From the NCBI GenBank assembly GCA_016235425.1, contig JACRLC010000059.1, forward strand, positions 1 through 64,000: a stretch of DNA of 64,000 bases, in the 5' to 3' direction. The notes beneath the pieces were generated by a model. The model was not told where the DNA came from. It searched no databases and was given only the letters and a program-made list of their open reading frames with translations. Made by a program: the position numbers and the translations under genes. Of this stretch, positions 1 through 64,000 are shown one piece after another; positions within the stretch are counted from its first letter, which is position 1; each line of letters opens with the position of its first letter. The DNA is from Chloroflexota bacterium. GTDB lineage: Bacteria; Chloroflexota; Anaerolineae; Anaerolineales; Villigracilaceae.

Positions 1-137
1 AATTCTCAAGCAGTTGTTGTTCCGCTTTTCTAAAGAATGCGGGCAGGTTAGGTATTGTCCCAGTCCTGCGAATCGAGAGCCTTTTCAAGTTAAAATGGAC
101 TGTCTGGTGTATTGGTTTTTAAGGTGCAAAAGTCGAG
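1..137. other. Window edge, no recognised feature
   Basis: This stretch lies downstream of the HD-GYP gene that ends at 138. I see no convincing coding sequence, RNA gene or strong hairpin in it. Confidence 0.4.
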
Positions 138-1808
138 TTATATCTCGCCTTTTTCGACGAGACGCAAGAATACATCCGTGATGCGCGGGTCGAAGTGACA
201 GCCGGATTGTTCCTTCAAGTATTCTATCGCCTGTTCTCTTGACCAGCCGGATTTATACGGGCGGTCGGATTGGATGGCGTCCCAGACATCTACAATGGCG
301 AAGATACGGGCAGAGACGGGGATGGCGCGTCCCTTTAACCCCTGCGGGTAGCCGGTTCCATCCCATTTTTCGTGGTGGCAATAGGGAATATCCAGTGCTT
401 TACGTAGAAATGGAATGGGCTCGAGCAGTTGGCGCGCGGTATCCGGGTGTTGTTGAATGACGGCGCGTTCCTCGTGGGTGAGTGTGCCCTGCTTTCTCAG
501 GATTTCATCCGGGATTGCCATCTTGCCAATGTCGTGCAGGATTGCGCCGCGGCGGATATGTACGATTTCATCTTCGGGGATTTCCAGCGCGTGCGCGACT
601 TTGATGGTTATTTCAGTGACGCGGCGCGAGTGACCCTCGGTTTCCTTGTCGCGTAGCTCGAGAGTCCGCGCCCAGCCTTCGAGGGTTGTGTCGTAGGCCT
701 CAGCCAGTTCTTGTGTCCTGGTGTGGACGCGTTGTTCCAAATCCACATTCAGTTCACGGAGTTCCCGTTCAAGTTCTTTCAGCGCGGTGATGTCGTGCGA
801 GATGTAAATGCGGCCTGTCATCCGCCTCTGCCTATCGTATAACGGCCAGACGGTCATCTCGTAATAAACATCCCTGCCCGCGATTTGAAAGGTCGCTTCG
901 GCGCGCGCGTATGAGACGTGTGTGTACATTTTGATGGGGATTGGAAAATTCTCGAAGACTTCTTTTGCCGGTTCTCCGATGACCGCAGCCGCGTTTCTTC
1001 CAAGCAGATCGAGCATGGCCGTGTTGATGTCCACGATGCGGTTTTGGTTATCGAGAATAACCACCGGCTCGACCATGGCTTCAAAGACCTTATCGCGTGC
1101 AATCGGAGTGACTTCAAAGATGCGGAAGCGATAAAAGCCATAAGCGATGATGATGTTGCCGATGGCGGCGGTGAATGGGGTGATGTCGCGTTGGGAGGAG
1201 ACTTGAATGCCAAGCAGGGGAAAGACTGTCCCAAGGATGGGAATCAAAAGCCCAACGGCGATGGTCACTATTTGACCGCGAAACAGCTTGTGGGGCCGTA
1301 TGAAGCGAATGAAAAGGAGGGCGCAACTCACAAAGGTCAGTGCGTAACTGTAAACCGCGAAAATAACGACAAAGGGGGAATAGTCATAAATCAATGCCGG
1401 GAATAAACCGGAGGAGATGATTCTTGAATTCAAATAAATCCAGTGATGCTGGGAGTCTGTCGCGACCAGCAATGAAAACGCCGCGGGCGCAAAAAGGGAT
1501 ATGGAAAACACATAACGCGGATGTTTAATCTTGAACTCTGTGTATTGCACAACGAACGCCGGGAAGGATGCAAGCAGAACGGCCGCGGCCAGCCACTGAA
1601 TGCCATCCCAAAAGATTTTTCCACGCAAACCGGGGGTTATCAATTCAATAATGTAAGCAAAAATATACAGGCTTTCCGCCCCCGCCGACCAGAGATAGGC
1701 AAGCGAGCCTCGCGGGCCGAGCCGTTTCCAAACGTAAAATAGGACTCCCAGGGATAACCCCAGGGAGCCTGGATAGGGTAACAGATATGTTATTTCTTTG
1801 ATGTCCAT
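138..1808 (-). CDS. Membrane sensor with 7TM-like region, PAS and HD-GYP domain
   Basis: Predicted cyclic-di-GMP phosphodiesterase receptor of 556 aa. Residues 1-230 form about seven hydrophobic segments like the N-terminal 7TM region of some histidine kinases. A PAS domain follows (about 240-345), then a short coiled coil (about 345-370) and a C-terminal HD-GYP domain (about 375-550). The HD-GYP metal and catalytic motifs look intact: ETEGHSRRV near 389, LHDIGK near 424, QQHP, CHHEKWDGTGYP near 486 and a later VDVWDA. Known HD-GYP enzymes hydrolyse c-di-GMP to pGpG or GMP; the signal sensed here is unknown. The ATG at 1808 has a weak ribosome binding site. A perfect inverted repeat lies just upstream (1819-1860). 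The intact motifs contrast with the second HD-GYP protein at 28073. Confidence 0.9.
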   Translation of the reverse strand: MDIKEITYLLPYPGSLGLSLGVLFYVWKRLGPRGSLAYLWSAGAESLYIFAYIIELITPGLRGKIFWDGIQWLAAAVLLASFPAFVVQYTEFKIKHPRYVFSISLFAPAAFSLLVATDSQHHWIYLNSRIISSGLFPALIYDYSPFVVIFAVYSYALTFVSCALLFIRFIRPHKLFRGQIVTIAVGLLIPILGTVFPLLGIQVSSQRDITPFTAAIGNIIIAYGFYRFRIFEVTPIARDKVFEAMVEPVVILDNQNRIVDINTAMLDLLGRNAAAVIGEPAKEVFENFPIPIKMYTHVSYARAEATFQIAGRDVYYEMTVWPLYDRQRRMTGRIYISHDITALKELERELRELNVDLEQRVHTRTQELAEAYDTTLEGWARTLELRDKETEGHSRRVTEITIKVAHALEIPEDEIVHIRRGAILHDIGKMAIPDEILRKQGTLTHEERAVIQQHPDTARQLLEPIPFLRKALDIPYCHHEKWDGTGYPQGLKGRAIPVSARIFAIVDVWDAIQSDRPYKSGWSREQAIEYLKEQSGCHFDPRITDVFLRLVEKGEI

Positions 1809-1818
1809 GATGAAATGG

Positions 1819-1860
1819 AACTTCGGAAGTCTTCGCGGACTAATCCAGACTTCCGAAGTT
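1819..1860. repeat. Palindromic element, ACTTCGGAAGT family, copy 1
   Basis: A perfect 14-bp inverted repeat (AACTTCGGAAGTCT at 1819-1832 and its complement at 1847-1860) is separated by 14 nt. It lies between the HD-GYP start and the end of the molybdopterin hydroxylase gene. Related copies lie at 25168-25230 and 49765-49784. With the T-rich flank it could also terminate transcription. Confidence 0.7.
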
Positions 1861-1878
1861 TTTCTTCCGCACTTTCAG

Positions 1879-4869
1879 TTATTTATTTTTCAACGCTCGC
1901 CAGACTTTTTCCGGGGTGACCGGGTTTTCGTCCACGTTTGCGCCGACAGCGTCGAGTATAGCATTTCCCACCGCAGGCGCGACACCATCCATTGGAATCT
2001 CGGCCACGGCTTTCACGCCAAACGGGTGACTCGGCTCGAACGTCTCGACAAAAATCGTTTCGAGTTCAGGCATCTCGTCCGCGCGGAAGATGTGATAACG
2101 GTCGAGGTCGCGTTCGATGGCGCGGCCCTTGTCGTTGTAGCGCATCTCTTCGCAGACCGCGTATCCGAGCGCCTGAGTCATGCCGCCCTCGATTTGACCC
2201 GAGGCTGTCAGTGGATTAATGATGACGCCCGAATCAACTGCCATAACGAGCCTGTCCACCGTTACCGCGCCCGTCTCCACATCCACAGTGACTTCGGCAA
2301 ACTGCGCGGCGAAGGGCGGCGGTGACACAGGCGAGACGTATGACGCGACGCCCATGATTTGTTCCTGATTTTCCTTGTGCAACGCGTTCAATGCGATTTC
2401 AGCCAGAGAGACACTTTCACCATCCGGCGCGATTGCTTGTCTGTTCGATAGTTTGATGGTTTCGTAGTTTGATAATTCGAGCATGTTTGCGGCGCGAATT
2501 TTGATTCGTTCTGCCACAATCTTTGCGGCATTTGTCACTGCCGTTCCTGAAATGTAGGTTGTTGATGAAGCGTACGCGCCCTTATCAAAGGGTGTGAAAT
2601 CTGTATCCGACGAGTAGGTGATGACATCATCCACTGGTACGCCGAGAACTTCCGCGGCCATTTGCGCCAGCACGGTATCCGAACCAGTGCCCAAATCTGT
2701 CGCGCCGACCAGCAGGTTGAATGAGCCATCGTCATTCATCTTGATGGATGCGCCACCCATGTCGAGGTAGGGAATCGCTGTTCCCTGCATGACCATCGCA
2801 ACGCCAATGCCATGTCGTAGGGGCGACCCGCCCTGATTTGTCGTGGATTCTGATTGAGCATGACGGGTCGCCCCTACATGCCATGATTTATTCCCAAACT
2901 TTGAATCCCACCCAATGGCCGCCTTGCCCTGCACCACGCATTGCTCCAAGCCAACCGTGTGGATAATCTCCGGTCGCGGCTCGCGGCCTTCGTTCCATGC
3001 AGTTGAAAACGGATGATATTCGCCGGGTCGAATCGCATTTTTCAAACGAAACTCAATCGGGTCTAGATTTAACGCGCGCGCAATCTTCTCCATGTGACGG
3101 TCGAGCGGCCAGTATCCCTGTGGTACGCCGTATCCACGGAACGCGCCCGCGGGCGGTGTGTTGGTGTACACCACGTCCGCGTAGAAGCGGATGTTCGGCG
3201 ACTTGCGATATTCGCCGTTGCCCACATACAGCGCCATCGCCTTGTGACCTGTGTTGCCGGTCACTGTCAATGCGTGGCATCCATATGCGCCCGTATCCGA
3301 AAGCGCGTACATTTCGTTGGCGGTGATCGTGCCGTCGTTCTTCACGCCTGTCTTCATCTTCACGCGCATGGGGTGACGCGAGCGCGCCGCGATAAATTCC
3401 TCCTCACGCGTATATTCGTAAATCACGGGCCGCTTCGTCGCAATCGTCAAATGCGCGGCAACGTCTTCCATCAACACTTCCTGCTTGCCGCCGAAGCCGC
3501 CGCCAATGCGCGGTTTGATCACGCGGATTCTTTTCACTGGTAATCCCAGCACGGGCGCAAGCATCCTCCTCACATGGAACGGCACTTGCGTGGACGTGCG
3601 AATCACAAGGCGGTCATCTTCATCCCAGTACGTCACAACTACATGCGGCTCGATGTGCGCCTGTTGCACCTTCGGCACCTCGTAAACAGCCTCGAAAATT
3701 TGGTCGGCCTCTTTGAATCCCTTTTCGACGTCGCCGATGTCAATGCGGATTTCCGCCGCCAGATTTTTCTCCGGGTGTGAATCCGCGAAATTGACATACT
3801 CCGGCTCATCATGGATCCGCACCGCGTCAGGATTCATCGCCTCGGCCTTATCCAGAATCGCAGGCAGCGCTTCATACTCGACCTCGATCAAGCTGACCGC
3901 TTTATCGGCAATTTCCGCCGTTTCAGCCGCGACAAACGCCACGCGGTCGCCAACGAAACGGACCTTGTGATCCAGCGAGAACGTATCCAACGGCCCGGGG
4001 ATTGGATCGGACTGTCCCGCAGTAGAATAAACGACGCGCGGAATATCCTGCCACGTCAACACCGCCGCGACGCCAGGCAGTTCTTTTGCCTTGATTGTGT
4101 TGATCTTCTTAATCCGTGCATGGGCGTGAGGACTGTGCAAAACTTTAGCCACCAACATGCCGCGCTTTTCGATATCCGCCGCGAACGCGGGCTTGCCTTG
4201 CACGAGTTTGACCGCGTCCACTTTTTTCTCAGGCCTGCCAACGACTGCGTATTCCTGTGATTTTGGGGTAACAAAAACTTTCGGTAGAGTCTGTGTTTGT
4301 GCGTCTGTAAAGGATGGGGATGATTCGCCGCCACTGGGAGTTTGCGGTTCGAATGAAATCAAAATCCCTTCGCCGAATTCCGCTTCTCCGCGCATGACCG
4401 CCGCGGCTTTCAGCACAGCCTGAACGGGTTTGACATATCCCGTGCAACGGCACAGCACACCCGAAATTGCCTCGCGCACTTCATCCTCGGTTGGGTTCGG
4501 GTTTGTATCAAGCAACGTCTTTGCAGCGAGAATCTGCGCGGGCGTGCAGTATCCGCATTGAATGGCGCCCCACTCGACGAAGGCCTGCTGCAACGGATGT
4601 AACCCGTCCGTCTTCTTCCAACCCTGGTCGGGATGTTCGCCCAATCCCTCAATGGTGACAATGTTATGTCCCTCGGCCTGAGCGGCCAGCATCGAACCCG
4701 CGTTGACGGGCCTGCCGTTGAGCAAAACCGTATCCGCCCCAGAGAGTCCCTGCTCATCGCCGAATTTGACGCCGTAGAAACCAAGTCTGCGGACGGCCGT
4801 GAGCAAAGTCTCGGACGGCGCGCAATCAATTTCGTATTGTTGGGCGTTGATCGTCAATTGAAGTTTCAT
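1879..4869 (-). CDS. Fused 2Fe-2S / molybdopterin-binding xanthine dehydrogenase-family subunit
   Basis: Molybdenum hydroxylase of about 996 aa. The ferredoxin-like and all-alpha 2Fe-2S domains (residues 1-160) are fused to the two molybdopterin-binding domains (about 230-996). The start at 4869 is chosen over an upstream ATG at 4929 because CAGGTG precedes it and the family N-terminus begins there. Molybdopterin motifs are present: GGGFGGKQE, GAFRGYGVPQG, a C-terminal GVKAVAE with the likely catalytic Glu, and QIEGGMTQALG. The second cluster keeps C105, C108, C140 and C142. The plant-type cluster has lost its ligands: the usual CGEGQCGAC is DEQGLSGAD (38-46), and the fourth Cys is Gly58. About 21 residues near 664-684 are encoded by a REP pair inserted in frame. 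The substrate is unknown; a CO-dehydrogenase/xanthine-dehydrogenase type FAD subunit lies at 10144. Confidence 0.92.
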   Translation of the reverse strand: MKLQLTINAQQYEIDCAPSETLLTAVRRLGFYGVKFGDEQGLSGADTVLLNGRPVNAGSMLAAQAEGHNIVTIEGLGEHPDQGWKKTDGLHPLQQAFVEWGAIQCGYCTPAQILAAKTLLDTNPNPTEDEVREAISGVLCRCTGYVKPVQAVLKAAAVMRGEAEFGEGILISFEPQTPSGGESSPSFTDAQTQTLPKVFVTPKSQEYAVVGRPEKKVDAVKLVQGKPAFAADIEKRGMLVAKVLHSPHAHARIKKINTIKAKELPGVAAVLTWQDIPRVVYSTAGQSDPIPGPLDTFSLDHKVRFVGDRVAFVAAETAEIADKAVSLIEVEYEALPAILDKAEAMNPDAVRIHDEPEYVNFADSHPEKNLAAEIRIDIGDVEKGFKEADQIFEAVYEVPKVQQAHIEPHVVVTYWDEDDRLVIRTSTQVPFHVRRMLAPVLGLPVKRIRVIKPRIGGGFGGKQEVLMEDVAAHLTIATKRPVIYEYTREEEFIAARSRHPMRVKMKTGVKNDGTITANEMYALSDTGAYGCHALTVTGNTGHKAMALYVGNGEYRKSPNIRFYADVVYTNTPPAGAFRGYGVPQGYWPLDRHMEKIARALNLDPIEFRLKNAIRPGEYHPFSTAWNEGREPRPEIIHTVGLEQCVVQGKAAIGWDSKFGNKSWHVGATRHAQSESTTNQGGSPLRHGIGVAMVMQGTAIPYLDMGGASIKMNDDGSFNLLVGATDLGTGSDTVLAQMAAEVLGVPVDDVITYSSDTDFTPFDKGAYASSTTYISGTAVTNAAKIVAERIKIRAANMLELSNYETIKLSNRQAIAPDGESVSLAEIALNALHKENQEQIMGVASYVSPVSPPPFAAQFAEVTVDVETGAVTVDRLVMAVDSGVIINPLTASGQIEGGMTQALGYAVCEEMRYNDKGRAIERDLDRYHIFRADEMPELETIFVETFEPSHPFGVKAVAEIPMDGVAPAVGNAILDAVGANVDENPVTPEKVWRALKNK
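2812..2882. repeat. REP pair inserted in frame in the hydroxylase gene
   Basis: GTAGGGGCGACCCG (2817-2830) and its exact complement (2864-2877) bracket about 33 nt. The whole element is translated as part of the hydroxylase without frameshift or stop. It separates the stretch ending GWDSKFGNKS from RHGIGVAMVMQG, which is normally a continuous conserved region. The sequence is related to the GTAGGGAC elements around the RAYT gene. Confidence 0.8.
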
Positions 4870-5215
4870 GAACACACCTGATTCTGTATTGTGATAAATA
4901 TCTGGGTATATCATTCTGAGTAAGTCCACAGCGGAAAAGAGCGCTGTTCAAAGCGAAAGAAACAAGACCTCAGCCGCGAATTACACCCTGGCCTGGAGCC
5001 AGTGCAGGCGAATTTTCGCGAATTGGTTTTTTAAAAATCCGTGTTTATCCGCGAAATCCGTGGCAAAAGGGTTTTGAACTCCTTGTTTCTTGGTAGCGAA
5101 GCGAAGAATCTCAGATTACAGTGCAATTTTATGAAACTGGGATTCTTCGCTCCCGGAGTTTACCCTGAGCCTGTCGAAGGGGTCGCTCAGAATGACATGG
5201 TTGGAATAGAGAGGC
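4870..5215. repeat. Intergenic region with long dispersed repeat, copy A
   Basis: About 4918-5095 matches 63664-63931 at many positions. Shared blocks include AGCGAAAGAAACAAGACCTC, CGCGAATTGGTTTTT, ATCCGCGAAA and TTTTGAACTCCTTGTTT. From 5150 to 5200 there is an insertion of the CCTGAGCCTGTCGAAGG type in another repeated phrase. No gene is supported here. Confidence 0.7.
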
Positions 5216-8125
5216 TCAAAGTACTTTTGTCACTTTCAACCCAGCATTCGCCGACTCAATCGCGCTCTGTGAGCCAATCACCGCAACCGCATCCGATTGT
5301 GCGACTTTTTCCAGCACTTCGCCGAATGCGATGAAATCTTCGCCATTGGTGGAAAGCACCTGGTCGCGGATTTTCTGCCGCATTTCATCGGTGCGGCCTG
5401 TGAGATAGCGCATCATCGAAGTGTAGCCTTTGGCGTCGGGCAGTTGGTATGCGTCGAGGTCGCCGATGGCGCCAATGATGGCTTTGGTCAGTTCGGTTTC
5501 AGGCATGTTTGAAGCATTCAAGCCTTTTAGAAAGTCCGCGGCTTTGTCGTAATTTTCCAGCGTCGCGGCCACGTTCGGGTCGCGATACGAAATGAAAGTC
5601 AACACGCCGGAACGGTCATCGAACTGGACGAACGCACCATACGCGCCGCCCAACACGCGGATCTTTTCCCAGAGATATGCCATCCGCAAATATCCCGTAA
5701 TGACTTCGGCAGAACCATCATACTGATAACCAAGTTCAAACAGGTTCGCGCCTTTGCCAACATAATTGACCTGCGCCGGAATCGTCAGTCCTTCTTTTTG
5801 CGCGGACGGCTGAATGTCGAAGCTGGAAAGTTTCACTTCATTCGCGGGCAATGCCGCAAGGAATGACTCAAACTGCGGTTTAAAAGTGTTCCAATTCTCG
5901 CTGTCCAGCGTCACGTTGCAAATCGCCGCTTTGCGGTTGATCAGCAACTCGCGCATCGTTTCGAGCTTCTTCAAAACCGACTTCCACTTTTTATCAATAT
6001 CATTTGCAAGTTCGCGCAGGGCAAACAAATAACCGATGCCTTTCATCTCATCGTTGGCCCAGCCCGATTCACCGAACTGCGCGCGCAAACGTGAATTCAC
6101 AAAACCATGTCCGCCCGGCACAAGCCCGGACTCCAGCCCCGCCTTTTCCTCCAGCACGATTTGTTTGAGGCGCTCGCGGTTATCGAACTTCGCCGTGAGG
6201 AGGACATCCCTGAGGATGTTCAGCATCTCGGCAGACTGCGACGCTGTAGCCTTTCCCCTTATAAATAACTTTGCCACGCTCTCTCTCGACCCGAGGGCTG
6301 ATACGCTGACCGCATCGGCATGGATTCCGCCCGTGCTTTTTCCGATCCGCTGCGACAGTTTGACGTAGTCCTCCGTCTCGGTTCCCATCTCGAACAGCGC
6401 GCGCCCGAAGATTTCCGTGAGCGGGATCAGTTCTTTGGGAAGCGCGTGCAAATCAAAGCCAAGATCGAGATAGACGATGCCATTCGTAAACAGGTCATGA
6501 TACAGGGTTTGCGTTTCCTGCAACTGCACGACTTCAATCGGGATGGTGTTGCTCTTTTTCTCAAGGTCTTCCAGTTTGAGGACGGGAAGCGTGGCAAGCG
6601 CTTCGGGCGAGTTGGGAGCCTCCTGCGCCTGCTTGAGTTGTTTCGTGTTTTCGACCAGCGCGGCAATCTGCTCCTCGCTCAACGTCTCGCGGGTTTTCGC
6701 CAGTCGGGTTTTCTCCTCTTCGTCGAAACGGCGGGCAAATTCAGGGTCCGGTTTGAGGCGCAGTGTTGTTCGATGGACGTTATCCAGAAGGTGAGTCCGA
6801 ATCAACTTTTCAAAGTAATGCCCATCAGCGGAGAGTCGAGCTTTAATTTCATTGAGAGGCTCTTCAAAAGCCAGCAATTTGAACGGGTCTTCGTCGTGAA
6901 TCCAGGTGGTGAGGGCACGGGTCATAAGCGCAATGCCGCGCGGGAACGTGCCGGTGTTGTTTTCGCGCAGACGAAACTCAACGGTGTTCATCGCCGCCGC
7001 AACCATGTCGGGATCAATGCCGTCGCGGACGAGATTTTCGAGCGTGTCGAGAATCAGCTTTTCGATTTTCTTCGCGTTGCGGGAGCGGGTGCCTTTGAGA
7101 CCGGTCGAAAAGATGACGTGGCGCAAATCGGTTTCCATGCCGATGCCCGCCAGATCTTCGCCGAGGCCTGAATCGAGCAGGGCTTTCTTGAGCGGTGAAG
7201 CGGGAGTGCCGATGAGGATATTGCCGAGAATGCGGAAGCTGAAATTCAAAACTGGGTCGGATGTATCCGGCAGTTTCCAATTGACCGTGAGATAGTGTTT
7301 CTTTTCGATGTCGGGATCATCGCTGGCATCGTAGGCGTATTCGACTTTCTTCGCCCGCTTGAATGGCTTTGCCAGTGGAACCTCAGACCTGACTCTGCGT
7401 TTTTTGTATGGTTTCAGGCAGCCTTCCATGAGCTTGAGACGCTGGTCGGGATTGTCGTTGCCATAAAAGAAAATGAACGAGTTGGAGGGGTGGTAGTAGG
7501 TCTCGTGGAAGTTTTTGAAATTTTCGTAAGTGAGATCGGGAATGTGACGCGGGTCGCCGCCCGAGTCCACGCCGTAGATGTGTCTGGGAAACAGCGACTC
7601 AATCACGCGTGTTTCGAGCACGCCATCAGGCGACGAGTACGCGCCCTTCATTTCGTTGAAGACCACGCCTTTGAAAGCCAGCGGCTCGGACGGATCGTTA
7701 ATCTCGTAGTGCCAGCCTTCCTGCATCAGCGTTTGCTCGGTGATGAGCGGATGCAGGACCGCGTCCATGTACACGTCAATCAGGTTGTAAAAATCCTGCA
7801 CGTTCTGGCTTGCCACGGGATAGCAGGTTTTATCGGGGTAGGTGAAAGCGTTGATGAAGGTCGCCAGCGAGCCTTTGAGCAATTCCACAAACGGCTCCTT
7901 CACAGGGTATTTCTCCGAGCCGCCCAAAACCGAATGTTCCAGAATGTGCGCCACGCCCGTTGAATCTTTCGGTGTGGTGCGGAAGGTGATGCCGAAGACC
8001 TTGTTCTCGTCGTCGTTGACGATCGAGAGCAGGCGCGCGCCTGTGCGCTTGTGGACGTAAAGCTGCGCGAGCGCGTTCAATTCGGGGATGAGCTGTTCTT
8101 TTACCAAATTAAATGCTTTTGACAT
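5216..8125 (-). CDS. Presequence protease-like insulinase, M16C family
   Basis: Zinc metalloprotease of 969 aa, the usual size for the PreP/Cym1 group, which degrades small unfolded peptides inside a closed two-half chamber. The inverted zinc motif HILEH is at residues 60-64, followed by the conserved LGGSEKYPVKEPF stretch and a NEMKGAYSSPDGV segment that carries the third ligand Glu. A central M16C-associated region and the second, catalytically inactive half follow. No signal peptide is visible, so a cytoplasmic location is likely. An AGGAG ribosome binding site precedes the ATG at 8125. The gene stands between a long repeat and the CcrM-like gene, and no operon partner is evident. Confidence 0.93.
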   Translation of the reverse strand: MSKAFNLVKEQLIPELNALAQLYVHKRTGARLLSIVNDDENKVFGITFRTTPKDSTGVAHILEHSVLGGSEKYPVKEPFVELLKGSLATFINAFTYPDKTCYPVASQNVQDFYNLIDVYMDAVLHPLITEQTLMQEGWHYEINDPSEPLAFKGVVFNEMKGAYSSPDGVLETRVIESLFPRHIYGVDSGGDPRHIPDLTYENFKNFHETYYHPSNSFIFFYGNDNPDQRLKLMEGCLKPYKKRRVRSEVPLAKPFKRAKKVEYAYDASDDPDIEKKHYLTVNWKLPDTSDPVLNFSFRILGNILIGTPASPLKKALLDSGLGEDLAGIGMETDLRHVIFSTGLKGTRSRNAKKIEKLILDTLENLVRDGIDPDMVAAAMNTVEFRLRENNTGTFPRGIALMTRALTTWIHDEDPFKLLAFEEPLNEIKARLSADGHYFEKLIRTHLLDNVHRTTLRLKPDPEFARRFDEEEKTRLAKTRETLSEEQIAALVENTKQLKQAQEAPNSPEALATLPVLKLEDLEKKSNTIPIEVVQLQETQTLYHDLFTNGIVYLDLGFDLHALPKELIPLTEIFGRALFEMGTETEDYVKLSQRIGKSTGGIHADAVSVSALGSRESVAKLFIRGKATASQSAEMLNILRDVLLTAKFDNRERLKQIVLEEKAGLESGLVPGGHGFVNSRLRAQFGESGWANDEMKGIGYLFALRELANDIDKKWKSVLKKLETMRELLINRKAAICNVTLDSENWNTFKPQFESFLAALPANEVKLSSFDIQPSAQKEGLTIPAQVNYVGKGANLFELGYQYDGSAEVITGYLRMAYLWEKIRVLGGAYGAFVQFDDRSGVLTFISYRDPNVAATLENYDKAADFLKGLNASNMPETELTKAIIGAIGDLDAYQLPDAKGYTSMMRYLTGRTDEMRQKIRDQVLSTNGEDFIAFGEVLEKVAQSDAVAVIGSQSAIESANAGLKVTKVL

Positions 8126-8176
8126 AGTAGTCTCCTGGTTTGCTGGTCTGCTTGTCTTCTGGTCGAAAGTCGAAGG

Positions 8177-9286
<1,110 letters not shown>

Positions 9287-9961
9287 CTATTTCTGGCCTT
9301 TTATCTCAGGGAAGAATTCTTTGATATCGTGGAGATATTCTTCCATTTTCTCAGGTTGTGGCAATTGACGTAGATTGGCGATGTTATCCCTGTCCATATC
9401 CCAGTTGAGCGGATTATCAATGATGTAACGGCGGATCGCGTTTAATTCCCGCTCGTTGCGAATAATATGTTCATAATAATTGCTCTGCCAAAATTTGGCG
9501 CGGCGTGAAGGGTCATTGATTTCAATCCAATCGAAGTAGATCTTGAATACCAAGGATTTAAACGCGCCAACAACATCTCCTAACGACGGCGCAGTATTGA
9601 TCTTTTCGGGTTTTGGCAATTTGTAGGGACGGGGCTTGTCCCCGTCTTGGCTGCCCTCGCCCTCACCATCGTCCATGTTTTCAACCAGGACGCCCGCAAG
9701 GGGCGTCCCTACGGCGTCTCGAATCCAAACAATAAAATGAATATGATTTGGCATGATCACGAATTCATCCAATTCAATGGTTGGGAACCATAACGGTAAT
9801 ATCAGCCATACATCATTGATAATCGCGTTCAAAATTTGGTCTTCCAATACACATTCACGATTCTTCGTGCAAATGGTGACGAAATACGCGCCTGCGTTGT
9901 GATAATCGTATCCCTTCAATCGGATGGATCGCCGGTGATGTTTGTTGGGATCGTATTTCAT
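9287..9961 (-). CDS. REP-associated tyrosine transposase (RAYT, Y1_Tnp)
   Basis: HUH-type single-strand transposase of 224 aa. The HxH metal-binding motif lies in MPNHIHFIVWI, and the likely catalytic Tyr is in FWQSNYYEHIIRN, followed by RYIIDNPLNW. RAYTs are thought to spread REP palindromes. The start at 9961 is preferred because AAGGTGA lies upstream and the family N-terminus HRRSIRLKGYDY follows; the frame is open further upstream only because the 17-bp minisatellite has no stops. About 30 residues after VWIRDA are encoded by two REP hairpins (9623-9714), so the gene carries copies of what is probably its own substrate. REP hairpins and the minisatellite lie immediately upstream. Confidence 0.9.
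   Translation of the reverse strand: MKYDPNKHHRRSIRLKGYDYHNAGAYFVTICTKNRECVLEDQILNAIINDVWLILPLWFPTIELDEFVIMPNHIHFIVWIRDAVGTPLAGVLVENMDDGEGEGSQDGDKPRPYKLPKPEKINTAPSLGDVVGAFKSLVFKIYFDWIEINDPSRRAKFWQSNYYEHIIRNERELNAIRRYIIDNPLNWDMDRDNIANLRQLPQPEKMEEYLHDIKEFFPEIKGQK
9623..9714. repeat. REP pair inside the RAYT gene
   Basis: Two hairpins in head-to-head orientation. GTAGGGACGGGGCTTGTCCC begins at 9623 and folds through 9646. GGACGCCCGCAAGGGGCGTC begins at 9688 and is followed by CCTAC. Both share GTAGGGACG ends in opposite orientation. The insert keeps the reading frame and adds an acidic and glycine-rich loop to the protein. Confidence 0.8.
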
Positions 9962-9972
9962 GATTTCACCTT

Positions 9973-9998
9973 GTAGGGACAGGGCTTGCCCCTGTCCA
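9973..9998. repeat. REP hairpin upstream of RAYT
   Basis: GTAGGG followed by the palindrome GACAGGGCTTGCCCCTGTC. It forms the outer left arm of a cluster that also contains the 17-bp minisatellite and the hairpin at 10123-10147. Confidence 0.75.
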
Positions 9999-10099
9999 AT
10001 CCTTGCCCCTGTCCAATCCTTGCCCCTGTCCAATCCTTGCCCCTGTCCAATCCTTGCCCCTGTCCAATCCTTGCCCCTGTCCAATCCTTGCCCCTGTCC
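9986..10099. repeat. 17-bp minisatellite, about 6.7 perfect copies
   Basis: The unit TTGCCCCTGTCCAATCC is repeated six times exactly from 9986 to 10087, with a partial seventh copy to 10099. The first unit is half of the REP hairpin, so the array appears to have grown from a REP arm. The unit is not a multiple of three, and both strands stay open through it, which creates spurious long reading frames. Confidence 0.9.
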
Positions 10100-10122
10100 T
10101 TGAATTTTGAATACCAAAAAAT

Positions 10123-10147
10123 GGACAACCGCAAGGGTTGTCCCTAC
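10123..10147. repeat. REP hairpin that supplies the stop codon of the FAD subunit gene
   Basis: The palindrome GGACAACCGCAAGGGTTGTCC is followed by CTAC. The CTA at 10144-10146 read on the minus strand is the TAG stop of the FAD-binding subunit gene. This is the right arm of the cluster that starts at 9973. Confidence 0.75.
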
Positions 10148-10887
10148 GCCAGACATCTCTTCGCCAGCACCGCCGCCACATCCATCCTGTATTCCGCGCT
10201 GGCCCATTCGTCCGTCGCTTCGTGGTAGGCGTTGCGCGCCGCGGACTCGAGTCCCTCGGCTTCGGTGCCGTCCATCGCGAGCATGGGACTTTTGCCATAG
10301 CCGCCGAGTGCAAGTCGGGTGCGGCCTGAGTTCCACTGCGCGAGCGCGGCGCAGACGATGGGCTTGTCCGCGGGGGTGCGGGAGACGTATTCGAATGCGA
10401 GTTTTATGTTGAGGGGGAGAATAAGCTTTGTGATGAGGTTTGACGAACGCAGAGGAAGGAAGTCGCCGATATTCGATGTTCGATATTCGACTTTCGAGTT
10501 ATCGAATATTGCCTGTTCGATTTTTGCATCCATAGCCAGCAAGGCGCTTGCAAACGATGATCGTCCGTCACTGGCGACCAATGCCCCTGCGACGGTAGCC
10601 GAGTTGCGAATGTTCAACGGCGCTTCAAGTTTCAACGCAGACTTCAACGCATCGGGACAGCTTTCATCTTCCAGTAGTTGTTGCAAGGTGACTGTCGCGC
10701 CGATCTCGAGCGCGTTGCCTTGTTTTTTAACGGTGTTCAGGCCGAGGGCTTGCAAATCCACTACCGAAACGGAATCAGTTGTCGGGGCGGAAAGAAGCGT
10801 CCCGCCGCCGAGGGGGAGGGTGTTTGGTTGAGTCAGAAGTGTGAGGGCTTCGTCGAGAGTCTGGGGTCGGTGATAAGTCGTGATCAT
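10144..10887 (-). CDS. FAD-binding subunit of molybdenum hydroxylase (CoxM/XdhB-like)
   Basis: Protein of 247 aa with the FAD-binding domain of the xanthine dehydrogenase/CO dehydrogenase medium subunit. LPLGGGTLLS near residues 26-35 and the TVAGALVASDGRSS stretch correspond to the two flavin-binding loops, and a C-terminal CO_deh_flav_C-type tail ends in ASAEYRMDVAAVLAKRCLA. It probably passes electrons from a molybdopterin subunit to an acceptor, and the fused hydroxylase at 1879 is the obvious partner although 5 kb away. The family is usually 270-290 aa. The stop codon lies in a REP hairpin, which suggests a slightly trimmed C-terminus. A minus-strand TATAAT (10913-10918) and GGAGG precede the ATG. 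Confidence 0.88.
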   Translation of the reverse strand: MITTYHRPQTLDEALTLLTQPNTLPLGGGTLLSAPTTDSVSVVDLQALGLNTVKKQGNALEIGATVTLQQLLEDESCPDALKSALKLEAPLNIRNSATVAGALVASDGRSSFASALLAMDAKIEQAIFDNSKVEYRTSNIGDFLPLRSSNLITKLILPLNIKLAFEYVSRTPADKPIVCAALAQWNSGRTRLALGGYGKSPMLAMDGTEAEGLESAARNAYHEATDEWASAEYRMDVAAVLAKRCLA

Positions 10888-10912
10888 GAATGCCTCCGGG
10901 AGATTCGCGCTT

Positions 10913-10918
10913 ATTATA
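10913..10918 (-). promoter_or_regulatory. -10 hexamer for the FAD subunit gene
   Basis: A minus-strand TATAAT lies 25 nt upstream of the ATG at 10887, with GGAGG between them. No clear -35 was identified. Confidence 0.45.
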
Positions 10919-10921
10919 CGT

Positions 10922-10955
10922 TAAAAAAATTACCGCCATCTTTTGGATGGCGGCA
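10922..10955 (-). terminator. Intrinsic terminator of the LysM membrane protein gene
   Basis: Read on the minus strand, GCCGCCATC and GATGGCGGT form a stem with a five-base loop, followed by AATTTTTTT. It lies 9 nt past the stop of the upstream gene. Confidence 0.85.
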
Positions 10956-10963
10956 GAGGATGT

Positions 10964-13837
10964 TTATCCACCTCGAATATATGGAGCCAGTTCCGGCAGG
11001 AGAAATTCCTCTTTTAGTGCCTGGATGAGGATGTCGAATTCATCTCCATTGCTGTAGTGACCGTAGAAATGCCAGACGGGTTGGATGTATGGCTCTCTAT
11101 CGCCTGCGCTGGGATCGTTTGTCTGGTATTGTGGGTTGCTGACAAAGTAGACCAGTTCCACTTTTTCGATGGTCAGGTTGGGTGGAGTGTAATTTGGGAT
11201 TTCAGGAATGCTGGTGTCGTCAATTACATAAGGCTGGTTGGTGGTCGCCTGCATCGGGGGCGCATTGTCGTCAATGATTGAGCTTTGATAGACGTGAATC
11301 ACGGGCATTCCGCCAAAAGTCTCATCCGGGACGCTCAGGACTTCCTGTTGAATGAGGTCTCCTTGAATTCCAATAAACGAACTGGCGGGCTGGTTGGTGT
11401 TTGCCATGAATTCAACGTAGGACTTGGCATCTTCGGTTGTAAAGATGACCACGGTCTGGCCGTCAATTTCTTCGGCTTTTTGCGTGCCTTTTACGATCTG
11501 GAAGCGCAGGTCGGGGAAGGGAATTTTGTAACTTTCCACGTTGATGGTAGTCATGCCGTTTGTTGTTCTCGCAGTGCCTGTGATGAGCAAAGGTAGCGCG
11601 TTGTATGCATCCAGTTCCGTCAATGTCGAACCTTCCAATGGGAATGAGAAAAAGGTATCGTCTGCATCCATTCCCGTCAGGCTGTATTCGGTTGTTTGCG
11701 AACCGTCCGCCTTTTTATGAATGGTGATGGAAAGGAACCCGCGCAGATCTTCAACTTTCTGTTCGGTGGGGGCTTGTGCCCCAGGGATGATGAGCATCTG
11801 GTCAACGAAAATATTCGTGTCAGTCAGGCCGTTTGCCTGCATCAATTCTTCGACTGTGATGTTGTGCGTGTAAGCGATGGAGCTGAGCGTATCACCTTCC
11901 TGTACGATGTAATCGCCACTGTTCGGGGTTGGAGACTGGGTCGGTGTTGGGAAAGGCACAGGCGTACCGTTCAGGTTGAGTTTGTAGAAGCCAAGCCCGC
12001 CGCCACCGCCTCCTCCGCCCATGCTTTTCATATCGTCAAAGTATTGAATATATGTCCAGGACATGTTTCCATTCACGATTACGCCGCTGACCGCAAGCTG
12101 TGAATCAGGGATTTTTGTATCCAGCGGCACATCGGCGGGCGCATCCACGAGTGGATATTGTTGCCCGCTTCCGTCATCTGATGTGAGGATGATTTGCCCT
12201 TCCTCGCGATGTAATGTTCCTGTGATATAGGCTTCATAGGCTTGCGTGACATTTGTGTTCCATGCTTCGACGTTGAATTTGCGAATTCCATTCTCTGTGA
12301 CGTATTGACCGGTCGCTTCGATGAAAGTGTAGTATTCCAGCGCGTCCAGGCCGTTGATATTTCCTGTCGCGGCGCGTCCGTCAATGAGGACAAGCGGCGG
12401 CTTGCTTGAATCCGCTGCGGGATAAGATGTTACATGGCCATAAATCGTAATTGCCTGGTTGTCGGGATACTCGCGATACCACTCCTGGGGCGGCTGATGC
12501 CCCGATGAACTCATGCTTTCGATTTTGCCCGCCTGGACATTAATGTCCAACATTTTTTGAAGCGCATCTTCCGCTGTGATGATGCCGTATGAACCAATTG
12601 CATTTTGGTCATAATTCATCAGGCTGGCTTCCAGACTTAATACATCGCCGTTTTCATCTAGTGTAACGCGCATGGTGGGCGGGGAATAAAACTCATATTG
12701 CATTGGGATTCCGTCGGGTGCGAGTTGCTGCACGATATATCTGCCGCGCAATTCCATGGCGGATATGCTGAACGGGAGGTCGAACCCGTGCGATTTGAGA
12801 AATTGACCAATGATCTCTTCCGCATTTGGAGTGGATGTGCCGCCAAAGCTCCTATTGCTTTTTACGATATCTGCCGTGTAGGAAAAATAGCCGTTTGAGC
12901 GAACAGACAACAATTTTTTACCATCTGTGACCACGTACTCGGTTGTTTCTGGCAGCTGGCCGGCTCTCGTGTAGATTTCGCCCTCGATCCCAAATCTTTC
13001 CGCGAGTACGCGTGCTTCGTCAACTGTCGCGGGTTGATCTTCTTTTAGCAGATATACACCTGCCTCGGCAGGCGACTCAGGTAATGGTTGCGCGAGATAC
13101 AGTTTCGCACCGCGCCAATCGTAACCTTCATTGTTTGCAATGGGCGTGGCCTCATCGTCAATTAAGGCCCCGGGCGTTGGCGTCGGGATATCAAAAAACA
13201 CTTCCGTCACAAATGTCAGCGACGCGTTGCCGACTCGCCCCGTCACTTCCCAGCAGCCTGCGGCAGGGAAGATCAGCGCGGATGCCTGAAAGCCTGTGTC
13301 GCCGTAGCCTTCGGGGATTTCGGCGCGCAAAGGTTCTGCTTCCGCGTCGAGGCGATGACCTTCGATGGTCAGAGGGCCGGTCACGCCGCGCCACCATGGC
13401 CATTTCATGCTGAACGAGCCATCGGCCTCTTGATTCTCCGGGAACATGTAAACTTTTCCGTCAGGCCACAAGGTAGTCCATAACTGATCGTTGCCGAGAT
13501 AATCTTCCGATTCAACTGTTTCACCCGGCGGCAGGCTTCCATTCGGTTCGGTGACCGGGCATGAGAAGCCATTACCGATCCTAGGAGTCGAGTTGGCTGA
13601 AAGCGAGCGGATGGCCCAGATCAAGGCGGAAGCCAGCACGATCAACCCGACTGACCAGCCAAGCGCGGGAAGAACATTCCGTCGCATTGAAAAGGTCAGG
13701 CCGGGTTTTGGACGATGAGCCGCGCGGAGGCGTTCTTCCAGCCCGGCTTTGAAATCGGGGCTGGGATTCAAATCCTGTGCGGCGGCCTTTAGAAATTCAG
13801 CCATCGCTGCGTCTTTTGGATTTTCAAAGGAGATCAT
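10964..13837 (-). CDS. Large LysM-domain membrane protein paired with an ECF sigma factor
   Basis: Protein of 957 aa. Residues 1-50 are cytoplasmic and helical, and a single membrane segment lies near 53-73 (LPALGWSVGLIVLASALIWAI). The long remainder is predicted to be extracellular. A LysM domain (VQEGDTLSSIAYTHNITVEELMQANGL) lies near residues 637-680. It is preceded by a run of eight glycines and a Pro/Thr-rich linker. The start overlaps the end of the sigma factor gene by 14 nt, so the two are translationally coupled. This arrangement, and an N-terminus with DFKAGLEERLRAAH like that of some anti-sigma factors, suggests a membrane anti-sigma factor that senses the cell wall. No zinc-binding anti-sigma motif is visible, so the role is inferred from context. 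Confidence 0.75.
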   Translation of the reverse strand: MISFENPKDAAMAEFLKAAAQDLNPSPDFKAGLEERLRAAHRPKPGLTFSMRRNVLPALGWSVGLIVLASALIWAIRSLSANSTPRIGNGFSCPVTEPNGSLPPGETVESEDYLGNDQLWTTLWPDGKVYMFPENQEADGSFSMKWPWWRGVTGPLTIEGHRLDAEAEPLRAEIPEGYGDTGFQASALIFPAAGCWEVTGRVGNASLTFVTEVFFDIPTPTPGALIDDEATPIANNEGYDWRGAKLYLAQPLPESPAEAGVYLLKEDQPATVDEARVLAERFGIEGEIYTRAGQLPETTEYVVTDGKKLLSVRSNGYFSYTADIVKSNRSFGGTSTPNAEEIIGQFLKSHGFDLPFSISAMELRGRYIVQQLAPDGIPMQYEFYSPPTMRVTLDENGDVLSLEASLMNYDQNAIGSYGIITAEDALQKMLDINVQAGKIESMSSSGHQPPQEWYREYPDNQAITIYGHVTSYPAADSSKPPLVLIDGRAATGNINGLDALEYYTFIEATGQYVTENGIRKFNVEAWNTNVTQAYEAYITGTLHREEGQIILTSDDGSGQQYPLVDAPADVPLDTKIPDSQLAVSGVIVNGNMSWTYIQYFDDMKSMGGGGGGGGLGFYKLNLNGTPVPFPTPTQSPTPNSGDYIVQEGDTLSSIAYTHNITVEELMQANGLTDTNIFVDQMLIIPGAQAPTEQKVEDLRGFLSITIHKKADGSQTTEYSLTGMDADDTFFSFPLEGSTLTELDAYNALPLLITGTARTTNGMTTINVESYKIPFPDLRFQIVKGTQKAEEIDGQTVVIFTTEDAKSYVEFMANTNQPASSFIGIQGDLIQQEVLSVPDETFGGMPVIHVYQSSIIDDNAPPMQATTNQPYVIDDTSIPEIPNYTPPNLTIEKVELVYFVSNPQYQTNDPSAGDREPYIQPVWHFYGHYSNGDEFDILIQALKEEFLLPELAPYIRGG

Positions 13838-14411
13838 TTTCCACCTCCAGGGCGAGGGAGGTTCGCTCGCGCAAATCCTGTAATCCGCGCGAGACGAGCA
13901 TTTTCACAGCCGCTTCGCTTTTCTTGAGCACGCGGGCGGCTTCGGGATAAGTCAGGCAGCCGAAGAAATGAAGGATCACCGCTTCGGCGCGTTCGGGGCT
14001 GATCTGTTTGAGGGCGCGGGAAATGGATTCAAGCCGCAGACGCGACAAAGCTTCTTTATCGGTCGGCAGGTTCGAGGTCGGGATTTGAAGCGCCGCATCA
14101 AGCGGGACCTCAGGCCTGCGTCCGCGAAAGAAGAGGGCGCGCTTGCGGACAGCGATCCCCATTAACCACGCGGCGAAGGGGCCGTCTCCGCGATAGGAGC
14201 GGATTCCCTCGAGCGCGGCCATGAAAGTCTGCGATGTCAGATCCTCCGCGTCTTTGACATTCCCCGTGTGCGCGATGTGGTAGCGATACACGCGCGTGAT
14301 GTGGAGCCGGTAGAGTTCGGCGAAGGCCTCGGCGCTGGTGACGGCGCGGTGTGCGAGACTTGCCTCATCCACAGTCATGCTCTGGGTTGGTTCGGTCATG
14401 AGAGTAAGCAT
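13824..14411 (-). CDS. ECF-type RNA polymerase sigma factor
   Basis: Sigma-70 family protein of 195 aa with region 2 (AFAELYRLHITRVYRYHIAH, DAEDLTSQTFMAAL) and region 4 (RALKQISPERAEAVILHFFG, YPEAARVLKKSEAAVKMLVS, a helix-turn-helix). It directs RNA polymerase to a specific promoter set and is probably held by the overlapping membrane protein. AGGAGG lies only a few bases before the ATG at 14411 and within an inverted repeat. A second in-frame ATG four codons on (14399) is possible. Confidence 0.9.
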   Translation of the reverse strand: MLTLMTEPTQSMTVDEASLAHRAVTSAEAFAELYRLHITRVYRYHIAHTGNVKDAEDLTSQTFMAALEGIRSYRGDGPFAAWLMGIAVRKRALFFRGRRPEVPLDAALQIPTSNLPTDKEALSRLRLESISRALKQISPERAEAVILHFFGCLTYPEAARVLKKSEAAVKMLVSRGLQDLRERTSLALEVENDLL

Positions 14412-14445
14412 AAACCTCCTGTTGTAAATATGTTGCAGGAGGTTT
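14412..14445 (-). promoter_or_regulatory. Inverted repeat that covers the Shine-Dalgarno of the sigma factor gene
   Basis: AAACCTCCTG (14412-14421) and its exact complement (14436-14445) flank 14 nt. In the mRNA the 3' arm carries AGGAGG directly before the start codon, so the hairpin would hide the ribosome binding site. Confidence 0.55.
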
Positions 14446-14466
14446 AAAAAAGGTAACAGGGAAAAA

Positions 14467-14543
14467 CCCTCATCCCCGACCCTTCTCCCAAAGGGAGAAG
14501 GGAGTCTGTTCCCTCTCCCTTCGGGAGAGGGCCAGGGTGAGGG
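14467..14543. repeat. CCCTC-type palindromic element, copy next to the thioesterase stop
   Basis: A double palindrome starts CCCTCATCCCCGACCCTTC, contains CTCCCAAAGGGAG and CTCCCTTCGGGAG, and ends GGTGAGGG. It abuts the stop codon of the gene at 14547. It is the same family as 23001-23072, 37676-37723, 41736-41811, 44797-44835 and 62817-62851. Confidence 0.85.
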
Positions 14544-14546
14544 AAA

Positions 14547-15017
14547 TTAATCCGGGTAAACTTTCCACCCCAATTCATCGAGCTTCGACATGTCGAATTG
14601 ATCCTGCGGCACGTTGATGTGGATTGCGTTTGCTTCAGCCAGCAGTTCGCCGCTTTCATCGTAGATGCCCGCCCAGCATTCGGCGAATTTCGTGCGGTCT
14701 TTTCCCGCCTTGCCGATGATCTTCAGAGGCTGGCCGATCGGCACGTTCTTGCGATATTTGATTTCGAGTTTTCCCGTGAACATAAAACGCGGCGACGACA
14801 GATCGCCCATGTGCGCGCGCCCGCTGACTTCGTCGAGGATGGCCGCGACGATGCCGCCGTGCATGACGCCGGGATAGCCTTGAAAATGTTCGGGAGCGGT
14901 GTAGGTCGTTTCGACCACGCCGGGTTCGGTTTCGTAAATATGCAAATGCAAGCCAACCGGGTTTTCCACGCCGCAGATGAAGCACATTCTTGAATTGGGT
15001 TGTTTGATTTTTGGCAT
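14547..15017 (-). CDS. PaaI-type hotdog thioesterase
   Basis: Hotdog-fold protein of 156 aa. The PaaI/4HBT signature GVMHGGIVAAILDEVSG is clear, with the Asp of the HGG-x-D pattern. An N-terminal CFICGVENPVGLHLHIY precedes it, typical of the group with a Cys-x2-Cys start. It probably hydrolyses an acyl-CoA; the substrate cannot be read from sequence. A minus-strand TATAAT (15025-15030) lies exactly 7 nt before the ATG, and there is no Shine-Dalgarno, so the message is probably leaderless. The gene is divergent from the sugar phosphorylase at 15104, which has the same spacing. Confidence 0.88.
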   Translation of the reverse strand: MPKIKQPNSRMCFICGVENPVGLHLHIYETEPGVVETTYTAPEHFQGYPGVMHGGIVAAILDEVSGRAHMGDLSSPRFMFTGKLEIKYRKNVPIGQPLKIIGKAGKDRTKFAECWAGIYDESGELLAEANAIHINVPQDQFDMSKLDELGWKVYPD

Positions 15018-15024
15018 GGGCGTG

Positions 15025-15030
15025 ATTATA
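15025..15030 (-). promoter_or_regulatory. -10 hexamer of a predicted leaderless thioesterase transcript
   Basis: A minus-strand TATAAT ends 7 nt before the start codon, the usual distance from -10 to the first transcribed base. Confidence 0.5.
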
Positions 15031-15090
15031 CACGGACGCCCGTCGAAAGGTTGGAAGTCGTGTAAAATATTATTTGCCGCGTGATTGTTT

Positions 15091-15096
15091 TATTAT
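15091..15096 (+). promoter_or_regulatory. -10 hexamer of a predicted leaderless sugar phosphorylase transcript
   Basis: TATTAT is followed by CGTTATC and the ATG at 15104. The spacing is 7 nt and no ribosome binding site is present. Confidence 0.45.
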
Positions 15097-15103
15097 CGTT
15101 ATC

Positions 15104-16819
15104 ATGAATATTGACCGAGTGCGTTCTTTGTTGATGCAAATCTATGGGGAGGGAATCAGCGCGGATGTTCTTAGGCAGGCGACGAGGATTATAGACGATT
15201 ACCGCGGCCGTTTGCCCGCGCCGCGCAATATGGGATTAACACAGCGTGACGCGATTCTGATTGTGTACCCGGATCAGGTGCAGGATGGCGAAAGATCGTC
15301 GTTGCAGGTGCTGGGGGAATTTTGTGAAAAGCATTTCTTTGATTCCATCAGCGTCATACACATTTTGCCTTTTTATCCCTGGTCTTCGGATGATGGCTTC
15401 TCAGTCATTGACTTTCGAGCTGTGTCACCGGAATACGGAAGTTGGGATGACGTGCAAGGGCTGGGCAGGCATTTCCGCCTGATGTTCGATGCGGTTATCA
15501 ATCATGCTTCCATCCAAAGCACCTGGTTTCAGGGAATGCTGCGCGGCGACCCGCGCACCCGCAATTATTTTATTTCGCCGACGGATGACGCGGACTTGAC
15601 GAAAGTTGTCCGCCCGCGTGCTTTGCCGCTATTGACCACCTTCCAAACGGATTCTGGGGAGAAAAAGGTTTGGACGACTTTCAGCGCCGATCAAGTTGAC
15701 TTGAACTACGAAAACCCATCCGTGCTTCTGGAAATTCTGGATATTTTGCTATTTTATGTCTCACAAGGCGCGGACTTCATCCGGCTGGATGCGATTGCCT
15801 ATCTTTGGAAGAAACCGGGGACTTCCTGTATCCATCTCCCGCAGACGCACGCCGTTATTCAATTATTCCGCGCGGTTCTCGATGAGATCGCCCCGCACGT
15901 GATGCTGATCACCGAGACCAACGTGCCGCACGCCGACAATATTTCCTACTTCGGCGATGGGACGAATGAAGCGCAGATGGTCTACAATTTTTCCCTGCCG
16001 CCGCTCGTCCTGCACGCGTTTCAAACGGGTTCGGCGGAAACGCTCTCCCGCTGGGCAGGGATGCTGCAGTTACCGTCGGAGCAGGTCACGTTTTTCAATT
16101 TCCTTGCATCGCACGACGGGATCGGGTTAAACCCGTTACGCGATATTCTGTCCGCAGCGGAGATTGAGGAAGTGGTCAACCGTGTTCTGGCTCATGGCGG
16201 CCTCGTCTCGTTCAAATCTGAGAGCGACGGAACAAAACGGCCCTACGAGTTGAACATCAATTATTTCGACGCGCTCAACGACCCAAAAGCGGACGATCCA
16301 TTAAATGCGCAGGTGGATCGCTTCATCACAGCTCATGCCATTTTGCTTTCCATGGTCGGCGTACCGGGAATCTATTTCCACAGTTTTGCAGGTTTGTGCG
16401 GCTGGCCGGAGGGAGTTTTACAAACCGGACACAACCGCACGATCAATCGCAGAAAGTTGGACAAAAATGAGATTGAGACGCTTCTCTCTAACCCAGCTTC
16501 GAGAGAGGCGCAGGTCTTCAATCGCTTGCGGCATTTGCTAAAAGTCCGCGGCTTGCATGATGCGTTTCATCCGCATGGAAATCAAGAGATCGTCAATTCA
16601 TCTTCGGGCGTCTTCGGGTTGTTGCGTTCATCTCCCGATGGCAAAGACCGTGTCCTCTGTTTGCACAATGTCAGTGACCGCGTGCAGATTTTGGATCCGA
16701 AAAATATTAGCGCATTTGAGAAACTTTCAGCACAGCCTGCCGACATCATAAGTGAAAGGGAGATTCAGCCGGATCAACCTTTGGTCATCCAGCCTTTTCA
16801 AACTCTTTGGATCGGATAA
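15104..16819 (+). CDS. GH13_18 sugar phosphorylase (sucrose/glucosylglycerate phosphorylase-like)
   Basis: TIM-barrel glycoside phosphorylase of 571 aa. FYPWSSDDGFSVIDF, FDAVINHASI, the nucleophile region FIRLDAIAYLWK and the acid/base Glu in LITETNVPH match subfamily GH13_18. That group contains sucrose phosphorylase and glucosylglycerate phosphorylase. The next genes encode a GH63-like hydrolase and a glucosyl-3-phosphoglycerate synthase domain, so phosphorolysis of glucosylglycerate to glucose 1-phosphate and glycerate is the favoured role. That is inference. The ATG at 15104 is chosen over a TTG ten codons upstream. There is no Shine-Dalgarno. Confidence 0.88.
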   Translation: MNIDRVRSLLMQIYGEGISADVLRQATRIIDDYRGRLPAPRNMGLTQRDAILIVYPDQVQDGERSSLQVLGEFCEKHFFDSISVIHILPFYPWSSDDGFSVIDFRAVSPEYGSWDDVQGLGRHFRLMFDAVINHASIQSTWFQGMLRGDPRTRNYFISPTDDADLTKVVRPRALPLLTTFQTDSGEKKVWTTFSADQVDLNYENPSVLLEILDILLFYVSQGADFIRLDAIAYLWKKPGTSCIHLPQTHAVIQLFRAVLDEIAPHVMLITETNVPHADNISYFGDGTNEAQMVYNFSLPPLVLHAFQTGSAETLSRWAGMLQLPSEQVTFFNFLASHDGIGLNPLRDILSAAEIEEVVNRVLAHGGLVSFKSESDGTKRPYELNINYFDALNDPKADDPLNAQVDRFITAHAILLSMVGVPGIYFHSFAGLCGWPEGVLQTGHNRTINRRKLDKNEIETLLSNPASREAQVFNRLRHLLKVRGLHDAFHPHGNQEIVNSSSGVFGLLRSSPDGKDRVLCLHNVSDRVQILDPKNISAFEKLSAQPADIISEREIQPDQPLVIQPFQTLWIG

Positions 16820-16829
16820 ATAACAATCA

Positions 16830-18605
16830 ATGTTGACTGACGTACATTCACCCTACCTCACCCTGCTCAAAAACCGGATCAATCTCAAGCAAATTCCGTT
16901 CAGCGAACGTGGTTCGCGGTTAATGGTATTTCGCTCGGAAAATTCTCTGCTCGTGAAGCTGGCAGAACGCTGGTTCAAACTTGACCAAAAACTCTCCAGC
17001 TACCGTCAGCGTCCGCCGCTCATTGATCGCTGGCAGTTCACAGACAGGGACGATCGGCCTCTTCCCTTTGAGTTGATCACCTATCCTCATCGCCTCGATT
17101 GCAAGACCTCCATCGGCACATTCACTTTGACTTTTGTTGACGTCGAAACGCTCCTGCTTGTCCTGCCTTCGGGGCCTTGCGGGGTCACATTCACCGCGGC
17201 AATGGATCAGGCGCAGACGGATCGACGCGGCGGCATTCTCCGGCTCACCGGCGATATCCGCCGTAACGTGGCGTACACGACGAATGCCCGCATCCTGCGT
17301 AACGAGATCGAATCATCGAATGGAGGGTTGACCCAGCGCATCCATCTTAAGGTGGACGCAGCCGCCGGTTCGGTCTTCATGCTCAACCTCACCCCGCGGC
17401 TTGGCTTTAATCGCTACCTCCCGGTACTCGAAGATGTAATGGATGCCGCCGAGCGCCGCTGGCATAATTGGTTTGCCGCCGCGCCGGAGGTGAAGAATGA
17501 ATATCGCGCACAGTATTACTATGCCTGGTGGATCATGCGTGCAGGTCTGATCTCGACGCGCTTTTACACGACGCGCGAAGCAATGACGCCCTCCATGATT
17601 CACTATGTCGGCATCTGGCAATGGGACGCTTATTTCCACGCGCTGGCCTATCGCCACATCGAACCTCATTTGGCGCACGATCAACTCCGCATCCTGCTCG
17701 ATCATCAACGTGCAGACGGCATGATCCCGGACGCCGTACACGACGAAGGCACGGTGACGCGCCTGAACTTTCCCGTGGAAGCCGATGTCACCAAGCCACC
17801 CCTCATTGCCTGGGCCGCGTGGAAATTGTATGAAACGGATCACGATCGGGAGTTCCTCGACGAAGTCTATGAGCCGATTGTGCGCTGGAACAACTGGTGG
17901 TTCGAGAAGAACGATCTGGATGGCAATGGCCTGTGCGAGTATCAACATCCATTCTCGTCCGGCCTGGATGACAGTCCGTTATGGGACGACGGCGTGCCGG
18001 TCGAATCACCTGACCTGAATACCTACCTGTGCCTGCAACAGGAGGCCCTGTCGAAAATTGCGCGCGTGCTTGGCCTCGAAACGGATGCCGAACAATGGGC
18101 GCACCGCGCCGACGAACAGGCGCGGCGGATGATCGATCTTCGATGGGACGCGGAGGCCGGGTTGTTTGCGGCTGTGCAACGCGGTTTGCGGATTAATGTC
18201 CGCACACCGTTTAGTCTCTTCCCGCTGATTACCGGACGGATGCCGCCCGACATCGCCGCACGTTTGGTGTCGCATTTGACCGACGAGCGCCAGTTCTGGA
18301 CGCGTTACCCGATTCCCACCGTTGCCCGCGATGATCCCAAATATGATCCGTCGCAGATGTGGCGCGGCCCGGCGTGGGTGAACGTCAATTATCTTTTGAT
18401 TGAAGGCCTGCAGCGCAGCGGCTACCCTGAACTGGCCCGCGAACTTCGCCAGCGCACGTTGGATTTGATCCAGGGGCAGGATGATATTTACGAGTATTAC
18501 CATCCAGAGACGGGCGAGCATCCGCCCAAGGCGGCTTCGACCTTTGGCTGGTCGGCGGCCATTTTCATTGATCTGGCAATTCAGGCTTCGGAGGATAATA
18601 AATGA
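16830..18605 (+). CDS. GH63-like alpha-glycosidase, probable glucosyl/mannosylglycerate hydrolase
   Basis: Protein of 591 aa with an N-terminal beta domain and an (alpha/alpha)6 barrel. IWQWDAYFHALAY, SGLDDSPLWDDG, MWRGPAWVNVNYL and EYYHPETGEHP are characteristic of GH63/GH37-type inverting glycosidases, with the Asp of GLDDS and the Glu of HPETGE as likely catalytic acids. Known bacterial relatives hydrolyse glucosylglycerate or mannosylglycerate. The gene starts 10 nt after the phosphorylase and its stop overlaps the next ATG as ATGA. This supports a five-gene operon for a compatible solute. Confidence 0.82.
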   Translation: MLTDVHSPYLTLLKNRINLKQIPFSERGSRLMVFRSENSLLVKLAERWFKLDQKLSSYRQRPPLIDRWQFTDRDDRPLPFELITYPHRLDCKTSIGTFTLTFVDVETLLLVLPSGPCGVTFTAAMDQAQTDRRGGILRLTGDIRRNVAYTTNARILRNEIESSNGGLTQRIHLKVDAAAGSVFMLNLTPRLGFNRYLPVLEDVMDAAERRWHNWFAAAPEVKNEYRAQYYYAWWIMRAGLISTRFYTTREAMTPSMIHYVGIWQWDAYFHALAYRHIEPHLAHDQLRILLDHQRADGMIPDAVHDEGTVTRLNFPVEADVTKPPLIAWAAWKLYETDHDREFLDEVYEPIVRWNNWWFEKNDLDGNGLCEYQHPFSSGLDDSPLWDDGVPVESPDLNTYLCLQQEALSKIARVLGLETDAEQWAHRADEQARRMIDLRWDAEAGLFAAVQRGLRINVRTPFSLFPLITGRMPPDIAARLVSHLTDERQFWTRYPIPTVARDDPKYDPSQMWRGPAWVNVNYLLIEGLQRSGYPELARELRQRTLDLIQGQDDIYEYYHPETGEHPPKAASTFGWSAAIFIDLAIQASEDNK

Positions 18606-19891
18606 AAATCACACATGGTTCAACGCATATTCCTCCTCACCGCATCGGGATCGTCTCAACACGTTTTGGGGCTACAGACGGCGTTTCATTGGAAACGGGA
18701 AAATGGGCGCGTGTGTTGGAGGAATTTGGCCAGCACCTTTACTACTTCGCGGGTCTGTGTGACCGGCCGGACGAAATAAGTTTTGTTGTGCCCGAAGCGC
18801 ATTTCATGCATCCCGATGTTCAGGCGATCAGCGAAATCGCGTACACGGCCAGTACTCGCCCGCAGGGGACAACCCGGCATATCCATGAATTGCGGAAATA
18901 TCTCAAGAACAGCCTTTACGAGTTCATTGGCAGGTTTGATATCGAATTATTGCTGGTTGAAAATGCCCTTTCGATTCCGATGAACGTTCCTCTCGGCCTC
19001 GCCCTTGCCGAACTGATCGCTGAGACGGGGATGCCCGTTATCGGGCATCATCACGACTTCTCCTGGGAACGAGATCGGTTTTTGGTTAATTGTATTGGCG
19101 ATTATCTCGACATGGCCTTCCCGCCGCGCCTGCCCAGCATCCGTCACGTGGTGATCAATTCGCTGGCCGCCGCGGAAATTGGCAGGCGACGCGGCATTAC
19201 TGCCTGGGTCATTCCAAATGTGATGGACTTCGATACACCGCCCGCTCCGCCGGACGAATACACCGCATCGCTTCGCGCGGACCTGAAAGTTGGTCCCGAT
19301 GAATATTTATTTCTCCAGCCGACGCGTATCGTCCAGCGAAAAGGGATCGAGCACGCCATCGAGTTGATTCGCAGGCTGGGGGACAAAGCCAGGCTGGTGG
19401 TATCCCATGCAGGCGGGGATGAGGGGCAGGAATACGAAAAACACGTGCGTACCTTTGCCGGCCTGATGGACATCGGCGTCAACTTTGTTTCCGATATCAT
19501 TGGCACACAACGCGGCCTCACGCCCGACGGGCGCAGGATTTATGCGTTGGGCGATGTCTACCGACATGCGGATATGGTCACATACCCGTCCCTGCTCGAG
19601 GGATTTGGGAACGCTTTTTTGGAAGCGATTTATTACCGGCGGCCGATCATCGTCAACAATTACACGATCTACGCAATGGACATCAAACCCAAGGGATTCT
19701 GGGCAATCGAATTTGACGGCTTTGTCACCGACGATACGATTAGCCAGGTGCGAAAAGTACTGAACGACCCGGAATATGTGGAGGAAATGGCCGAGCACAA
19801 CTACAATCTGGCAAAGAAGTTCTATTCGTTTGCGATACTGGAAAGACAATTGCATGTATTATTGCAATCATGCTTTGGTCAGGAAAGGTAG
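18602..19891 (+). CDS. GT4-type glycosyltransferase
   Basis: Retaining glycosyltransferase of 429 aa with the GT-B fold. The C-terminal half has the donor-site pattern LFLQPTRIVQRKGIEHAIEL and the E-x7-E element in SLLEGFGNAFLEAIYYRRP. The N-terminal half has the nucleotide-sugar and acceptor lobe (IGHHHDFSWERDRF). In this cluster it may transfer mannose or glucose to a (glucosyl)glycerate acceptor, as GT4 enzymes do in mannosylglucosylglycerate synthesis in Thermotogales. That assignment is inference. It is translationally coupled to the preceding gene through ATGA. Confidence 0.8.
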   Translation: MKITHGSTHIPPHRIGIVSTRFGATDGVSLETGKWARVLEEFGQHLYYFAGLCDRPDEISFVVPEAHFMHPDVQAISEIAYTASTRPQGTTRHIHELRKYLKNSLYEFIGRFDIELLLVENALSIPMNVPLGLALAELIAETGMPVIGHHHDFSWERDRFLVNCIGDYLDMAFPPRLPSIRHVVINSLAAAEIGRRRGITAWVIPNVMDFDTPPAPPDEYTASLRADLKVGPDEYLFLQPTRIVQRKGIEHAIELIRRLGDKARLVVSHAGGDEGQEYEKHVRTFAGLMDIGVNFVSDIIGTQRGLTPDGRRIYALGDVYRHADMVTYPSLLEGFGNAFLEAIYYRRPIIVNNYTIYAMDIKPKGFWAIEFDGFVTDDTISQVRKVLNDPEYVEEMAEHNYNLAKKFYSFAILERQLHVLLQSCFGQER

Positions 19892-19896
19892 GATGG

Positions 19897-21117
19897 ATGC
19901 GGATTGTTTTGCTTCACTATAGCGCTTTGCCGATTATCGGGGGAGTGGAAACTGTTGTTGGGCATCACGCGCGCTTGATGACGGAGGCAGGCCATGAGGT
20001 CCGGGTGGCGGCGGGGCGGGGCGAACAGGTGGATGACCGCGTTCCGTTCATCCAAATCCCTTTGGCGGATTCGCGTCATCCCGAAGTTTTGTCAATAAAA
20101 AGCGAATTGGATCAGGGACGCGTCCCGCCCGCGTTCCCGAGGCTCGTGGATGAATTGACGAAGAGCCTGCGCGAAGTTGTTGCGGATGCAGATTGGCTGA
20201 TCGCACACAACGTCTGTTCGCTGAACAAAAACCTGGCGCTGACCGCCGCGTTGAAACGCATCGCTGAATCGGCCCGCCGTCCGCGTTTCCTGCTTTGGCA
20301 TCACGACCTTGCCTGGATGACGCCGCGTTACCTGGCCGAATTGCACGACGGCCATCCCTGGGATTTGCTTCGCACCGACTGGCCCGAAGTGGTGCAGGTG
20401 ACGATCTCAAAATTCCGCGCCGTCGAACTCGCAAAGCTGATGAACGTTTCGATGGATCGCATCCGCATCGTTCCAAACGGGATTGACATGGAAAGGTTTC
20501 TGAAGATTGAAGAGACCACAAAAACCCTGCTGGCCCGAACGAACCTGTTGGACGCCTCACCACTCCTGCTTTTGCCGGTTCGGATCACGCCCAGAAAAAA
20601 CCTTGAGCTGGCATTGAGAACCCTCCGCGCCTTGAAGGAAAGTCATCCAAAAGCCATGCTGGTCGTCACCGGTCCGCTTGGCGCGCACAACCCAGCCAAT
20701 CGCCAGTATTTTGATGCGCTTCTCGATCTTCGCCGCGAATTGATTCTGGAAGGCTCGGCGCATTTTCTAGCGGAATTAACCGACGAGTTTCTGCCCGATG
20801 AGGTCATCAGCGACTTTTACCAACTGGCCGACGCATTGTTCTTTCCCAGCCGCGAGGAGGGATTCGGTCTTCCCATCCTCGAGGCCGGTTTGGCGAGGCT
20901 CCCTATTTTCTGCGCGGACATCCCGCCCTTAAAAGAATTGGCTGATGGATTTGCCAATTTTTTCCGGCCGGATGAAGAACCGGCGCGGGCCGCGAAATTG
21001 ATTTCAAGCCGTCTCGAAAATAATCTCACTCATAAATTCCAGGCGCACGTGCGGACTGAACGCGCCTGGCAAAAGGTATACTGGGAAAAAATCGAGCCAT
21101 TGTTGCAGGAAGGATAA
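19897..21117 (+). CDS. GT4-type glycosyltransferase
   Basis: Glycosyltransferase of 406 aa with a canonical GT4 architecture. The N-terminal loop HYSALPIIGGVETVVGHHAR binds the acceptor side, LLLPVRITPRKNLELALRTL begins the donor lobe, and FFPSREEGFGLPILEAGLA carries the E-x7-E motif. The start at 19897 is favoured over upstream codons because the protein then begins MRIVLLHYS and GGAAAGGTAGG lies before it. The gene lies 5 nt after the previous stop and 3 nt before the GT81 fusion. It probably works on the same solute or on a derived glycoconjugate; the donor and acceptor are unknown. Confidence 0.82.
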   Translation: MRIVLLHYSALPIIGGVETVVGHHARLMTEAGHEVRVAAGRGEQVDDRVPFIQIPLADSRHPEVLSIKSELDQGRVPPAFPRLVDELTKSLREVVADADWLIAHNVCSLNKNLALTAALKRIAESARRPRFLLWHHDLAWMTPRYLAELHDGHPWDLLRTDWPEVVQVTISKFRAVELAKLMNVSMDRIRIVPNGIDMERFLKIEETTKTLLARTNLLDASPLLLLPVRITPRKNLELALRTLRALKESHPKAMLVVTGPLGAHNPANRQYFDALLDLRRELILEGSAHFLAELTDEFLPDEVISDFYQLADALFFPSREEGFGLPILEAGLARLPIFCADIPPLKELADGFANFFRPDEEPARAAKLISSRLENNLTHKFQAHVRTERAWQKVYWEKIEPLLQEG

Positions 21118-21120
21118 AAA

Positions 21121-22929
21121 ATGCTCAGACGTTATTTTGGCCGGCTGTTTCAACAGGTCCTCGTCCCGATCATTTACGGCGCAGAATATCGTTCGGCTTT
21201 GACCGTGGCTTCCGCAATTGCCGGGTACGAGAATGTTTTTCTGAGCGGCATCGTGGGGATTCCAGAAGATCATTCCCTCAGCACTGCCGCAGTGCCGGCG
21301 CGCCACCTTCGCAAGGTACTGCGCACGACCGCAACTCAAAACAAGACGCACTCCGTGCAGCGGATTCGAGTCTCACACAAACCGTGGGGTGAATTGATGA
21401 AAGTTGTCGAAGAGGAATCACCGGATTTGCTCGTGCTGGAGGCGGCTCAATTAAATGCGTTCGGTATTGACCTGGCGGAAGCCTTGCGCTACCCACCCTG
21501 TGACATGGTCGTTGCCAGTGGGACGATTTCCGAACATCCATCGCGTGTGCTGGTCTCCATTCGCGGCGGCCCATACGCGGAATTGTCGCTCAGGCTGGGG
21601 TTGGCGCTTGCCCGAACCACGTCTGCCAATATCACCGCCCTGCATCTAAAGACCGGGGAAAAGACCTTGAAATCCGATCTTGCCTTCAAAGGCATCGAAC
21701 GTGTGTTGAAAAATCTCCCGCAGATCAAACGCGATCTTGTCCGAACGAAAAACCCGACCGCCACCATCCTCGACGAATCGCGCCACTACGATATGGTGGT
21801 TTTGGGCGCAACGGCTCAATCGGGCGATTCGCCGGTTTCCATTGGCCCGGTTGCCGAAGGAGTTTTAAAGCATAGTTCAAAAGGCGTCCTGATCGTCAAG
21901 GCCAAGCGCCCAATGCCGGTTGACCTGGCGCACGAAAGCGCCGGGCAGAGCGCCATTTCCATTCTCGTGGATAAATGGTTTGCCGAGAATACGTATCACG
22001 CGGGCGAGTACGCGGCGCTCGATCAGCTCCTGCACCTCAAAAAACAGCAAAATCTCACGGTCAGTCTGGCGCTGCCCGCGCTCAACGAGGAGGAGACGAT
22101 TGGCAAGGTCGTTTCCACGATCAAAGAAAGCCTCATGGATGCCATCCCCTTGCTGGATGAAATCGTACTCGTCGATTCCGATTCGACCGACCGCACACGC
22201 GAGATAGCCGCCGCTCTCGGTATACCCATTCATATCCATCAAAACGTTCTTGAGCGATTGGGAAGAAGAGAGGGCAAGGGAGAAGCTCTGTGGAAAAGCA
22301 TCTACGTCACGCGCGGAGACATCCTGCTCTGGATCGATACCGACATTGTGAACATCCACCCGCGTTTTGTCTATGGCCTTCTAGGTCCGCTCATTCTACG
22401 TCCCGATATCCAATTCGTAAAAGGCTTTTATCGGCGTCCCCTGAAAGTGGATGGAAAACTTCAGGCAGGCGGCGGCGGGCGAGTCACCGAGTTGACCGCG
22501 CGCCCTCTCATCAACCTCTTCTATCCCGAACTTTCCGGCGTGATCCAGCCGCTCTCCGGTGAATATGGCGGGCGCCGCTCCGCGCTGGAGCAAATTCCGT
22601 TCTCTTCCGGTTACGGCGTGGAGATCGGCCTGATGATTGATATCTTTGAACAATACGGCTTGTCTGCCATTGCCCAGGTTGATTTGCAGGAACGCATCCA
22701 TCACAACCAGCCGTTGGAGTCCCTCAGCAAGATGTCCTTCGCGATCATACAATCAGTTGTTCGACGGCTCGAAAAACGCCACCCGCGCATCCTCCTCGAA
22801 GACGTCAACAAAACCTTGAAATTGATCCGCTACGAGCATGGCCGCCTGTTTCTCGACGTGGAAGAGATCGCCGAACTCGAACGCCCCGCCATGATCGAAA
22901 TCCCCGAATACGCCGACCGAAAAAAATAA
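21121..22929 (+). CDS. USP-GT81 fusion: probable glucosyl-3-phosphoglycerate synthase
   Basis: Protein of 602 aa. Residues 1-265 resemble two universal stress protein domains (QQVLVPIIYG; DMVVLGATAQSG; GVLIVKAK). Residues about 295-595 are a GT81 GpgS-type domain: LALPALNEEETIGKVV, LVDSDSTDRTREIA, the metal-binding ILLWIDTDIVNIHP, QPLSGEYGGRRSALE and a C-terminal ERIHHNQPL. GpgS transfers glucose from an NDP-glucose to 3-phosphoglycerate. Characterised GpgS proteins are about 300-330 aa and lack the stress-protein half, so the fusion may couple synthesis to a nucleotide signal. No GpgP-type phosphatase is visible nearby; the neighbouring GH13_18 and GH63 enzymes would degrade the product. Confidence 0.85.
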   Translation: MLRRYFGRLFQQVLVPIIYGAEYRSALTVASAIAGYENVFLSGIVGIPEDHSLSTAAVPARHLRKVLRTTATQNKTHSVQRIRVSHKPWGELMKVVEEESPDLLVLEAAQLNAFGIDLAEALRYPPCDMVVASGTISEHPSRVLVSIRGGPYAELSLRLGLALARTTSANITALHLKTGEKTLKSDLAFKGIERVLKNLPQIKRDLVRTKNPTATILDESRHYDMVVLGATAQSGDSPVSIGPVAEGVLKHSSKGVLIVKAKRPMPVDLAHESAGQSAISILVDKWFAENTYHAGEYAALDQLLHLKKQQNLTVSLALPALNEEETIGKVVSTIKESLMDAIPLLDEIVLVDSDSTDRTREIAAALGIPIHIHQNVLERLGRREGKGEALWKSIYVTRGDILLWIDTDIVNIHPRFVYGLLGPLILRPDIQFVKGFYRRPLKVDGKLQAGGGGRVTELTARPLINLFYPELSGVIQPLSGEYGGRRSALEQIPFSSGYGVEIGLMIDIFEQYGLSAIAQVDLQERIHHNQPLESLSKMSFAIIQSVVRRLEKRHPRILLEDVNKTLKLIRYEHGRLFLDVEEIAELERPAMIEIPEYADRKK

Positions 22930-22946
22930 ACTTTATCTGGCAACGG

Positions 22947-23121
22947 AACCGTCCCGAAGGCTGCTGTCTGACTGCTAAATTACCTAACTGATGTTACGCA
23001 CCCTCACCCTAACCCTCTCCCAAAGGGAGAGGGGACTCCCTTCCCCTTCGGGGGAAGGGTTGGGGATGAGGGAGAGAAACTGCGTGAGGTGAGTTACCTT
23101 AAAAAAACCTTCGGGACGGTT
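22947..23121. repeat. CGTCCCGAAGG inverted pair with a CCCTC-type element nested inside
   Basis: AACCGTCCCGAAGG (22947-22960) and AACCTTCGGGACGGTT (23106-23121) form the outer arms. Between them, 23001-23072 is a complete CCCTC-type element with the inner palindromes CTCCCAAAGGGAG and TTCCCCTTCGGGGGAA. One family has inserted in the other. The region lies between the GT81 fusion and the hydroxyacid dehydrogenase. Confidence 0.85.
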
Positions 23122-23141
23122 AGTAAAAGGATTCTCTGCCC

Positions 23142-24113
23142 ATGACACAGCCCTGCATCTTCATCACCCGCCTCATCCCGGACCGAGGGTTGGCTCTCGT
23201 TAAACAACATTTCCACCCCGACGTTTGGTCCGATGAAATGCCGCCCTCGCGCGCAGAGCTTTTGCAACGCGTCCGCGGCGTGGACGGTCTGCTCTGCCTC
23301 CTCACCGAAAAGATAGACGCCGAACTCATGGACGCCGCCGGCCCTCAACTGAAAGTCATCAGCAGTATGTCAGTCGGCGTTGACCACATCGACGTTTCCG
23401 CCGCGACCGCACGTGGAATCCCAGTTGGCAACACTCCCGGCGTTTTGACGGATGCCACCGCAGACATGGCCTTTGCATTATTGCTTGCCGCCGCGCGCCG
23501 CGTGGTGGAAGGCGAGAAATACGTGCGGGAGGGGAAGTGGAAGACATGGCATCCGCAGCTTCTGCTCGGCGCGGACTTTGTCGGTTCGACATTGGGAATC
23601 GTCGGCTTTGGAAGAATCGGCCAGGCCGTCGCGAAACGAGCAAAAGGCTTTGACGTGCGCGTACTTTTTCATGATCCATCAGCCGAGCTTCTTCACGGCG
23701 CGCAACCCGTTGACCTGGATACACTTTTACAGGAATCTGATTTCGTCTCGATCCACGTTCCGCTTACACCCGAAACAAAACATCTGGTAAACGCCAGCTT
23801 TCTTGCAAAGATGAAACCGAGCGCAATCCTGGTCAACACATCCCGCGGCGGGGTTGTGGATCAAACCGCTTTGTACACTGCCCTGAAATCACATAAAATC
23901 TTCGCCGCCGCACTCGATGTCACCGACCCCGAGCCTCTGCCAATGGACAGTCCTTTGCTTGAATTGGAAAACTGCCTTATCGTCCCGCATCTCGGAAGCG
24001 CCAGCAAACACACCCGCGAGATGATGGCATATTTGGCGGCAGAGAATTTGATTGCGGGGTTGAAAGGGGAGAAACTGCCGAATTGTGTGAATCCCGAAAT
24101 ATATTCGCGCTGA
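23142..24113 (+). CDS. D-2-hydroxyacid dehydrogenase, glyoxylate/hydroxypyruvate reductase-like
   Basis: NAD(P)-dependent dehydrogenase of 323 aa. The Rossmann motif is [13 protein letters not shown]. The catalytic Arg lies in [13 protein letters not shown], the Glu in DVTDPEPLP and the His in [12 protein letters not shown]. The closest named groups are GhrB-type glyoxylate/hydroxypyruvate reductases, whose product can be D-glycerate; this would suit the upstream glucosylglycerate cluster, but the link is inference. AAGGA lies upstream of the ATG. The TGA stop falls in the sequence CGCTGAGCGG, which belongs to the following repeat region. Confidence 0.9.
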
Positions 24114-24419
24114 GCGGCAGTCGAAGCGCAGGCAGTTTGGAAATATGAAGTTTGCCTGTGAAACCTGTCCTTCGACTGCGCTACGCTCCGCTCACACGTG
24201 CCTGCGCACGATGCAGGCAGGACGAATCTTTCGCGCTGAGCGGAGGGAGGACAGTTCTTTCGTCCGAACACAGTCGAAGCGCGCTAGCTTGGAAAAATAA
24301 AGTTTGCTTGGAACCTGTCCTTCGACTGCGCCGCCAACGAACGGCGGCTCCGCTCAGGACGAATCCTTGCGTTACGCTCCGCTCACACATGCCTGCGCAC
24401 GGTGCAGGCAGGACGGAGG
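24114..24419. repeat. Intergenic repeat region with two diverged copies
   Basis: Two related blocks (about 24105-24235 and 24236-24417) share CGCGCTGAGCGG, AAGTTTGC, AACCTGTCCTTCGACTGCG, TTACGCTCCGCTCACAC or a close variant, and GTGCAGGCAGGACG-type ends. Both neighbouring genes end at its edges. No gene is supported. Confidence 0.65.
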
Positions 24420-25112
24420 CTACTTCTCTCCCCAATGGATCGCGATCGTGCCAAACATCAGGCGTTTGAAATCCACTTTTTTGAAGCCTGCCGCGATCAT
24501 GCGTGAGGCTAATTGCTCGGCAGTGAGAAATCCCTCGGTTGTGTTGGGCAGGTAGGTGTATGCTTCGCGTACGCCGGAAAGCAGTCCGCCGACGGTGGGA
24601 ATAACCACGTGCATGTGAATCCAAATAAATGGCGAAAGTAAATTTCGCTTCGGTCGTGTCGTGTCGAGAATCACGATCCGCCCGCCGGGCTTCAGTGCGC
24701 GATGTTGTTCCTTCAGGGCGCGTTGAACATCGGTCACGTTTCGCATCAGGAAACCGGAGACAACCGCGTCGAAGGTCCTGTCTTTGAACGGCAGGTTCAA
24801 CGCATCCGCCGCGGACCATGCCAGGCTGCCGTTTTGATTTCCAACCCTCATCATCTCAATCGTAAAATCTGCCGCAGTGACTTTGGCGCGTGGCATTTGC
24901 GTCAGGGCCTCGCGTGCCAGATCACCGGTGCCAGTTCCCAGGTCCAGCAGTGAAGCGCTGGGTGTCAGGCGGGCGAGCTCGATTACTTCCTTCCGCCAGC
25001 GAACGTCCTGTCCGCCGGTCATGAGTCGGTTCATCAAGTCGTAACGATGTGCGATGCGCGTGAACATGGATTGAACATATTGCGCGCGTTCGTGTCCGGT
25101 GAGGTGGGTCAT
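24420..25112 (-). CDS. menG: Demethylmenaquinone methyltransferase
   Basis: Class I SAM-dependent methyltransferase of 230 aa that carries out the last methylation of menaquinone synthesis. Family signatures are RIAHRYDLMNRLMTGGQDVRWR at the N-terminus, the SAM motif LLDLGTGTGDLA, and FGLRN-type SGFLMRNVTDVQRAL, followed by LDTTRPK and a C-terminal GTIAIHWG. It is divergent from menA, which starts at 25246, and both belong to one pathway. CAGGAG precedes the ATG and a minus-strand TATAAT lies at 25135-25140. Confidence 0.93.
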   Translation of the reverse strand: MTHLTGHERAQYVQSMFTRIAHRYDLMNRLMTGGQDVRWRKEVIELARLTPSASLLDLGTGTGDLAREALTQMPRAKVTAADFTIEMMRVGNQNGSLAWSAADALNLPFKDRTFDAVVSGFLMRNVTDVQRALKEQHRALKPGGRIVILDTTRPKRNLLSPFIWIHMHVVIPTVGGLLSGVREAYTYLPNTTEGFLTAEQLASRMIAAGFKKVDFKRLMFGTIAIHWGEK

Positions 25113-25134
25113 GAGGTCTCCTGAAATTTCGGCA

Positions 25135-25140
25135 ATTATA
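25135..25140 (-). promoter_or_regulatory. -10 hexamer for menG
   Basis: A minus-strand TATAAT lies 22 nt upstream of the menG ATG. No clear -35 was assigned. Confidence 0.4.
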
Positions 25141-25167
25141 AACGCATGTTATACTGCGTCCATCAGT

Positions 25168-25230
25168 GACTTCGGAAGTCTTTTCAGAACAGCCGGAACC
25201 CTCGGGCAATTAGAAAAACTTCCGAAGTTT
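25168..25230. repeat. Palindromic element, ACTTCGGAAGT family, copy 2
   Basis: GACTTCGGAAGTC (25168-25180) and AACTTCCGAAGTTT (25217-25230) lie in the divergent menG-menA region. The left arm is itself a palindrome. It may affect expression of menA, which starts 15 nt downstream. Confidence 0.65.
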
Positions 25231-25245
25231 GTTTATGGAGTGTTG

Positions 25246-26139
25246 ATGACCCCGGAAAAACCGTCTCTTTTCCAAATCTGGTGGCTTGCAATTCGACCGC
25301 GCACCTTGCCCGCCGCGGCCTCCGGCGTGTTGATGGGAAGCGCGCTGGCGTGGCGCGATGGCTTGTTCCAATTGCTTCCGGCGCTCGCGGCTCTGTTCGT
25401 GGCACTGCTTCTGCAAATCGGCAGTAACGTGGCGAACGATGTCTACGACTTCGAGCGCGGCGCAGATACGGCTGGACGTCACGGTCCATTGCGCGTGACG
25501 CAGGCGGGATTGCTTTCGCCGGCGCAGGTCAAGCGCGGGATGTGGGTGATCTTTGGGTTGGCCGCGTTGTGCGGGTTGTATCTCGCCTCCGTTCGCGGCT
25601 GGACGGTCATCCTGATCGGCGCCGCCGCAATCATTTCAGCCATCGCATACACAGGCGGGCCGTTCCCTCTCGGTTATTATGGACTTGGCGATCTGTTCGT
25701 GTTTATCTTCTTCGGGCTTGCCGCTGTGGCAGGAACATACTACGTTCAAGTTGGTTCCGTCAGCGCGGCGGCCTGGTGGATGGCGATTCCTGTCGGCTTG
25801 ATCATCACGGCGATTCTGGTCGTCAATAATTTGCGGGATATCGAGAATGACCGCGCCGCGGGCAAACATACATTGGCAGTGATGATGGGAGAAAAAGCCA
25901 CAAGGGTTGAATATGTGACTTGCCTGGCAATTGCTTATTTCCTGTTGCCTGTGCTGGTTGTGATGAAGATTATTCCTGTAACTGCTTTGCTCGCGTGGCT
26001 GTCTCTTCCGATTGCGCTCAAATCCACGCGGACAGTTTTCACCCAACGAGGCCGCCCGTTGAACGCGGCGCTCGCGGGAACGGGACAGACCGCGCTGGTT
26101 TATAGTTTGTTGTTTTGGGCGGGGATTTTGTTTATGTAG
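25246..26139 (+). CDS. menA: 1,4-dihydroxy-2-naphthoate prenyltransferase
   Basis: UbiA-family integral membrane prenyltransferase of 297 aa, which attaches the isoprenoid side chain in menaquinone synthesis. WWLAIRPRTLPAAASGVLMG is the typical MenA start. The two Asp-rich motifs are SNVANDVYDFERGADT and NNLRDIENDRAAGKHTLAV. About eight to nine membrane segments are visible. The ATG at 25246 is chosen because GGAG lies upstream and the sequence before it is not conserved in type and contains the repeat. It is divergent from menG. Confidence 0.92.
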   Translation: MTPEKPSLFQIWWLAIRPRTLPAAASGVLMGSALAWRDGLFQLLPALAALFVALLLQIGSNVANDVYDFERGADTAGRHGPLRVTQAGLLSPAQVKRGMWVIFGLAALCGLYLASVRGWTVILIGAAAIISAIAYTGGPFPLGYYGLGDLFVFIFFGLAAVAGTYYVQVGSVSAAAWWMAIPVGLIITAILVVNNLRDIENDRAAGKHTLAVMMGEKATRVEYVTCLAIAYFLLPVLVVMKIIPVTALLAWLSLPIALKSTRTVFTQRGRPLNAALAGTGQTALVYSLLFWAGILFM

Positions 26140-26239
26140 CAGGACTTTCGTTTTTACGGATTCCGAGGTCTCCCGACTTTGGCGCAAAATCAGGAGATTT
26201 TGCACTCCAGGCGAAAGCCTTGCTGCAAGAAGAAGAATA

Positions 26240-27817
26240 TTATGGCGTCGCGCCTGAGTCGGGATCTATCATCAGGCTGGAAGTGTCCACGGCTTCGAAG
26301 TCATCTCCCGTTAACACATCGAGCAGGTGAAGCATATCGTTGTCCCAGCGCTCATCGGGCGTGCCGCTTACGTACCAGTCTGAGCCATTGTCAGCCAGGA
26401 TGATCCCGTAGGTTTTCATCGCTTGCAGGATTACCTGCATCTCAGGCGGGAAGGTTGAAATGTCATATGAAGCCTTCAAGCGGAAGATGGCGCCCATGGG
26501 CGGAACATTGGTCAGCGCGCCGGGGGAGCCGCTGGTGAGATGGCGGGCGGGCCAGATGTAACTGTTCGTGTTACTTGCGGTGAAGCGCAGGGCGTGATTT
26601 ATCACACCCGCTTCGATCTCATCGTAACGGGCGAGACCGGGCAGAATGGGCAGGCCTGCCGCGTCGGCGGAAGTCCAGCCTGCGGGGCGCAAGGCATTCG
26701 AGCCAAGATCCCAGATGGCGCCCGATCCGCCGCTCCACTGGCCGCCGCTGTAACTGGCATCGTATATTTCATACAGCGTGCAATCGTCCGTATCTATCGT
26801 CAGGATGTGATGATCCGAGCCGTATTCAATGTTTGGGCTGGCAGTGATCGGGTACGGTCCCGGGTCTGATTCGGTTGGATAATAAAAATCAACTGTATAG
26901 TTTGTAACCGCCGAGCCGGAGACCACATTGTATGGGATGCCGATTGGGCCGCCGTCCCAGGTGCCTGAACCGAAGTCCATGTGGAAGCCATCATAACGGC
27001 CGATGGAATTGATCCACTGGGTTGAACGCGCATGGACGGGGAGTGTGTCCACGGGCGTGTTCCAGATGTTATCTTGAGGATAGATGGCACAGCCCGCTAT
27101 GATGGGAACATTAATATCGATTGCGGGAGGCTGGTAGGTCGAACCATGTATGGCGCGCAGGATAAAAACCGCCATTTGCGCGCGGGTCACGTTTTGATCC
27201 GGGCAGAAGATCAAGGGGTTTTGTCCACAGCCGCCCGTGATGTTCTCGGCGTATAGTTGATTGATCCACAACCTGGCCCAATGATTGGACGAAACGTCCG
27301 AGAAAATATCGGTTGATGCAGGAGGAGTGTAAGACGGGCCGTGGATGGCGTGCAGGAGGAAGACAGCCATCTGGGCGCGGGTCACATTTTCTTCGGGGCA
27401 GAAACGCAGGGGATTTTCCCCACAGCCGCCCGTAAGACCTTCGTTGTAAAGTTGATTGATCCAGGCCCCAGCCCAATAAGTGGATGAAACGTCCGAGAAA
27501 ATATCAGTGGATGCAGGAGGAGTGTAAGAGGCTCCATGAATTGCACGCAGAATGAAGACGGCCATCTGGGCGCGGGTCACATCCTGCTCCGGGCAAAATT
27601 GCAGTGGATTTGTATTGCAGCCACCTGTTATGCCTTCACTATATAGTTGATTGATCCATGCAACAGCCCAATGATTCTGAGAGACGTCACGAAAAACATT
27701 GGGAACCGCACTGGGCCGCGCTTCACGCTCGGTTACTGCAATTAATGGTTTGCCGATCGGAGGAATGAGCACAAACATCAATACGGCAACAAGGGAAGTT
27801 AGATGGTATTTTTGCAT
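26240..27817 (-). CDS. Secreted SLH-domain protein with an unnamed conserved C-terminal domain
   Basis: Protein of about 525 aa. A signal peptide (LTSLVAVLMFVLIPPIG) is followed by three SLH modules of about 65 aa (FSDVSSTYWAGAWINQLY, GGCGENPLRFCPEENVTRAQMAVFLL). These usually anchor proteins to the cell-wall polymer. The C-terminal 280 residues (IYPQDNIWNTPVDTLPV, LRPAGWTSADAAGLPILPGL, YGIILADNGSDWYVSGTPDERW) form a domain I have met in secreted actinobacterial and chloroflexotal proteins but cannot name. The Asp/His/Trp pattern suggests an enzyme or a ligand-binding fold. The ATG at 27817 fits the signal peptide; ATGs upstream are possible. Confidence 0.8.
   Translation of the reverse strand: MQKYHLTSLVAVLMFVLIPPIGKPLIAVTEREARPSAVPNVFRDVSQNHWAVAWINQLYSEGITGGCNTNPLQFCPEQDVTRAQMAVFILRAIHGASYTPPASTDIFSDVSSTYWAGAWINQLYNEGLTGGCGENPLRFCPEENVTRAQMAVFLLHAIHGPSYTPPASTDIFSDVSSNHWARLWINQLYAENITGGCGQNPLIFCPDQNVTRAQMAVFILRAIHGSTYQPPAIDINVPIIAGCAIYPQDNIWNTPVDTLPVHARSTQWINSIGRYDGFHMDFGSGTWDGGPIGIPYNVVSGSAVTNYTVDFYYPTESDPGPYPITASPNIEYGSDHHILTIDTDDCTLYEIYDASYSGGQWSGGSGAIWDLGSNALRPAGWTSADAAGLPILPGLARYDEIEAGVINHALRFTASNTNSYIWPARHLTSGSPGALTNVPPMGAIFRLKASYDISTFPPEMQVILQAMKTYGIILADNGSDWYVSGTPDERWDNDMLHLLDVLTGDDFEAVDTSSLMIDPDSGATP
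27130..27690. repeat. Tandem 195-bp SLH coding repeats
   Basis: The SLH modules are repeated at DNA level with a period of 195 bp (65 codons). GAAACGTCCGAGAAAATATC occurs at 27291 and again at 27486, and the GATGCAGGAGGAGTGTAAG stretch repeats beside each. The similarity points to recent duplication. Confidence 0.75.
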
Positions 27818-27907
27818 GGGGATCATCCAATCTTTTTTATAGATCATACTGACAGCCCGTTGTTTTCCCCAGATGACAAATGTACCGGTTAACAAAACTG
27901 ATATATT

Positions 27908-27998
27908 TTGGGTGTGTTTCAAATGAGTTGAAGGGATGAACGTCCCGAAGGTTTTCTCAAGGGATTTTAGCCGTTTTTAAACCTTCGGGACGGTTGTT
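27908..27998. repeat. CGTCCCGAAGG-family element
   Basis: GGGTGTGTTTCAAATGAGTT leads into AACGTCCCGAAGGTTT (27939-27954), and AAACCTTCGGGACGGTT (27979-27995) closes the hairpin. The same left flank with two changes occurs at 32186. It lies upstream of the SLH gene and downstream of the HD-GYP gene. Confidence 0.8.
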
Positions 27999-28007
27999 TC
28001 AAAAGCT

Positions 28008-28040
28008 GAAACCTGGCCCATCTGATCTGAGCCAGGTTTC
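28008..28040 (-). terminator. Probable terminator of the GAF/HD-GYP gene
   Basis: GAAACCTGGC and its complement GCCAGGTTTC form a stem 32 nt downstream of the stop codon. The tract that follows on the minus strand (CAGCTTTTG) is only moderately T-rich. Confidence 0.55.
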
Positions 28041-28072
28041 GATGTTTGAACGGCACAGCGGATGATGGATTC

Positions 28073-30097
28073 TTAACTCATGTACTTCGCAGCTACATTC
28101 TTGAATGCGTCCACCACCACCGGGTCAAAATGCTTTCCGCTGTCGCGCTGGATCTCGAGCAAGGCTTCCTGCGGAGGGCGTGAAGCGCGGTAGGCGCGTT
28201 TGTCGATCATGCTGGTATAGGCATCCGTGACGGCCAATACCTTTGCGCCGATTGGAATTTGGTCGCCTTTCAGGCGGTCCGGGTATCCACTGCCATCGAA
28301 GTGTTCGTGGAAGTTGCGGATGATCTTCGCCACGCCATGCAGGTGTGGAACAGGCTCGAGCATTTTCTCGCCAGTCGCCGGGCTGAGACGCACCATCTCC
28401 CATTCGTTTTCATTCAATGGCCCGGACTTTTGCAGGATGTTCTCAGGGATGTCCTTCTTCCCGATGTCATGCAGAAGAGCCGCCCAATGGATGCTCATGA
28501 CATCCTCTTCCGGGATCTTCAGTGCACGCGCGGTTTCCTCCGCCAACTTTGCGGACCTCATGCTGGAATCTGCGAGAGTGACTTCGCGCGCGTCCTCGGC
28601 ATGCGCGAGCGCAAGGGCCAGTCCCAGGTATCCCTGCTCAACCTGGTCGTACATCCACGCATTTTGTAACGTCAGGGAAGCTGTATTGGCAAACAGCGAG
28701 AGGACGCTTCGTTCATTGCGCGTGAAGAGGCGCGTTTGTTTGTAAAACCCGACTACGGCTCCCATGGTCTGTTCTTCATACACAAGCGGGAAGATGCGGG
28801 TTGAGCGGACCTTTTTTTCAGTCAGGTGTCGTTGCAGGGAAGCCGGCAAAACCGATTTGCGGACATCCGGGAACAAAACCGGTGTCTTGCTTCGGCGCAG
28901 GATGGATTCAATGGAAGCACCCTCGGTATCAACGATCCTGTTGATCGTGCCGGAATTCAGCCCGCTGATCCAGGGACAGCTTATTGTGTTGTCGGGGTTG
29001 CGCAGGACGATAAAGGCCATGTCGGTTTCCAGCACATCGGTGGCGCTTTTACCGACTGCCTTGATGGCTTCATCGAACTTCATCATACGGTTCAGGTTTT
29101 GGACGCTGTTCTGGAAGCGCTGGATCAATCTGCTAAGCGTGAGGTTATCCTGGCGGGACCAAATTTCATCCACGACGCGCGCGATGTGGCGGGTGGTCCA
29201 TTCGAGCAGACTAACCGCCTCCGGTTTCCAATCCATGGTCGTGTGGGAAGCGATGTGGACGCATCCGATTTGGTTCATGTCGATGACGATCGGCGCGGTA
29301 ATGAATGAATGGATCCCCGCACTCTTCAGCGCATCCACCAGCTTCTTGGAGCCGCCCGCGGCCTGATTCACGTCCCTTATGATGACGGTTTGCTCGGCAA
29401 GCTCCCGCGAAGTTCGATACTGGTTGACGAATTCCATCTCGGCTTCAGGCGAATATCCTCGCACGACAGGAATCTCATCCAGCCGGATCATGCCATATTC
29501 CAGATCCAGCTCGCTCAAAACGTGATTCAGGGTATGATCGAGCATATCCCTGATGTCGGGAGTATATTTTTCAATCCCTTTCGTCCCGAAGTTCCGCAGT
29601 GTATCCGCTGTCAGGTCGGCGGCTTCGCAGGCAAAGACACGGTCGGTCAGACTCCAGTCGCGTTGTACCTTGAGTTGATTGAACTGAACGACTCCGTTCA
29701 GTGCGCCGTTGACGTAGATAGGCACGTGCAGGCTGGCTTTGATTTCCTGGCGCATGAACTCGTCCGCCATTTTGCTGGGTTTGATTTTTTGTGAAGAATC
29801 GAGCACCACCATGTACAGGCCATTCTGTATTGCATTGATGTAATTTTTGATCTGCTGGGTACGAACCTGTTTTACCTTTACGGGGCCCTTTCGTCCTGCC
29901 CTATGCGTTGCAATGCAGGTCAGGTTTTCTCCATTTTGGGAGAACTGCCAGATTGCGACTTCCTCGACACCGAGGGTGTGCGCGCATACCTGGCCGATTT
30001 TGCGAAGGGCAGTTTCAAGGTCTCCGACGCTCAGGGCGGGATCGTTGGCAAGTTTCTTGATTGCGTTTGTCCTGTTTTTGGAGATTTTTGGAGACAT
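28073..30097 (-). CDS. Multi-GAF protein with a degenerate HD-GYP domain
   Basis: Cytoplasmic protein of 674 aa with about three GAF-like domains (roughly 20-150, 170-310 and 340-490) and a C-terminal HD-GYP domain (about 495-665). LLHDIGKKDIPE near 542 and NFHEHFDGSGYP near 602 are kept. Other ligands found in the protein at 138 are missing: the ETEGH element is EVTLADS, the QQHP His is in a stretch that reads RLSPAT, and one of the paired His residues is Phe. It may bind c-di-GMP or act with altered metals instead of being a normal phosphodiesterase. No transmembrane segment is evident. It is transcribed away from a long non-coding region. Confidence 0.88.
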   Translation of the reverse strand: MSPKISKNRTNAIKKLANDPALSVGDLETALRKIGQVCAHTLGVEEVAIWQFSQNGENLTCIATHRAGRKGPVKVKQVRTQQIKNYINAIQNGLYMVVLDSSQKIKPSKMADEFMRQEIKASLHVPIYVNGALNGVVQFNQLKVQRDWSLTDRVFACEAADLTADTLRNFGTKGIEKYTPDIRDMLDHTLNHVLSELDLEYGMIRLDEIPVVRGYSPEAEMEFVNQYRTSRELAEQTVIIRDVNQAAGGSKKLVDALKSAGIHSFITAPIVIDMNQIGCVHIASHTTMDWKPEAVSLLEWTTRHIARVVDEIWSRQDNLTLSRLIQRFQNSVQNLNRMMKFDEAIKAVGKSATDVLETDMAFIVLRNPDNTISCPWISGLNSGTINRIVDTEGASIESILRRSKTPVLFPDVRKSVLPASLQRHLTEKKVRSTRIFPLVYEEQTMGAVVGFYKQTRLFTRNERSVLSLFANTASLTLQNAWMYDQVEQGYLGLALALAHAEDAREVTLADSSMRSAKLAEETARALKIPEEDVMSIHWAALLHDIGKKDIPENILQKSGPLNENEWEMVRLSPATGEKMLEPVPHLHGVAKIIRNFHEHFDGSGYPDRLKGDQIPIGAKVLAVTDAYTSMIDKRAYRASRPPQEALLEIQRDSGKHFDPVVVDAFKNVAAKYMS

Positions 30098-30874
30098 AAT
30101 TTACCTCTTTTATATTTAGAGAAAACGATCAGCAAGGTGTACATTTGATCATTGGAAAAGACAAACCACCTCCTTTCCGTCCGGGAAAGAGTGCAGGCAA
30201 GTAGCTCCCAAAATAGACTAAAGCCACCTGTGCGGCAGTGGAAGCGGCGTCAGATGGCAGTTGCGGGGTCTCAGCAGGTTATTTGGTTGGATGTGGCTGG
30301 TTGAGGAATGAAGAACGTGCGACAGGAAACTGCGATGTCTTCGTCAGCGCATCAACGGGGTTGACATTACTGAGGACAGGCAAGTCTATTAGCATTATTG
30401 CACGGACGAGATGTGAGAGTCAAGAGTTTTCGCGCAATTTCGGAAATTGGCTCGGATGCCTCGCCCTGTCAAGCCAAAAATAGCCGGGCCTGCTGTGCGA
30501 TATGCCGCCGGGGATTTGTCAGACAAGGCATTTTCATGGACGCCATCCGTTAGAGAGTGTTTTGTCAGTACCTGGCAGTGGAGCTTTTTTCCAGGCTAAA
30601 GCCTATCCGCGAATTTACGCTAATCCTTCGACGGGCTCAGGACAAGTCTGCGCGAATTGGTTTGGAAATTAGCGAAAATCCGCGTGAATTCGCGGACAAA
30701 GAGCCTGATCACGTTTAAGTGCAGTCCTACACTTTGTTTATCTGCGGTGAATTTTGATTTACAAAACGCTCTCTCAGGAGGACATTTTTCAGCCAAGGGA
30801 CTAGAAATTCAGCAACAGTTTGTGATAAAGTAATGTTGGGGAATGTTCCTTGTCTGCACGAAAGGAGGTGCAAG
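30098..30874. other. Long non-coding region with dispersed repeat copy C
   Basis: Between the divergent HD-GYP and USP genes, no coding sequence is convincing. CTTTCC-GTCCG-GGAAAG near 30172 can form a hairpin. A segment at about 30200-30290 has a loose resemblance to a riboswitch fold. About 30602-30695 is a relative of the long dispersed repeat at 4918 and 63664; it carries CCTTCGACGGGCTCAGGACA, a nested short element. The remainder shows nothing recognisable. Confidence 0.55.
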
Positions 30875-31774
30875 ATGACTCCTAAAAAATGGTTGAGCGT
30901 TCTGCTCGCCGACGACGGCTCTCAACACGCCCAGTCCGCAGTTGAGATGTTGCAGGATATCCCTTTGCCGCCAAAAAGCCGCATAACGGTCCTGCGCGTT
31001 TTCACTTCGGGCCAGATTCCTGCCGTATCGGAATTCGAGAGATCGCTTGAAAGAACAAAGAATCAACTGGTCAACAAGGGCTTTCGAGCGGAGACAGAGT
31101 TGCAGCTTGGTTCCGCCGCCGAGAAGATCATTGACATGGCGGCGGCTAAAAATACGGACATGATTATTCTGGGCGCCAAAGGGTTGCGGGCTACGGCCGG
31201 TATTTTGCTTGGAGGCGTGGCTCAACAGGTTGTGGAATACGCGTATTGCCCCGTTTTGATCGTGCGCGCGCCGTACCGGGGATTGCGCCGCATTCTGGTG
31301 GTGACGGATGGCTCCAAACCCAGCCAGGATGCGGCACGATATCTCGGCAGGTTTCCTCTCCCCGAAAAAGTGGACGTGCGGATAATCCATGTTTTACCGC
31401 CCGAGCAGCATATGGTCATGATGGAGCCGAATATGGGAGGATGGCAGACTGTCTATGCTGTGCCTCCAACGGACGTGTCCACCTTGCTCGCAAAACAGAC
31501 GCAAATCGGGGAATCGCTTCTCAATCGGACCTCGAGCCTGCTTCAGCGGCTGGGAATCGAATCCACCCCCGTTCTGGTTCGCGGTGACGCGGCAACGGAG
31601 ATCATCGAATACGCCAAGTCCAACGAAATTGACCTGATCGTTGCGGGCTCGCGCGGCCTGAGTCAAATCAAGGGCTGGTTTATGGGGAGTGTGTCGCGCA
31701 AACTTGTCCACTATTCGTCTTGTTCTGTCCTGATCGTGAAGGGACTCCAGAAAGGAGCCAGACCATGGAAGTAG
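30875..31774 (+). CDS. Tandem universal stress protein
   Basis: Cytoplasmic protein of 299 aa with two UspA domains (about 1-140 and 145-297). The second keeps the ATP-binding pattern GSRGLSQIKGWFMGSVS. In the first, GAKGLRATAGILLGGVA has Gly in place of the Ser/Thr, so only one ATP site may be normal. The start at 30875 is supported by a perfect AAAGGAGGTG. It overlaps the following EF-Tu-like gene by 10 nt, so the two are co-translated. USP proteins respond to starvation or oxidative stress; the role here is inferred from the family only. Confidence 0.9.
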   Translation: MTPKKWLSVLLADDGSQHAQSAVEMLQDIPLPPKSRITVLRVFTSGQIPAVSEFERSLERTKNQLVNKGFRAETELQLGSAAEKIIDMAAAKNTDMIILGAKGLRATAGILLGGVAQQVVEYAYCPVLIVRAPYRGLRRILVVTDGSKPSQDAARYLGRFPLPEKVDVRIIHVLPPEQHMVMMEPNMGGWQTVYAVPPTDVSTLLAKQTQIGESLLNRTSSLLQRLGIESTPVLVRGDAATEIIEYAKSNEIDLIVAGSRGLSQIKGWFMGSVSRKLVHYSSCSVLIVKGLQKGARPWK

Positions 31775-32040
31775 AAGTTGGTCGTGTGACCCATTATTTC
31801 AACCACCTGAACGTGGCGGTTCTGTCGCTCACCAGCGACCTGCACGTGGGTGACACAATCCACATCCTCGGCCATGTAACGGACTTCACCCAGCCGGTGG
31901 GTTCGATTGAAATCGAACATCACAAGGTGGTATCCGTCAAGCCGGGCGAGGATGCTGCGATTCAAGTGATCGAACCCGTCCGGGAACACGACAAGGTCTA
32001 CAAAGTCGTCGAAGGCATCTTTGAACATCGCGGCGCTTGA
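31765..32040 (+). CDS. Small EF-Tu domain II-like protein
   Basis: Protein of 91 aa that resembles a free-standing translation-factor domain II beta barrel. VGRVTHYFNHLNVAVLSL, VGDTIHILGHVTDFTQPVGSIEIEHHKV and EHDKVYKV match a group annotated as translation elongation factor-like proteins in anaerobes and archaea. AAAGGAG precedes its ATG, which lies inside the end of the USP gene. Its biochemical function is not established. Coupling with a stress protein suggests a role in stress physiology. Confidence 0.8.
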   Translation: MEVEVGRVTHYFNHLNVAVLSLTSDLHVGDTIHILGHVTDFTQPVGSIEIEHHKVVSVKPGEDAAIQVIEPVREHDKVYKVVEGIFEHRGA

Positions 32041-32172
32041 AATTCCATAAACAGCGCCGTGGACCAGGGGCGTTTTGGATTCCTGCGTCAATGGGAAAGA
32101 CTATTTCGCGAAATTCGCGTTAAAAATCATCACTTCATTCGATAGACCATCACCATTTTACGGCCTGCGAAA

Positions 32173-32302
32173 ACACCAATCAATTGGGTGTGTTTCATTT
32201 GAGTTGAAACCGTCCCGAAGGTTGGCGGCTAAAGACCCAAATTGGCTCAAGTTCAGCCTTCGGGACGTTGCCCCAACTTGTTTGAAACACCCCAATCAAT
32301 TG
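32173..32302. repeat. CGTCCCGAAGG-family element with long outer arms
   Basis: The outer arms CCAATCAATTGGGTGTGTTT and its diverged complement (TTGAAACACCCCAATCAATT at 32282) enclose CCGTCCCGAAGGTT (32210-32223) and AGCCTTCGGGACGTT (32256-32270). The right end reaches into the methyltransferase gene and includes its TGA stop at 32296-32298. Confidence 0.8.
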
Positions 32303-32934
32303 CCTGTTGGTTTCGCTTCTATCGAATGGAACACGCCCAGTACAGAGCGTTTACTGTTCACTACTTGCAAGCCTGCCGCCTCGACCAACTCCAATGGATT
32401 CTGATTCCAGCGGCATCCTGCATTCTCTTGATAATGCTGATGGACGTGACGATCCTGGAATTTGGCGAGCCATGTCCAGGTGCTGTGACCATGCTCGAGC
32501 AGCAGGATCAGCCCTCCCGTCCGGCAGACGCGCCCCATTTCCCGCAAAGCCTGAACGGGATCTGGAAACGTGCATGTGGACAAGGTCGAAGTGACGGTGT
32601 CGAAACTTCCATCGGCGAATTCAAGTTTCTCGGCGTCCATGAGTTTTACCCGTACCTGCAGGTTCAAGGCCGCGGCTTTCTGTTGGGCAAGCTCCAGCAT
32701 TCGAGGACTCAAATCAACAGCAGTGATGTCGCTCGCTGGAGGAAACAACGGAAAGTTCAAGCCCGTGCCGCAGGCCACATCCAGGATGTCCCCGCGCGCC
32801 TGGGACATCAATTGCCTTCGCAGGCGCGCAACACCGAGGATGTACTGGTCGAGCCATAACTTTTGCTCGTACTCGTCAGCAATTGCATCGTACGCGTTTT
32901 GTAGTTCGTTCATTGTCATTGAATTGGATTTCAT
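32296..32934 (-). CDS. Class I SAM-dependent methyltransferase
   Basis: Methyltransferase of 212 aa of the Methyltransf_11 type. The SAM motif I is ILDVACGTGLNFPLF, followed by DITAVDLSPRMLELA (motif II acidic residue) and FDTVTSTLSTCTFPDP. The pattern, with a C-terminal HVHQHYQENAGCRWN, resembles proteins loosely annotated as ubiquinone/menaquinone or phospholipid methyltransferases. The substrate is unknown. The gene is followed by a palindromic element that contains its stop codon. Upstream, the 10-TM gene ends 12 nt away on the same strand, so the two may form an operon. Confidence 0.85.
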   Translation of the reverse strand: MKSNSMTMNELQNAYDAIADEYEQKLWLDQYILGVARLRRQLMSQARGDILDVACGTGLNFPLFPPASDITAVDLSPRMLELAQQKAAALNLQVRVKLMDAEKLEFADGSFDTVTSTLSTCTFPDPVQALREMGRVCRTGGLILLLEHGHSTWTWLAKFQDRHVHQHYQENAGCRWNQNPLELVEAAGLQVVNSKRSVLGVFHSIEAKPTGN

Positions 32935-32946
32935 GGATGGTATTTC

Positions 32947-34029
32947 CTATTTCGTGTATTGTTGATTTGTGCCTGCTGGCGAGGGATGGGGCGGTACGGC
33001 CAGCCAACTCAAACCGAGACCGGTTATTCCGCTGAAGAAGATCATGCCCAGCCACATGTTTGAGTTCCACCAGATTCCCCTGGTCAGGATCAGGGAGAGG
33101 AAGTACAGCAGGAATAACAAGGCTGGGACCAAGAAACTAAACCAGCGCAGGGCCTTCACTCTCTCACGGGAGGGTTGAAGAACATTGAGCAACACGTCCG
33201 CCAGGATTCCGCCAAGCAATGCCGCGGCCAGCACATGCCAGTGTCCGCGTGAGCAGCGAAAGCTATCCAGGAACATCAACGTGGAATTTCCAGCGATCAA
33301 AAGGGTGAGGCTTCCCAGGGGTAATTTCCAACGCAGGATCACAAACAGGATGAAGCCCATGAACAGCGCGGAGGGGACCAATACATACGAAATCAGTGTG
33401 GTGTCCCAAAGATAGGTATCAGCCGCGGGGATATTGCCGGTCACGAGGTGGGGATGAGCAAACGCGTTGGAGAACTGCGTAAAGAAGGTAAAGACTCCCA
33501 GCACGGCGAACAGGGACAGGAAGGCGCGCCAGGACATCTTGTTGTCCTGTGCTGTGGACTTCTGCCACGCCATTCGCAGCGGTCCGCTCATCATCAGCAT
33601 GCCGCCGACAGCCAGCGATAAGTGAGACGGGGTTACCAGGGCCTCAACGTTTTCTTCAAACCCAAAGAGCGAATGCCAGACGAAATCCAGGTTGCCCGCC
33701 GCGACAAATATCACCGCGCCAAGAAGCGAGAGCATGTATGCAGGCGGCAGGGAACGAAGCCAGTGGAAACCCTTCCTCCAATTTACCGCGTATGCAAACC
33801 CCAGCACGACTATGGAAGCGGCAAGACCGCTATATAAAACCATATGCCAGGGCGTGAAGAAACTATCAATCGTGTTGGGGATATTGATGTGTGCCCATCC
33901 GTCAAGGAATAGCCCCGCCAGAATCCAGAGCGATGTGAGCGTCACCGCCCATTCGAAGCGTGTGCTGACCTCCGGGCAGCCGGGCAGGCAGATGCGTGGA
34001 CTCGTTGTATTTGCCGTCGTCGTTTTCAT
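32947..34029 (-). CDS. Ten-TM membrane protein of unknown function
   Basis: Protein of 360 aa with about ten hydrophobic helices and a Cys-containing N-terminal tail (ICLPGCPE). Distinct features are DGWAHINIP in the first loop, FFTPWHMVLYSG and FVWHSLFGFEENVEALVTPSHLSLAVG, in which His, Asp and Glu near the membrane surface could bind metal. I do not recognise the family. GGAG precedes the ATG. It is divergent from a TetR regulator and upstream of a methyltransferase gene, so regulation by that TetR protein is likely. Confidence 0.8.
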   Translation of the reverse strand: MKTTTANTTSPRICLPGCPEVSTRFEWAVTLTSLWILAGLFLDGWAHINIPNTIDSFFTPWHMVLYSGLAASIVVLGFAYAVNWRKGFHWLRSLPPAYMLSLLGAVIFVAAGNLDFVWHSLFGFEENVEALVTPSHLSLAVGGMLMMSGPLRMAWQKSTAQDNKMSWRAFLSLFAVLGVFTFFTQFSNAFAHPHLVTGNIPAADTYLWDTTLISYVLVPSALFMGFILFVILRWKLPLGSLTLLIAGNSTLMFLDSFRCSRGHWHVLAAALLGGILADVLLNVLQPSRERVKALRWFSFLVPALLFLLYFLSLILTRGIWWNSNMWLGMIFFSGITGLGLSWLAVPPHPSPAGTNQQYTK

Positions 34030-34167
34030 GGTTTCTCCTTCTGTGTTATATTGTGCAACATATCATTCGGATTTTATCTATCTTGTTTTGCAAGTCAACA
34101 ATGAATCTGGCTTTGATGTAACAAAAGTTATAAAAACCCTCATTTTGTAACAAAACTGGATTCCCCC
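34030..34167. promoter_or_regulatory. Divergent control region with candidate TetR sites
   Basis: ATATTGTGCAACATAT (about 34053-34068) is an imperfect palindrome. TGTAACAAAA is directly repeated at 34117 and 34146, 29 bp apart. TetR repressors often bind such sites between divergent genes. Confidence 0.4.
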
Positions 34168-34809
34168 ATGCCAAAGAAAAGCGTCTCCACCAAAATGGAC
34201 CCGCGCGTCCGCCGCACCCGCCGCTTGCTGCGGGATGCCTTGGTTTCGTTGATTCTGGAGAAGGATTACTCCTCCATCTCGATCAAGGAAATCACCGGCC
34301 GCGCCGAGGTGGCTTACATTACCTTCTTCAGGCACTTCGAGAGCCTCGATCAGTTATTGACGGAAGTATTGGACGAAGGTCTGGCGGAGCTGCTGGGTCA
34401 TATCGAGACGCTGGCAAAGCAATCCGAAAACCCAGCCATCGAAACGGAGGGACGGCTCATCTTTGAATACATCGAACAAAAATCCGACCTCTTCCGTATT
34501 CTGTTCAAGAGCCAGAGCGTGACCCGTGTCCGCAAAAAAGTTGTGCGGAATATCGCCGTCATTTTCCAGAAATCCTGCGCCCCTTTGGCGGGATCGAACA
34601 GCCAGGTGACAGTCAACATCATGTCGAATCACATCGCCGCGTCCCTGTTTTCGCTCATCGAGTGGTGGCTGGAAAATAACATGACTCCCCCTCCAGCGGA
34701 AATGGGGAAAATTTATAAGAGTTTGATCATTGATTCAACAATGGGAGCGGTGGGTTCCCTGTCATTGATAAGACCTGTCAGCCCTCCACATCTTCGCTTG
34801 CGGACTTAA
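34168..34809 (+). CDS. TetR/AcrR family transcriptional regulator
   Basis: Protein of 213 aa. Residues 10-60 form the N-terminal TetR helix-turn-helix (RTRRLLRDALVSLILEKDYSSISIKEITGRAEVAYITFFRHFES read as separate helices), and the rest is an all-helical ligand domain with a helix rich in aromatics (SLIEWWLENNM). It is divergent from the ten-TM gene and probably represses it. The last codons (LRLRT, stop) lie in the first unit of a 150-bp tandem repeat, so the C-terminus may have been changed by the repeat. Confidence 0.88.
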   Translation: MPKKSVSTKMDPRVRRTRRLLRDALVSLILEKDYSSISIKEITGRAEVAYITFFRHFESLDQLLTEVLDEGLAELLGHIETLAKQSENPAIETEGRLIFEYIEQKSDLFRILFKSQSVTRVRKKVVRNIAVIFQKSCAPLAGSNSQVTVNIMSNHIAASLFSLIEWWLENNMTPPPAEMGKIYKSLIIDSTMGAVGSLSLIRPVSPPHLRLRT

Positions 34810-35090
34810 TGCCCAAACCAAAATGCAGCTTGCGAAAATTTCTTGAGCTTGCGCGAGTGCGTTGCACCACACGGACAGGCGAATCCGTTGAAACGGCAAA
34901 ATCCAATCGGGCAGGGAATCCCATTAAATCAGTCCCCCCATTTTCGCTTGCGGGCGTAATGTCCAAATCAAACTCAACTTGCGAAAATATTCTTGAGCTT
35001 GCGCGAGTGCGTCGCACCTGCCTGACAAGTGAATCTGGTTAAGTGGCAGAATCTAATCGGGTAGATAATCTCATTAAGTCAAGTGCGACG
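34793..35090. repeat. Two tandem 150-bp repeats
   Basis: TTCGCTTG begins copies at 34793 and 34943. CTTGAGCTTGCGCGAGTGCG occurs at 34842 and 34992, and both copies have TTGCGAAAAT, AATCGGG and ATTAA blocks in order. The first copy includes the TetR stop codon. Confidence 0.8.
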
Positions 35091-35377
35091 CACCCTCACG
35101 AATGGACTCGCGCCACGAAAACACCTGTTGGGTCTGGAATGTTGAACGCGTTTCTGGCGAAGAAGAAGCGCGGGAAGTTAGTATAAATTCATAGCAAGCA
35201 AGTGCCAAAACTCTAACAAAACTCATATACAGACATCTGTTCTAAGAATTGACTCTTTGGAAAAGAGGTGATAGATTCTGAAAATCAGTATATATGGGTG
35301 GACAGCGTGCGTCATCCCCCATATATGGCTGTGACAAATGTTCTATCCTTCGTTGACGCACGAAAGGAAATCACCTT
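35091..35377. promoter_or_regulatory. AT-rich leader with a long hairpin before the DUF2188 gene
   Basis: CAGTATATATGGG (from 35286) pairs with CCCATATATGGCTG (to 35331), with ATATATGGG at 35290-35298 and its complement at 35318-35326. The hairpin lies about 50 nt before the ATG at 35378. The DNA here is visibly more AT-rich than before. The remainder shows nothing recognisable. Confidence 0.4.
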
Positions 35378-35614
35378 ATGAGCAAGAAAGGAAACATCTG
35401 GGTTGTCCCGCATAAAGGCGGCTGGGCCGTCAAGCGGGAAAAGGCACAACGCAGTATTGTTGTGACTCCCACAAAGCAGGAGGCTGACAAAATTGGTCAC
35501 CAAATTGGCAAGAACAGTGGTGTGAACGTGATTACCCAGCGCAAGGATGGCACTATTCAGAGCCATGACAGTTATGGGAATGACCCCAACCCGCCGACTG
35601 ACAAAGAACATTAG
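35378..35614 (+). CDS. DUF2188 family protein
   Basis: Small protein of 78 aa. WVVPHKGGWAVKREKAQRS, a variable middle part with TPTKQEADKIG, and VITQRKDGTIQSHDSYGNDP match DUF2188, a small beta-rich family often found near accessory genes. Its function is unknown. AAGGAA precedes the ATG. It lies 8 nt upstream of the KTSC gene, with which it probably forms a two-gene operon ended by the hairpin at 35841. Confidence 0.85.
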   Translation: MSKKGNIWVVPHKGGWAVKREKAQRSIVVTPTKQEADKIGHQIGKNSGVNVITQRKDGTIQSHDSYGNDPNPPTDKEH

Positions 35615-35622
35615 GAGGAAAA

Positions 35623-35835
35623 ATGTTTAGGCGACCTGTTCAATCTAGCGACCTGCGTTCCGTGGGGTACGACCCTGTTAATTCGGTTTTGGAAATCGAA
35701 TTCAACAGTGGCGGAGTTTATCAATACTTCAATGTCCCTGCCAGCGTTTATCAAGCGCTGATGAGCGCTGCTTCGCACGGTACATACTTCCACGCGAACA
35801 TCAAAGACCGTTACCGCTACTCGCGTATCGGTTGA
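35623..35835 (+). CDS. KTSC domain protein
   Basis: Protein of 70 aa made almost wholly of a KTSC domain: SSDLRSVGYDPVNSVLEIEF, NSGGVYQYFNVPASVYQAL and SHGTYFHANIKDRYRYSRI. The domain occurs alone or fused to nucleic-acid enzymes such as lysyl-tRNA synthetase relatives, and its role is uncertain. AGGAGG lies before the ATG. It is the second gene after DUF2188, next to a restriction-modification operon on the other strand. Confidence 0.88.
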   Translation: MFRRPVQSSDLRSVGYDPVNSVLEIEFNSGGVYQYFNVPASVYQALMSAASHGTYFHANIKDRYRYSRIG

Positions 35836-35840
35836 GCAAC

Positions 35841-35877
35841 AAGCCCCTGAAGTACGCCGGCTTCAGGGGCTTCATTT
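35841..35877 (+). terminator. Intrinsic terminator after the KTSC gene
   Basis: AAGCCCCTGAAG (35841-35852) and its exact complement (35861-35872) form a 12-bp stem with an eight-base loop, followed by CATTTCAT. Confidence 0.75.
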
Positions 35878-35928
35878 CATGCCTTCAATAGATCTTTTCA
35901 GTTTTCTCTTTTGCTTCCCGAAGCGTTC

Positions 35929-36300
35929 TCACTTTTCATCTTTCACGCGCACAGGTCTTCCCTCTTCGTAATTCCAATGCGTGAACATGCTTAGCGGCAA
36001 TTCATCCACTTTCCAAAAATACAACAACATTGCCATACAACCTACACAAAATTTCCAATCACTTCCCCATCCGCCTACATTGTGCTTGCAATAAACATCC
36101 CCTTCTTTTATTTCGTGCCCACGAATACATTCATGTTTCTTTCGAGCCGTTACGGTTGTCCATGTCAAACCGATTGGGTCAAGCCGTTGAATACCTTCGT
36201 ATATAGCCCAGAGGTTTTTATTCTCCTGTGGTTTGAGCATTGTTTCATTGGCAAACATATCAAACAAAACTTCATTGAGGGAGCGAACGGGTTGTTTCAC
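35929..36300 (-). CDS. Small Cys/His-rich protein in the restriction operon
   Basis: Protein of 123 aa I cannot assign to a family. It has a likely zinc site: ARKKHECIRGHEIKEGDVYC with a following WKFCVGC gives spaced Cys and His residues like a treble-clef finger. The rest is acidic and aromatic. It starts with GTG at 36300, supported by GGAG six bases upstream, only 11 nt after hsdS stops. It is therefore the third gene of the hsdM-hsdS operon and may modify or regulate the restriction system. Confidence 0.65.
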   Translation of the reverse strand: MKQPVRSLNEVLFDMFANETMLKPQENKNLWAIYEGIQRLDPIGLTWTTVTARKKHECIRGHEIKEGDVYCKHNVGGWGSDWKFCVGCMAMLLYFWKVDELPLSMFTHWNYEEGRPVRVKDEK

Positions 36301-36311
36301 TTTTTCTCCAT

Positions 36312-37697
36312 TTATCCAAGTAATGCCTTTTCAAATTTCTCTTTTGCATTTTGCCATTCGCGCTCGGCTTCTTCGCGCAAGGCGCGGGCTTGGGCGCGGC
36401 GACGAGATAATTCGGAAGAAATCCTTTCCTGTATTTTTTCTGACGGAATGGGAATTAAGATTTTCTCTAATTCTGGCTCGGTAATGGCTGGATAATTTCC
36501 GCCACTGCTTCGTTGAAGCATTTGCTGTAAGCAGATTTGATTTCGCAGAACGCTCCAAAGGTAATCTTTGGAAATCCGTTTCTCTGTAATCTCTCGAATA
36601 ACAGAGAAACCAGTAGAAGCAACGCAACCATCCAAAGATTTATCCGCCTGTGCGATTGCGCCACGATGCGGGCGGGTGAGGCTAACCAGAATATCGCCAT
36701 CTCGTATCGCCATTCGAGCGCGGCTTGGAGCTTCGCTTACAAGTGTTTCAACGGCACTTATATTTCCTGTTGGAATATCTATACCGCTGATTTCAATATA
36801 CCTGAAAGTTTCAGCAGGTTCCTGCTCAGGCGACCAGATTTCATCCGAAAACTTTACGAGTTGACCAAGTTCCTTGCATGAAGTTTTTTGAATGACATCA
36901 ATCAACTTGCTGAATATTGGATGATGAAAATGTGGGTCAACACGCCCATCTTGAACGGTATCAAATCTAATTGCAAATGTCGCTCGCTTCTCTTCCTTCG
37001 GCAGTTTCAACCCCAACTGCTCCAGCACGAACGCATCCATGCCTTGAAGCAACCCCTCGGCCTGACTTAACTTCTCCGCCCGCGCCTTGCGTGCGGCTTC
37101 CATCTCCGCAACAAGGGCGCGCTGAATATCCAGCAGCGGGATGGGAATTTCAAACGTTTTGAACTCTTCCTTGTTGATATTCGGTTGTCCTGCTGGGCGT
37201 TGCATTGAACGAACCCAAGTTTTATATCTTTCTGTCTTAGTATAGTAATAAACAAATCCTGGCAAGGCTTTTTCTTTATCAAAGCGAAATCTTATGCAAT
37301 AACCTGCGAAGATTGACTTTCCAATTTCTTTTGTATAAATGAAGGTCTTGCCAACAGTCGCGCCGCTTCGAGCGAACAATACATCTCCATCTTCTAGAAG
37401 GAATCTATCATCTACATTTTCGGCAGTGACAAATTCGTGACCTTCTGGAATGCCTTCATCGTCAAAGTCTGTGATGCGAATATATCTCACATCATTGGAC
37501 GATGACATTGCCACTGCTTTTTCAGCGGCTCCATAATCAGGCTCTTGCACAACAAGGTTGCCAAGTTTTTCTTCATTGCCTGTTCCAAGTTTATTATGAC
37601 CACCATGATAAATAAACTTGGGGTCAATTCTTTCTATTACTTTGCCCCGCCGCACGGCGAAGCATTGCAATTCAGCCCTCACCCTGTCCTCTCCCAA
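36312..37697 (-). CDS. hsdS: Restriction-modification specificity subunit
   Basis: Type I-like S protein of up to 461 aa with two target-recognition domains separated by helical spacers (EMEAARKARAEKLSQAEGLL in the centre, ELSRRRAQARALREEAER at the end). LEDGDVLFARSGATVGKTF, IPIPLLDIQRALVAEM, IRDGDILVSLTRPHRGAIAQ and ILIPIPSEKIQERISSEL are typical. It sets the DNA sequence bound by the M subunit. The start is uncertain: a TTG at 37697 and a GTG five codons later both lie in a CCCTC-type palindromic element that fills the hsdM-hsdS junction. Conserved-looking sequence begins at RRGKVIERIDPKF. Confidence 0.88.
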   Translation of the reverse strand: MGEDRVRAELQCFAVRRGKVIERIDPKFIYHGGHNKLGTGNEEKLGNLVVQEPDYGAAEKAVAMSSSNDVRYIRITDFDDEGIPEGHEFVTAENVDDRFLLEDGDVLFARSGATVGKTFIYTKEIGKSIFAGYCIRFRFDKEKALPGFVYYYTKTERYKTWVRSMQRPAGQPNINKEEFKTFEIPIPLLDIQRALVAEMEAARKARAEKLSQAEGLLQGMDAFVLEQLGLKLPKEEKRATFAIRFDTVQDGRVDPHFHHPIFSKLIDVIQKTSCKELGQLVKFSDEIWSPEQEPAETFRYIEISGIDIPTGNISAVETLVSEAPSRARMAIRDGDILVSLTRPHRGAIAQADKSLDGCVASTGFSVIREITEKRISKDYLWSVLRNQICLQQMLQRSSGGNYPAITEPELEKILIPIPSEKIQERISSELSRRRAQARALREEAEREWQNAKEKFEKALLG

Positions 37698-37723
37698 AGG
37701 AAGAGGGGAATCAGCGCGAGGGC
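37676..37723. repeat. CCCTC-type palindromic element between hsdM and hsdS
   Basis: CCCTCACCCTGTCCTCTCCC, AAAGGAAGAGGGGAA and a terminal GAGGG. It fills the gap between the hsdM stop (37724-37726) and the coding part of hsdS, and its GGGAGAGGA on the minus strand could act as the ribosome binding site. Confidence 0.7.
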
Positions 37724-39661
37724 TTAGGCGAAAAAAGGCTCTGGGTTCTCCGTGAACTTGCGGTACTCGGTGGCCAGCCCCGTGTCGGGTAAAACCTGCC
37801 GATGGGTTTCAATCCACTCGTCAGGGTTGAGCGGGTCGCGCTTATAAACAAACTCCGTGTCGAACAAGTCACAGCGCATGATCTCGATCTTCGAGTCTTC
37901 GGTCTCGGTCTTCTTGACCAATTTGAAGGTCTTGCGTCCCGTCGCGTCGTAGCCGATGTTTTCGGCGATTGCCATAAAGATGGCTTCGTCATCGTTTGGC
38001 GTTTCGCCCGCTTCTCTCTTTTGCAAAAAGACCAGGCTGGCTTTGACGCCCGCGCCGTAATGAGCAAAGGAATACTGCGGCAAACTGACCACTGCCAGCA
38101 AACGATAATGTTCCAGCATCCAGTCGCGCACTTGTTGAAGCGATGAATTGGTGAGAATGCCGTCGGGCAAAACGATTGCCATGCGCCCGTTCGGTTTCAG
38201 GAATTGATGACAGCGTTCCAAAAACAAAATCTCGGTCTTGACAGTGGCTTTGGCCTTGCCCGAACGCGCCCCGTCTTTCCAGTCGTAATCCAAATCGTAT
38301 TGGTTCAGATATGGCTTTTCCACCTGCTTGACCACCGCGCCGAACGGCGGATTGGTGAGAATGATGTCGAAGCGGTTGGATGCAAAGCCGCGATTTTCCG
38401 CCGTGATCTTGTCCATACCCTGCAAAGAGTCCACGCTGATGACGTTGGTATGCCCGTCATCGTGCACGATCATGTTCATCTTTGCCACGCGCGCAATCGA
38501 GTCATTCAACTCGATGCCGAACAAGCGCTTCTGTGCAAAGTCATGCCAATGGCGGTCATAATCTGTTGTGCCTTCATCGTAATACTCGCCTGCTTCGCGC
38601 CGCACTGCGTCCAGCGCGTAAAGCAAAAATCCGCCGGAGCCGCAAGCGGGGTCGAGCACGAGATCGTCGTGCGTGGGGCGCATCATCTCCACTGCAAAGG
38701 CAATCACTTCGCGCGGCGTAAAGTATTGGCCGAAGTCGCCTTTGAAGAAACCGTCCATGAATTGCTCGAAGGCCACGCCTTTTGTATCCAAATCGGTTTT
38801 GTTTAGGTTGATGCCTTCGAGGTGCGAAACGACCGTTCGCAGGACGGCGTCATCCACCTTGATCGTATCGGTAAACACGTTCGGTTCGCGCTGACGCTGG
38901 GTCTCGTACAAGGCGCGTATCCTCGCCGCCAGTTTTTCGCTCTTCTCGTGCGTCTTGATCTGGAACTGGTATGGTTCGCCGCGCTTTGTGCTTTTCTCGT
39001 CGCTGATCTTGACGAAGATGATCTTGGATAATTCGCCGAAGGCTTCGGGCGGCGTGCGCCTGCCGCCTTCCCACAAGGATTGATGGCATTTCTTGATGGC
39101 CGAGATCAGCTCCTCCTTGCTCACGGCTTTAATGTCGAGCTGCCCTTTGTTGAAGTACTTGAACTCTTCGGGCTTGCCGTAACGTAAAGGAATATCGGCG
39201 ATGATGTTTTGCTCGCGTTCAAGAACATCATACCTGCCTGTGAAGTCGAAGGCGCGGCGGGTACTGCCTGCCGCTACCATCACATAACTGGCGCGGAATT
39301 TTTGCCACGTACCATTTCCGCAAGCCTGCTCAACAGCCTGATTGAATTCCGCGTCTGAAATACCGTCCTTCTTGCACTCGATCACTGCATAAGGCTGTTT
39401 GCGCGTATTATCTTTGAAGATAACCAAATCGGCGCGGTCGGAGGGTGTGCGGTCTGGCACGACAACTTCCACGCCAATACAATCCGCGTCATAGTTATAG
39501 CGATAGATCAACTCCGCCCAAAATTCGGCGCGTACTTTTTCTTCGGGGTCGTTATATCTTTCAGAGTGATTGACTGCAATATAAGTGATTTTCTCTGTCC
39601 TGCCTTCGCCCGTCAGTTTGGCGTGTCCATCTTTAATTGCGCGTTCCAGATAAGTGGGCAT
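37724..39661 (-). CDS. hsdM: Nuclease-methyltransferase fusion of a restriction-modification system
   Basis: Protein of 645 aa. Residues 1-170 resemble the N-terminal nuclease domain of HsdR: E near 40-45, then RADLVIF and YAVIECKKD, a PD-(D/E)XK pattern. Residues 200-640 are an N6-adenine methyltransferase: FGQYFTPREVIAFAVEMM, LDPACGSGGFLLYAL, LFGIELNDSIARVAKMNM and the catalytic FDIILTNPPFGA. With the separate S gene this makes a possible complete system without HsdR, like the BcgI-type organisation (RM fusion plus S). No translocase gene is visible in the window. GGAGG precedes the ATG. Confidence 0.88.
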   Translation of the reverse strand: MPTYLERAIKDGHAKLTGEGRTEKITYIAVNHSERYNDPEEKVRAEFWAELIYRYNYDADCIGVEVVVPDRTPSDRADLVIFKDNTRKQPYAVIECKKDGISDAEFNQAVEQACGNGTWQKFRASYVMVAAGSTRRAFDFTGRYDVLEREQNIIADIPLRYGKPEEFKYFNKGQLDIKAVSKEELISAIKKCHQSLWEGGRRTPPEAFGELSKIIFVKISDEKSTKRGEPYQFQIKTHEKSEKLAARIRALYETQRQREPNVFTDTIKVDDAVLRTVVSHLEGINLNKTDLDTKGVAFEQFMDGFFKGDFGQYFTPREVIAFAVEMMRPTHDDLVLDPACGSGGFLLYALDAVRREAGEYYDEGTTDYDRHWHDFAQKRLFGIELNDSIARVAKMNMIVHDDGHTNVISVDSLQGMDKITAENRGFASNRFDIILTNPPFGAVVKQVEKPYLNQYDLDYDWKDGARSGKAKATVKTEILFLERCHQFLKPNGRMAIVLPDGILTNSSLQQVRDWMLEHYRLLAVVSLPQYSFAHYGAGVKASLVFLQKREAGETPNDDEAIFMAIAENIGYDATGRKTFKLVKKTETEDSKIEIMRCDLFDTEFVYKRDPLNPDEWIETHRQVLPDTGLATEYRKFTENPEPFFA

Positions 39662-40099
39662 TGTATCCTCCGTTGTAATAACTGCCTTATTCTATCAAAA
39701 GAATTGTCCCCTAATGCCGCAAAACCCCGGCTATTTTTACGCATGAAATTAAGCCAACAAACCCGGAAATTACACCAACAAACTTTGAAATTAAACCAAG
39801 AAACCTTGAAATTACACCGTCAAACTCGGCGATTTGACGGCTTGATCTCAGGGTCATTCTTCGTTCATCCTAAGCACATCCACAATACTGTCGGGGCGGG
39901 CCCAAAGCGGAGAAAATGCCCCTTGAAACGGAACAAACCCAAAGACCTGACATGCCCCTCGAAACTGAACCAGCCTCCATCCCCGCGTGAAGCGAGTCCC
40001 AAATCTCCAATCTCCAATCTCTAATTACCGATTACTAATTACCAATAACCAATCCCCACACTTGGTATAATTCCGCCACCACATCCTTCTGGAGTCCGC
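39662..40099. other. Intergenic region between the restriction operon and alaS
   Basis: It holds four 21-bp repeats (39745-39828), a CCAATCT/AATTACC low-complexity tract (about 39998-40050) and a TATAAT at 40066-40071 that may be the alaS -10. I do not regard the open frame through the 21-bp repeats as a gene. Confidence 0.5.
39745..39828. repeat. Four 21-bp tandem repeats
   Basis: Units begin GAAATTA(A/C)(G/A)CCAA and follow each other at 39745, 39766, 39787 and 39808. The plus-strand frame from an ATG at 39743 reads seven-residue units such as KLHQQTL, but there is no ribosome binding site. Confidence 0.8.
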
Positions 40100-42961
40100 A
40101 TGAGCAAAAAACTGACCGGCAACGAAATCCGCCAAACCTTCATAGACTTCTTCGTCGAGCACGGACATACGGCTGTGCCGTCCATGTCGCTTGTGCCGGG
40201 CGGGGATGCGACCCTGCTGTTCACCAACTCGGGCATGGTGCAGTTCAAGGACGTGTTCCTCGGCACCGATAAGCGCCCCTACAAGCGCGCCGTGGACTCG
40301 CAGAAGTGTATGCGCGTGGCAGGCAAGCACAACGACCTCGAAGACGTGGGCCGCGACGATACGCATCACACCTTCTTTGAAATGCTCGGCAACTGGTCGT
40401 TTGGCGATTACTATAAAAAGGAAGCCATCGCCTGGTCGTGGCAGTTGCTCACCGACGTGTGGGGCTTGCCGAAGGACAAACTCTACGCCACTTGTTTTGA
40501 AGATGACAAGGGCGGCATCCCGCGCGATGACGAAGCCGGCGATATTTGGAAGGCGCAGCCCGGTTTCGATCCTTCGCATGTTTTGTTTTTCGGGCGCAAG
40601 GAAAACTTCTGGCAAATGGCGGAGTTCGGGCCGTGCGGGCCGTGCTCCGAAATTCACATTGACCTGGGCGAAGAGCGCGATAACCTGCGCGGCACAGACC
40701 ACGTCTGCGGCGTGAACGGCGAATGCACGCGCTACCTCGAACTCTGGAACAACGTCTTCATTCAATACAACCTCTTCGACGATGGCCGCCTCGAACCCCT
40801 CCCCGCCAAGCACGTCGATACGGGCATGGGCTTCGAGCGCATCGTCTCCGTTTTGCAGGGCGTGGACTCCAACTACAAGACCGACCTCTTCACAGGCTCG
40901 CTCGACGTTCTGCGCTCGCTTACGGGTCACACTGAAAAGGAAATGCTCGCCGATTTCACACCCTATCGCGTCATCTGCGACCACGCCCGTTCTGCCGCCT
41001 TCCTCATCGCCGACGGCGTTGTCCCCGGCAACGGCGGGCGCAACTACGTCACGCGCATGATCATCCGCCGCGCCGCCCGCTTCGGCACCAAGATTGGACT
41101 CCACGAACCGTTCCTCGCAAAAGTGGCCGAAGCCGTGATCGTGGAATATGGCGGCTTTTATCCTGAACTGGAAAAGAACAAGGCCGCGATTTTTGACAAT
41201 CTGACTCGAGAGGAAATCCGCTTCGCGCGGACGGTGGAAGCTGGTACCGCTCATTTGGAGAATCTACTCTCCAATCTCCAATCCTCCAATTCCCTGCTCT
41301 TGGACGGCCACCGCGCCTTTGACCTCTACGCCACGTACGGCCTGCCCTTTGAGATTTCCCGCGACATTGCCCGCGAACAAGGACTTGATATTGACGAAGC
41401 AGGCTTCAACGAAGCGAAAGAGAAACACAGCAAAGCCTCAGGCGGCGGCAAGGCCATGGGCAAGCTCGGCGGCGAAGACGCAGAGTTCTTCGCGCGGATC
41501 TTGAAAGACTTGCAATCGGGTAGGGGCGGGGTCACCGCGCCCCTGCTCGGCGAACATGGCGTCGAATATGACCCGTACACGAGTCCCAAAGTGGAAGGCG
41601 AAATTCTCGCGTTGATTGTCAACGGCGAATCAGTTGAATCTGCTTCTTTGGATGATGCCGTCGAAGTCATCCTGCCGAAGACCGGTTTCTACATCGAATC
41701 CGGCGGCCAGGTTTCAGATCAGGGTTACATTCGCGCCCTCATCCCCGGCCCTTCCCCCGTAGGGGGAAGGGAGTCCCCCTCTCCCTTTGGGAGAGGGGCT
41801 AGGGGTGAGGGGGGGTGGCAGATCGAAGTGACCGGCATGCGCCGCGCCTCAGCGGGAGTGATCGTCCACATCGGCGAAGTCATCTCCGGCCATCCCAAAG
41901 TAGGCGACAAAGCCATCGCCGAAGTGGACATGGTCCGCCGCCACGACATCATGCGCAACCACACAGCCACGCACTTGCTCCACGCCGCGCTGCACCAGGT
42001 TCTCGGTGACCATGCCCGTCAGGCAGGCTCGCTCGTTGCGCCGACTCACTTGCGCTTCGACTTCACCCACCCCGAAGCGATGACTCCCGAACAGATCGAG
42101 CGCGTCGAGAGGATCGTCAACGATGCAGCCGCCGCCGACATGGAAGTGTTCCCTCACCTCAAGGCGCGTGAAGACGCGATTGCCGAAGGCGCGATGGCCT
42201 TGTTTGGCGAGAAATACGGCGAGACCGTCCGCACGGTTACGATCTCCCCTGTCGGTTTTGATACACCAACGGATGTCGCGGTGATCCATCCCACAGCGGC
42301 AGTGGAACACGAGCAAAAATATTCCTACGAACTGTGCGGCGGCACACACCTTGACCGCACCTCCGATGTCGGCGCGTTCATCATCGTCAGCGAAGGTTCT
42401 GCCGCGGCAGGCATTCGCCGCATCGAAGCCGTCACAGGCCGCGGCGCGTACGACTTGATCGCGCGTCGTTTCAAAGCCGCTAAACGGGCCGCCGCATTGG
42501 TCTCCTCCACGCCTGAGGAACTGCCTTCAAAAGTGGAGGCTTTGCAGGACGAACTGGCCGACCTTCGCAGGCAGCTTGCCAGCCTGCGGCGGGACTCCGC
42601 GTTAGCCACCTTCAATCTCATGCTTGAAGATGTGGAAACTGTCAAGGATGTCATGGTGCTTGCCGTCGAGGTCCCGAACTGCGATGCGGACACTTTGCGT
42701 TCGCTGGCCGACAAATTCCGCGAGAGACATCCGAAGAGCGGCGTCTGTGTGCTTGTCTCCCCGGCGGATGGCAAATCCACCGTCATCGCCACCGTCACCG
42801 AGGATCTCGTCAAGCGCGGCTTGAAGGCAGGCGATATTATCCAGTCCATTGGCGGGAAAGGCGGCGGGCGGCCAAATCTTGCGCAAGGCAGTCTGCCCGA
42901 TGGAAATGTCAGTGAGGCATTGGGTAAAGTCGCAAGGGCAGTGGAAGAGAAGTTGAAGTAA
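40100..42961 (+). CDS. alaS: Alanyl-tRNA synthetase with an in-frame palindromic insertion
   Basis: Class II synthetase of 953 aa; the family is usually about 870-900 aa. Catalytic domain (1-245): IRQTFIDFFVEHGHTAVPS, TNSGMVQFKDVFLG, CMRVAGKHNDLEDVG, FEMLGNWSFGDYYKKEA. Editing domain: HTATHLLHAALHQ, and CGGTHLDRTSDVG with the Cys and His of the zinc site. A C-Ala region ends with GGGRPNLAQG. Residues about 545-571 (ALIPGPSPVGGRESPSPFGR onward) are encoded by a CCCTC-type element in a loop before the editing domain. A second odd stretch near residue 390 (NLLSNLQSSNSLL) comes from a CCAATCT-type tract. The enzyme charges tRNA-Ala and clears Ser/Gly errors. Confidence 0.95.
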   Translation: MSKKLTGNEIRQTFIDFFVEHGHTAVPSMSLVPGGDATLLFTNSGMVQFKDVFLGTDKRPYKRAVDSQKCMRVAGKHNDLEDVGRDDTHHTFFEMLGNWSFGDYYKKEAIAWSWQLLTDVWGLPKDKLYATCFEDDKGGIPRDDEAGDIWKAQPGFDPSHVLFFGRKENFWQMAEFGPCGPCSEIHIDLGEERDNLRGTDHVCGVNGECTRYLELWNNVFIQYNLFDDGRLEPLPAKHVDTGMGFERIVSVLQGVDSNYKTDLFTGSLDVLRSLTGHTEKEMLADFTPYRVICDHARSAAFLIADGVVPGNGGRNYVTRMIIRRAARFGTKIGLHEPFLAKVAEAVIVEYGGFYPELEKNKAAIFDNLTREEIRFARTVEAGTAHLENLLSNLQSSNSLLLDGHRAFDLYATYGLPFEISRDIAREQGLDIDEAGFNEAKEKHSKASGGGKAMGKLGGEDAEFFARILKDLQSGRGGVTAPLLGEHGVEYDPYTSPKVEGEILALIVNGESVESASLDDAVEVILPKTGFYIESGGQVSDQGYIRALIPGPSPVGGRESPSPFGRGARGEGGWQIEVTGMRRASAGVIVHIGEVISGHPKVGDKAIAEVDMVRRHDIMRNHTATHLLHAALHQVLGDHARQAGSLVAPTHLRFDFTHPEAMTPEQIERVERIVNDAAAADMEVFPHLKAREDAIAEGAMALFGEKYGETVRTVTISPVGFDTPTDVAVIHPTAAVEHEQKYSYELCGGTHLDRTSDVGAFIIVSEGSAAAGIRRIEAVTGRGAYDLIARRFKAAKRAAALVSSTPEELPSKVEALQDELADLRRQLASLRRDSALATFNLMLEDVETVKDVMVLAVEVPNCDADTLRSLADKFRERHPKSGVCVLVSPADGKSTVIATVTEDLVKRGLKAGDIIQSIGGKGGGRPNLAQGSLPDGNVSEALGKVARAVEEKLK
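41736..41811. repeat. CCCTC-type palindromic element inside alaS
   Basis: A full copy: CCCTCATCCCCGGCCCTTCC, CCCCGTAGGGGG, CTCCCTTTGGGAG and a terminal AGGGGTGAGGG. It is transcribed and translated within alaS without a stop or frameshift. Its two inner palindromes match those of the intergenic copies at 14467 and 23001. Confidence 0.9.
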
Positions 42962-42965
42962 ACCT

Positions 42966-42991
42966 GTGGGAGTGGAGAAATCCACTCCCAC
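42966..42991 (+). terminator. alaS terminator hairpin
   Basis: GTGGGAGTGGA, GAAA loop, TCCACTCCCAC, then TTGATTT. It lies 5 nt after the alaS stop. Confidence 0.75.
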
Positions 42992-43052
42992 TTGATTTAA
43001 ACAGGGGAATCATTACAATGTTTTTAAGGTCAATTTTTGAAAGGAGGCTAAG

Positions 43053-43478
43053 ATGAAACAAAAAAACCTTTATTGGATGGCGGGATTGGTATTTCTGATC
43101 GTGGTAATCAGTTATGCTTTAAATGTATATTTGCAGGTTTCAAATGTGATCCTTTCCTTGATGTTGGTGGCCGTAGGTTTGGTAACATTTTATGGGACGA
43201 TCGGCATGGGGGTGAATAAAAAAGACCGCAAGCTTTCCAAGTATGATCTTCGCCTCGCGATTGTGCTCTCGCTGATTACCGTCTATATTGTTTTAGTGGG
43301 AACGGTCGTCTTCTTCAAGAAAGGCGGCGAGTTGCCGCCCATTGCGCAGACAATGATTACCCACTTTACGACTGTTATAGGCGTTGTGATTGCCTTCTAC
43401 TTTGGCGCCGAAGCATATGAGGCGGTTAATAAACCGGTGGAAGAATCTGAAGAGGAGGCAGGCAAAAAGGAGGAATAA
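43053..43478 (+). CDS. Small membrane protein of unknown function
   Basis: Protein of 141 aa with about four hydrophobic segments (LYWMAGLVFLIVVISYAL, VILSLMLVAVGLVTFYG, LRLAIVLSLITVYIVLVGTVV, MITHFTTVIGVVIAFYFGAEA) and an acidic C-terminal tail (EESEEEAGKKEE). I do not recognise the family. A strong GAAAGGAGG lies before the ATG. A terminator follows, so it is probably a single-gene unit between alaS and the convergent alpha-glucosidase gene. Confidence 0.8.
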   Translation: MKQKNLYWMAGLVFLIVVISYALNVYLQVSNVILSLMLVAVGLVTFYGTIGMGVNKKDRKLSKYDLRLAIVLSLITVYIVLVGTVVFFKKGGELPPIAQTMITHFTTVIGVVIAFYFGAEAYEAVNKPVEESEEEAGKKEE

Positions 43479-43542
43479 ATTGCGGGCACAGGGTATTGGG
43501 GTCATCCCTGTATTGAAAGATAATTTCCGCTTTTCAAACTTT

Positions 43543-43573
43543 GCGCCGATGTTTCATGTCGGCGCTATTTTTT
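43543..43573 (+). terminator. Terminator of the small membrane protein gene
   Basis: GCGCCGA and TCGGCGC form a stem with a nine-base loop, followed by TATTTTTT. It overlaps the stop codon of the convergent glycosidase gene. Confidence 0.75.
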
Positions 43574-45223
43574 GGGCATGGCATTCGCTTTTAATATCAT
43601 CCCACCCAGGCCATCCAAATAGATGGTGTTTTCTTTTCGTTCATCCCTTTGTGATAACTTGAAAATACACTCCTGGTTTTCAAATTGAAATTCTATTTCC
43701 TGTCCCGCAAAATTCAGCAAAACGAGAATGTTTTCGTCACCAAACTTTCTTGCATACCCAAGCACACCAGCAGGCAGGTTATCCATTAATTTCATGCTGC
43801 CTTCCTGCAACGGCCTTTTCTCCCTGCGGATTTTTAACAATGTGCGGATGGTATTTAACAAAGAATCCTTTGCATCGCTTTGCTTTTCTGCATTCACTCC
43901 TCTGTAATTTCCATGAAGTGGTAACCATGTTTTTTCTGCCGATGAAAACCCTGCATTCCTCGTCCCATCCCACTGCATCGGCGTGCGGACTTCATCACGG
44001 TTGATGGTCAGGCCCAAGATATCGAAAACAAATCTTGGCAGGAATTTGAATTTGTGCGGAATTGGGTCGAGCGCTGTGGCGAATGGGAAGCGCGCGTTCG
44101 TCATGCCGATCTCTTCGCCGTAGTACATGCACGGCACGCCGCGGACGGTCAACTGGAGCATGTGAAGCAGTTTTGCTTTTCGCGGGTCATTCCCAAGCCG
44201 ATGGATGCTCCTGCGCCTGTCGTGATTGCTGAAGACGTAAACAGGCATGAACGGATCGGGGAAATGCTTCTCAGTATTCCGTATCAATTCGCGAAAATAT
44301 TCGGCGGCGAATTTGAAACCCAGCATCTCAAAATCAAAGACAAGCGTGAGACCGTCGTTATTTTCTTTTCCCAAAAACTTGCGGATGATTTGCTTGTTTC
44401 CACTCACTTCTCCGAGCAGAAGCTTCTCGCCAAATTTGTCGCAGACATTTCTCAACTCCCTGGCGAAGGTAAAGCTTTCCGGCTGGTTCAACGTGTATTT
44501 TGCTTCCTGAAAGAATCCGGAAGGATCATCTTCCGTTGGCATGAGTTTGAAAGTGAACGGATTGTCGCGAAACTCCGCATCCTTGTAGATGACGTTGAAG
44601 ATATCCAGGCGAAAACCATCCACGCCTTTGCCAAGCCAAAAACGAACGATGTTGAGCATCGCCTCTTTCACTTCCGGGTTGCGGTAATTCAAATCGGGTT
44701 GGAATGGCAGGAAGCTGGCCCAGAAATACTGTCCGCGTTCCCTGGCATAGTGCCAGCCGCTTCCGCCCGTTATGCTCTGCCAGTTATTGGGTTTTACCCT
44801 CACCCCCGGCCCCTCTCCCATGGGGAGAGGGGAGCCGCGCCAGATGTACCAGTCTGCTTTGGGGCTGCCGCGTGAAGAACGCGATTCCTTGAACCACGGA
44901 TGTTCAATGGAAGTATGGTTCATCACCATGTCGAAGACGATCCGCATTCCGCGTTTGTGGACTTCGTCAATCAATTGCAGGGCGTCACACATCGTCCCGT
45001 ATTCGGGAGCGATGTCAGTGTAGTCTGATATATCGTAGCCGGTATCAGCTTGAGGGGAGGCAAAGAACGGGGAAATCCAAATCGTCTCGAATCCCAGTTC
45101 GTGGATGTAGTCCAGTTTTTGGATAATGCCTGGGATGTCCCCAATCCCATCTCCATTGCTATCGTAAAATGAGCGCGGGTAAATTTGGTAGATGGTTGTT
45201 TTGTGATGCCAGGGGATTGTCAT
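43565..45223 (-). CDS. GH13 alpha-glucosidase / oligo-1,6-glucosidase
   Basis: Cytoplasmic TIM-barrel enzyme of 552 aa that hydrolyses alpha-glucosidic bonds of malto- or isomalto-oligosaccharides. TIYQIYPRSFYDSNGDGIGD, FDMVMNHTS, the nucleophile in GVDGFRLDIFNVIYKD, acid/base Glu in LLLGEVSGNK and FSNHDRRR are all present, with a C-terminal beta domain. About residues 130-144 (RGSPLPMGEGPGVRV) are encoded by a CCCTC-type palindromic element inserted in frame between YIW and KPNNW. The start follows a run with no strong ribosome binding site. It may use oligosaccharides related to the 15-23 kb cluster, but the two are far apart. Confidence 0.93.
   Translation of the reverse strand: MTIPWHHKTTIYQIYPRSFYDSNGDGIGDIPGIIQKLDYIHELGFETIWISPFFASPQADTGYDISDYTDIAPEYGTMCDALQLIDEVHKRGMRIVFDMVMNHTSIEHPWFKESRSSRGSPKADWYIWRGSPLPMGEGPGVRVKPNNWQSITGGSGWHYARERGQYFWASFLPFQPDLNYRNPEVKEAMLNIVRFWLGKGVDGFRLDIFNVIYKDAEFRDNPFTFKLMPTEDDPSGFFQEAKYTLNQPESFTFARELRNVCDKFGEKLLLGEVSGNKQIIRKFLGKENNDGLTLVFDFEMLGFKFAAEYFRELIRNTEKHFPDPFMPVYVFSNHDRRRSIHRLGNDPRKAKLLHMLQLTVRGVPCMYYGEEIGMTNARFPFATALDPIPHKFKFLPRFVFDILGLTINRDEVRTPMQWDGTRNAGFSSAEKTWLPLHGNYRGVNAEKQSDAKDSLLNTIRTLLKIRREKRPLQEGSMKLMDNLPAGVLGYARKFGDENILVLLNFAGQEIEFQFENQECIFKLSQRDERKENTIYLDGLGGMILKANAMPKK
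44797..44835. repeat. CCCTC-type palindromic element inside the alpha-glucosidase gene
   Basis: ACCCTCACCCCCGGCCCCTC followed by CTCCCATGGGGAG and AGGGG. It is a half-length copy (one inner palindrome) and is translated on the minus strand. Confidence 0.85.
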
Positions 45224-45490
45224 GGTTTGATTTTATCAGCAGCACTTATCAAAACTAAAAGTTGATTTTCGTGCAAATCAGCGCGAGAATAATTCAAGCC
45301 GTTGACATTGTGGGGAACATTCCCAACAAACGGTTCGTCCAACCTTCAATCCATCAGGCAAGCAGGGGGAAAGCCGCCACCCAGAGAGGAGGACCTATGA
45401 CATGATCTGACCTTTGAAGAACAGCGGGACGCCGCCTGCTGATCTTCTTTTCGCGTTTTGTATCGTTTCAAAAAACATAAGGAGAAGAAA
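45224..45490. other. Leader region of the vWA lipoprotein gene
   Basis: The region holds a TTGACA at about 45303 without an obvious partner -10, a GC-rich segment CAGGCAAGCAGGGGGAAAGC (about 45356), and a weak hairpin near 45420-45445. A long structured 5' leader is possible. No coding sequence is supported. Confidence 0.35.
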
Positions 45491-47089
45491 ATGTTTACCT
45501 TACGCAAGGTTTTTAACCTGAGCGTTCTGTTCTTGTTGCTGTTTGGCACTGCCTGTGGAGCGCCCGCGGCAACTGAAGCGCCCGCCGCGACAAGCGTACC
45601 GTACTATGATTTGGAGCCTGCCGCTACAGAAGCTCCTGCCATGGCTGAACCGTTCAATCCTGTGCCTCAGCAGAACGCGCCCAATTCACAACCGCCAAAT
45701 TCAGGGAATGATCCCTATGACATGTTCTTCAAAGACTATGGAGTAAACCCCTCCATAGATACCGAGGACGATAACCTCTCCACCTTCGCGCTCGACGTGG
45801 ATACAGGCTCGTACACGATCATGCGCAACTATCTTTCGGATGGCGACCTGCCTCCGGCTGAATCTGTCCGTGTGGAGGAATACGTCAATTACTTCGAGCA
45901 GGGTTATCCCAATCCGCCCGCGCATCAGGCCTTTGGAATTTATGTGGATGGCGGCCCTTCGCCCTTCACGCAAACCGAACGATACGACATGCTGCGCGTC
46001 GGCATTCAAGGATACGAAGTCCCCGATGAAGAACGCAAGCCTGCGAACCTGACGTTCGTGATTGACGTTTCCGGTTCGATGGACATGGACAACCGTCTCG
46101 GTCTCGTCAAGCGCTCGTTGGAATTATTGGTCGAGCGTTTGCGGACTTCTGACACGGTCAGCATTGTTGTCTACGGGACGGAGGCCCGCGTCGTTCTGGA
46201 CCCGACGCCTGGTTCCGATAAAGGAGAGATTCTCAGGGCAATCCATCGCCTGCGCCCCGAAGGCGTGACCAACGCCGAAGCCGGGATTCGACTCGGTTAT
46301 CAGATGGCGATGCGAGCCTTCAAGAATGACGGCATTAACCGCGTCATCCTGTGTTCGGACGGAGTCGCCAACATGGGACAGACCGAATCCGACGCCATCC
46401 TCGGTGAGATTCGCGGGTATGTTGAAGAGGGTGTGTTGATGACCGCCATCGGCTTTGGCATGGACAACTACAACGACACGCTCATGGAGCAGCTCGCCAA
46501 CGACGGCAACGGTTTCTACGCTTACGTGGATAACATGGATGAGGCCGAACGTCTCTTCATTGACAATCTCACCAGCACACTCCAAACCATTGCCCTCGAC
46601 GCGAAAGTGCAGGTCGAGTTCAACCCGGCTGTGGTCATGCGCTATCGACTCGTCGGCTATGAAAACCGCGCCGTCGCCGACGATGAATTCCGCGATAACA
46701 CCGTGGATGCCGGCGAGATCGGCGCAGGGCACACAGTCACTGCGTTGTATGAGGTCAAGTTGTATCCCGAAGCTTATGGAAGGATCGCAACCGTTTTTCT
46801 GCGCTGGGAAGACCCGGATACACACCAGGTCACGGAAATGTCAAAGGACTTTGAGGTGTTTGAACTTGCCCGGGATTTCCGCGAAGCCAACCCATACTTT
46901 CAACGGGCTGTCATCGTTGCCGAATACGCCGAGATCCTGAAACAAAGTTACTGGGCGGATGAAAGCTCCATTGACGATGTCTATCGCGAAGCCCAGTGGA
47001 CCGAAGAGTATCTTTACCAGGACAAGGATATGAAGGAGTTTGTGGATTTGGTCCGTCAGGCGCGCAAGTTGAACCGATTGAGCATGTAA
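45491..47089 (+). CDS. YfbK-like von Willebrand factor A lipoprotein
   Basis: Secreted lipoprotein of 532 aa. The signal peptide ends in LLLFGTAC, a plausible lipobox, followed by an Ala/Thr/Pro linker. A YfbK-type N-terminal domain (NLSTFALDVDTGSYTIMRNYL) is followed by a vWA domain with an intact MIDAS motif (VIDVSGSMD) and ILCSDGVANMG, and then a C-terminal DUF3520-type region. The family probably binds protein ligands through a metal at the cell surface. The start at 45491 is supported by GGAGAAG. It is followed by a bidirectional terminator shared with the convergent SLH gene. Confidence 0.9.
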   Translation: MFTLRKVFNLSVLFLLLFGTACGAPAATEAPAATSVPYYDLEPAATEAPAMAEPFNPVPQQNAPNSQPPNSGNDPYDMFFKDYGVNPSIDTEDDNLSTFALDVDTGSYTIMRNYLSDGDLPPAESVRVEEYVNYFEQGYPNPPAHQAFGIYVDGGPSPFTQTERYDMLRVGIQGYEVPDEERKPANLTFVIDVSGSMDMDNRLGLVKRSLELLVERLRTSDTVSIVVYGTEARVVLDPTPGSDKGEILRAIHRLRPEGVTNAEAGIRLGYQMAMRAFKNDGINRVILCSDGVANMGQTESDAILGEIRGYVEEGVLMTAIGFGMDNYNDTLMEQLANDGNGFYAYVDNMDEAERLFIDNLTSTLQTIALDAKVQVEFNPAVVMRYRLVGYENRAVADDEFRDNTVDAGEIGAGHTVTALYEVKLYPEAYGRIATVFLRWEDPDTHQVTEMSKDFEVFELARDFREANPYFQRAVIVAEYAEILKQSYWADESSIDDVYREAQWTEEYLYQDKDMKEFVDLVRQARKLNRLSM

Positions 47090-47139
47090 CGAGAATTTTA
47101 TGGCTCCGTTGTTCTTGTAAGCAGGTGCCACATAAAAAC

Positions 47140-47166
47140 TTCCCCCTGGGAAAATCCCAGGGGGAA
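47140..47166. terminator. Bidirectional terminator
   Basis: TTCCCCCTGGGA and TCCCAGGGGGAA form a 12-bp stem with an AAA loop between convergent genes. A-rich sequence lies on the left and no long T tract on the right. Confidence 0.8.
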
Positions 47167-47196
47167 TAAGACAGAGAGTAGTGGGTGGATTTAGGT

Positions 47197-48054
47197 TTAT
47201 TGCCCGTCGTACCCACCAGCGGCTGGCCCGGTGTCTTCTATTGGGCCTAGATCTTCAAGCGGGCTTAAGAAGCCCGGGCTTGTGCTGGGCGACAAAATGA
47301 ACGTTGTAGAGGTCATTCTGACATCGTCGGCCGCGCCTGTGAAGGTTACTTGGACATACACATCAACATGATTGTTTCCAAACAACGAACCAGGTAATGC
47401 GATTGAGTAGGTGCGGCATGTTGCGTCAGTTCGGTCTGTAAGATCCGATACCTCTTTATATATAGATGGAGCCGCGCCGCCGTACCAGTGTTGCAGGTAA
47501 ACACTCGTAAGAGTCGCACTGCTGTTGACATCGTAACAAATCTGCACACCGTTGAGGTACATTAAATGATTAAAAAGACTGTCGGGGAGACTTGCGGTGA
47601 GCTGAAAGCCATAAGTGCCAGCGCCGGTTGCACTCAAATATGCGCCGTCTGTCCAGTATTCAACATAATGAGTACCACTGCCATTTTTTTGCCAGGCAGT
47701 GTTTCCTGCACCGATGTAAGTGACGCCTGTCGAGAGGGATGAATCCGTATAGGCCTTGGCCGCAGCCAGGTTGGTGGCATCGGCCGAGTTGGCCTGAGAG
47801 ACTGCAAGTTCATCTGTTTTTTGCAGCATAACAGCCATCTCAGCGCGGGTGATGCCGCTATCGGGGTGATAGGTTCCGTCTGCATAGCCGGCTGAAATGC
47901 CGTTGTCTTTCAGCCAGCAGATGAAAGTCTCAGCCCAGTGTGCGTTGGTATCAGAGAAACAGCCGGTTGTGGCAGAAGCCTTGCCAACAAAAAAGGCGGT
48001 CAATACCAACGTAACAGACAGGGCGAGAATTATAATCGTTGATCTTTGTTTCAT
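47197..48054 (-). CDS. Secreted protein with one SLH domain
   Basis: Protein of 285 aa. A signal peptide (IIILALSVTLVLTAFFVGKASA) precedes one SLH module (CFSDTNAHWAETFICWLKDNGI, YHPDSGITRAEMAVMLQ). A short helical linker follows (QANSADATNLAAAKAYTDSS). The C-terminal 180 residues look like an all-beta module (GTYGFQLTASLPDSLFNHL, NNHVDVYVQVTF) of unknown type. It is probably attached to the cell-wall polymer by its N-terminus. The short upstream region (48055-48240) separates it from the divergent mnmA. Confidence 0.8.
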   Translation of the reverse strand: MKQRSTIIILALSVTLVLTAFFVGKASATTGCFSDTNAHWAETFICWLKDNGISAGYADGTYHPDSGITRAEMAVMLQKTDELAVSQANSADATNLAAAKAYTDSSLSTGVTYIGAGNTAWQKNGSGTHYVEYWTDGAYLSATGAGTYGFQLTASLPDSLFNHLMYLNGVQICYDVNSSATLTSVYLQHWYGGAAPSIYKEVSDLTDRTDATCRTYSIALPGSLFGNNHVDVYVQVTFTGAADDVRMTSTTFILSPSTSPGFLSPLEDLGPIEDTGPAAGGYDGQ

Positions 48055-48200
48055 ATCATTCTCCTTGAGGGTTGGAATTTTTCCTGTGTTTATTCACAGG
48101 ATTAATTTATTATAAGAATTTCCTTTCAAGAATGCAAACCTTACCTTTGGGGGAATTTTTGGCGTAAATCGGAAAGGGATGGCAGCCAGTGAGTGGATTG

Positions 48201-48230
48201 TTGAGAATCAAAATTTCTTTCGTTTATAAT
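48201..48230 (+). promoter_or_regulatory. mnmA promoter
   Basis: TTGAGA (48201-48206), an 18-bp spacer and TATAAT (48225-48230). The predicted first base is at about 48237-48240, almost at the ATG at 48241, and no ribosome binding site is present. Confidence 0.6.
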
Positions 48231-48240
48231 CACCTTCGTT

Positions 48241-49308
48241 ATGAGTACTTCAACAGTTGTCGTTGCCATGTCTGGCGGCGTGGATTCATCCGTGGCCGCG
48301 GCCCTGCTCAAACAGCAGGGTTATGACGTTATTGGCATGATGCTGCGCTTGTGGTCCGAGCCGGGCAGGGAAGATTCCAACCGCTGTTGCACGCCTGATT
48401 CGATGGCGCAGGCCCGCCGCGTGGCGGCCAAACTCGATATCCCGTTTTACGTGGTGGACGCAAAAAACGTCTTCCGTGAAACCGTCGTGCAATATTTTCT
48501 CGACGGCTGCGCGCGCGGCGAAACGCCCAATCCGTGTTTGCTGTGCAACCGTCAAATTCGCTGGACGTTTCTTTTGGATCATGCGCTTGCGTTGGGAGCG
48601 GAATTTATGGCGACGGGACATTACGTTAGACAACGGACGACAGACGATGGACGACATGAACTGCTTCGCGCATTTGACCGTTCCAAAGACCAGTCTTATG
48701 TTTTACATGTCTTGGGACAGGATAAACTTGCCCACGCGCTTTTTCCTGTGGGTGAGTATCCCAAGCCTGAAATACGCCGCCTCGCGCGGGACTTTGATCT
48801 GCCCACCGCTTCGAGAGCAGACTCCCAGGATTTGTGTTTTCTCGCGGGGGAAGACTATCGCAATTTTCTCCAGCGTCATGCGAGCGAGATTCTCAAGCCC
48901 GGCGACATTGTCACGAACGATGGACAGGTGATTGGTCAACACAACGGGCTTCCAAACTACACTATCGGCCAGCGCAAGGGACTTGGCATCGCTTCGCCCG
49001 TTCCGCTTTACGTTCTCACGAAAGATGCAACAAGCAATACGCTGGTCGTCGGCGCACGCGATGAGCTTGGCTCCACTGAACTGACTGCGCGCGATGTTAA
49101 TTGGATTTCCGGCGAAGCGCCGACCCAACCGTTCCGCGCGGATGTGAAGATACGCTACACTGCCAAAGAGGCCGGGGCGCTGGTCATTCCATTAAACGGC
49201 GGTCAGGCTAAGGTCCATTTTGACGCGCCTGTTCGGGATGTGACCTCCGGCCAGGCGGCGGTATTCTATCAAGATGAGATCATGTTCGGCGGCGGAATTA
49301 TCGTTTAG
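48241..49308 (+). CDS. mnmA: tRNA-specific 2-thiouridylase
   Basis: PP-loop enzyme of 355 aa that puts sulfur on U34 of tRNA-Lys, -Glu and -Gln. The ATP-binding motif is VAMSGGVDSSVAAALL. The two catalytic Cys are in NPCLLCNRQIRW and DSQDLCFLAGE. LPNYTIGQRKGLGIA and a C-terminal GQAAVFYQDEIMFGGGII are typical. A good -10/-35 lies immediately before the ATG, which suggests a very short or absent 5' leader. Sulfur comes from a cysteine desulfurase encoded elsewhere. Confidence 0.95.
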   Translation: MSTSTVVVAMSGGVDSSVAAALLKQQGYDVIGMMLRLWSEPGREDSNRCCTPDSMAQARRVAAKLDIPFYVVDAKNVFRETVVQYFLDGCARGETPNPCLLCNRQIRWTFLLDHALALGAEFMATGHYVRQRTTDDGRHELLRAFDRSKDQSYVLHVLGQDKLAHALFPVGEYPKPEIRRLARDFDLPTASRADSQDLCFLAGEDYRNFLQRHASEILKPGDIVTNDGQVIGQHNGLPNYTIGQRKGLGIASPVPLYVLTKDATSNTLVVGARDELGSTELTARDVNWISGEAPTQPFRADVKIRYTAKEAGALVIPLNGGQAKVHFDAPVRDVTSGQAAVFYQDEIMFGGGIIV

Positions 49309-49388
49309 CATCTGCGCGTAGCCACTTTAGGATTGCTGGGTTGTTGGATCGGTTACTGGATTGTTTGAACGTGGAAACATTGGTTTGA

Positions 49389-49436
49389 GGACTCTGGAGT
49401 TTGGGCGGCAAGCCGCCCAAAAAACTTCTGGACTCC
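49389..49436. terminator. GC-rich hairpin after mnmA
   Basis: TTGGGCGGC, AA, GCCGCCCAA with an AAAAC flank and outer imperfect arms (GGACTCTGGAG / CTTCTGGACTCC). It can act as a terminator, though it may instead be one more palindromic element. Confidence 0.5.
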
Positions 49437-49463
49437 AAAATCGCGCATCTAAATTGAGGGCCA

Positions 49464-49742
49464 ATGACATTTCCGACCATTTTATTTGCCGCTTTGATTG
49501 CCGTTTTGTATGGCGCTCTCTATCACTTTGCGCGCGGTGGGAGTGGCTGGCGTATGCTTCTTTATCTTGGTTTGAGCGTGCTTGGGTTTATGGCTGGACA
49601 GCTTTTGGGTACGTGGCGAGGCTGGTTTTTCCTGATGGTGGGGCCGATCAACCTGGGGATGGGGACGCTGGGGAGCGCCGCCTTTCTTGGGCTTGGCGAC
49701 TGGCTAAACCGTAAAGAGCCGGGCCGGAAAAGCAGTGTATAA
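49464..49742 (+). CDS. Small membrane protein
   Basis: Protein of 92 aa with about three hydrophobic segments ([56 protein letters not shown]) and a basic C-terminus. Function is unknown. GAGGG precedes the ATG. It lies upstream of the DedA gene; a TATAAT inside its last codons (49738-49743) and the palindrome at 49765 suggest that DedA has its own promoter. Confidence 0.7.
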
Positions 49743-49743
49743 T
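49738..49743 (+). promoter_or_regulatory. -10 hexamer for the DedA gene
   Basis: TATAAT overlaps the stop codon of the small membrane protein gene, 58 nt before the DedA ATG. No convincing -35 was seen. Confidence 0.35.
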
Positions 49744-49764
49744 CTGCGCCTGTTGTGATCCCCA

Positions 49765-49784
49765 GGCTTCGGAAGTCCGAAGCC
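49765..49784. repeat. Palindrome, ACTTCGGAAGT-like family, copy 3
   Basis: GGCTTCGG, AAGT, CCGAAGCC, a perfect stem with a four-base loop. It lies in the 5' leader of the DedA gene. Confidence 0.65.
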
Positions 49785-49801
49785 TTAAATGTGAGAAGGA
49801 A

Positions 49802-50458
49802 ATGGAAGCGATAAAATTTCTGATTGACTTGTTCCTGCACCTGGATGAATACCTCAGCCAGATCATCAGCCAGTACGGTGTGTGGACGTATGCCCTGCTT
49901 TTCTTCGTGATCTTCATGGAGACGGGGTTTGTGGTAACGCCTTTTCTGCCGGGGGACTCGTTGTTGTTTGCGGCAGGCACTTTTGCGGCGCTTGGTTCGC
50001 TCAACCTGTGGCTGTTGGTCGTTCTTTTGATGGTCGCGGCCATCGGCGGCGACACGGTCAACTATTGGATCGGCCATTATCTCGGCGACCGCGCCTACAA
50101 TATCAAATGGATCAAGAAGGAATATCTCGACAAAACCCATGCCTTCTTTGAGAAGCACGGCGGCAAGACGATCTTCCTGGCGCGCTTCGTTCCGATCGTC
50201 CGCACGTTTGCGCCGTTTGTGGCGGGCATTGGGCGCATGTCCTACACTTACTTTATCACCTATAATTTTGTAGGCGGCATTGTGTGGGTGGCGCTGTTCA
50301 CATTTGCGGGATATTTCTTTGGCAATATCCCGTTTGTGAGGGAGAACTTCGAGTTCGTGATCGTCGCCATCATTTTGATCTCGGTTGTGCCGATCTTCAT
50401 CGAGTGGTGGAAGGCGCGGCGCGAAGGCAGGCGGGCAGGCGTAAAAGCGGAAGCGTAA
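49802..50458 (+). CDS. DedA family membrane protein
   Basis: Polytopic membrane protein of 218 aa. [70 protein letters not shown] and a final [18 protein letters not shown] match the DedA/SNARE-associated family. The conserved FVPGxR-type sequence is present as [10 protein letters not shown]. Members move or flip lipids such as undecaprenyl phosphate and affect membrane potential. The exact substrate is not known. GAGAAGG precedes the ATG. A terminator lies 4 nt after the stop. Confidence 0.93.
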
Positions 50459-50462
50459 GGAG

Positions 50463-50493
50463 CAGGTCGGGCGCAAGTCCGACCTGATTTTTT
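50463..50493 (+). terminator. DedA terminator directly before the VanZ gene
   Basis: CAGGTCGG and CCGACCTG form an 8-bp stem with an eight-base loop, followed by ATTTTTT. The T tract ends at the ATG of the next gene. Confidence 0.8.
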
Positions 50494-50856
50494 ATGAAGC
50501 GGCTGGCAGTTCTCTTTTCGCTTTTTATCCTGGCCGTCATCGTTACAGCGGACTTTGGCATCATTGACCCCTGCCTGCGTTGGATGACCCGCTTCGGCGG
50601 CGATAAGGTGGGACATTTTGTGTTATTCGGGCTTTTGAATTTTTTTATCATCCGGGCATTTCTCAATCGCCCAAATGCGAACCCATCCCGCGTCGCGCTG
50701 ACCGTGAGCCTGATCCTGTCCATTTTGATTGGCCTCGAAGAATGGAGCCAATCCCTCTTTCCCGCGCGGACGATGTCGCTGGATGATCTGGCGGCGGGTT
50801 ACGCCGGGGTTGCTTTGTTTGGATTTTTAGCATGGCGGGGAAGGAGCAAGGTCTAA
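50494..50856 (+). CDS. VanZ-like membrane protein
   Basis: Protein of 120 aa with about four hydrophobic helices. DKVGHFVLFGLLNFFIIRAF and LIGLEEWSQSLFPARTMSLDDLAAGYAG match VanZ-like proteins, with the conserved His and the EE/D residues. The role is unknown for most members. The ATG follows a terminator T tract with no ribosome binding site, so it may be expressed from read-through or start from another codon. It lies in line with DedA and FmdB-type genes. Confidence 0.82.
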   Translation: MKRLAVLFSLFILAVIVTADFGIIDPCLRWMTRFGGDKVGHFVLFGLLNFFIIRAFLNRPNANPSRVALTVSLILSILIGLEEWSQSLFPARTMSLDDLAAGYAGVALFGFLAWRGRSKV

Positions 50857-50933
50857 CTGGAACGTCAAAGAAAATGTAACTTTTATCGGTTTCAGGCATC
50901 TAAAGCTACTGTAATTCATCACAGGAGTATGAG

Positions 50934-51149
50934 ATGCCAATTTTTGAGTTTGCTTGCAGTGAATGCGGACAGTCTTTTGAAGAGCTGGTTTTCAGCGCCA
51001 GCAAAGTTGACGAGGTGGTTTGTCCTGTCTGCGGGAGTGAGCAGGTGAAGAAGAAGATGTCCACATTCGCGTCAAAGGTGTCAGGAAGCGGAAGCTCGTT
51101 TTCGCTCGGCGCGAGTTCTGCGCCATCGTGCAGCACGGGAAGCGTCTGA
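50934..51149 (+). CDS. FmdB family zinc-ribbon protein
   Basis: Small protein of 71 aa. FACSECGQSFEEL and VVCPVCGSEQVKKKMS give two CxxC knuckles of a zinc ribbon, followed by a Ser/Gly-rich tail. Members of the FmdB group are regulators or accessory factors in some bacteria, but most have no known function. AGGAG precedes the ATG. It is in line with the VanZ gene, 77 nt away. Confidence 0.9.
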   Translation: MPIFEFACSECGQSFEELVFSASKVDEVVCPVCGSEQVKKKMSTFASKVSGSGSSFSLGASSAPSCSTGSV

Positions 51150-51186
51150 GGGACGTGAAGTTGATCGGCCGTGTGCCGATCTCGGC

Positions 51187-51253
51187 AAAAAGTGACAGTC
51201 AATTTTGTGAAGCATCCCCGAAGAAACGGAGGGGGCAAATTGACCGTCACTTT
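51187..51253. repeat. Palindromic element between the FmdB and acylase genes
   Basis: AAAAGTGACAGTCAATTTTG pairs with CAAATTGACCGTCACTTTT around 35 nt. It is followed at about 51264-51298 by another inverted repeat (GTTCGCTCCGCAGTT / AACTGCGAAGCGAAC). Confidence 0.7.
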
Positions 51254-51320
51254 TGATTCATGCCGTTCGCTCCGCAGTTCAACTGCGAAGCGAACGGAGT
51301 TCAACTGCGGAGCAAACAGT

Positions 51321-53891
51321 TTATGGTGTTAGTTTGAGATGCCCTTCGGCGTCCTCGATAATCGAATCCTGTTCCCACCACATGGGATAGTATTTCACGC
51401 CAGCCCAAAGCGGGGACATATCGGCGTAATGCTTATGATACGCGTGACCGGATTCGCCGGTGGTGTGAACGGTGACCGAATTGTTCAGGTTGCCCAAATC
51501 CACGATCATGCGCATGGATGGGAGCCAGTCCACTTCGAAGGAGACGCCCACATCCCAGCCTGTGGCGTTGACGATACTCTGGCCGCCGCCGGTGCTGAAT
51601 GGCCCGCGGTTGAACAGCGATTCGATTGGCCCCACGCCTGATTTCCCAAGCGTTCCATTTTCGAAAGTGGCGGTGTGAAGATCGCCCCAGGCAGGCCATT
51701 TGGCGGGGTCTTTGCCGAAATCCTTTTCCAACTCAGAGATCGTTTCTGCGAAGGACGCCGCGAAAATATCGTCGCGGGTCTCCACTTGTTCGGGAGTGGA
51801 TTTATCGTCCCACCAGAATGAATCCATTTGGTTGATGATGTTGCGCGTTACTTCAAACCAGCGGCTTCCACCGGATGTTTGATATCGTTCGGGCAGGTCA
51901 TCGTTGAAGGTATTCTGGAGGAGATGCCACCAGAATCTTTCGTACATTGCGGCCTGCTGGGAATCCGCGCGGTTTTGGTAGTCCCAATCCGCGAGATATT
52001 CATCTCGGACAGAGGCAAGCTGCGGGTCGAGCGCGAGCGAATTCAGGACCGGAACGATAGCCGGCGCGCTTCCGTTGAATGAGTCGCCGTGCATGCCTTG
52101 AATGTAGGCGATGTCAATTTTGCCGGGCGCGGATTTTATCATTTCAACGATGCGGTTGGCGCGGTAGCCGTAATCCCAATCGTAGGTGATCATGTACGGA
52201 TAATCGCCCGGCGGGACCTGGTTGTTGGCGGTCGCGATGTAGCCCTCGGCGGGGTTGAATGTATATGGCAGTTCTTCAAACGGAATGAAGCCCGTCCATT
52301 CGTACTCGTCTGTCCAGCCGGGAACGGGGAGCCGTCCATCACCATTCTTGCGGATGGGAACGTCGCCGGGCATCTGGTAGCCGATATTGCCTTCGATATC
52401 TGCGTAGAGCAGGTTTTGTGCAGGGACGTGGAAGTTGCTTGCGGCGGTGCGGAATTCATCCCAGTTTTGCGCCTTGTCGAAACCCCAGATGGCTTCGAAT
52501 GGCGTGGAGGGAGTCAGCGCCGTCCATGCGAGGGCAATGACGTATTGTTCGGGCAGGTCAATTCCAGCGCGGTCTTTGAAGGCTTCGAATTCAGTATCGC
52601 CTTCCGCTCCCTTGTCTTTCAGCGGGCCGTAGGTGTCTGAGATGACCGGGCCGTGGCGCGTGAGGCGGACGGTGATGGTTGTCGGTTCACCGCCAACGAT
52701 GTTGATGGTTTCTTCGCGTGTTTCAAAATCAACCCATTCGCCGTTCACTTCGTATTGGTTTGGGTTTTCAGGGTTGACCTTTTCAATAAACAAGTCCATG
52801 ACATCGGGGCCGACGTTGGTGAAGCCCCAGGCGATCTTGTCATTGTGGCCGATGATGATGCCGGGGACTCCGGCAAATGAGAAGCCGGCCACTTCAAGCG
52901 GACACTCGTCATTTTGTGGGAGGCAGTGCAACGCGACCTGGTGCCAGATGGACGGCATTTGAATGCCGAGGTGCGGGTCGTTGGCGAGCAGGGGCATGCC
53001 GGTATCGGTCAGTTCGCCGGAGACAGCCCAGGAGTTGGATCCAATTCCGTCGCCAACGGGACCAAGCGCGGGGTCCAGAAGAGAGGCGTTGTGTTCGAGG
53101 GCCGCGAGCGTTTTATTGGGGACGTCAAATGCTGAGGCGTTTTGATTGGGCCGCGTGGCGGAAGTCCCCTCACCGATGTTGTTGACGATGACCGGGTGGT
53201 CGCCGGGGTAGGGCGGGTAGAGTTCGGCCACCTGTTCGGGTGTGAAGGTTTTGAGCAGGACGGCGCGCTCGATCTCTTCGCCCATGTTGCCGCGCAAGTC
53301 CCAGGCCATGGCCTTGCCCCAGGTGAGGCTGTGGACGGGTTCCCACGGTTCGATTTTGTAATCAGGGCTGAGCAGGCCGAGGATGGCATACTCGAGGCTG
53401 ACAGCTTCACTGTCATGATCTTTGAGATATGCGTTGACGCCGTCGGTGTATGCCAGCAGGATGGCTCTTGATTCCGGGCCGAGGTTTTCCCATTCCTTTT
53501 CGGCGGTGACGCGCCAGCCAAGCGTGCGCAGGAAGGCGTCGGTTTCGGCCTGCCCTTCGCCGAACATTTCAGAGAGGCGGCCCGAACCGATGTGACGCCA
53601 GGCGTCCATTTGCCAGAAACGATCCTGTGCATGGACGTAGCCTTGCCCGAAGTAGATGTCGTGCAGGCTGGATGCGTAAATGTGCGGGATGCCCATTTTG
53701 TCGCGGTAGACATCCACCGCGCCGTCCAGCCCTTCGACTTTGATCTCTCCGTCAATTTGCGGGAACGATTTTTCGGCCACCGTGCCGGGCAGATAGGACT
53801 TGATATAGAACGTCCCTCCCGCGCCCAGCAGAATGGCAATGATGAGCGCACCGATCCCGATGCGCCCAAGAAACTTACCGGCTTTTTTCAT
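51321..53891 (-). CDS. Penicillin acylase family protein
   Basis: Ntn-hydrolase precursor of 856 aa. An N-terminal membrane segment (IGIGALIIAILLGAGGTFYI) is a signal or anchor. The alpha-chain part ends in a spacer, and the beta chain should start at the Ser of IGSNSWAVSG near residue 284, the nucleophile after self-cleavage. QDRFWQMDAWRHIGSGRLSE, LLANDPHLGIQMPSIWHQVAL and IGHNDKIAWGFTNVGPD are family motifs. Such enzymes cleave amide bonds in beta-lactams, acyl-homoserine lactones or other N-acyl compounds. The substrate here is unknown. It is exported to the outer face. Confidence 0.92.
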   Translation of the reverse strand: MKKAGKFLGRIGIGALIIAILLGAGGTFYIKSYLPGTVAEKSFPQIDGEIKVEGLDGAVDVYRDKMGIPHIYASSLHDIYFGQGYVHAQDRFWQMDAWRHIGSGRLSEMFGEGQAETDAFLRTLGWRVTAEKEWENLGPESRAILLAYTDGVNAYLKDHDSEAVSLEYAILGLLSPDYKIEPWEPVHSLTWGKAMAWDLRGNMGEEIERAVLLKTFTPEQVAELYPPYPGDHPVIVNNIGEGTSATRPNQNASAFDVPNKTLAALEHNASLLDPALGPVGDGIGSNSWAVSGELTDTGMPLLANDPHLGIQMPSIWHQVALHCLPQNDECPLEVAGFSFAGVPGIIIGHNDKIAWGFTNVGPDVMDLFIEKVNPENPNQYEVNGEWVDFETREETINIVGGEPTTITVRLTRHGPVISDTYGPLKDKGAEGDTEFEAFKDRAGIDLPEQYVIALAWTALTPSTPFEAIWGFDKAQNWDEFRTAASNFHVPAQNLLYADIEGNIGYQMPGDVPIRKNGDGRLPVPGWTDEYEWTGFIPFEELPYTFNPAEGYIATANNQVPPGDYPYMITYDWDYGYRANRIVEMIKSAPGKIDIAYIQGMHGDSFNGSAPAIVPVLNSLALDPQLASVRDEYLADWDYQNRADSQQAAMYERFWWHLLQNTFNDDLPERYQTSGGSRWFEVTRNIINQMDSFWWDDKSTPEQVETRDDIFAASFAETISELEKDFGKDPAKWPAWGDLHTATFENGTLGKSGVGPIESLFNRGPFSTGGGQSIVNATGWDVGVSFEVDWLPSMRMIVDLGNLNNSVTVHTTGESGHAYHKHYADMSPLWAGVKYYPMWWEQDSIIEDAEGHLKLTP

Positions 53892-54332
53892 ACTGCTCCT
53901 CCAATGGTATTTCGTCGGATTATACGTCCGTTCAACGAGTGTGAGAACACGATTTTTCTTTTTGGGTTCCTATGGATTGAACACGAAGGACACAATCCCC
54001 AGAGAACGGGGACAGGCGGGCACGAAGGTTTGAAATGTGGCACAACAAGAGGACTCTTTTTGGATTTTCCTAACCCGGACAAGCCGGAAAAGTTTTACCG
54101 CAAAGCCCGCTAAGAGCGCGAAGGTTTTAAAGGTTTTTCTTAGCGATCTTTGCGTGCTTCGCGGTTCAAAAATTCTTGTGCAAAAAACAAGGATGCAACT
54201 TCTAAGTTCCTAAGTGTACACTTCGACAAGCTCAGTGCAGGCTTCGTGTCACTTCGACAGGCTCAGTACAAGCCTTTGTGTTTGAAAATGTTCGTGGACA
54301 TGACATCTCGCAAAACCGGATAAAATCACTGC
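53892..54332. repeat. Intergenic region with several repeats
   Basis: ACCGCAAAGCCCGCTAAGAG (from 54097) and its diverged complement (to 54170) form a long inverted repeat. At 54216-54277 two 31-bp direct repeats start CACTTCGACA and contain GCTCAGT. A TAAAAT at 54321-54326 lies six bases before the next ATG. No gene is supported. Confidence 0.65.
54321..54326 (+). promoter_or_regulatory. -10 hexamer, predicted leaderless transcript
   Basis: TAAAAT, six bases, then the ATG at 54333. No ribosome binding site is visible. Confidence 0.4.
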
Positions 54333-55868
54333 ATGAAAAATTCATATCAAGGAACGGAATGGCATCATATCGTTTTGGGGTTGGCTCTTTTTCTTGGAAT
54401 TATTCTCAGGGTTTTTCCGGGGATCATGACGGGTTTTCCTCCCAACGATGGCGGCATGTTTTACGTGATGATCCGCGACCTGCGCCTCAACCATTACCTG
54501 CTTCCTCTCGTCACCACCTATAACTTTGCGGAGATCCCATTTGCCTACCCGCCTCTCGGTTTTTATCTTGCGGCCATTTTGAAGGATGTGATCGGCCTGC
54601 CGGTTCTCGAATCTTTGCGCTGGCTGCCGGCCATCATAAACATCCTGTCCATCTTTGCCTTTTACCTGCTCGCTGTGAAAATCCTTCAAGACCGTCCGCG
54701 CGCCGCGATTGCCGCCGCGGTCTACGCGCTCACACCGGGAAGCTATACCTGGTTCATCATGGGCGGCGGCCTGACGCGCTCGCTCGGCACATTGTTCCTG
54801 TTATTGTCCCTGTATTTTTTGTTACGCACATTTGATGAACGGACCTGGAAAAATCTTTTATTCACCTCCTTGTTTTGCGCGCTGGTTGTTCTCAGCCACC
54901 CCGAAGCCGCCCTGCACACCGCCGCATCCTGCATCCTTTTCTGGCTTTTTTTTGGACGGACAAAACAAGGGACTCTCTCCGCCCTTTACATTGGACTCGG
55001 CACGATCATTTTCACCTTCCCCTGGTGGCTCCCGCTTCTCGCGGGACATGGGACTGCTCCCGTTATATCGGCATTGCACACCGGGATGTATCAGCTTAAT
55101 TCATTCACTGCATTGCTGAACGATATTTTTGCCCGCGACACATTCATTCCCTTCCTGCTGATTCTGCGTCTTCTTGGATTGGGTTGGGCAATCTGGAAAA
55201 GACAATATCTCCTGATTGCATGGATGGCATTGCCGTATCTCGTCGAGCCGCGCAGTGCACCCGCGTTCACATTCTTCTCGTTCAACATTTTCATTGCTTT
55301 TGGCGCGGCAGATGCTCTGCCTGAATTGGTCAATCGCCTCAATGCAAAACGGACTGGCGGATCTTTTCACCTCTCGTTTCCTGAAATTCGCTGGTTGAAC
55401 CGGTTTGTCCTTTTGTTGTTCATCTATCTCTTCGTTGAAAGCGCACTCACGTCGTTTCAACTGATAAACAACACACTTGAACCGTCCGCCGTCGAAGCGA
55501 TGACCTGGGTGAATGAAAACGTCCCGGCGGATGCGCGCTTCCTGGTTCTCACCGGCAAAGCCGACCCGATGGTCGATCCCATGCAGGAATGGTTCCCCGC
55601 GCTTGCAGAACGCCGAAGCCAGACGACCTTGCAAGGATATGAATGGACGTTGGCTGAGGGATTTATCGTCCGCTGGAAGCAATTGTCGAAGTTGCAGGAT
55701 TGCGGGAATACTTCGTGTGTGGAGAATTGGTCGAAAGAGACGGGATTGGAATTCACGCATCTGTTCGTGGCAAGGAATACATTCATGAATAACCAGCCTG
55801 CATCGCTTTCAAATGGCGAATACAAGCTGGTTTATGAAAATTCGGAAATTTCTGTTTATGAGAAGTAA
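54333..55868 (+). CDS. Polytopic membrane glycosyltransferase-like protein
   Basis: Protein of 511 aa with about ten or more hydrophobic helices. PPNDGGMFYVMIRDL in the first outer loop carries the acidic residues expected of GT39/GT-C type enzymes, AYPPLGFYLAAIL and LSHPEAALHTAASC follow, and the last 120 residues form a soluble domain (AMTWVNENVPADARFLVLTG). GT-C enzymes use polyprenyl-phosphate sugars at the outer membrane face. The acceptor is unknown. A second such protein follows at 56083, so the two probably act on the same glycan. Confidence 0.8.
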   Translation: MKNSYQGTEWHHIVLGLALFLGIILRVFPGIMTGFPPNDGGMFYVMIRDLRLNHYLLPLVTTYNFAEIPFAYPPLGFYLAAILKDVIGLPVLESLRWLPAIINILSIFAFYLLAVKILQDRPRAAIAAAVYALTPGSYTWFIMGGGLTRSLGTLFLLLSLYFLLRTFDERTWKNLLFTSLFCALVVLSHPEAALHTAASCILFWLFFGRTKQGTLSALYIGLGTIIFTFPWWLPLLAGHGTAPVISALHTGMYQLNSFTALLNDIFARDTFIPFLLILRLLGLGWAIWKRQYLLIAWMALPYLVEPRSAPAFTFFSFNIFIAFGAADALPELVNRLNAKRTGGSFHLSFPEIRWLNRFVLLLFIYLFVESALTSFQLINNTLEPSAVEAMTWVNENVPADARFLVLTGKADPMVDPMQEWFPALAERRSQTTLQGYEWTLAEGFIVRWKQLSKLQDCGNTSCVENWSKETGLEFTHLFVARNTFMNNQPASLSNGEYKLVYENSEISVYEK

Positions 55869-56069
55869 CGCGGCATTTTGAACTTTTCCGATTAAATCCA
55901 GCAATCCATTCGCGTCGAGCGGAGGCCTGAGTGCAAGCCGAAGGCTGTAGTCGAGACGCATTGCCGTAAAAACACTGCGCTACGCTGCGTTCAGCGTGAT
56001 GTCCTATTGTCGAGATAGTTTGTAAATTTGCAAAATGTTGCGTTGCATTTGTTGATTTCTTCGCTGGGA
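55869..56069. other. Intergenic region
   Basis: GCGTCGAGCGGAGGCCTGAG and GTCGAGACGCATTGC-type phrases resemble the repeat at 24114. The rest shows nothing recognisable. Confidence 0.35.
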
Positions 56070-56075
56070 TATAAT
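56070..56075 (+). promoter_or_regulatory. -10 hexamer that sets the next start
   Basis: TATAAT covers an upstream in-frame ATG at 56074. The next ATG at 56083 lies 7 nt after the hexamer, so the mRNA probably begins at that codon. Confidence 0.5.
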
Positions 56076-56082
56076 GCCATCC

Positions 56083-58092
56083 ATGAAAAGCAGACTCTTC
56101 ATCTCCGTCACTTTTATTCTGTGGTTGGGGATCATTCTTGGGGCATTTTTTGTGGTTCAAAAACCTGCCGCAATCGCCGCCGCTGGCGGCTTGGCATCCA
56201 TGTTGGGGACAATATTATTTGCCCTTCTGTTTCTTTGTGTTGGAACAGGGCTTGGCTATTTCGTTTTATCCCGCTCTAACCTTGATTTGATTTTTTCCCA
56301 GCGTTTGATGTTCTCTGCCGGAATTGGGACGGGCCTGCTTGGCCTGCTCGGTTTCGGGTTGGCGGTGATTGGTTTTGCCCAAGGCTGGTTTCTGCTTACC
56401 CTTTTGATGGTTATTTTGGGCGTATTGATTTGGAAGCGCACCTTATCTCCCGCATGGCAGGATTTACTCGCTTTGCGGGCCGAGCTTGTCGAATCGTCCA
56501 AATCGGCGCCTGCCTGGATCGCGTGGTTTGCGCTGGCGGAATTATTCTTTGCCTGCCTGCTTTCACTGGCGCCGCCTGCTGAAGCCTTTGACGGGTTGTT
56601 CTATCACCTGACGGTTCCCTCTCTCTGGTTGCGCGATGGCGGAATCCAATTGTTCAACATGCCGCATTATTGGTATCCATCCCTTGTGGAAGGTATGTTC
56701 CTCTGGCCGCTTTCTGTTGGCTTGGATTCAACTCCACAACTCATCCATTTGACCTTTGGAATATTGTCCGTTTTGCTGGTCTGGGATTGGACTCGTCTGC
56801 TTTTCGGGAGGCGCGCGGCCTGGTGGAGCATTGTGATCTTTCTGAGTATGCCGTCGCTTCCCTGGCTGGCCTCATGGGCCTATACCGATTTGGGACTGAT
56901 CTTTTATTCGCTCGCCGCATTGCTTGCCCTGTCAAAATGGAAGGATGCATCCAATGAGCGCTGGCTTCTAGTCGGTGGTGCGATGGCCGGATTTGCCGTG
57001 GGGATCAAATATACCAGCTTCGTCCTTCCGCTTGTGATGCTTGGGCTGATGGTTTGGCGGCTGAGACGGGACATCCGCCGCCTGGCCGTGTCCATTCTCA
57101 AATTCGGAAGCATGGGTTTGCTGGTTGGGTTTCCGTGGTATCTCCGCAACTGGGTTTGGACGGGCAATCCTGTTTACCCCTTCGTCTTTGGCGGCCCATA
57201 TTGGGACGCATTCCGCTCGGCTTGGTATGGTGGAGCTGGAACCGGGATCGGCTGGAATTTCCTTGAAATATTCTCCCTTCCTTTTGTAACGACATTGGGC
57301 TATCGCGATGTCAATTATTTCGATGGACGGATTGGCCCATTTTATCTGATTTTATTTCCGGTCGTTTTCTGGGTGATTTGGAGAACGTGGAAGGAACAAA
57401 ACGGGCGCAAGAAAGATGTCACCATCCTGCTTTCTTTTTCCCTTGCCAGCATTATCTTCTGGGTTTTGGGTGTCATCCAAACGGATCATTTGATGCAAGC
57501 CCGCCTGCTCTGGCCCGGACTTTTCCCGCTCATCCCGTTCATGGCGGCAGGGATTTTGGGATTGGAATCCCTGGATACTCCGAAATTTCGCCTCAGCTTC
57601 ATGTTTTCCGCGCTCGCCGGGTTGACAACATTTTTCCTGTTACTGGACTTTGGCCTGTTGGTCATGTTCCGTAACCCGGTCATGGCTGCCGTTGGCTCGG
57701 AATCGCGCCAGGCTTATATCGCCCGCATTCAACCGAAATATGCTCAGGCGCTGGAACTGGCAAACGAGACTCCGCCCGATGCCTTTATCTACTTACTCAA
57801 CGAGCCGCGCAGTTATGGGATGAACAGGCGCGTACAACCCGACCCGGTCAATGACAACCTGCCGCATGATTTCCATTTGTACGCGGCCAATACCGAACTC
57901 CTCAATGCCTGGAGGATGCAGGGATATACACACGTTTTGGCGGCCAAAAGTTTTTTAGCGCCGGATAATGCGCAGGTTTATGCTCTTGCTCCCAACTATT
58001 CGGCGCGCTTGGATGAATTGATAAGTTCCTTGATTGAGATCGAACGCTCGAGCAAAGGGGATTATATTTTGTTCGCCATTCCACCCGAATAA
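56083..58092 (+). CDS. Polytopic GT39-like membrane glycosyltransferase
   Basis: Membrane protein of 669 aa with about twelve to fourteen helices. APPAEAFDGLFYHLTVPSLW in an outer loop holds the likely catalytic Asp, then NMPHYWYPSLVEGMFLW and FLSMPSLPWLASWAYTDLGL, with a C-terminal soluble part (ETPPDAFIYLLNEPRSYG). The pattern is that of PMT/ArnT-type GT-C enzymes. The start at 56083 (MKSRLFISV) is preferred because TATAAT overlaps the ATG at 56074. It probably elaborates a surface glycan with the protein at 54333. Confidence 0.82.
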   Translation: MKSRLFISVTFILWLGIILGAFFVVQKPAAIAAAGGLASMLGTILFALLFLCVGTGLGYFVLSRSNLDLIFSQRLMFSAGIGTGLLGLLGFGLAVIGFAQGWFLLTLLMVILGVLIWKRTLSPAWQDLLALRAELVESSKSAPAWIAWFALAELFFACLLSLAPPAEAFDGLFYHLTVPSLWLRDGGIQLFNMPHYWYPSLVEGMFLWPLSVGLDSTPQLIHLTFGILSVLLVWDWTRLLFGRRAAWWSIVIFLSMPSLPWLASWAYTDLGLIFYSLAALLALSKWKDASNERWLLVGGAMAGFAVGIKYTSFVLPLVMLGLMVWRLRRDIRRLAVSILKFGSMGLLVGFPWYLRNWVWTGNPVYPFVFGGPYWDAFRSAWYGGAGTGIGWNFLEIFSLPFVTTLGYRDVNYFDGRIGPFYLILFPVVFWVIWRTWKEQNGRKKDVTILLSFSLASIIFWVLGVIQTDHLMQARLLWPGLFPLIPFMAAGILGLESLDTPKFRLSFMFSALAGLTTFFLLLDFGLLVMFRNPVMAAVGSESRQAYIARIQPKYAQALELANETPPDAFIYLLNEPRSYGMNRRVQPDPVNDNLPHDFHLYAANTELLNAWRMQGYTHVLAAKSFLAPDNAQVYALAPNYSARLDELISSLIEIERSSKGDYILFAIPPE

Positions 58093-58118
58093 ATTAGAGA
58101 AAATCCAAGAAGCCCAAA

Positions 58119-58155
58119 CCGCGGAGTCACAGAGATTTGCTCCGTGACTCCGCGG
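58119..58155. terminator. Bidirectional terminator between convergent genes
   Basis: CCGCGGAGTCAC and GTGACTCCGCGG form a 12-bp stem, with GAG/CTC pairs in the loop. It lies between the stops at 58092 and 58162. Confidence 0.7.
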
Positions 58156-58161
58156 CGAAAT

Positions 58162-60663
58162 TTACTGCACGATCCCCAGCATCCTCGGGAACCAGTACCA
58201 CAGAATGTCTGCGGCGGGTTTGCCATGCACCGAAGCGGACTTGTCCTGCAACGCGGCCGGCGGATAATATCCACGGCTGACGACGCCGCTGATCCAGGGA
58301 CGTGAATTGATCGCTGCCAAAATGGATTCGTAGACGTCGGCCTGTGCCTGCAAATCCAGCGGCACGGTTCCGGTATCCGAATTTGGCCTGCTGAGCGCGG
58401 TCCAATCGAGACAGCCTCCCTTGCCATCTGTGAGACAGCCGTTGGCTGTGCCGGCTGCCGAAGGATACGCAAGCGCAAGGATGATCGGTTTGTTGATGAG
58501 CGAAGGCAGGGGTGATACTTCATTATCCAGCAATCGCCCGGCCTCAGTGACGTAGTCCGCTTTGGTGGCGCTTGGATTCGTCGAGAGTGAAGCCGACCAA
58601 AGCAGGTAAATGCCATCGGTATCCTGCAGGAAGGAAAGCGGCGTCTGCAAATTTGACTTGGTGTAGGGCAATGCCCAGTAAATTTTCCCCGTGAAATGCT
58701 GGCGGACCTCCGCGATGGTCACTTTCCATTGCGACTCCACATCTGCGGGCGCGTTGGAGGGGGAACCGTCGGCAAGAGTCCCGCCGGGCAGGGCAGGCAT
58801 GACCCAGTCGCCGCCGAGGATCAGCATTTGCGCGCCTGTCTGGGCGGCGAGGTCCGCGTAATTGACCGCGAAGGCGCGGTAGCGGTTGAACCACATCTGC
58901 CACCAGGATGCATCTCGAGGCGCGGCCAGCCAGTAGTCAGAGGAAGAGGCGGGGAAGTGCGGGGTGGGGAAAATGGCAGCGTTGAGTCCCAATGCCCTCG
59001 CCTGGCTGATCATGATCGCAGAGTCGATCCAAAGAGGGTCCTGTCCAGGCACGGGAGCGAATGTCAGCGGGGAGATGGTGGTGTACGTCCAGCTTGGAGT
59101 TAGAACAACGTAATTCGATCCGAGAGCCTGTGTGTTTGCAAGTGCCTGCGGCGCGTAGTACGACCAGTTCGGGCGGAAGGTGGATTGAAACTCGACGCCG
59201 GTGACGAACCCGCTCCCGCGCGCGGTGATGCTCGACCCGACCAATGTTGTCGGTTCCGGGTTTTCAAACCACGCCCACGAACTTACGGTATCCTGAATAT
59301 CCTGGCTTGTCAGGCTGGTTGACACTTCACGCCCATGCGCGGAATGACCGCTTGTGGCTGAGTCGTCCGCGCTTCCGCACTGGCCGTTGCGGCAATAGCG
59401 ATACCCAAACGAACCAAGCATGTTGAGCGGGCCGTACAATTTGTATGCCCAGCGGTTGTTGCCAAGCGGCCACATCGGGATCGGTTCCGTCCAGCCGTAT
59501 GGATTGAACTGAATGTAGATGATGTCGCCGGGCGGTGTGACGTCTGGAACGGAAACTTCAAAAAGGATCGGCGAAGATGGCCCTGACCCCCAGGTTTCGA
59601 TTGTGTCATTCAACGTAACATCCTGGGGTGGAACTATAAATTCGCGCAGGATGAACTCTCCTGTGGTTTTATGTTCTGCATTCCAGAAGCCGTCGCCCAA
59701 TGTATATTTGTATTGCACGTGCGCGCCCACGGGCAGGCTCACCCTCGTGGTGTATTTGCCGTCCGGCAATAAATCCATGATGGGCATCCGGTCTGCATTG
59801 GTGCTCAAGCCGCCCTGCAAGTCCGCGAAGGTGTTGCCCAATTGCAGAAGGTTGCCAGCCACGCGCACCGGCGCGCCCGGAACCGTATTGGTCGGGGTGG
59901 AGACGCTGAACGTTACCGATACCAATGGCGCGGGCTTCACGCGCAAATCCACGTTCGTTGTCTGCGAATCGCCGATTGCCGCGCCTTGCTGGAAGGGGAG
60001 ATAGATCCCGTCCAGGCTGTAAACCACCAAATTGTGAGTGCCAACCGGAAGCCCGGAAATATCGAAGCGCCCGGCAGAGTCGGTGATGTATTGCATTCCG
60101 CCTGCGGCCACCAAAATATTCGGAAGCGGCGTGCCGGTATCTGCATTGAGCACGCGTCCTTGAATGGCTCCCTTTGGCCGCGCATACGATTTATCGCTCC
60201 AGTCCGCGACGATATCCTGCACTTCACCCGGCCCAACGACGTAATACAAACGATAGCGGATCGCAGTGCCAAGTGTGCTGTCCTCCGTCACCTGCCCCGA
60301 AGCGCGGCGCACGTAGCGATATTTCACAACCGAATTCATCGTAAGGGGCAGGACGGCAGAATACGTGAAAGCATCACGCGACGACATCGGATAATAGGCC
60401 GCGTTGAGCGAGAGGCCGGTCACTTCATCGAGGATGGCGAGCGCAAGCGTTTCCCCTGGCTGGAGCGGTTCAGGTAAGGAAGCGATAAATGTTGTTTGGG
60501 CGGCGGATTGCGGCGCGGGGGTGGGAGCGTTGCCCGCCGGTGTTTGCGTGGATGTGGCAGGCAGGGTGGGCAGTTCAAATAATGAAATCGTGCAAGCCTG
60601 TCCGCTGAGCGCGAGGACCAGTGCAATAAGCGCGGCGCGCCTCAATAACAATGACTTCTTCAT
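58162..60663 (-). CDS. Large lipoprotein with a carboxypeptidase-regulatory-like domain and a TIM-barrel-like C-terminus
   Basis: Protein of 833 aa. The signal peptide with LALSGQAC suggests a lipoprotein. Two regions (YYPMSSRDAFTYSAVLPL, YTTRVSLPVGAHVQYKYTLG, YKLYGPLNMLGSFGYRYCRN) look like starch-binding CBM20-type beta modules. A regulatory domain lies between them (IQGRVLNADTGTPLPNILVAAGG). The last 330 residues (FVTGVEFQSTFRPNWSYYAP, LNAAIFPTPHFP, AQTGAQMLILGGDWVMP, RPWISGVVSRGYYPP) resemble a GH113-like TIM barrel. I cannot confirm catalytic residues. It follows tatC by 56 nt on the same strand. Confidence 0.72.
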   Translation of the reverse strand: MKKSLLLRRAALIALVLALSGQACTISLFELPTLPATSTQTPAGNAPTPAPQSAAQTTFIASLPEPLQPGETLALAILDEVTGLSLNAAYYPMSSRDAFTYSAVLPLTMNSVVKYRYVRRASGQVTEDSTLGTAIRYRLYYVVGPGEVQDIVADWSDKSYARPKGAIQGRVLNADTGTPLPNILVAAGGMQYITDSAGRFDISGLPVGTHNLVVYSLDGIYLPFQQGAAIGDSQTTNVDLRVKPAPLVSVTFSVSTPTNTVPGAPVRVAGNLLQLGNTFADLQGGLSTNADRMPIMDLLPDGKYTTRVSLPVGAHVQYKYTLGDGFWNAEHKTTGEFILREFIVPPQDVTLNDTIETWGSGPSSPILFEVSVPDVTPPGDIIYIQFNPYGWTEPIPMWPLGNNRWAYKLYGPLNMLGSFGYRYCRNGQCGSADDSATSGHSAHGREVSTSLTSQDIQDTVSSWAWFENPEPTTLVGSSITARGSGFVTGVEFQSTFRPNWSYYAPQALANTQALGSNYVVLTPSWTYTTISPLTFAPVPGQDPLWIDSAIMISQARALGLNAAIFPTPHFPASSSDYWLAAPRDASWWQMWFNRYRAFAVNYADLAAQTGAQMLILGGDWVMPALPGGTLADGSPSNAPADVESQWKVTIAEVRQHFTGKIYWALPYTKSNLQTPLSFLQDTDGIYLLWSASLSTNPSATKADYVTEAGRLLDNEVSPLPSLINKPIILALAYPSAAGTANGCLTDGKGGCLDWTALSRPNSDTGTVPLDLQAQADVYESILAAINSRPWISGVVSRGYYPPAALQDKSASVHGKPAADILWYWFPRMLGIVQ

Positions 60664-60719
60664 TCTCTCTCCTCAAAATAAACACGAACGCTTCAAGCCG
60701 GACCCGTATCCTGCCTCCG

Positions 60720-61637
60720 TTAAACCGGCTCACTCTCCGCTGGTTTTGTCTTCCCGCGCCCGGCGTAGGCGAGGAAACTCAGGCCGATGCTGACAAAGTA
60801 TAACAAAATCATCGGGGCCATTACCAGACCCATATTTACCGGGTCGATGGTGGGCGTGATGGCCGCGGCGATGACGGAAATGATGACGATTGCAAGTCTC
60901 CACTGTTGGGCAAGAACAGCGGGCTTGACCAATCCCATCGCGGACAGTACATAGATCACAAGCGGGAACTCAAAAAAGATGCCGATCCAGAACATCAGGC
61001 TGGTGACAAACCCGAAGTATTCGCGCGCCGCCCAAAACTGGGCGATCTTTGTAAAACCTCCCAAAAACGGCAGTGCGGCGGGAAGCAGGATATAAAATGT
61101 GAAGGCCATGCCGAGCAGGAATAGGAAGGTGGCAAACGGAATTCCCGCCAGCCCGAATTTGCGTTCACGCGGCCTGAGCCCCGGCGCGGCGAACAGCCAC
61201 AACTCGAAGGCAATATATGGAAAGGCCACCGCAATCCCCGCCGACATGGCGACGCGCATGAACACGCCAATTTCCTCGGTCACTTGAATGGCTTGCAGTT
61301 TTTCGAGTCCGCCGACGGGAACGGCGAGAAAGTCCATCAATCTTTCGGCGTACCAAAATGAAGCAATGACTGCCAGCGCCAGCACGACCACCGCCCGCAG
61401 GAGATGCGCGCGAAGCGCCTCCACCTGGTCCCACATCATCTGGCGGACGCTGCTGTCGGTGGCTAGATCGGCGAAGACATCGGTGAGCGGGCGCTCTTCG
61501 GGTTCGGTATTCAGGAATTTGTTGAAGCGCGCAACCGCCCGAAAGGGAGAGGCCGCGATGTTGAAAATGAGGCGGAATGGAAATGTGATGACCCGCCATA
61601 CACCGGAGAAGAATTTACGCATGCGGCTCCGCGTCAT
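60720..61637 (-). CDS. tatC: Sec-independent translocase TatC
   Basis: Polytopic component of 305 aa of the twin-arginine translocon. Six membrane segments follow EALRAHLLRAVVVLALAVIA, with EEIGVFMRVAMSAGIAVAFPYIAFELWLFAAPGLRPRERK, the core TatC signature, and GFVTSLMFWIGIFFEFPLVIYVLSA. The N-terminal 70 residues before the first Tat helix (a basic amphipathic stretch and EPEERPLTDVFADLATDSS) are longer than usual. The start at 61637 overlaps tatB by 23 nt; an ATG five codons later overlaps it by eight. TatC recognises the signal peptide of folded exported proteins. Confidence 0.93.
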   Translation of the reverse strand: MTRSRMRKFFSGVWRVITFPFRLIFNIAASPFRAVARFNKFLNTEPEERPLTDVFADLATDSSVRQMMWDQVEALRAHLLRAVVVLALAVIASFWYAERLMDFLAVPVGGLEKLQAIQVTEEIGVFMRVAMSAGIAVAFPYIAFELWLFAAPGLRPRERKFGLAGIPFATFLFLLGMAFTFYILLPAALPFLGGFTKIAQFWAAREYFGFVTSLMFWIGIFFEFPLVIYVLSAMGLVKPAVLAQQWRLAIVIISVIAAAITPTIDPVNMGLVMAPMILLYFVSIGLSFLAYAGRGKTKPAESEPV

Positions 61638-62013
61638 CTTTCGGTAAATCGCTTTCGGCGGGAGGCGGGATGGTGGGCTCCCTCTTTTCGGGCGCGGTTG
61701 GCGGATTCGGCTTCGAGCGGGGAGGATTGTTTATTGAACGGTAGCCGCTTCGGGCGGGGTCGGAAGCGTTGATGTTGATCTCGCCGCCGATCTTGTTGAG
61801 CTCTTCATTCGCATCGCGCATCAATTTATTGGGCAGGGTCCGCAGTTCGCGCGAAGTCTGCTGAAAGGCTTTCCACCCATCCGAAGTGACAACGCTTCTC
61901 AGCCACTTGCCAATCGTTTTCCCTGCCTTTTGCATGTCTTTGGGACCCAGCACGATCAGGGCAATAATGATAATAAAAACAAGTTCGGACATGCCGATGC
62001 CGAGGATTTCCAT
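61615..62013 (-). CDS. TatA/TatB-like translocase subunit
   Basis: Protein of 132 aa. One N-terminal membrane helix is followed by the conserved hinge (FIIIIALIVLGPKDMQKAGKTIGKW) and an amphipathic helix (LRTLPNKLMRDANEELNKI). The Pro/Lys-rich tail is typical of TatB. GPKDMQ matches TatB more than the FGPKKLP of TatA. It starts 2 nt after nusB ends, and overlaps tatC. A second Tat subunit is not in this window. Confidence 0.9.
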   Translation of the reverse strand: MEILGIGMSELVFIIIIALIVLGPKDMQKAGKTIGKWLRSVVTSDGWKAFQQTSRELRTLPNKLMRDANEELNKIGGEININASDPARSGYRSINNPPRSKPNPPTAPEKREPTIPPPAESDLPKDDAEPHA

Positions 62014-62015
62014 AA

Positions 62016-62447
62016 CTAGGCCTTTTGAATGATCTGAGTGATCTCGTGCTGGTGATCTGCGAGCGCGCCCAGCACGCCGTTGATAAAGCGCGGTGCGGAA
62101 TCGGAGCCGAAGAGCTTCGCCAGTTCCACCGCTTCGTTGATTGCCACTTTCACGGGCGTTTCGCGGCTCACGGCAAATTCCCAGAATGCAATGCGCAGGA
62201 TGTTGCGGTCGATCGCGGCGATCTGGTCGAGCGGCCATTCGGGCGCGTATTTTGCGATGAGCTGGTCGAGATCGTGGGTGAGGGGGAGTACGCCGAAGAT
62301 GATCTGCCGCGCAAATTCGGCGAGGTCATCGGACAGCGGCATTTCCTCCAGCCGTTCCTTGTAGATGTCGGCTGGAGGGTGATTTGCAATATCGATTTCG
62401 TAAAGTACCTGCAGGGCGAGGGAGCGCGCCCTGGTGCGGGGTTTCAT
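62016..62447 (-). CDS. nusB: Transcription antitermination factor NusB
   Basis: All-helical RNA-binding protein of 143 aa. RTRARSLALQVLYEIDIANH, EFARQIIFGVLP, AAIDRNILRIAFWEF and VAINEAVELAKLFGSDSAPRFINGVLGAL are conserved NusB sequence. With NusE it binds boxA in rRNA leaders and other targets. The start at 62447 (MKPRTRARS) is chosen as it fits the family N-terminus and has GAGG upstream; an ATG six codons upstream would overlap the preceding gene. It follows the Asp23 gene by 4 nt. Confidence 0.93.
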   Translation of the reverse strand: MKPRTRARSLALQVLYEIDIANHPPADIYKERLEEMPLSDDLAEFARQIIFGVLPLTHDLDQLIAKYAPEWPLDQIAAIDRNILRIAFWEFAVSRETPVKVAINEAVELAKLFGSDSAPRFINGVLGALADHQHEITQIIQKA

Positions 62448-62451
62448 TGGG

Positions 62452-62802
62452 TCAGGCCTCGTCATCCTCGTAATCAATATCCTCGATGTGGATATTTACG
62501 TAACCCACATCCATGCCGACCATTTCCTGGATGGCGCGCGCCACCTGCTGTTGGACGTTGCGGCTGACTTCGCGGATATTGACATCCTGTTTGAGCGCAA
62601 GATACAGTTCTGCATATACCGTATTCTCTTCCGTCTCGATCCGCACACCATCGCCGATGCCGCGTTTGAAGAGCCGGTTCACGCCGCCGGAGACGGAAGC
62701 CATGCGGCTGACGCCCGGCACGCTCAAAGCGGATAGTCTCGCGATGGTGATCAACACATCGGGCGAGACGGTGGTTTTACCTTGTGGTTCGTAATCAGTC
62801 AT
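62452..62802 (-). CDS. Asp23/Gls24 family envelope stress protein
   Basis: Protein of 116 aa. VSPDVLITIARLSALSVPGV, VYAELYLALKQDVNIREVSRNVQQQVARAI and MVGMDVGYVNIHIEDIDYE match the Asp23 (alkaline shock) family, which forms layers near the membrane in Gram-positive bacteria. The acidic C-terminus is typical. It often precedes nusB in Firmicutes and Chloroflexota, as it does here. GGAG lies upstream. A palindromic element separates it from fabG. Confidence 0.9.
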   Translation of the reverse strand: MTDYEPQGKTTVSPDVLITIARLSALSVPGVSRMASVSGGVNRLFKRGIGDGVRIETEENTVYAELYLALKQDVNIREVSRNVQQQVARAIQEMVGMDVGYVNIHIEDIDYEDDEA

Positions 62803-62816
62803 GTGTTCTCCTTATT

Positions 62817-62851
62817 CCCCTCTCCTGCGGGAGAGGGGCCAGGGGTGAGGG
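62817..62851. repeat. CCCTC-type palindromic element between fabG and the asp23 gene
   Basis: CCCCTCTCCTGCGGGAGAGG, then GGCCAGGGGTGAGGG, which ends at the fabG stop codon. It is a half-length copy with one inner palindrome. Confidence 0.85.
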
Positions 62852-63610
62852 TTACATCATCGCCATTCCGCCATCCACGCCAAGAACCTGGCCAGTGATG
62901 TACGCGGCCTGGTCGGAGGCGAGGAACGACGCGGCATAAGCGATTTCTTCCGGTTGTCCTTTGCGGCCCAGCGGGACCATTTTCAGCATGGCTTCCAGTG
63001 TTTCGGGCGTCATCGCGTCGAGGATTTCGGTATCCACGAAACCCGGCGCAATGGCATTGACCGTGATGTTGCGCGCCGCCACTTCGCGTGCCAGCGCTTT
63101 GGTGAAGGCGATCTGTCCGCCTTTGGAAGCGGAGTAATTCGTCTGGCCGGGGTTGCCCATTTGGCCGGCGACCGAGGCGATGTTGATGATCCGTCCCGTG
63201 CGCTTTCGCATCATGTGTTTGACGGCGGTTTTGGAGCAGTTGAAGGTGCTTTTCAAGTTGGTGTTGATCACCGCGTCCCAGTCCGCTTCGGGCATCATCA
63301 TAATGAGCTGGTCGCGGGTGATGCCTGCGTTGTTGACCAGGATGCCCAGGTCGCCAAACGTCTCAATCGCGAATTTGACCAGCGCCTCGGCTTGCTTGAA
63401 ATCGGACACGTCCGCCTGCATGGCGGCGGCTTTGCCGCCCGCTTCCTGGATTTTCTTTACCACTTCTTCGGCGGCATCCGGCGATTTGTGATAGTTCACG
63501 ACCACCGCCGCGCCGCGCGCCGCAAACTCCAGCGCAATGGCGCGGCCTATGCCGCGTGAGCCGCCTGTGACGAGCGCTGCTTTGTTTTCCAATGATAAAG
63601 TCAAGCCCAT
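62852..63610 (-). CDS. fabG: 3-oxoacyl-[acyl-carrier-protein] reductase
   Basis: Short-chain dehydrogenase of 252 aa that reduces 3-oxoacyl-ACP with NADPH in fatty acid synthesis. NADPH-binding ALVTGGSRGIGRAIAL, the NNAG motif in ILVNNAGITRD, catalytic Ser in INIASVAGQ, Tyr and Lys in NYSASKGG, and the C-terminal YITGQVLGVDGGMAMM are all present. GAGGAG precedes the ATG, and a minus-strand TATAAT (63631-63636) lies upstream. It heads the fabG-asp23-nusB-tatB-tatC block. Confidence 0.94.
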   Translation of the reverse strand: MGLTLSLENKAALVTGGSRGIGRAIALEFAARGAAVVVNYHKSPDAAEEVVKKIQEAGGKAAAMQADVSDFKQAEALVKFAIETFGDLGILVNNAGITRDQLIMMMPEADWDAVINTNLKSTFNCSKTAVKHMMRKRTGRIINIASVAGQMGNPGQTNYSASKGGQIAFTKALAREVAARNITVNAIAPGFVDTEILDAMTPETLEAMLKMVPLGRKGQPEEIAYAASFLASDQAAYITGQVLGVDGGMAMM

Positions 63611-63944
63611 GATTCTGCTCCTCGTTGTGAATTATACACCGTCAGTGTTGCGTGTTTCGTGTTGAGTACATCTACAGCGGAAAAGGGTGCTGGTCAAAGC
63701 GAAAGAAACAAGACCTCAGCCGCGAATTACGCGAATCCTTCGACAAGGTTTCCCTGGCCCGAACACCAGGACGGGCGATAAACTCAACGCGGCGGCTCAA
63801 CCCAACGGCTCAGGACAGGTTTTCGCGAATTGGTTTTTAAAAATCCGCGCTCATCCGCGAAACCTGTCCTGAGCTTGTCGAAGGATCCGTGGCAAAAGAA
63901 TTTTGAACTCCTTGTTTTTTAGCAGCAATGGGTAGAACCCAGGA
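63611..63944. repeat. Intergenic region with long dispersed repeat, copy B
   Basis: 63664-63931 matches 4918-5095, but carries extra sequence: a stretch around CCTTCGACAAGG (63738), and ACCTGTCCTGAGCTTGTCGA plus AGG inserted cleanly between ATCCGCGAA and ATCCGTGG (63863-63885). No gene is supported. Confidence 0.7.
63631..63636 (-). promoter_or_regulatory. fabG -10 hexamer
   Basis: A minus-strand TATAAT lies 20 nt upstream of the fabG ATG, with the ribosome binding site between them. Confidence 0.45.
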
Positions 63945-64000
63945 TTATTGCTTTGGTTTCAAGCCCAGACCCAGCGCAATCCCGCCTCCCAGCGCAAGGA
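63945..64000 (-). CDS. Possible C-terminal end of a membrane protein, cut by the window edge
   Basis: On the minus strand the frame reads LALGGGIALGLGLKPKQ and stops at 63945-63947. The hydrophobic Gly/Leu pattern is like the end of a membrane protein, but only 18 codons are present and no family can be named. Confidence 0.35.
   Translation of the reverse strand, partial: LALGGGIALGLGLKPKQ

What the first reader, a model, noticed from the sequence alone, without database searches (positions are those of the whole stretch)
41736..41811. Palindromic repeat inserted in frame in alaS
A complete 76-bp CCCTC-type element, otherwise intergenic at 14467 and 23001, sits inside the alanyl-tRNA synthetase gene. 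It is read through as about 27 residues rich in Pro, Gly, Ser and Arg, placed in a loop between SDQGYI and WQIEVTGMRR. AlaRS is normally essential, so the protein must tolerate it. This resembles the palindromic elements that invade protein genes in Rickettsia, but I know of no description in Chloroflexota.
Basis: partly seen in the sequence, partly recalled or inferred. Interest (0 to 1): 0.85.

Follow-up and report, generated by a model that had tools for sequence, protein, structure and literature searches.

The report
Palindromic mobile repeat inside alanyl-tRNA synthetase
A short palindromic DNA repeat has landed in frame in a turn of an essential enzyme gene, one of many such landings in this bacterial genome and its relatives, and the same type of repeat often lies beside a small nuclease gene in many bacteria, which makes that nuclease a testable candidate for the enzyme that moves it.

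Summary
A 76-nt element (41736-41811) lies in frame in alaS and adds residues 546-571 where many relatives have a tight turn. It is an inverted pair of 'triplex-motif' (TM) repeats, a known class with no mobilising enzyme reported in the defining paper. It is not a lone oddity: the same AlaRS loop holds palindromic inserts of several families in relatives, and this genome has TMs in frame in leuS, uvrA, metH, a P-type ATPase, addA- and addB-like genes and others. In metH one loop exists compact, with TMs alone, and as TM-nuclease-TM, all in frame. The nuclease is DUF559, with the fold of Vsr and of homing endonuclease I-Bth0305I. DUF559 genes from several phyla have TMs beside them (51 of 80 loci, against 1 of 149 windows further out). 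In E. coli K-12, DUF559 is ycjD and a TM lies about 170 bp downstream. Best reading: the alaS insert is a non-autonomous copy of a DUF559-linked mobile palindrome, kept because it landed stop-free in a tolerant loop. Insertion and tolerance are well supported; that DUF559 does the moving is inferred. Palindromes inside coding genes were already known in Rickettsia and, as REPs, in other bacteria.

The parts
40100..42961 (+). alaS, alanyl-tRNA synthetase ORF (953 aa) with the insert
41736..41811 (.). full element: inverted pair of TM repeats, 76 nt, read as residues 546-571; outer arms CCCTCATCCC.. / ..GGGGTGAGGG pair (one wobble)
41736..41770 (-). left TM unit (hairpin plus mirrored third strand), variant sequence
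41777..41811 (+). right TM unit CCCTCTCCC-TTT-GGGAGAGGG-GCTAG-GGGTGAGGG
44797..44831 (-). single TM unit in frame in the alpha-amylase ORF 43565-45223 (-), read as GSPLPMGEGPGVR, residues 130-142
14467..14543. another TM pair of the same family (left unit found by the scan, right end read from the sequence)
23001..23072 (.). another TM pair of the same family
62818..62851 (+). single TM unit
37673..37712 (+). degenerate half-unit (68% to the reference copy)

Best explanation
The insert is a non-autonomous copy of a mobile palindromic element, an inverted pair of triplex-motif (TM) repeats. It replaced a short turn of AlaRS (in the editing part; that name is recalled). It survives because the copy is stop-free in one frame, keeps the reading frame and sits where extra residues are tolerated. 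SHOWN: repeat identity and high copy number; in-frame insertion; a short turn in relatives and solved structures; repeated occupation of this loop by several palindrome families; in-frame copies in other conserved genes; a close association of TM repeats with DUF559 genes in several phyla; in-frame TM-DUF559-TM insertions in metH, with compact and TM-only states at the same site. INFERRED: that DUF559, with the fold of Vsr and of homing endonuclease I-Bth0305I, cuts DNA and so spreads TM pairs (in trans) and TM-DUF559-TM units (in cis); that selection removes frame-breaking insertions and keeps those in loops. How a cut would lead to insertion (single-strand hairpin transfer, repair or gene conversion) is unknown.
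For: Own genome: 40 places. 29 of 77 distinct copies examined lie in frames open 40 aa or more on both sides; profile matches confirm conserved hosts for the ten ORFs scanned: leuS, uvrA, addA-like, addB-like, SNF2-type, glycosyltransferase, two xanthine-dehydrogenase-type subunits, cofD, P-type ATPase, plus metH. AlaRS: 10 of 55 (own included) have a palindromic loop insert by my reading, several unrelated in sequence; a strict detector finds a TM in 6 of 55 AlaRS coding sequences, all 6 at this loop; at least 7 changes of state on a tree of 52 rows. metH site in 30 loci read: TM-DUF559-TM in 7, TM units only in 3, compact in 10. DUF559 loci: TM within 300 bp in 23 of 39 Chloroflexota and 28 of 41 others; windows 690-1000 bp away 0 of 72 and 1 of 77. 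Controls: gaps adjoining DUF559 50 of 113, other intergenic gaps 0 of 34, AlaRS flanks 0 of 44, Y1_Tnp flanks 0 of 14. The 28 genomes (of 61) with 10 or more pattern hits all have a DUF559 match; none of the 13 without one exceeds 8. Fold: 3HRL Z 15.7, I-Bth0305I Z 12.1, Vsr Z 9.9.
Against: G025 has 361 pattern hits, but its only DUF559 match is a weak domain (E 2.4e-12) in a 1503-aa ORF, helicase-like by reading, on a contig where no TM was detected; it still counts as DUF559-positive. With the tree taken into account the copy-number link is concordant but rests on too few independent pairs for significance. 29 of 80 DUF559 loci show no TM by the strict detector; that detector was also negative within 300 bp of both E. 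coli DUF559 loci first read, where the published TMeco consensus is found. No target duplication was noticed and no transposition was observed. DUF559 could be a passenger beside pre-existing TMs. Caulobacter VsrA, a DUF559 protein, is reported as responsible for an SOS response in a subset of cells lacking a solitary methylase (PMC12907096, passages), which points to other roles.
Confidence: 0.6

Rival explanations
1. TM repeats spread by another process (replication slippage, template switching, gene conversion or an unknown enzyme). DUF559 genes are passengers that insert beside or between TM repeats, as some insertion sequences target REPs.
For: G025 is rich in TMs without a TM-linked DUF559. 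In 14 of 41 non-Chloroflexota loci there is a TM on both sides, as could be expected if a gene dropped between two units of a pair. An insertion sequence inside REPs is known (ISPpu9, PMC8450116, abstract start seen in the listing).
Against: In metH of G000 and G031 a complete TM pair stands on each side of DUF559, and in G034 a complete and a nearly complete one, not one split pair. None of the 13 genomes without DUF559 has more than 8 pattern hits. DUF559 genes with quite different palindrome families share the hairpin plus mirror layout.
Confidence: 0.27
2. The element is a REP-type repeat mobilised by a RAYT/Y1 HUH transposase.
For: Y1_Tnp matches occur in 57 of 61 genomes, 4 in this one. 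Spearman correlation with pattern hits is 0.34.
Against: 0 of 14 flanks of 7 Y1_Tnp loci carry a TM, a small sample. The copies shown lack a terminal GTAG or CGTC tag. The correlation is weaker than for DUF559 (0.49).
Confidence: 0.08
3. The insert has been taken into service: its hairpin regulates alaS translation, or the Pro/Gly/Arg-rich peptide has a role in AlaRS.
For: The same loop is occupied repeatedly. The insert folds very stably (-60.8 kcal/mol).
Against: 28 of 55 AlaRS have the short turn. Unrelated palindromes occupy the same place and some look eroded. The element also sits in many unrelated proteins.
Confidence: 0.04
4. Assembly or frame artefact.
For: The genome is a draft of 109 contigs with many repeats, where chimeras can arise.
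Against: Other genomes carry related inserts at the same codons, flanked by diverged but homologous sequence.
Confidence: 0.01

Closest known systems
G/C-rich intrastrand triplex motif (TM, TMeco; earlier PIT motif), Holder et al. 2015, PMC4666352 (abstract, two parts of the text, three sections and passages seen)
   Same: Same hairpin plus mirrored third G-rich strand; occurs singly and as inverted pairs; many copies per genome. Sibling copies here fit the published consensus exactly, e.g. CCCTCTCCC-TTC-GGGAGAGGG-TTA-GGGTGAGGG.
   Different: The paper found the 23 copies of E. coli MG1655 always intergenic and reports no linked mobility gene. Here copies lie in frame in conserved genes and beside DUF559. 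The window's right unit has a 5-nt instead of a 3-nt second spacer.
Rickettsia palindromic elements (RPE), as described in the review PMC10969869 (passages)
   Same: Palindromic repeats inserted in frame in unrelated genes and translated.
   Different: About 150 bp in that review, against 72-81 here; no sequence comparison was made; no nuclease-bearing form is mentioned in the passages seen.
Intragenic GTAG/CGTC REPs, PMC3733652 (passages)
   Same: REPs and REP dimers inside coding genes: uvrA, UvrD/recBCD, tRNA synthetases and others, a similar choice of host genes; different REPs at about the same site in two recB genes.
   Different: Those carry a GTAG or CGTC tag. TMs are untagged and no link to Y1_Tnp was seen here (small sample).
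EDxHD homing endonucleases (I-Bth0305I, 3R3P) and Vsr
   Same: Fold and sequence similarity; PMC9403480 assigns a DUF559 gene to the EDxHD family (passage).
   Different: No intron or intein was looked for or noticed. In metH and uvrA the domain lies in the open frame of the host protein, with TM-type palindromes at its sides.

Membership tests
Triplex-motif (TM) repeats | CCCTCNCCC N3-6 GGGNGAGGG N3 GGGNGAGGG | tested here: met
   Sibling copies match exactly. The window's right unit matches the three stems but with a 5-nt second spacer, and its left unit has CCTTCCCCC, so the window's own copy is a variant.
Triplex-motif (TM) repeats | High copy number, single or inverted pairs | tested here: met
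   40 places in the own genome; pairs and singles in the window
Triplex-motif (TM) repeats | Triplex formation in vitro | not testable with these tools
   Needs CD or NMR
Rickettsia palindromic elements | In-frame insertion in many unrelated protein genes | tested here: met
Rickettsia palindromic elements | Sequence relationship to an RPE family | not tested
   No RPE sequence was compared
REP (RAYT-linked) | GTAG or CGTC tag at one end | tested here: not met
   Complete copies read CCCTCA..TGAGGG at the ends
REP (RAYT-linked) | Repeats bracket a Y1/RAYT gene | tested here: inconclusive
   0 of 14 flanks at 7 Y1_Tnp loci; too small a sample to exclude it
MITE | Terminal inverted repeats | tested here: met
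   CCCTCA / TGAGGG exact, with further pairs inward
MITE | Target-site duplication | tested here: inconclusive
   None noticed by eye in the flanks printed; no formal test
EDxHD/Vsr-fold endonuclease (for the linked DUF559) | Fold | tested here: met
   Z 12.1 to 3R3P, 9.9 to 1CW0
EDxHD/Vsr-fold endonuclease (for the linked DUF559) | Active-site residues equivalent to those of I-Bth0305I | tested here: inconclusive
   E60, D62, H66 and D73 are invariant in 18 DUF559 sequences; their equivalence in the 3R3P structure was not checked
Homing endonuclease | Cuts an empty allele and is copied into it | not testable with these tools
   Needs a cleavage and homing assay

The most novel reading that the evidence does not exclude
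[quoted passage not shown] coli, are the ends and the non-autonomous offspring of a pan-bacterial mobile element whose enzyme is the Vsr-fold nuclease DUF559 (YcjD in E. coli). It is a third kind of palindrome-mobilising system beside RAYT/REP and transposase/MITE. Because the ends are often stop-free, it can insert whole in frame, as TM-DUF559-TM, into housekeeping enzymes such as methionine synthase and UvrA, where it would be translated with the host protein and need no splicing.
Probability: 0.5. Interest if true: 0.92.

Novelty: new variant of a known kind. Interest (0 to 1): 0.8.

Why it matters
[quoted passage not shown] A nuclease found beside them in several phyla, and present in E. 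coli K-12, makes the question of who moves them testable in a laboratory strain. The repeated use of one AlaRS turn and one MetH loop shows how mobile palindromes can supply new protein segments, and in MetH and UvrA a whole nuclease domain, to essential enzymes.

Tried and rejected
RAYT/Y1 as mobiliser: tested by flanks and counts, not favoured, on a small flank sample. The copy-number correlation as proof: weakened by relatedness and by G025; presence of DUF559 means any match at E <= 0.001, weak domains included. Listing all own-genome copies: the place list stops after 100 rows, so 77 distinct copies were examined, namely the best 30 by similarity plus those on the contigs listed first; the genic share is a sample. 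A long open frame alone does not show a conserved gene: of the 29 several look like antisense or 5'-leader frames, and only those with profile matches are claimed. L137 and L141 were set aside by reading as ordinary helicase-nuclease fusions. For L132, L136, L139, L142, L144 and L112 the script returned no qualifying ORF, so they support nothing; L112 has TM pattern hits. Of the 30 metH loci, 7 are TM-DUF559-TM, 3 TM only by my reading (the pair in G006 is not flagged by the strict detector), 2 show other palindromes, 10 are compact, and 8 (G003, G009, G013, G017, G027, G028, G033, G036) have other longer or intermediate sequence that I did not analyse. G042 was counted as an eighth metH-DUF559 genome, though no right-hand TM is evident there. 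Rows dropped before the AlaRS tree: L151 and L157 (longest ORF on the wrong strand), L158, L174, L175 (partial), leaving 52 of 57. The state 'palindromic' on that tree was assigned by eye; G006, G008, G015 and G035 were called possibly eroded and counted as absent, though the strict detector later found a TM in G035. For DUF559 loci near contig ends the match end was approximated. The relatives' figure of 18 of 23 uses only loci with full flanks, 23 of 30. The control set rang for DUF559 in 2 of 14 genomes, its E. coli not among them, although ycjD is annotated as DUF559 in K-12; I did not resolve this. A clean empty site in E. coli was sought and not found: the two ycjD-less strains read carry an efflux gene set after sapF. 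A fold of AlaRS itself was not run; by the tool's description relatives from the genome search would not be accepted. Chance matches to toxin B chains at E 0.27-0.87 were ignored.

Literature searches behind the novelty statements. They were judged from titles and abstract starts except for the papers opened (PMC4666352, PMC2869309, PMC1189080, PMC10969869, PMC12907096, PMC9403480, PMC3943268, PMC3733652), in a library that lacks most subscription papers.
Full report
1. The observation. The window carries alaS at 40100-42961 (+), 953 aa. Positions 41736-41811 hold a 76-nt palindromic element read in frame as residues 546-571. Its outer arms pair, and inside them lie two C-rich/G-rich hairpins. 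On each strand a unit reads as a hairpin followed by a third, mirrored G-rich strand: CCCTCTCCC-TTT-GGGAGAGGG-GCTAG-GGGTGAGGG on the plus strand, and a variant unit on the minus strand. In the own genome (5.0 Mb, 109 contigs) a similarity search gave 40 places with E <= 7.8e-16, itself included, with 40 of 160 candidates scored. The half-unit pattern gave 301 hits, overlaps counted, against 1 for the reversed control.

2. Where it sits. AlaRS was found in 57 of 61 genomes, own included. Of the 57 segments extracted, two came from the wrong strand, leaving 55. Of these, 28 have a 14-17-residue segment between the flanking strands, 12 have 20-22, and 15 have 25 or more (the window has 38). In the structures 2ZTG and 3WQY the two aligned stretches end at residue 552 and resume at 554, so the insert replaces a tight turn; the Pfam tRNA_SAD match lies downstream at 740-776. 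Ten of the 55 carry a palindromic insert by my reading (G000, G001, G005, G017, G025, G028, G036, G042, G043, G056), not all of one family. A strict detector (8-nt pyrimidine arm, exact complement, mirrored third strand with at most one mismatch) finds a TM in 6 of 55 AlaRS coding sequences, all 6 at this loop. On a tree of 52 AlaRS built without the loop columns, presence of an insert changes at least 7 times; such counts cannot tell gain from loss.

3. The same in other genes. Of 77 distinct copies examined in the own genome, 29 lie in frames open at least 40 aa on both sides. Profile searches of ten such ORFs confirm conserved hosts: leucyl-tRNA synthetase (TIGR00396, 850.9 bits, with the TM inside the Pfam editing-domain match), UvrA, an AddA-like helicase, an AddB-like protein, a SNF2-type protein, a glycosyltransferase, two xanthine-dehydrogenase-type subunits, CofD and a heavy-metal P-type ATPase. 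In the window a single TM unit is read in frame in an alpha-amylase-family ORF. Among 29 complete pairs (72-81 nt), 73 of 174 pair-frame combinations are stop-free, about 2.5 of 6 frames per pair, so read-through needs no special adaptation.

4. The nuclease. One host, methionine synthase of the own genome, holds a TM pair, a DUF559 domain (PF04480, 113.4 bits) and a second TM pair in one uninterrupted frame. At this metH site, among 30 loci read, 7 have TM-DUF559-TM (G000, G005, G011, G030, G031, G032, G034); 3 have TM units only (a pair in G006, one unit in G029, three tandem units in G026); G007 and G024 show other palindromes; 10 are compact; 8 were not classed. DUF559 also lies inside UvrA (G047, G060) and in ORFs with PIG-L, phosphotransferase, UvrD-like, type ISP and methyltransferase domains, several with palindrome-like peptides beside it.

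5. DUF559 and TMs in general. A simple hairpin score reached the threshold in 30 of 39 and 17 of 41 loci, against 1 of 34 and 2 of 36 distal controls. With the strict TM detector, 23 of 39 and 28 of 41 have a TM within 300 bp, on both sides in 4 and 14; windows 690-1000 bp away gave 0 of 72 and 1 of 77 (Fisher p about 7e-29 for 51/80 against 1/149). To allow for TMs being intergenic anyway: gaps adjoining DUF559 50 of 113, other intergenic gaps 0 of 34; AlaRS flanks 0 of 44; Y1_Tnp flanks 0 of 14; DUF559 loci of relatives with full flanks 18 of 23. In E. coli K-12 MG1655 the DUF559 gene is ycjD, between sapF and fabI, and a TM fitting the TMeco form lies about 170 bp downstream; strain KE47 has a further TM about 10 bp after the DUF559 match. 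The strict detector was negative at the two E. coli loci it was run on. ycjD was found in 3365 of 5426 E. coli genomes.

6. What DUF559 is. A model from 18 sequences (mean pLDDT 88.7) matches 3HRL (Z 15.7), the homing endonuclease I-Bth0305I 3R3P (Z 12.1) and Vsr 1CW0 (Z 9.9); sequence profiles agree for 3HRL and 3R3P. E60, D62, H66 and D73 are invariant across the 18.

7. Copy numbers. The 28 genomes (of 61) with 10 or more pattern hits all have a DUF559 match; the 13 without one have at most 8 (Fisher p 9e-5). The 8 genomes with DUF559 in metH have 24-372 hits against a median of 5 elsewhere. Pairs chosen to be independent on the AlaRS tree are concordant (on average 2.4 the same way, 0 the other, of 6), too few for significance. 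G025, with 361 hits, has only a weak DUF559-like domain in a helicase-like ORF, which counts against present-day dependence.

8. Mechanism. Best reading: TM pairs are non-autonomous relatives of TM-DUF559-TM units; a DUF559 cut starts insertion; frame-breaking copies are lost; copies in turns and linkers of conserved enzymes persist. Insertion and persistence are supported by the data above; the action of DUF559 is inferred from association, composite structure and fold. The chief rival is that DUF559 is a passenger on TMs that spread otherwise.

9. What is known. Palindromes inside genes: Rickettsia elements (review PMC10969869, passages) and REPs of the GTAG and CGTC classes in uvrA, UvrD/recBCD, tRNA synthetases and others (PMC3733652, passages). 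TM repeats: PMC4666352 (parts and sections seen) reports more than 260 genomes, the E. coli MG1655 copies always intergenic, and no linked mobility genes. YcjD was treated as a PD-(D/E)XK member whose profile finds Vsr (PMC1189080, passages). Searches for DUF559 with palindromic repeats, for DUF559, for ycjD, for Vsr with REPs, and for in-frame palindromes in Chloroflexi gave listings in which, by titles and abstract starts, I saw nothing on a TM-DUF559 link; the library lacks most subscription papers. I therefore rate the finding as a new variant of a known kind, with a possibly new mobile-element system behind it.

Noticed in passing
window 44797-44831: A second in-frame copy in the window: a single TM unit read as GSPLPMGEGPGVR inside an alpha-amylase-family ORF.
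   Followed up: yes
L335 (own genome C36:740-3360): A TM is also in frame in leuS, inside the Pfam editing-domain match, so two tRNA synthetases are hit in one genome.
   Followed up: partly
L347 and L346 (own genome C47): Neighbouring addA-like and addB-like genes carry at least three TM units in frame between them; recombination and repair genes recur among hosts, as in the published REP cases.
   Followed up: partly
L138 and L143 (G047, G060): UvrA with an in-frame DUF559 domain bracketed by palindrome-like peptides of another family.
   Followed up: partly
L264 (G026 metH): Three tandem TM units in frame at the metH site, suggesting local amplification.
   Followed up: no
window 9968-10120: Tandem repeat of a 17-bp unit (CTTGCCCCTGTCCAATC).
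   Followed up: no
window 27122-27706: Three tandem 195-bp repeats (76% and 66% to the first).
   Followed up: no
window 4903-5118 and 63649-63947: Dispersed direct repeats shared near both ends of the window (82 nt at 85%, 63 nt at 79%, and shorter).
   Followed up: no
L354 against L355/L356 (E. coli, after sapF): Two strains without ycjD carry an efflux gene set after sapF instead; a replacement, not a clean empty site.
   Followed up: partly
L357 (E. coli ETEC6, sapF-fabI): ycjD is annotated as split by an IS1 element in this strain.
   Followed up: no
L132 (G025): Genome with 361 TM pattern hits but no TM-linked DUF559 found; a useful counter-example.
   Followed up: partly
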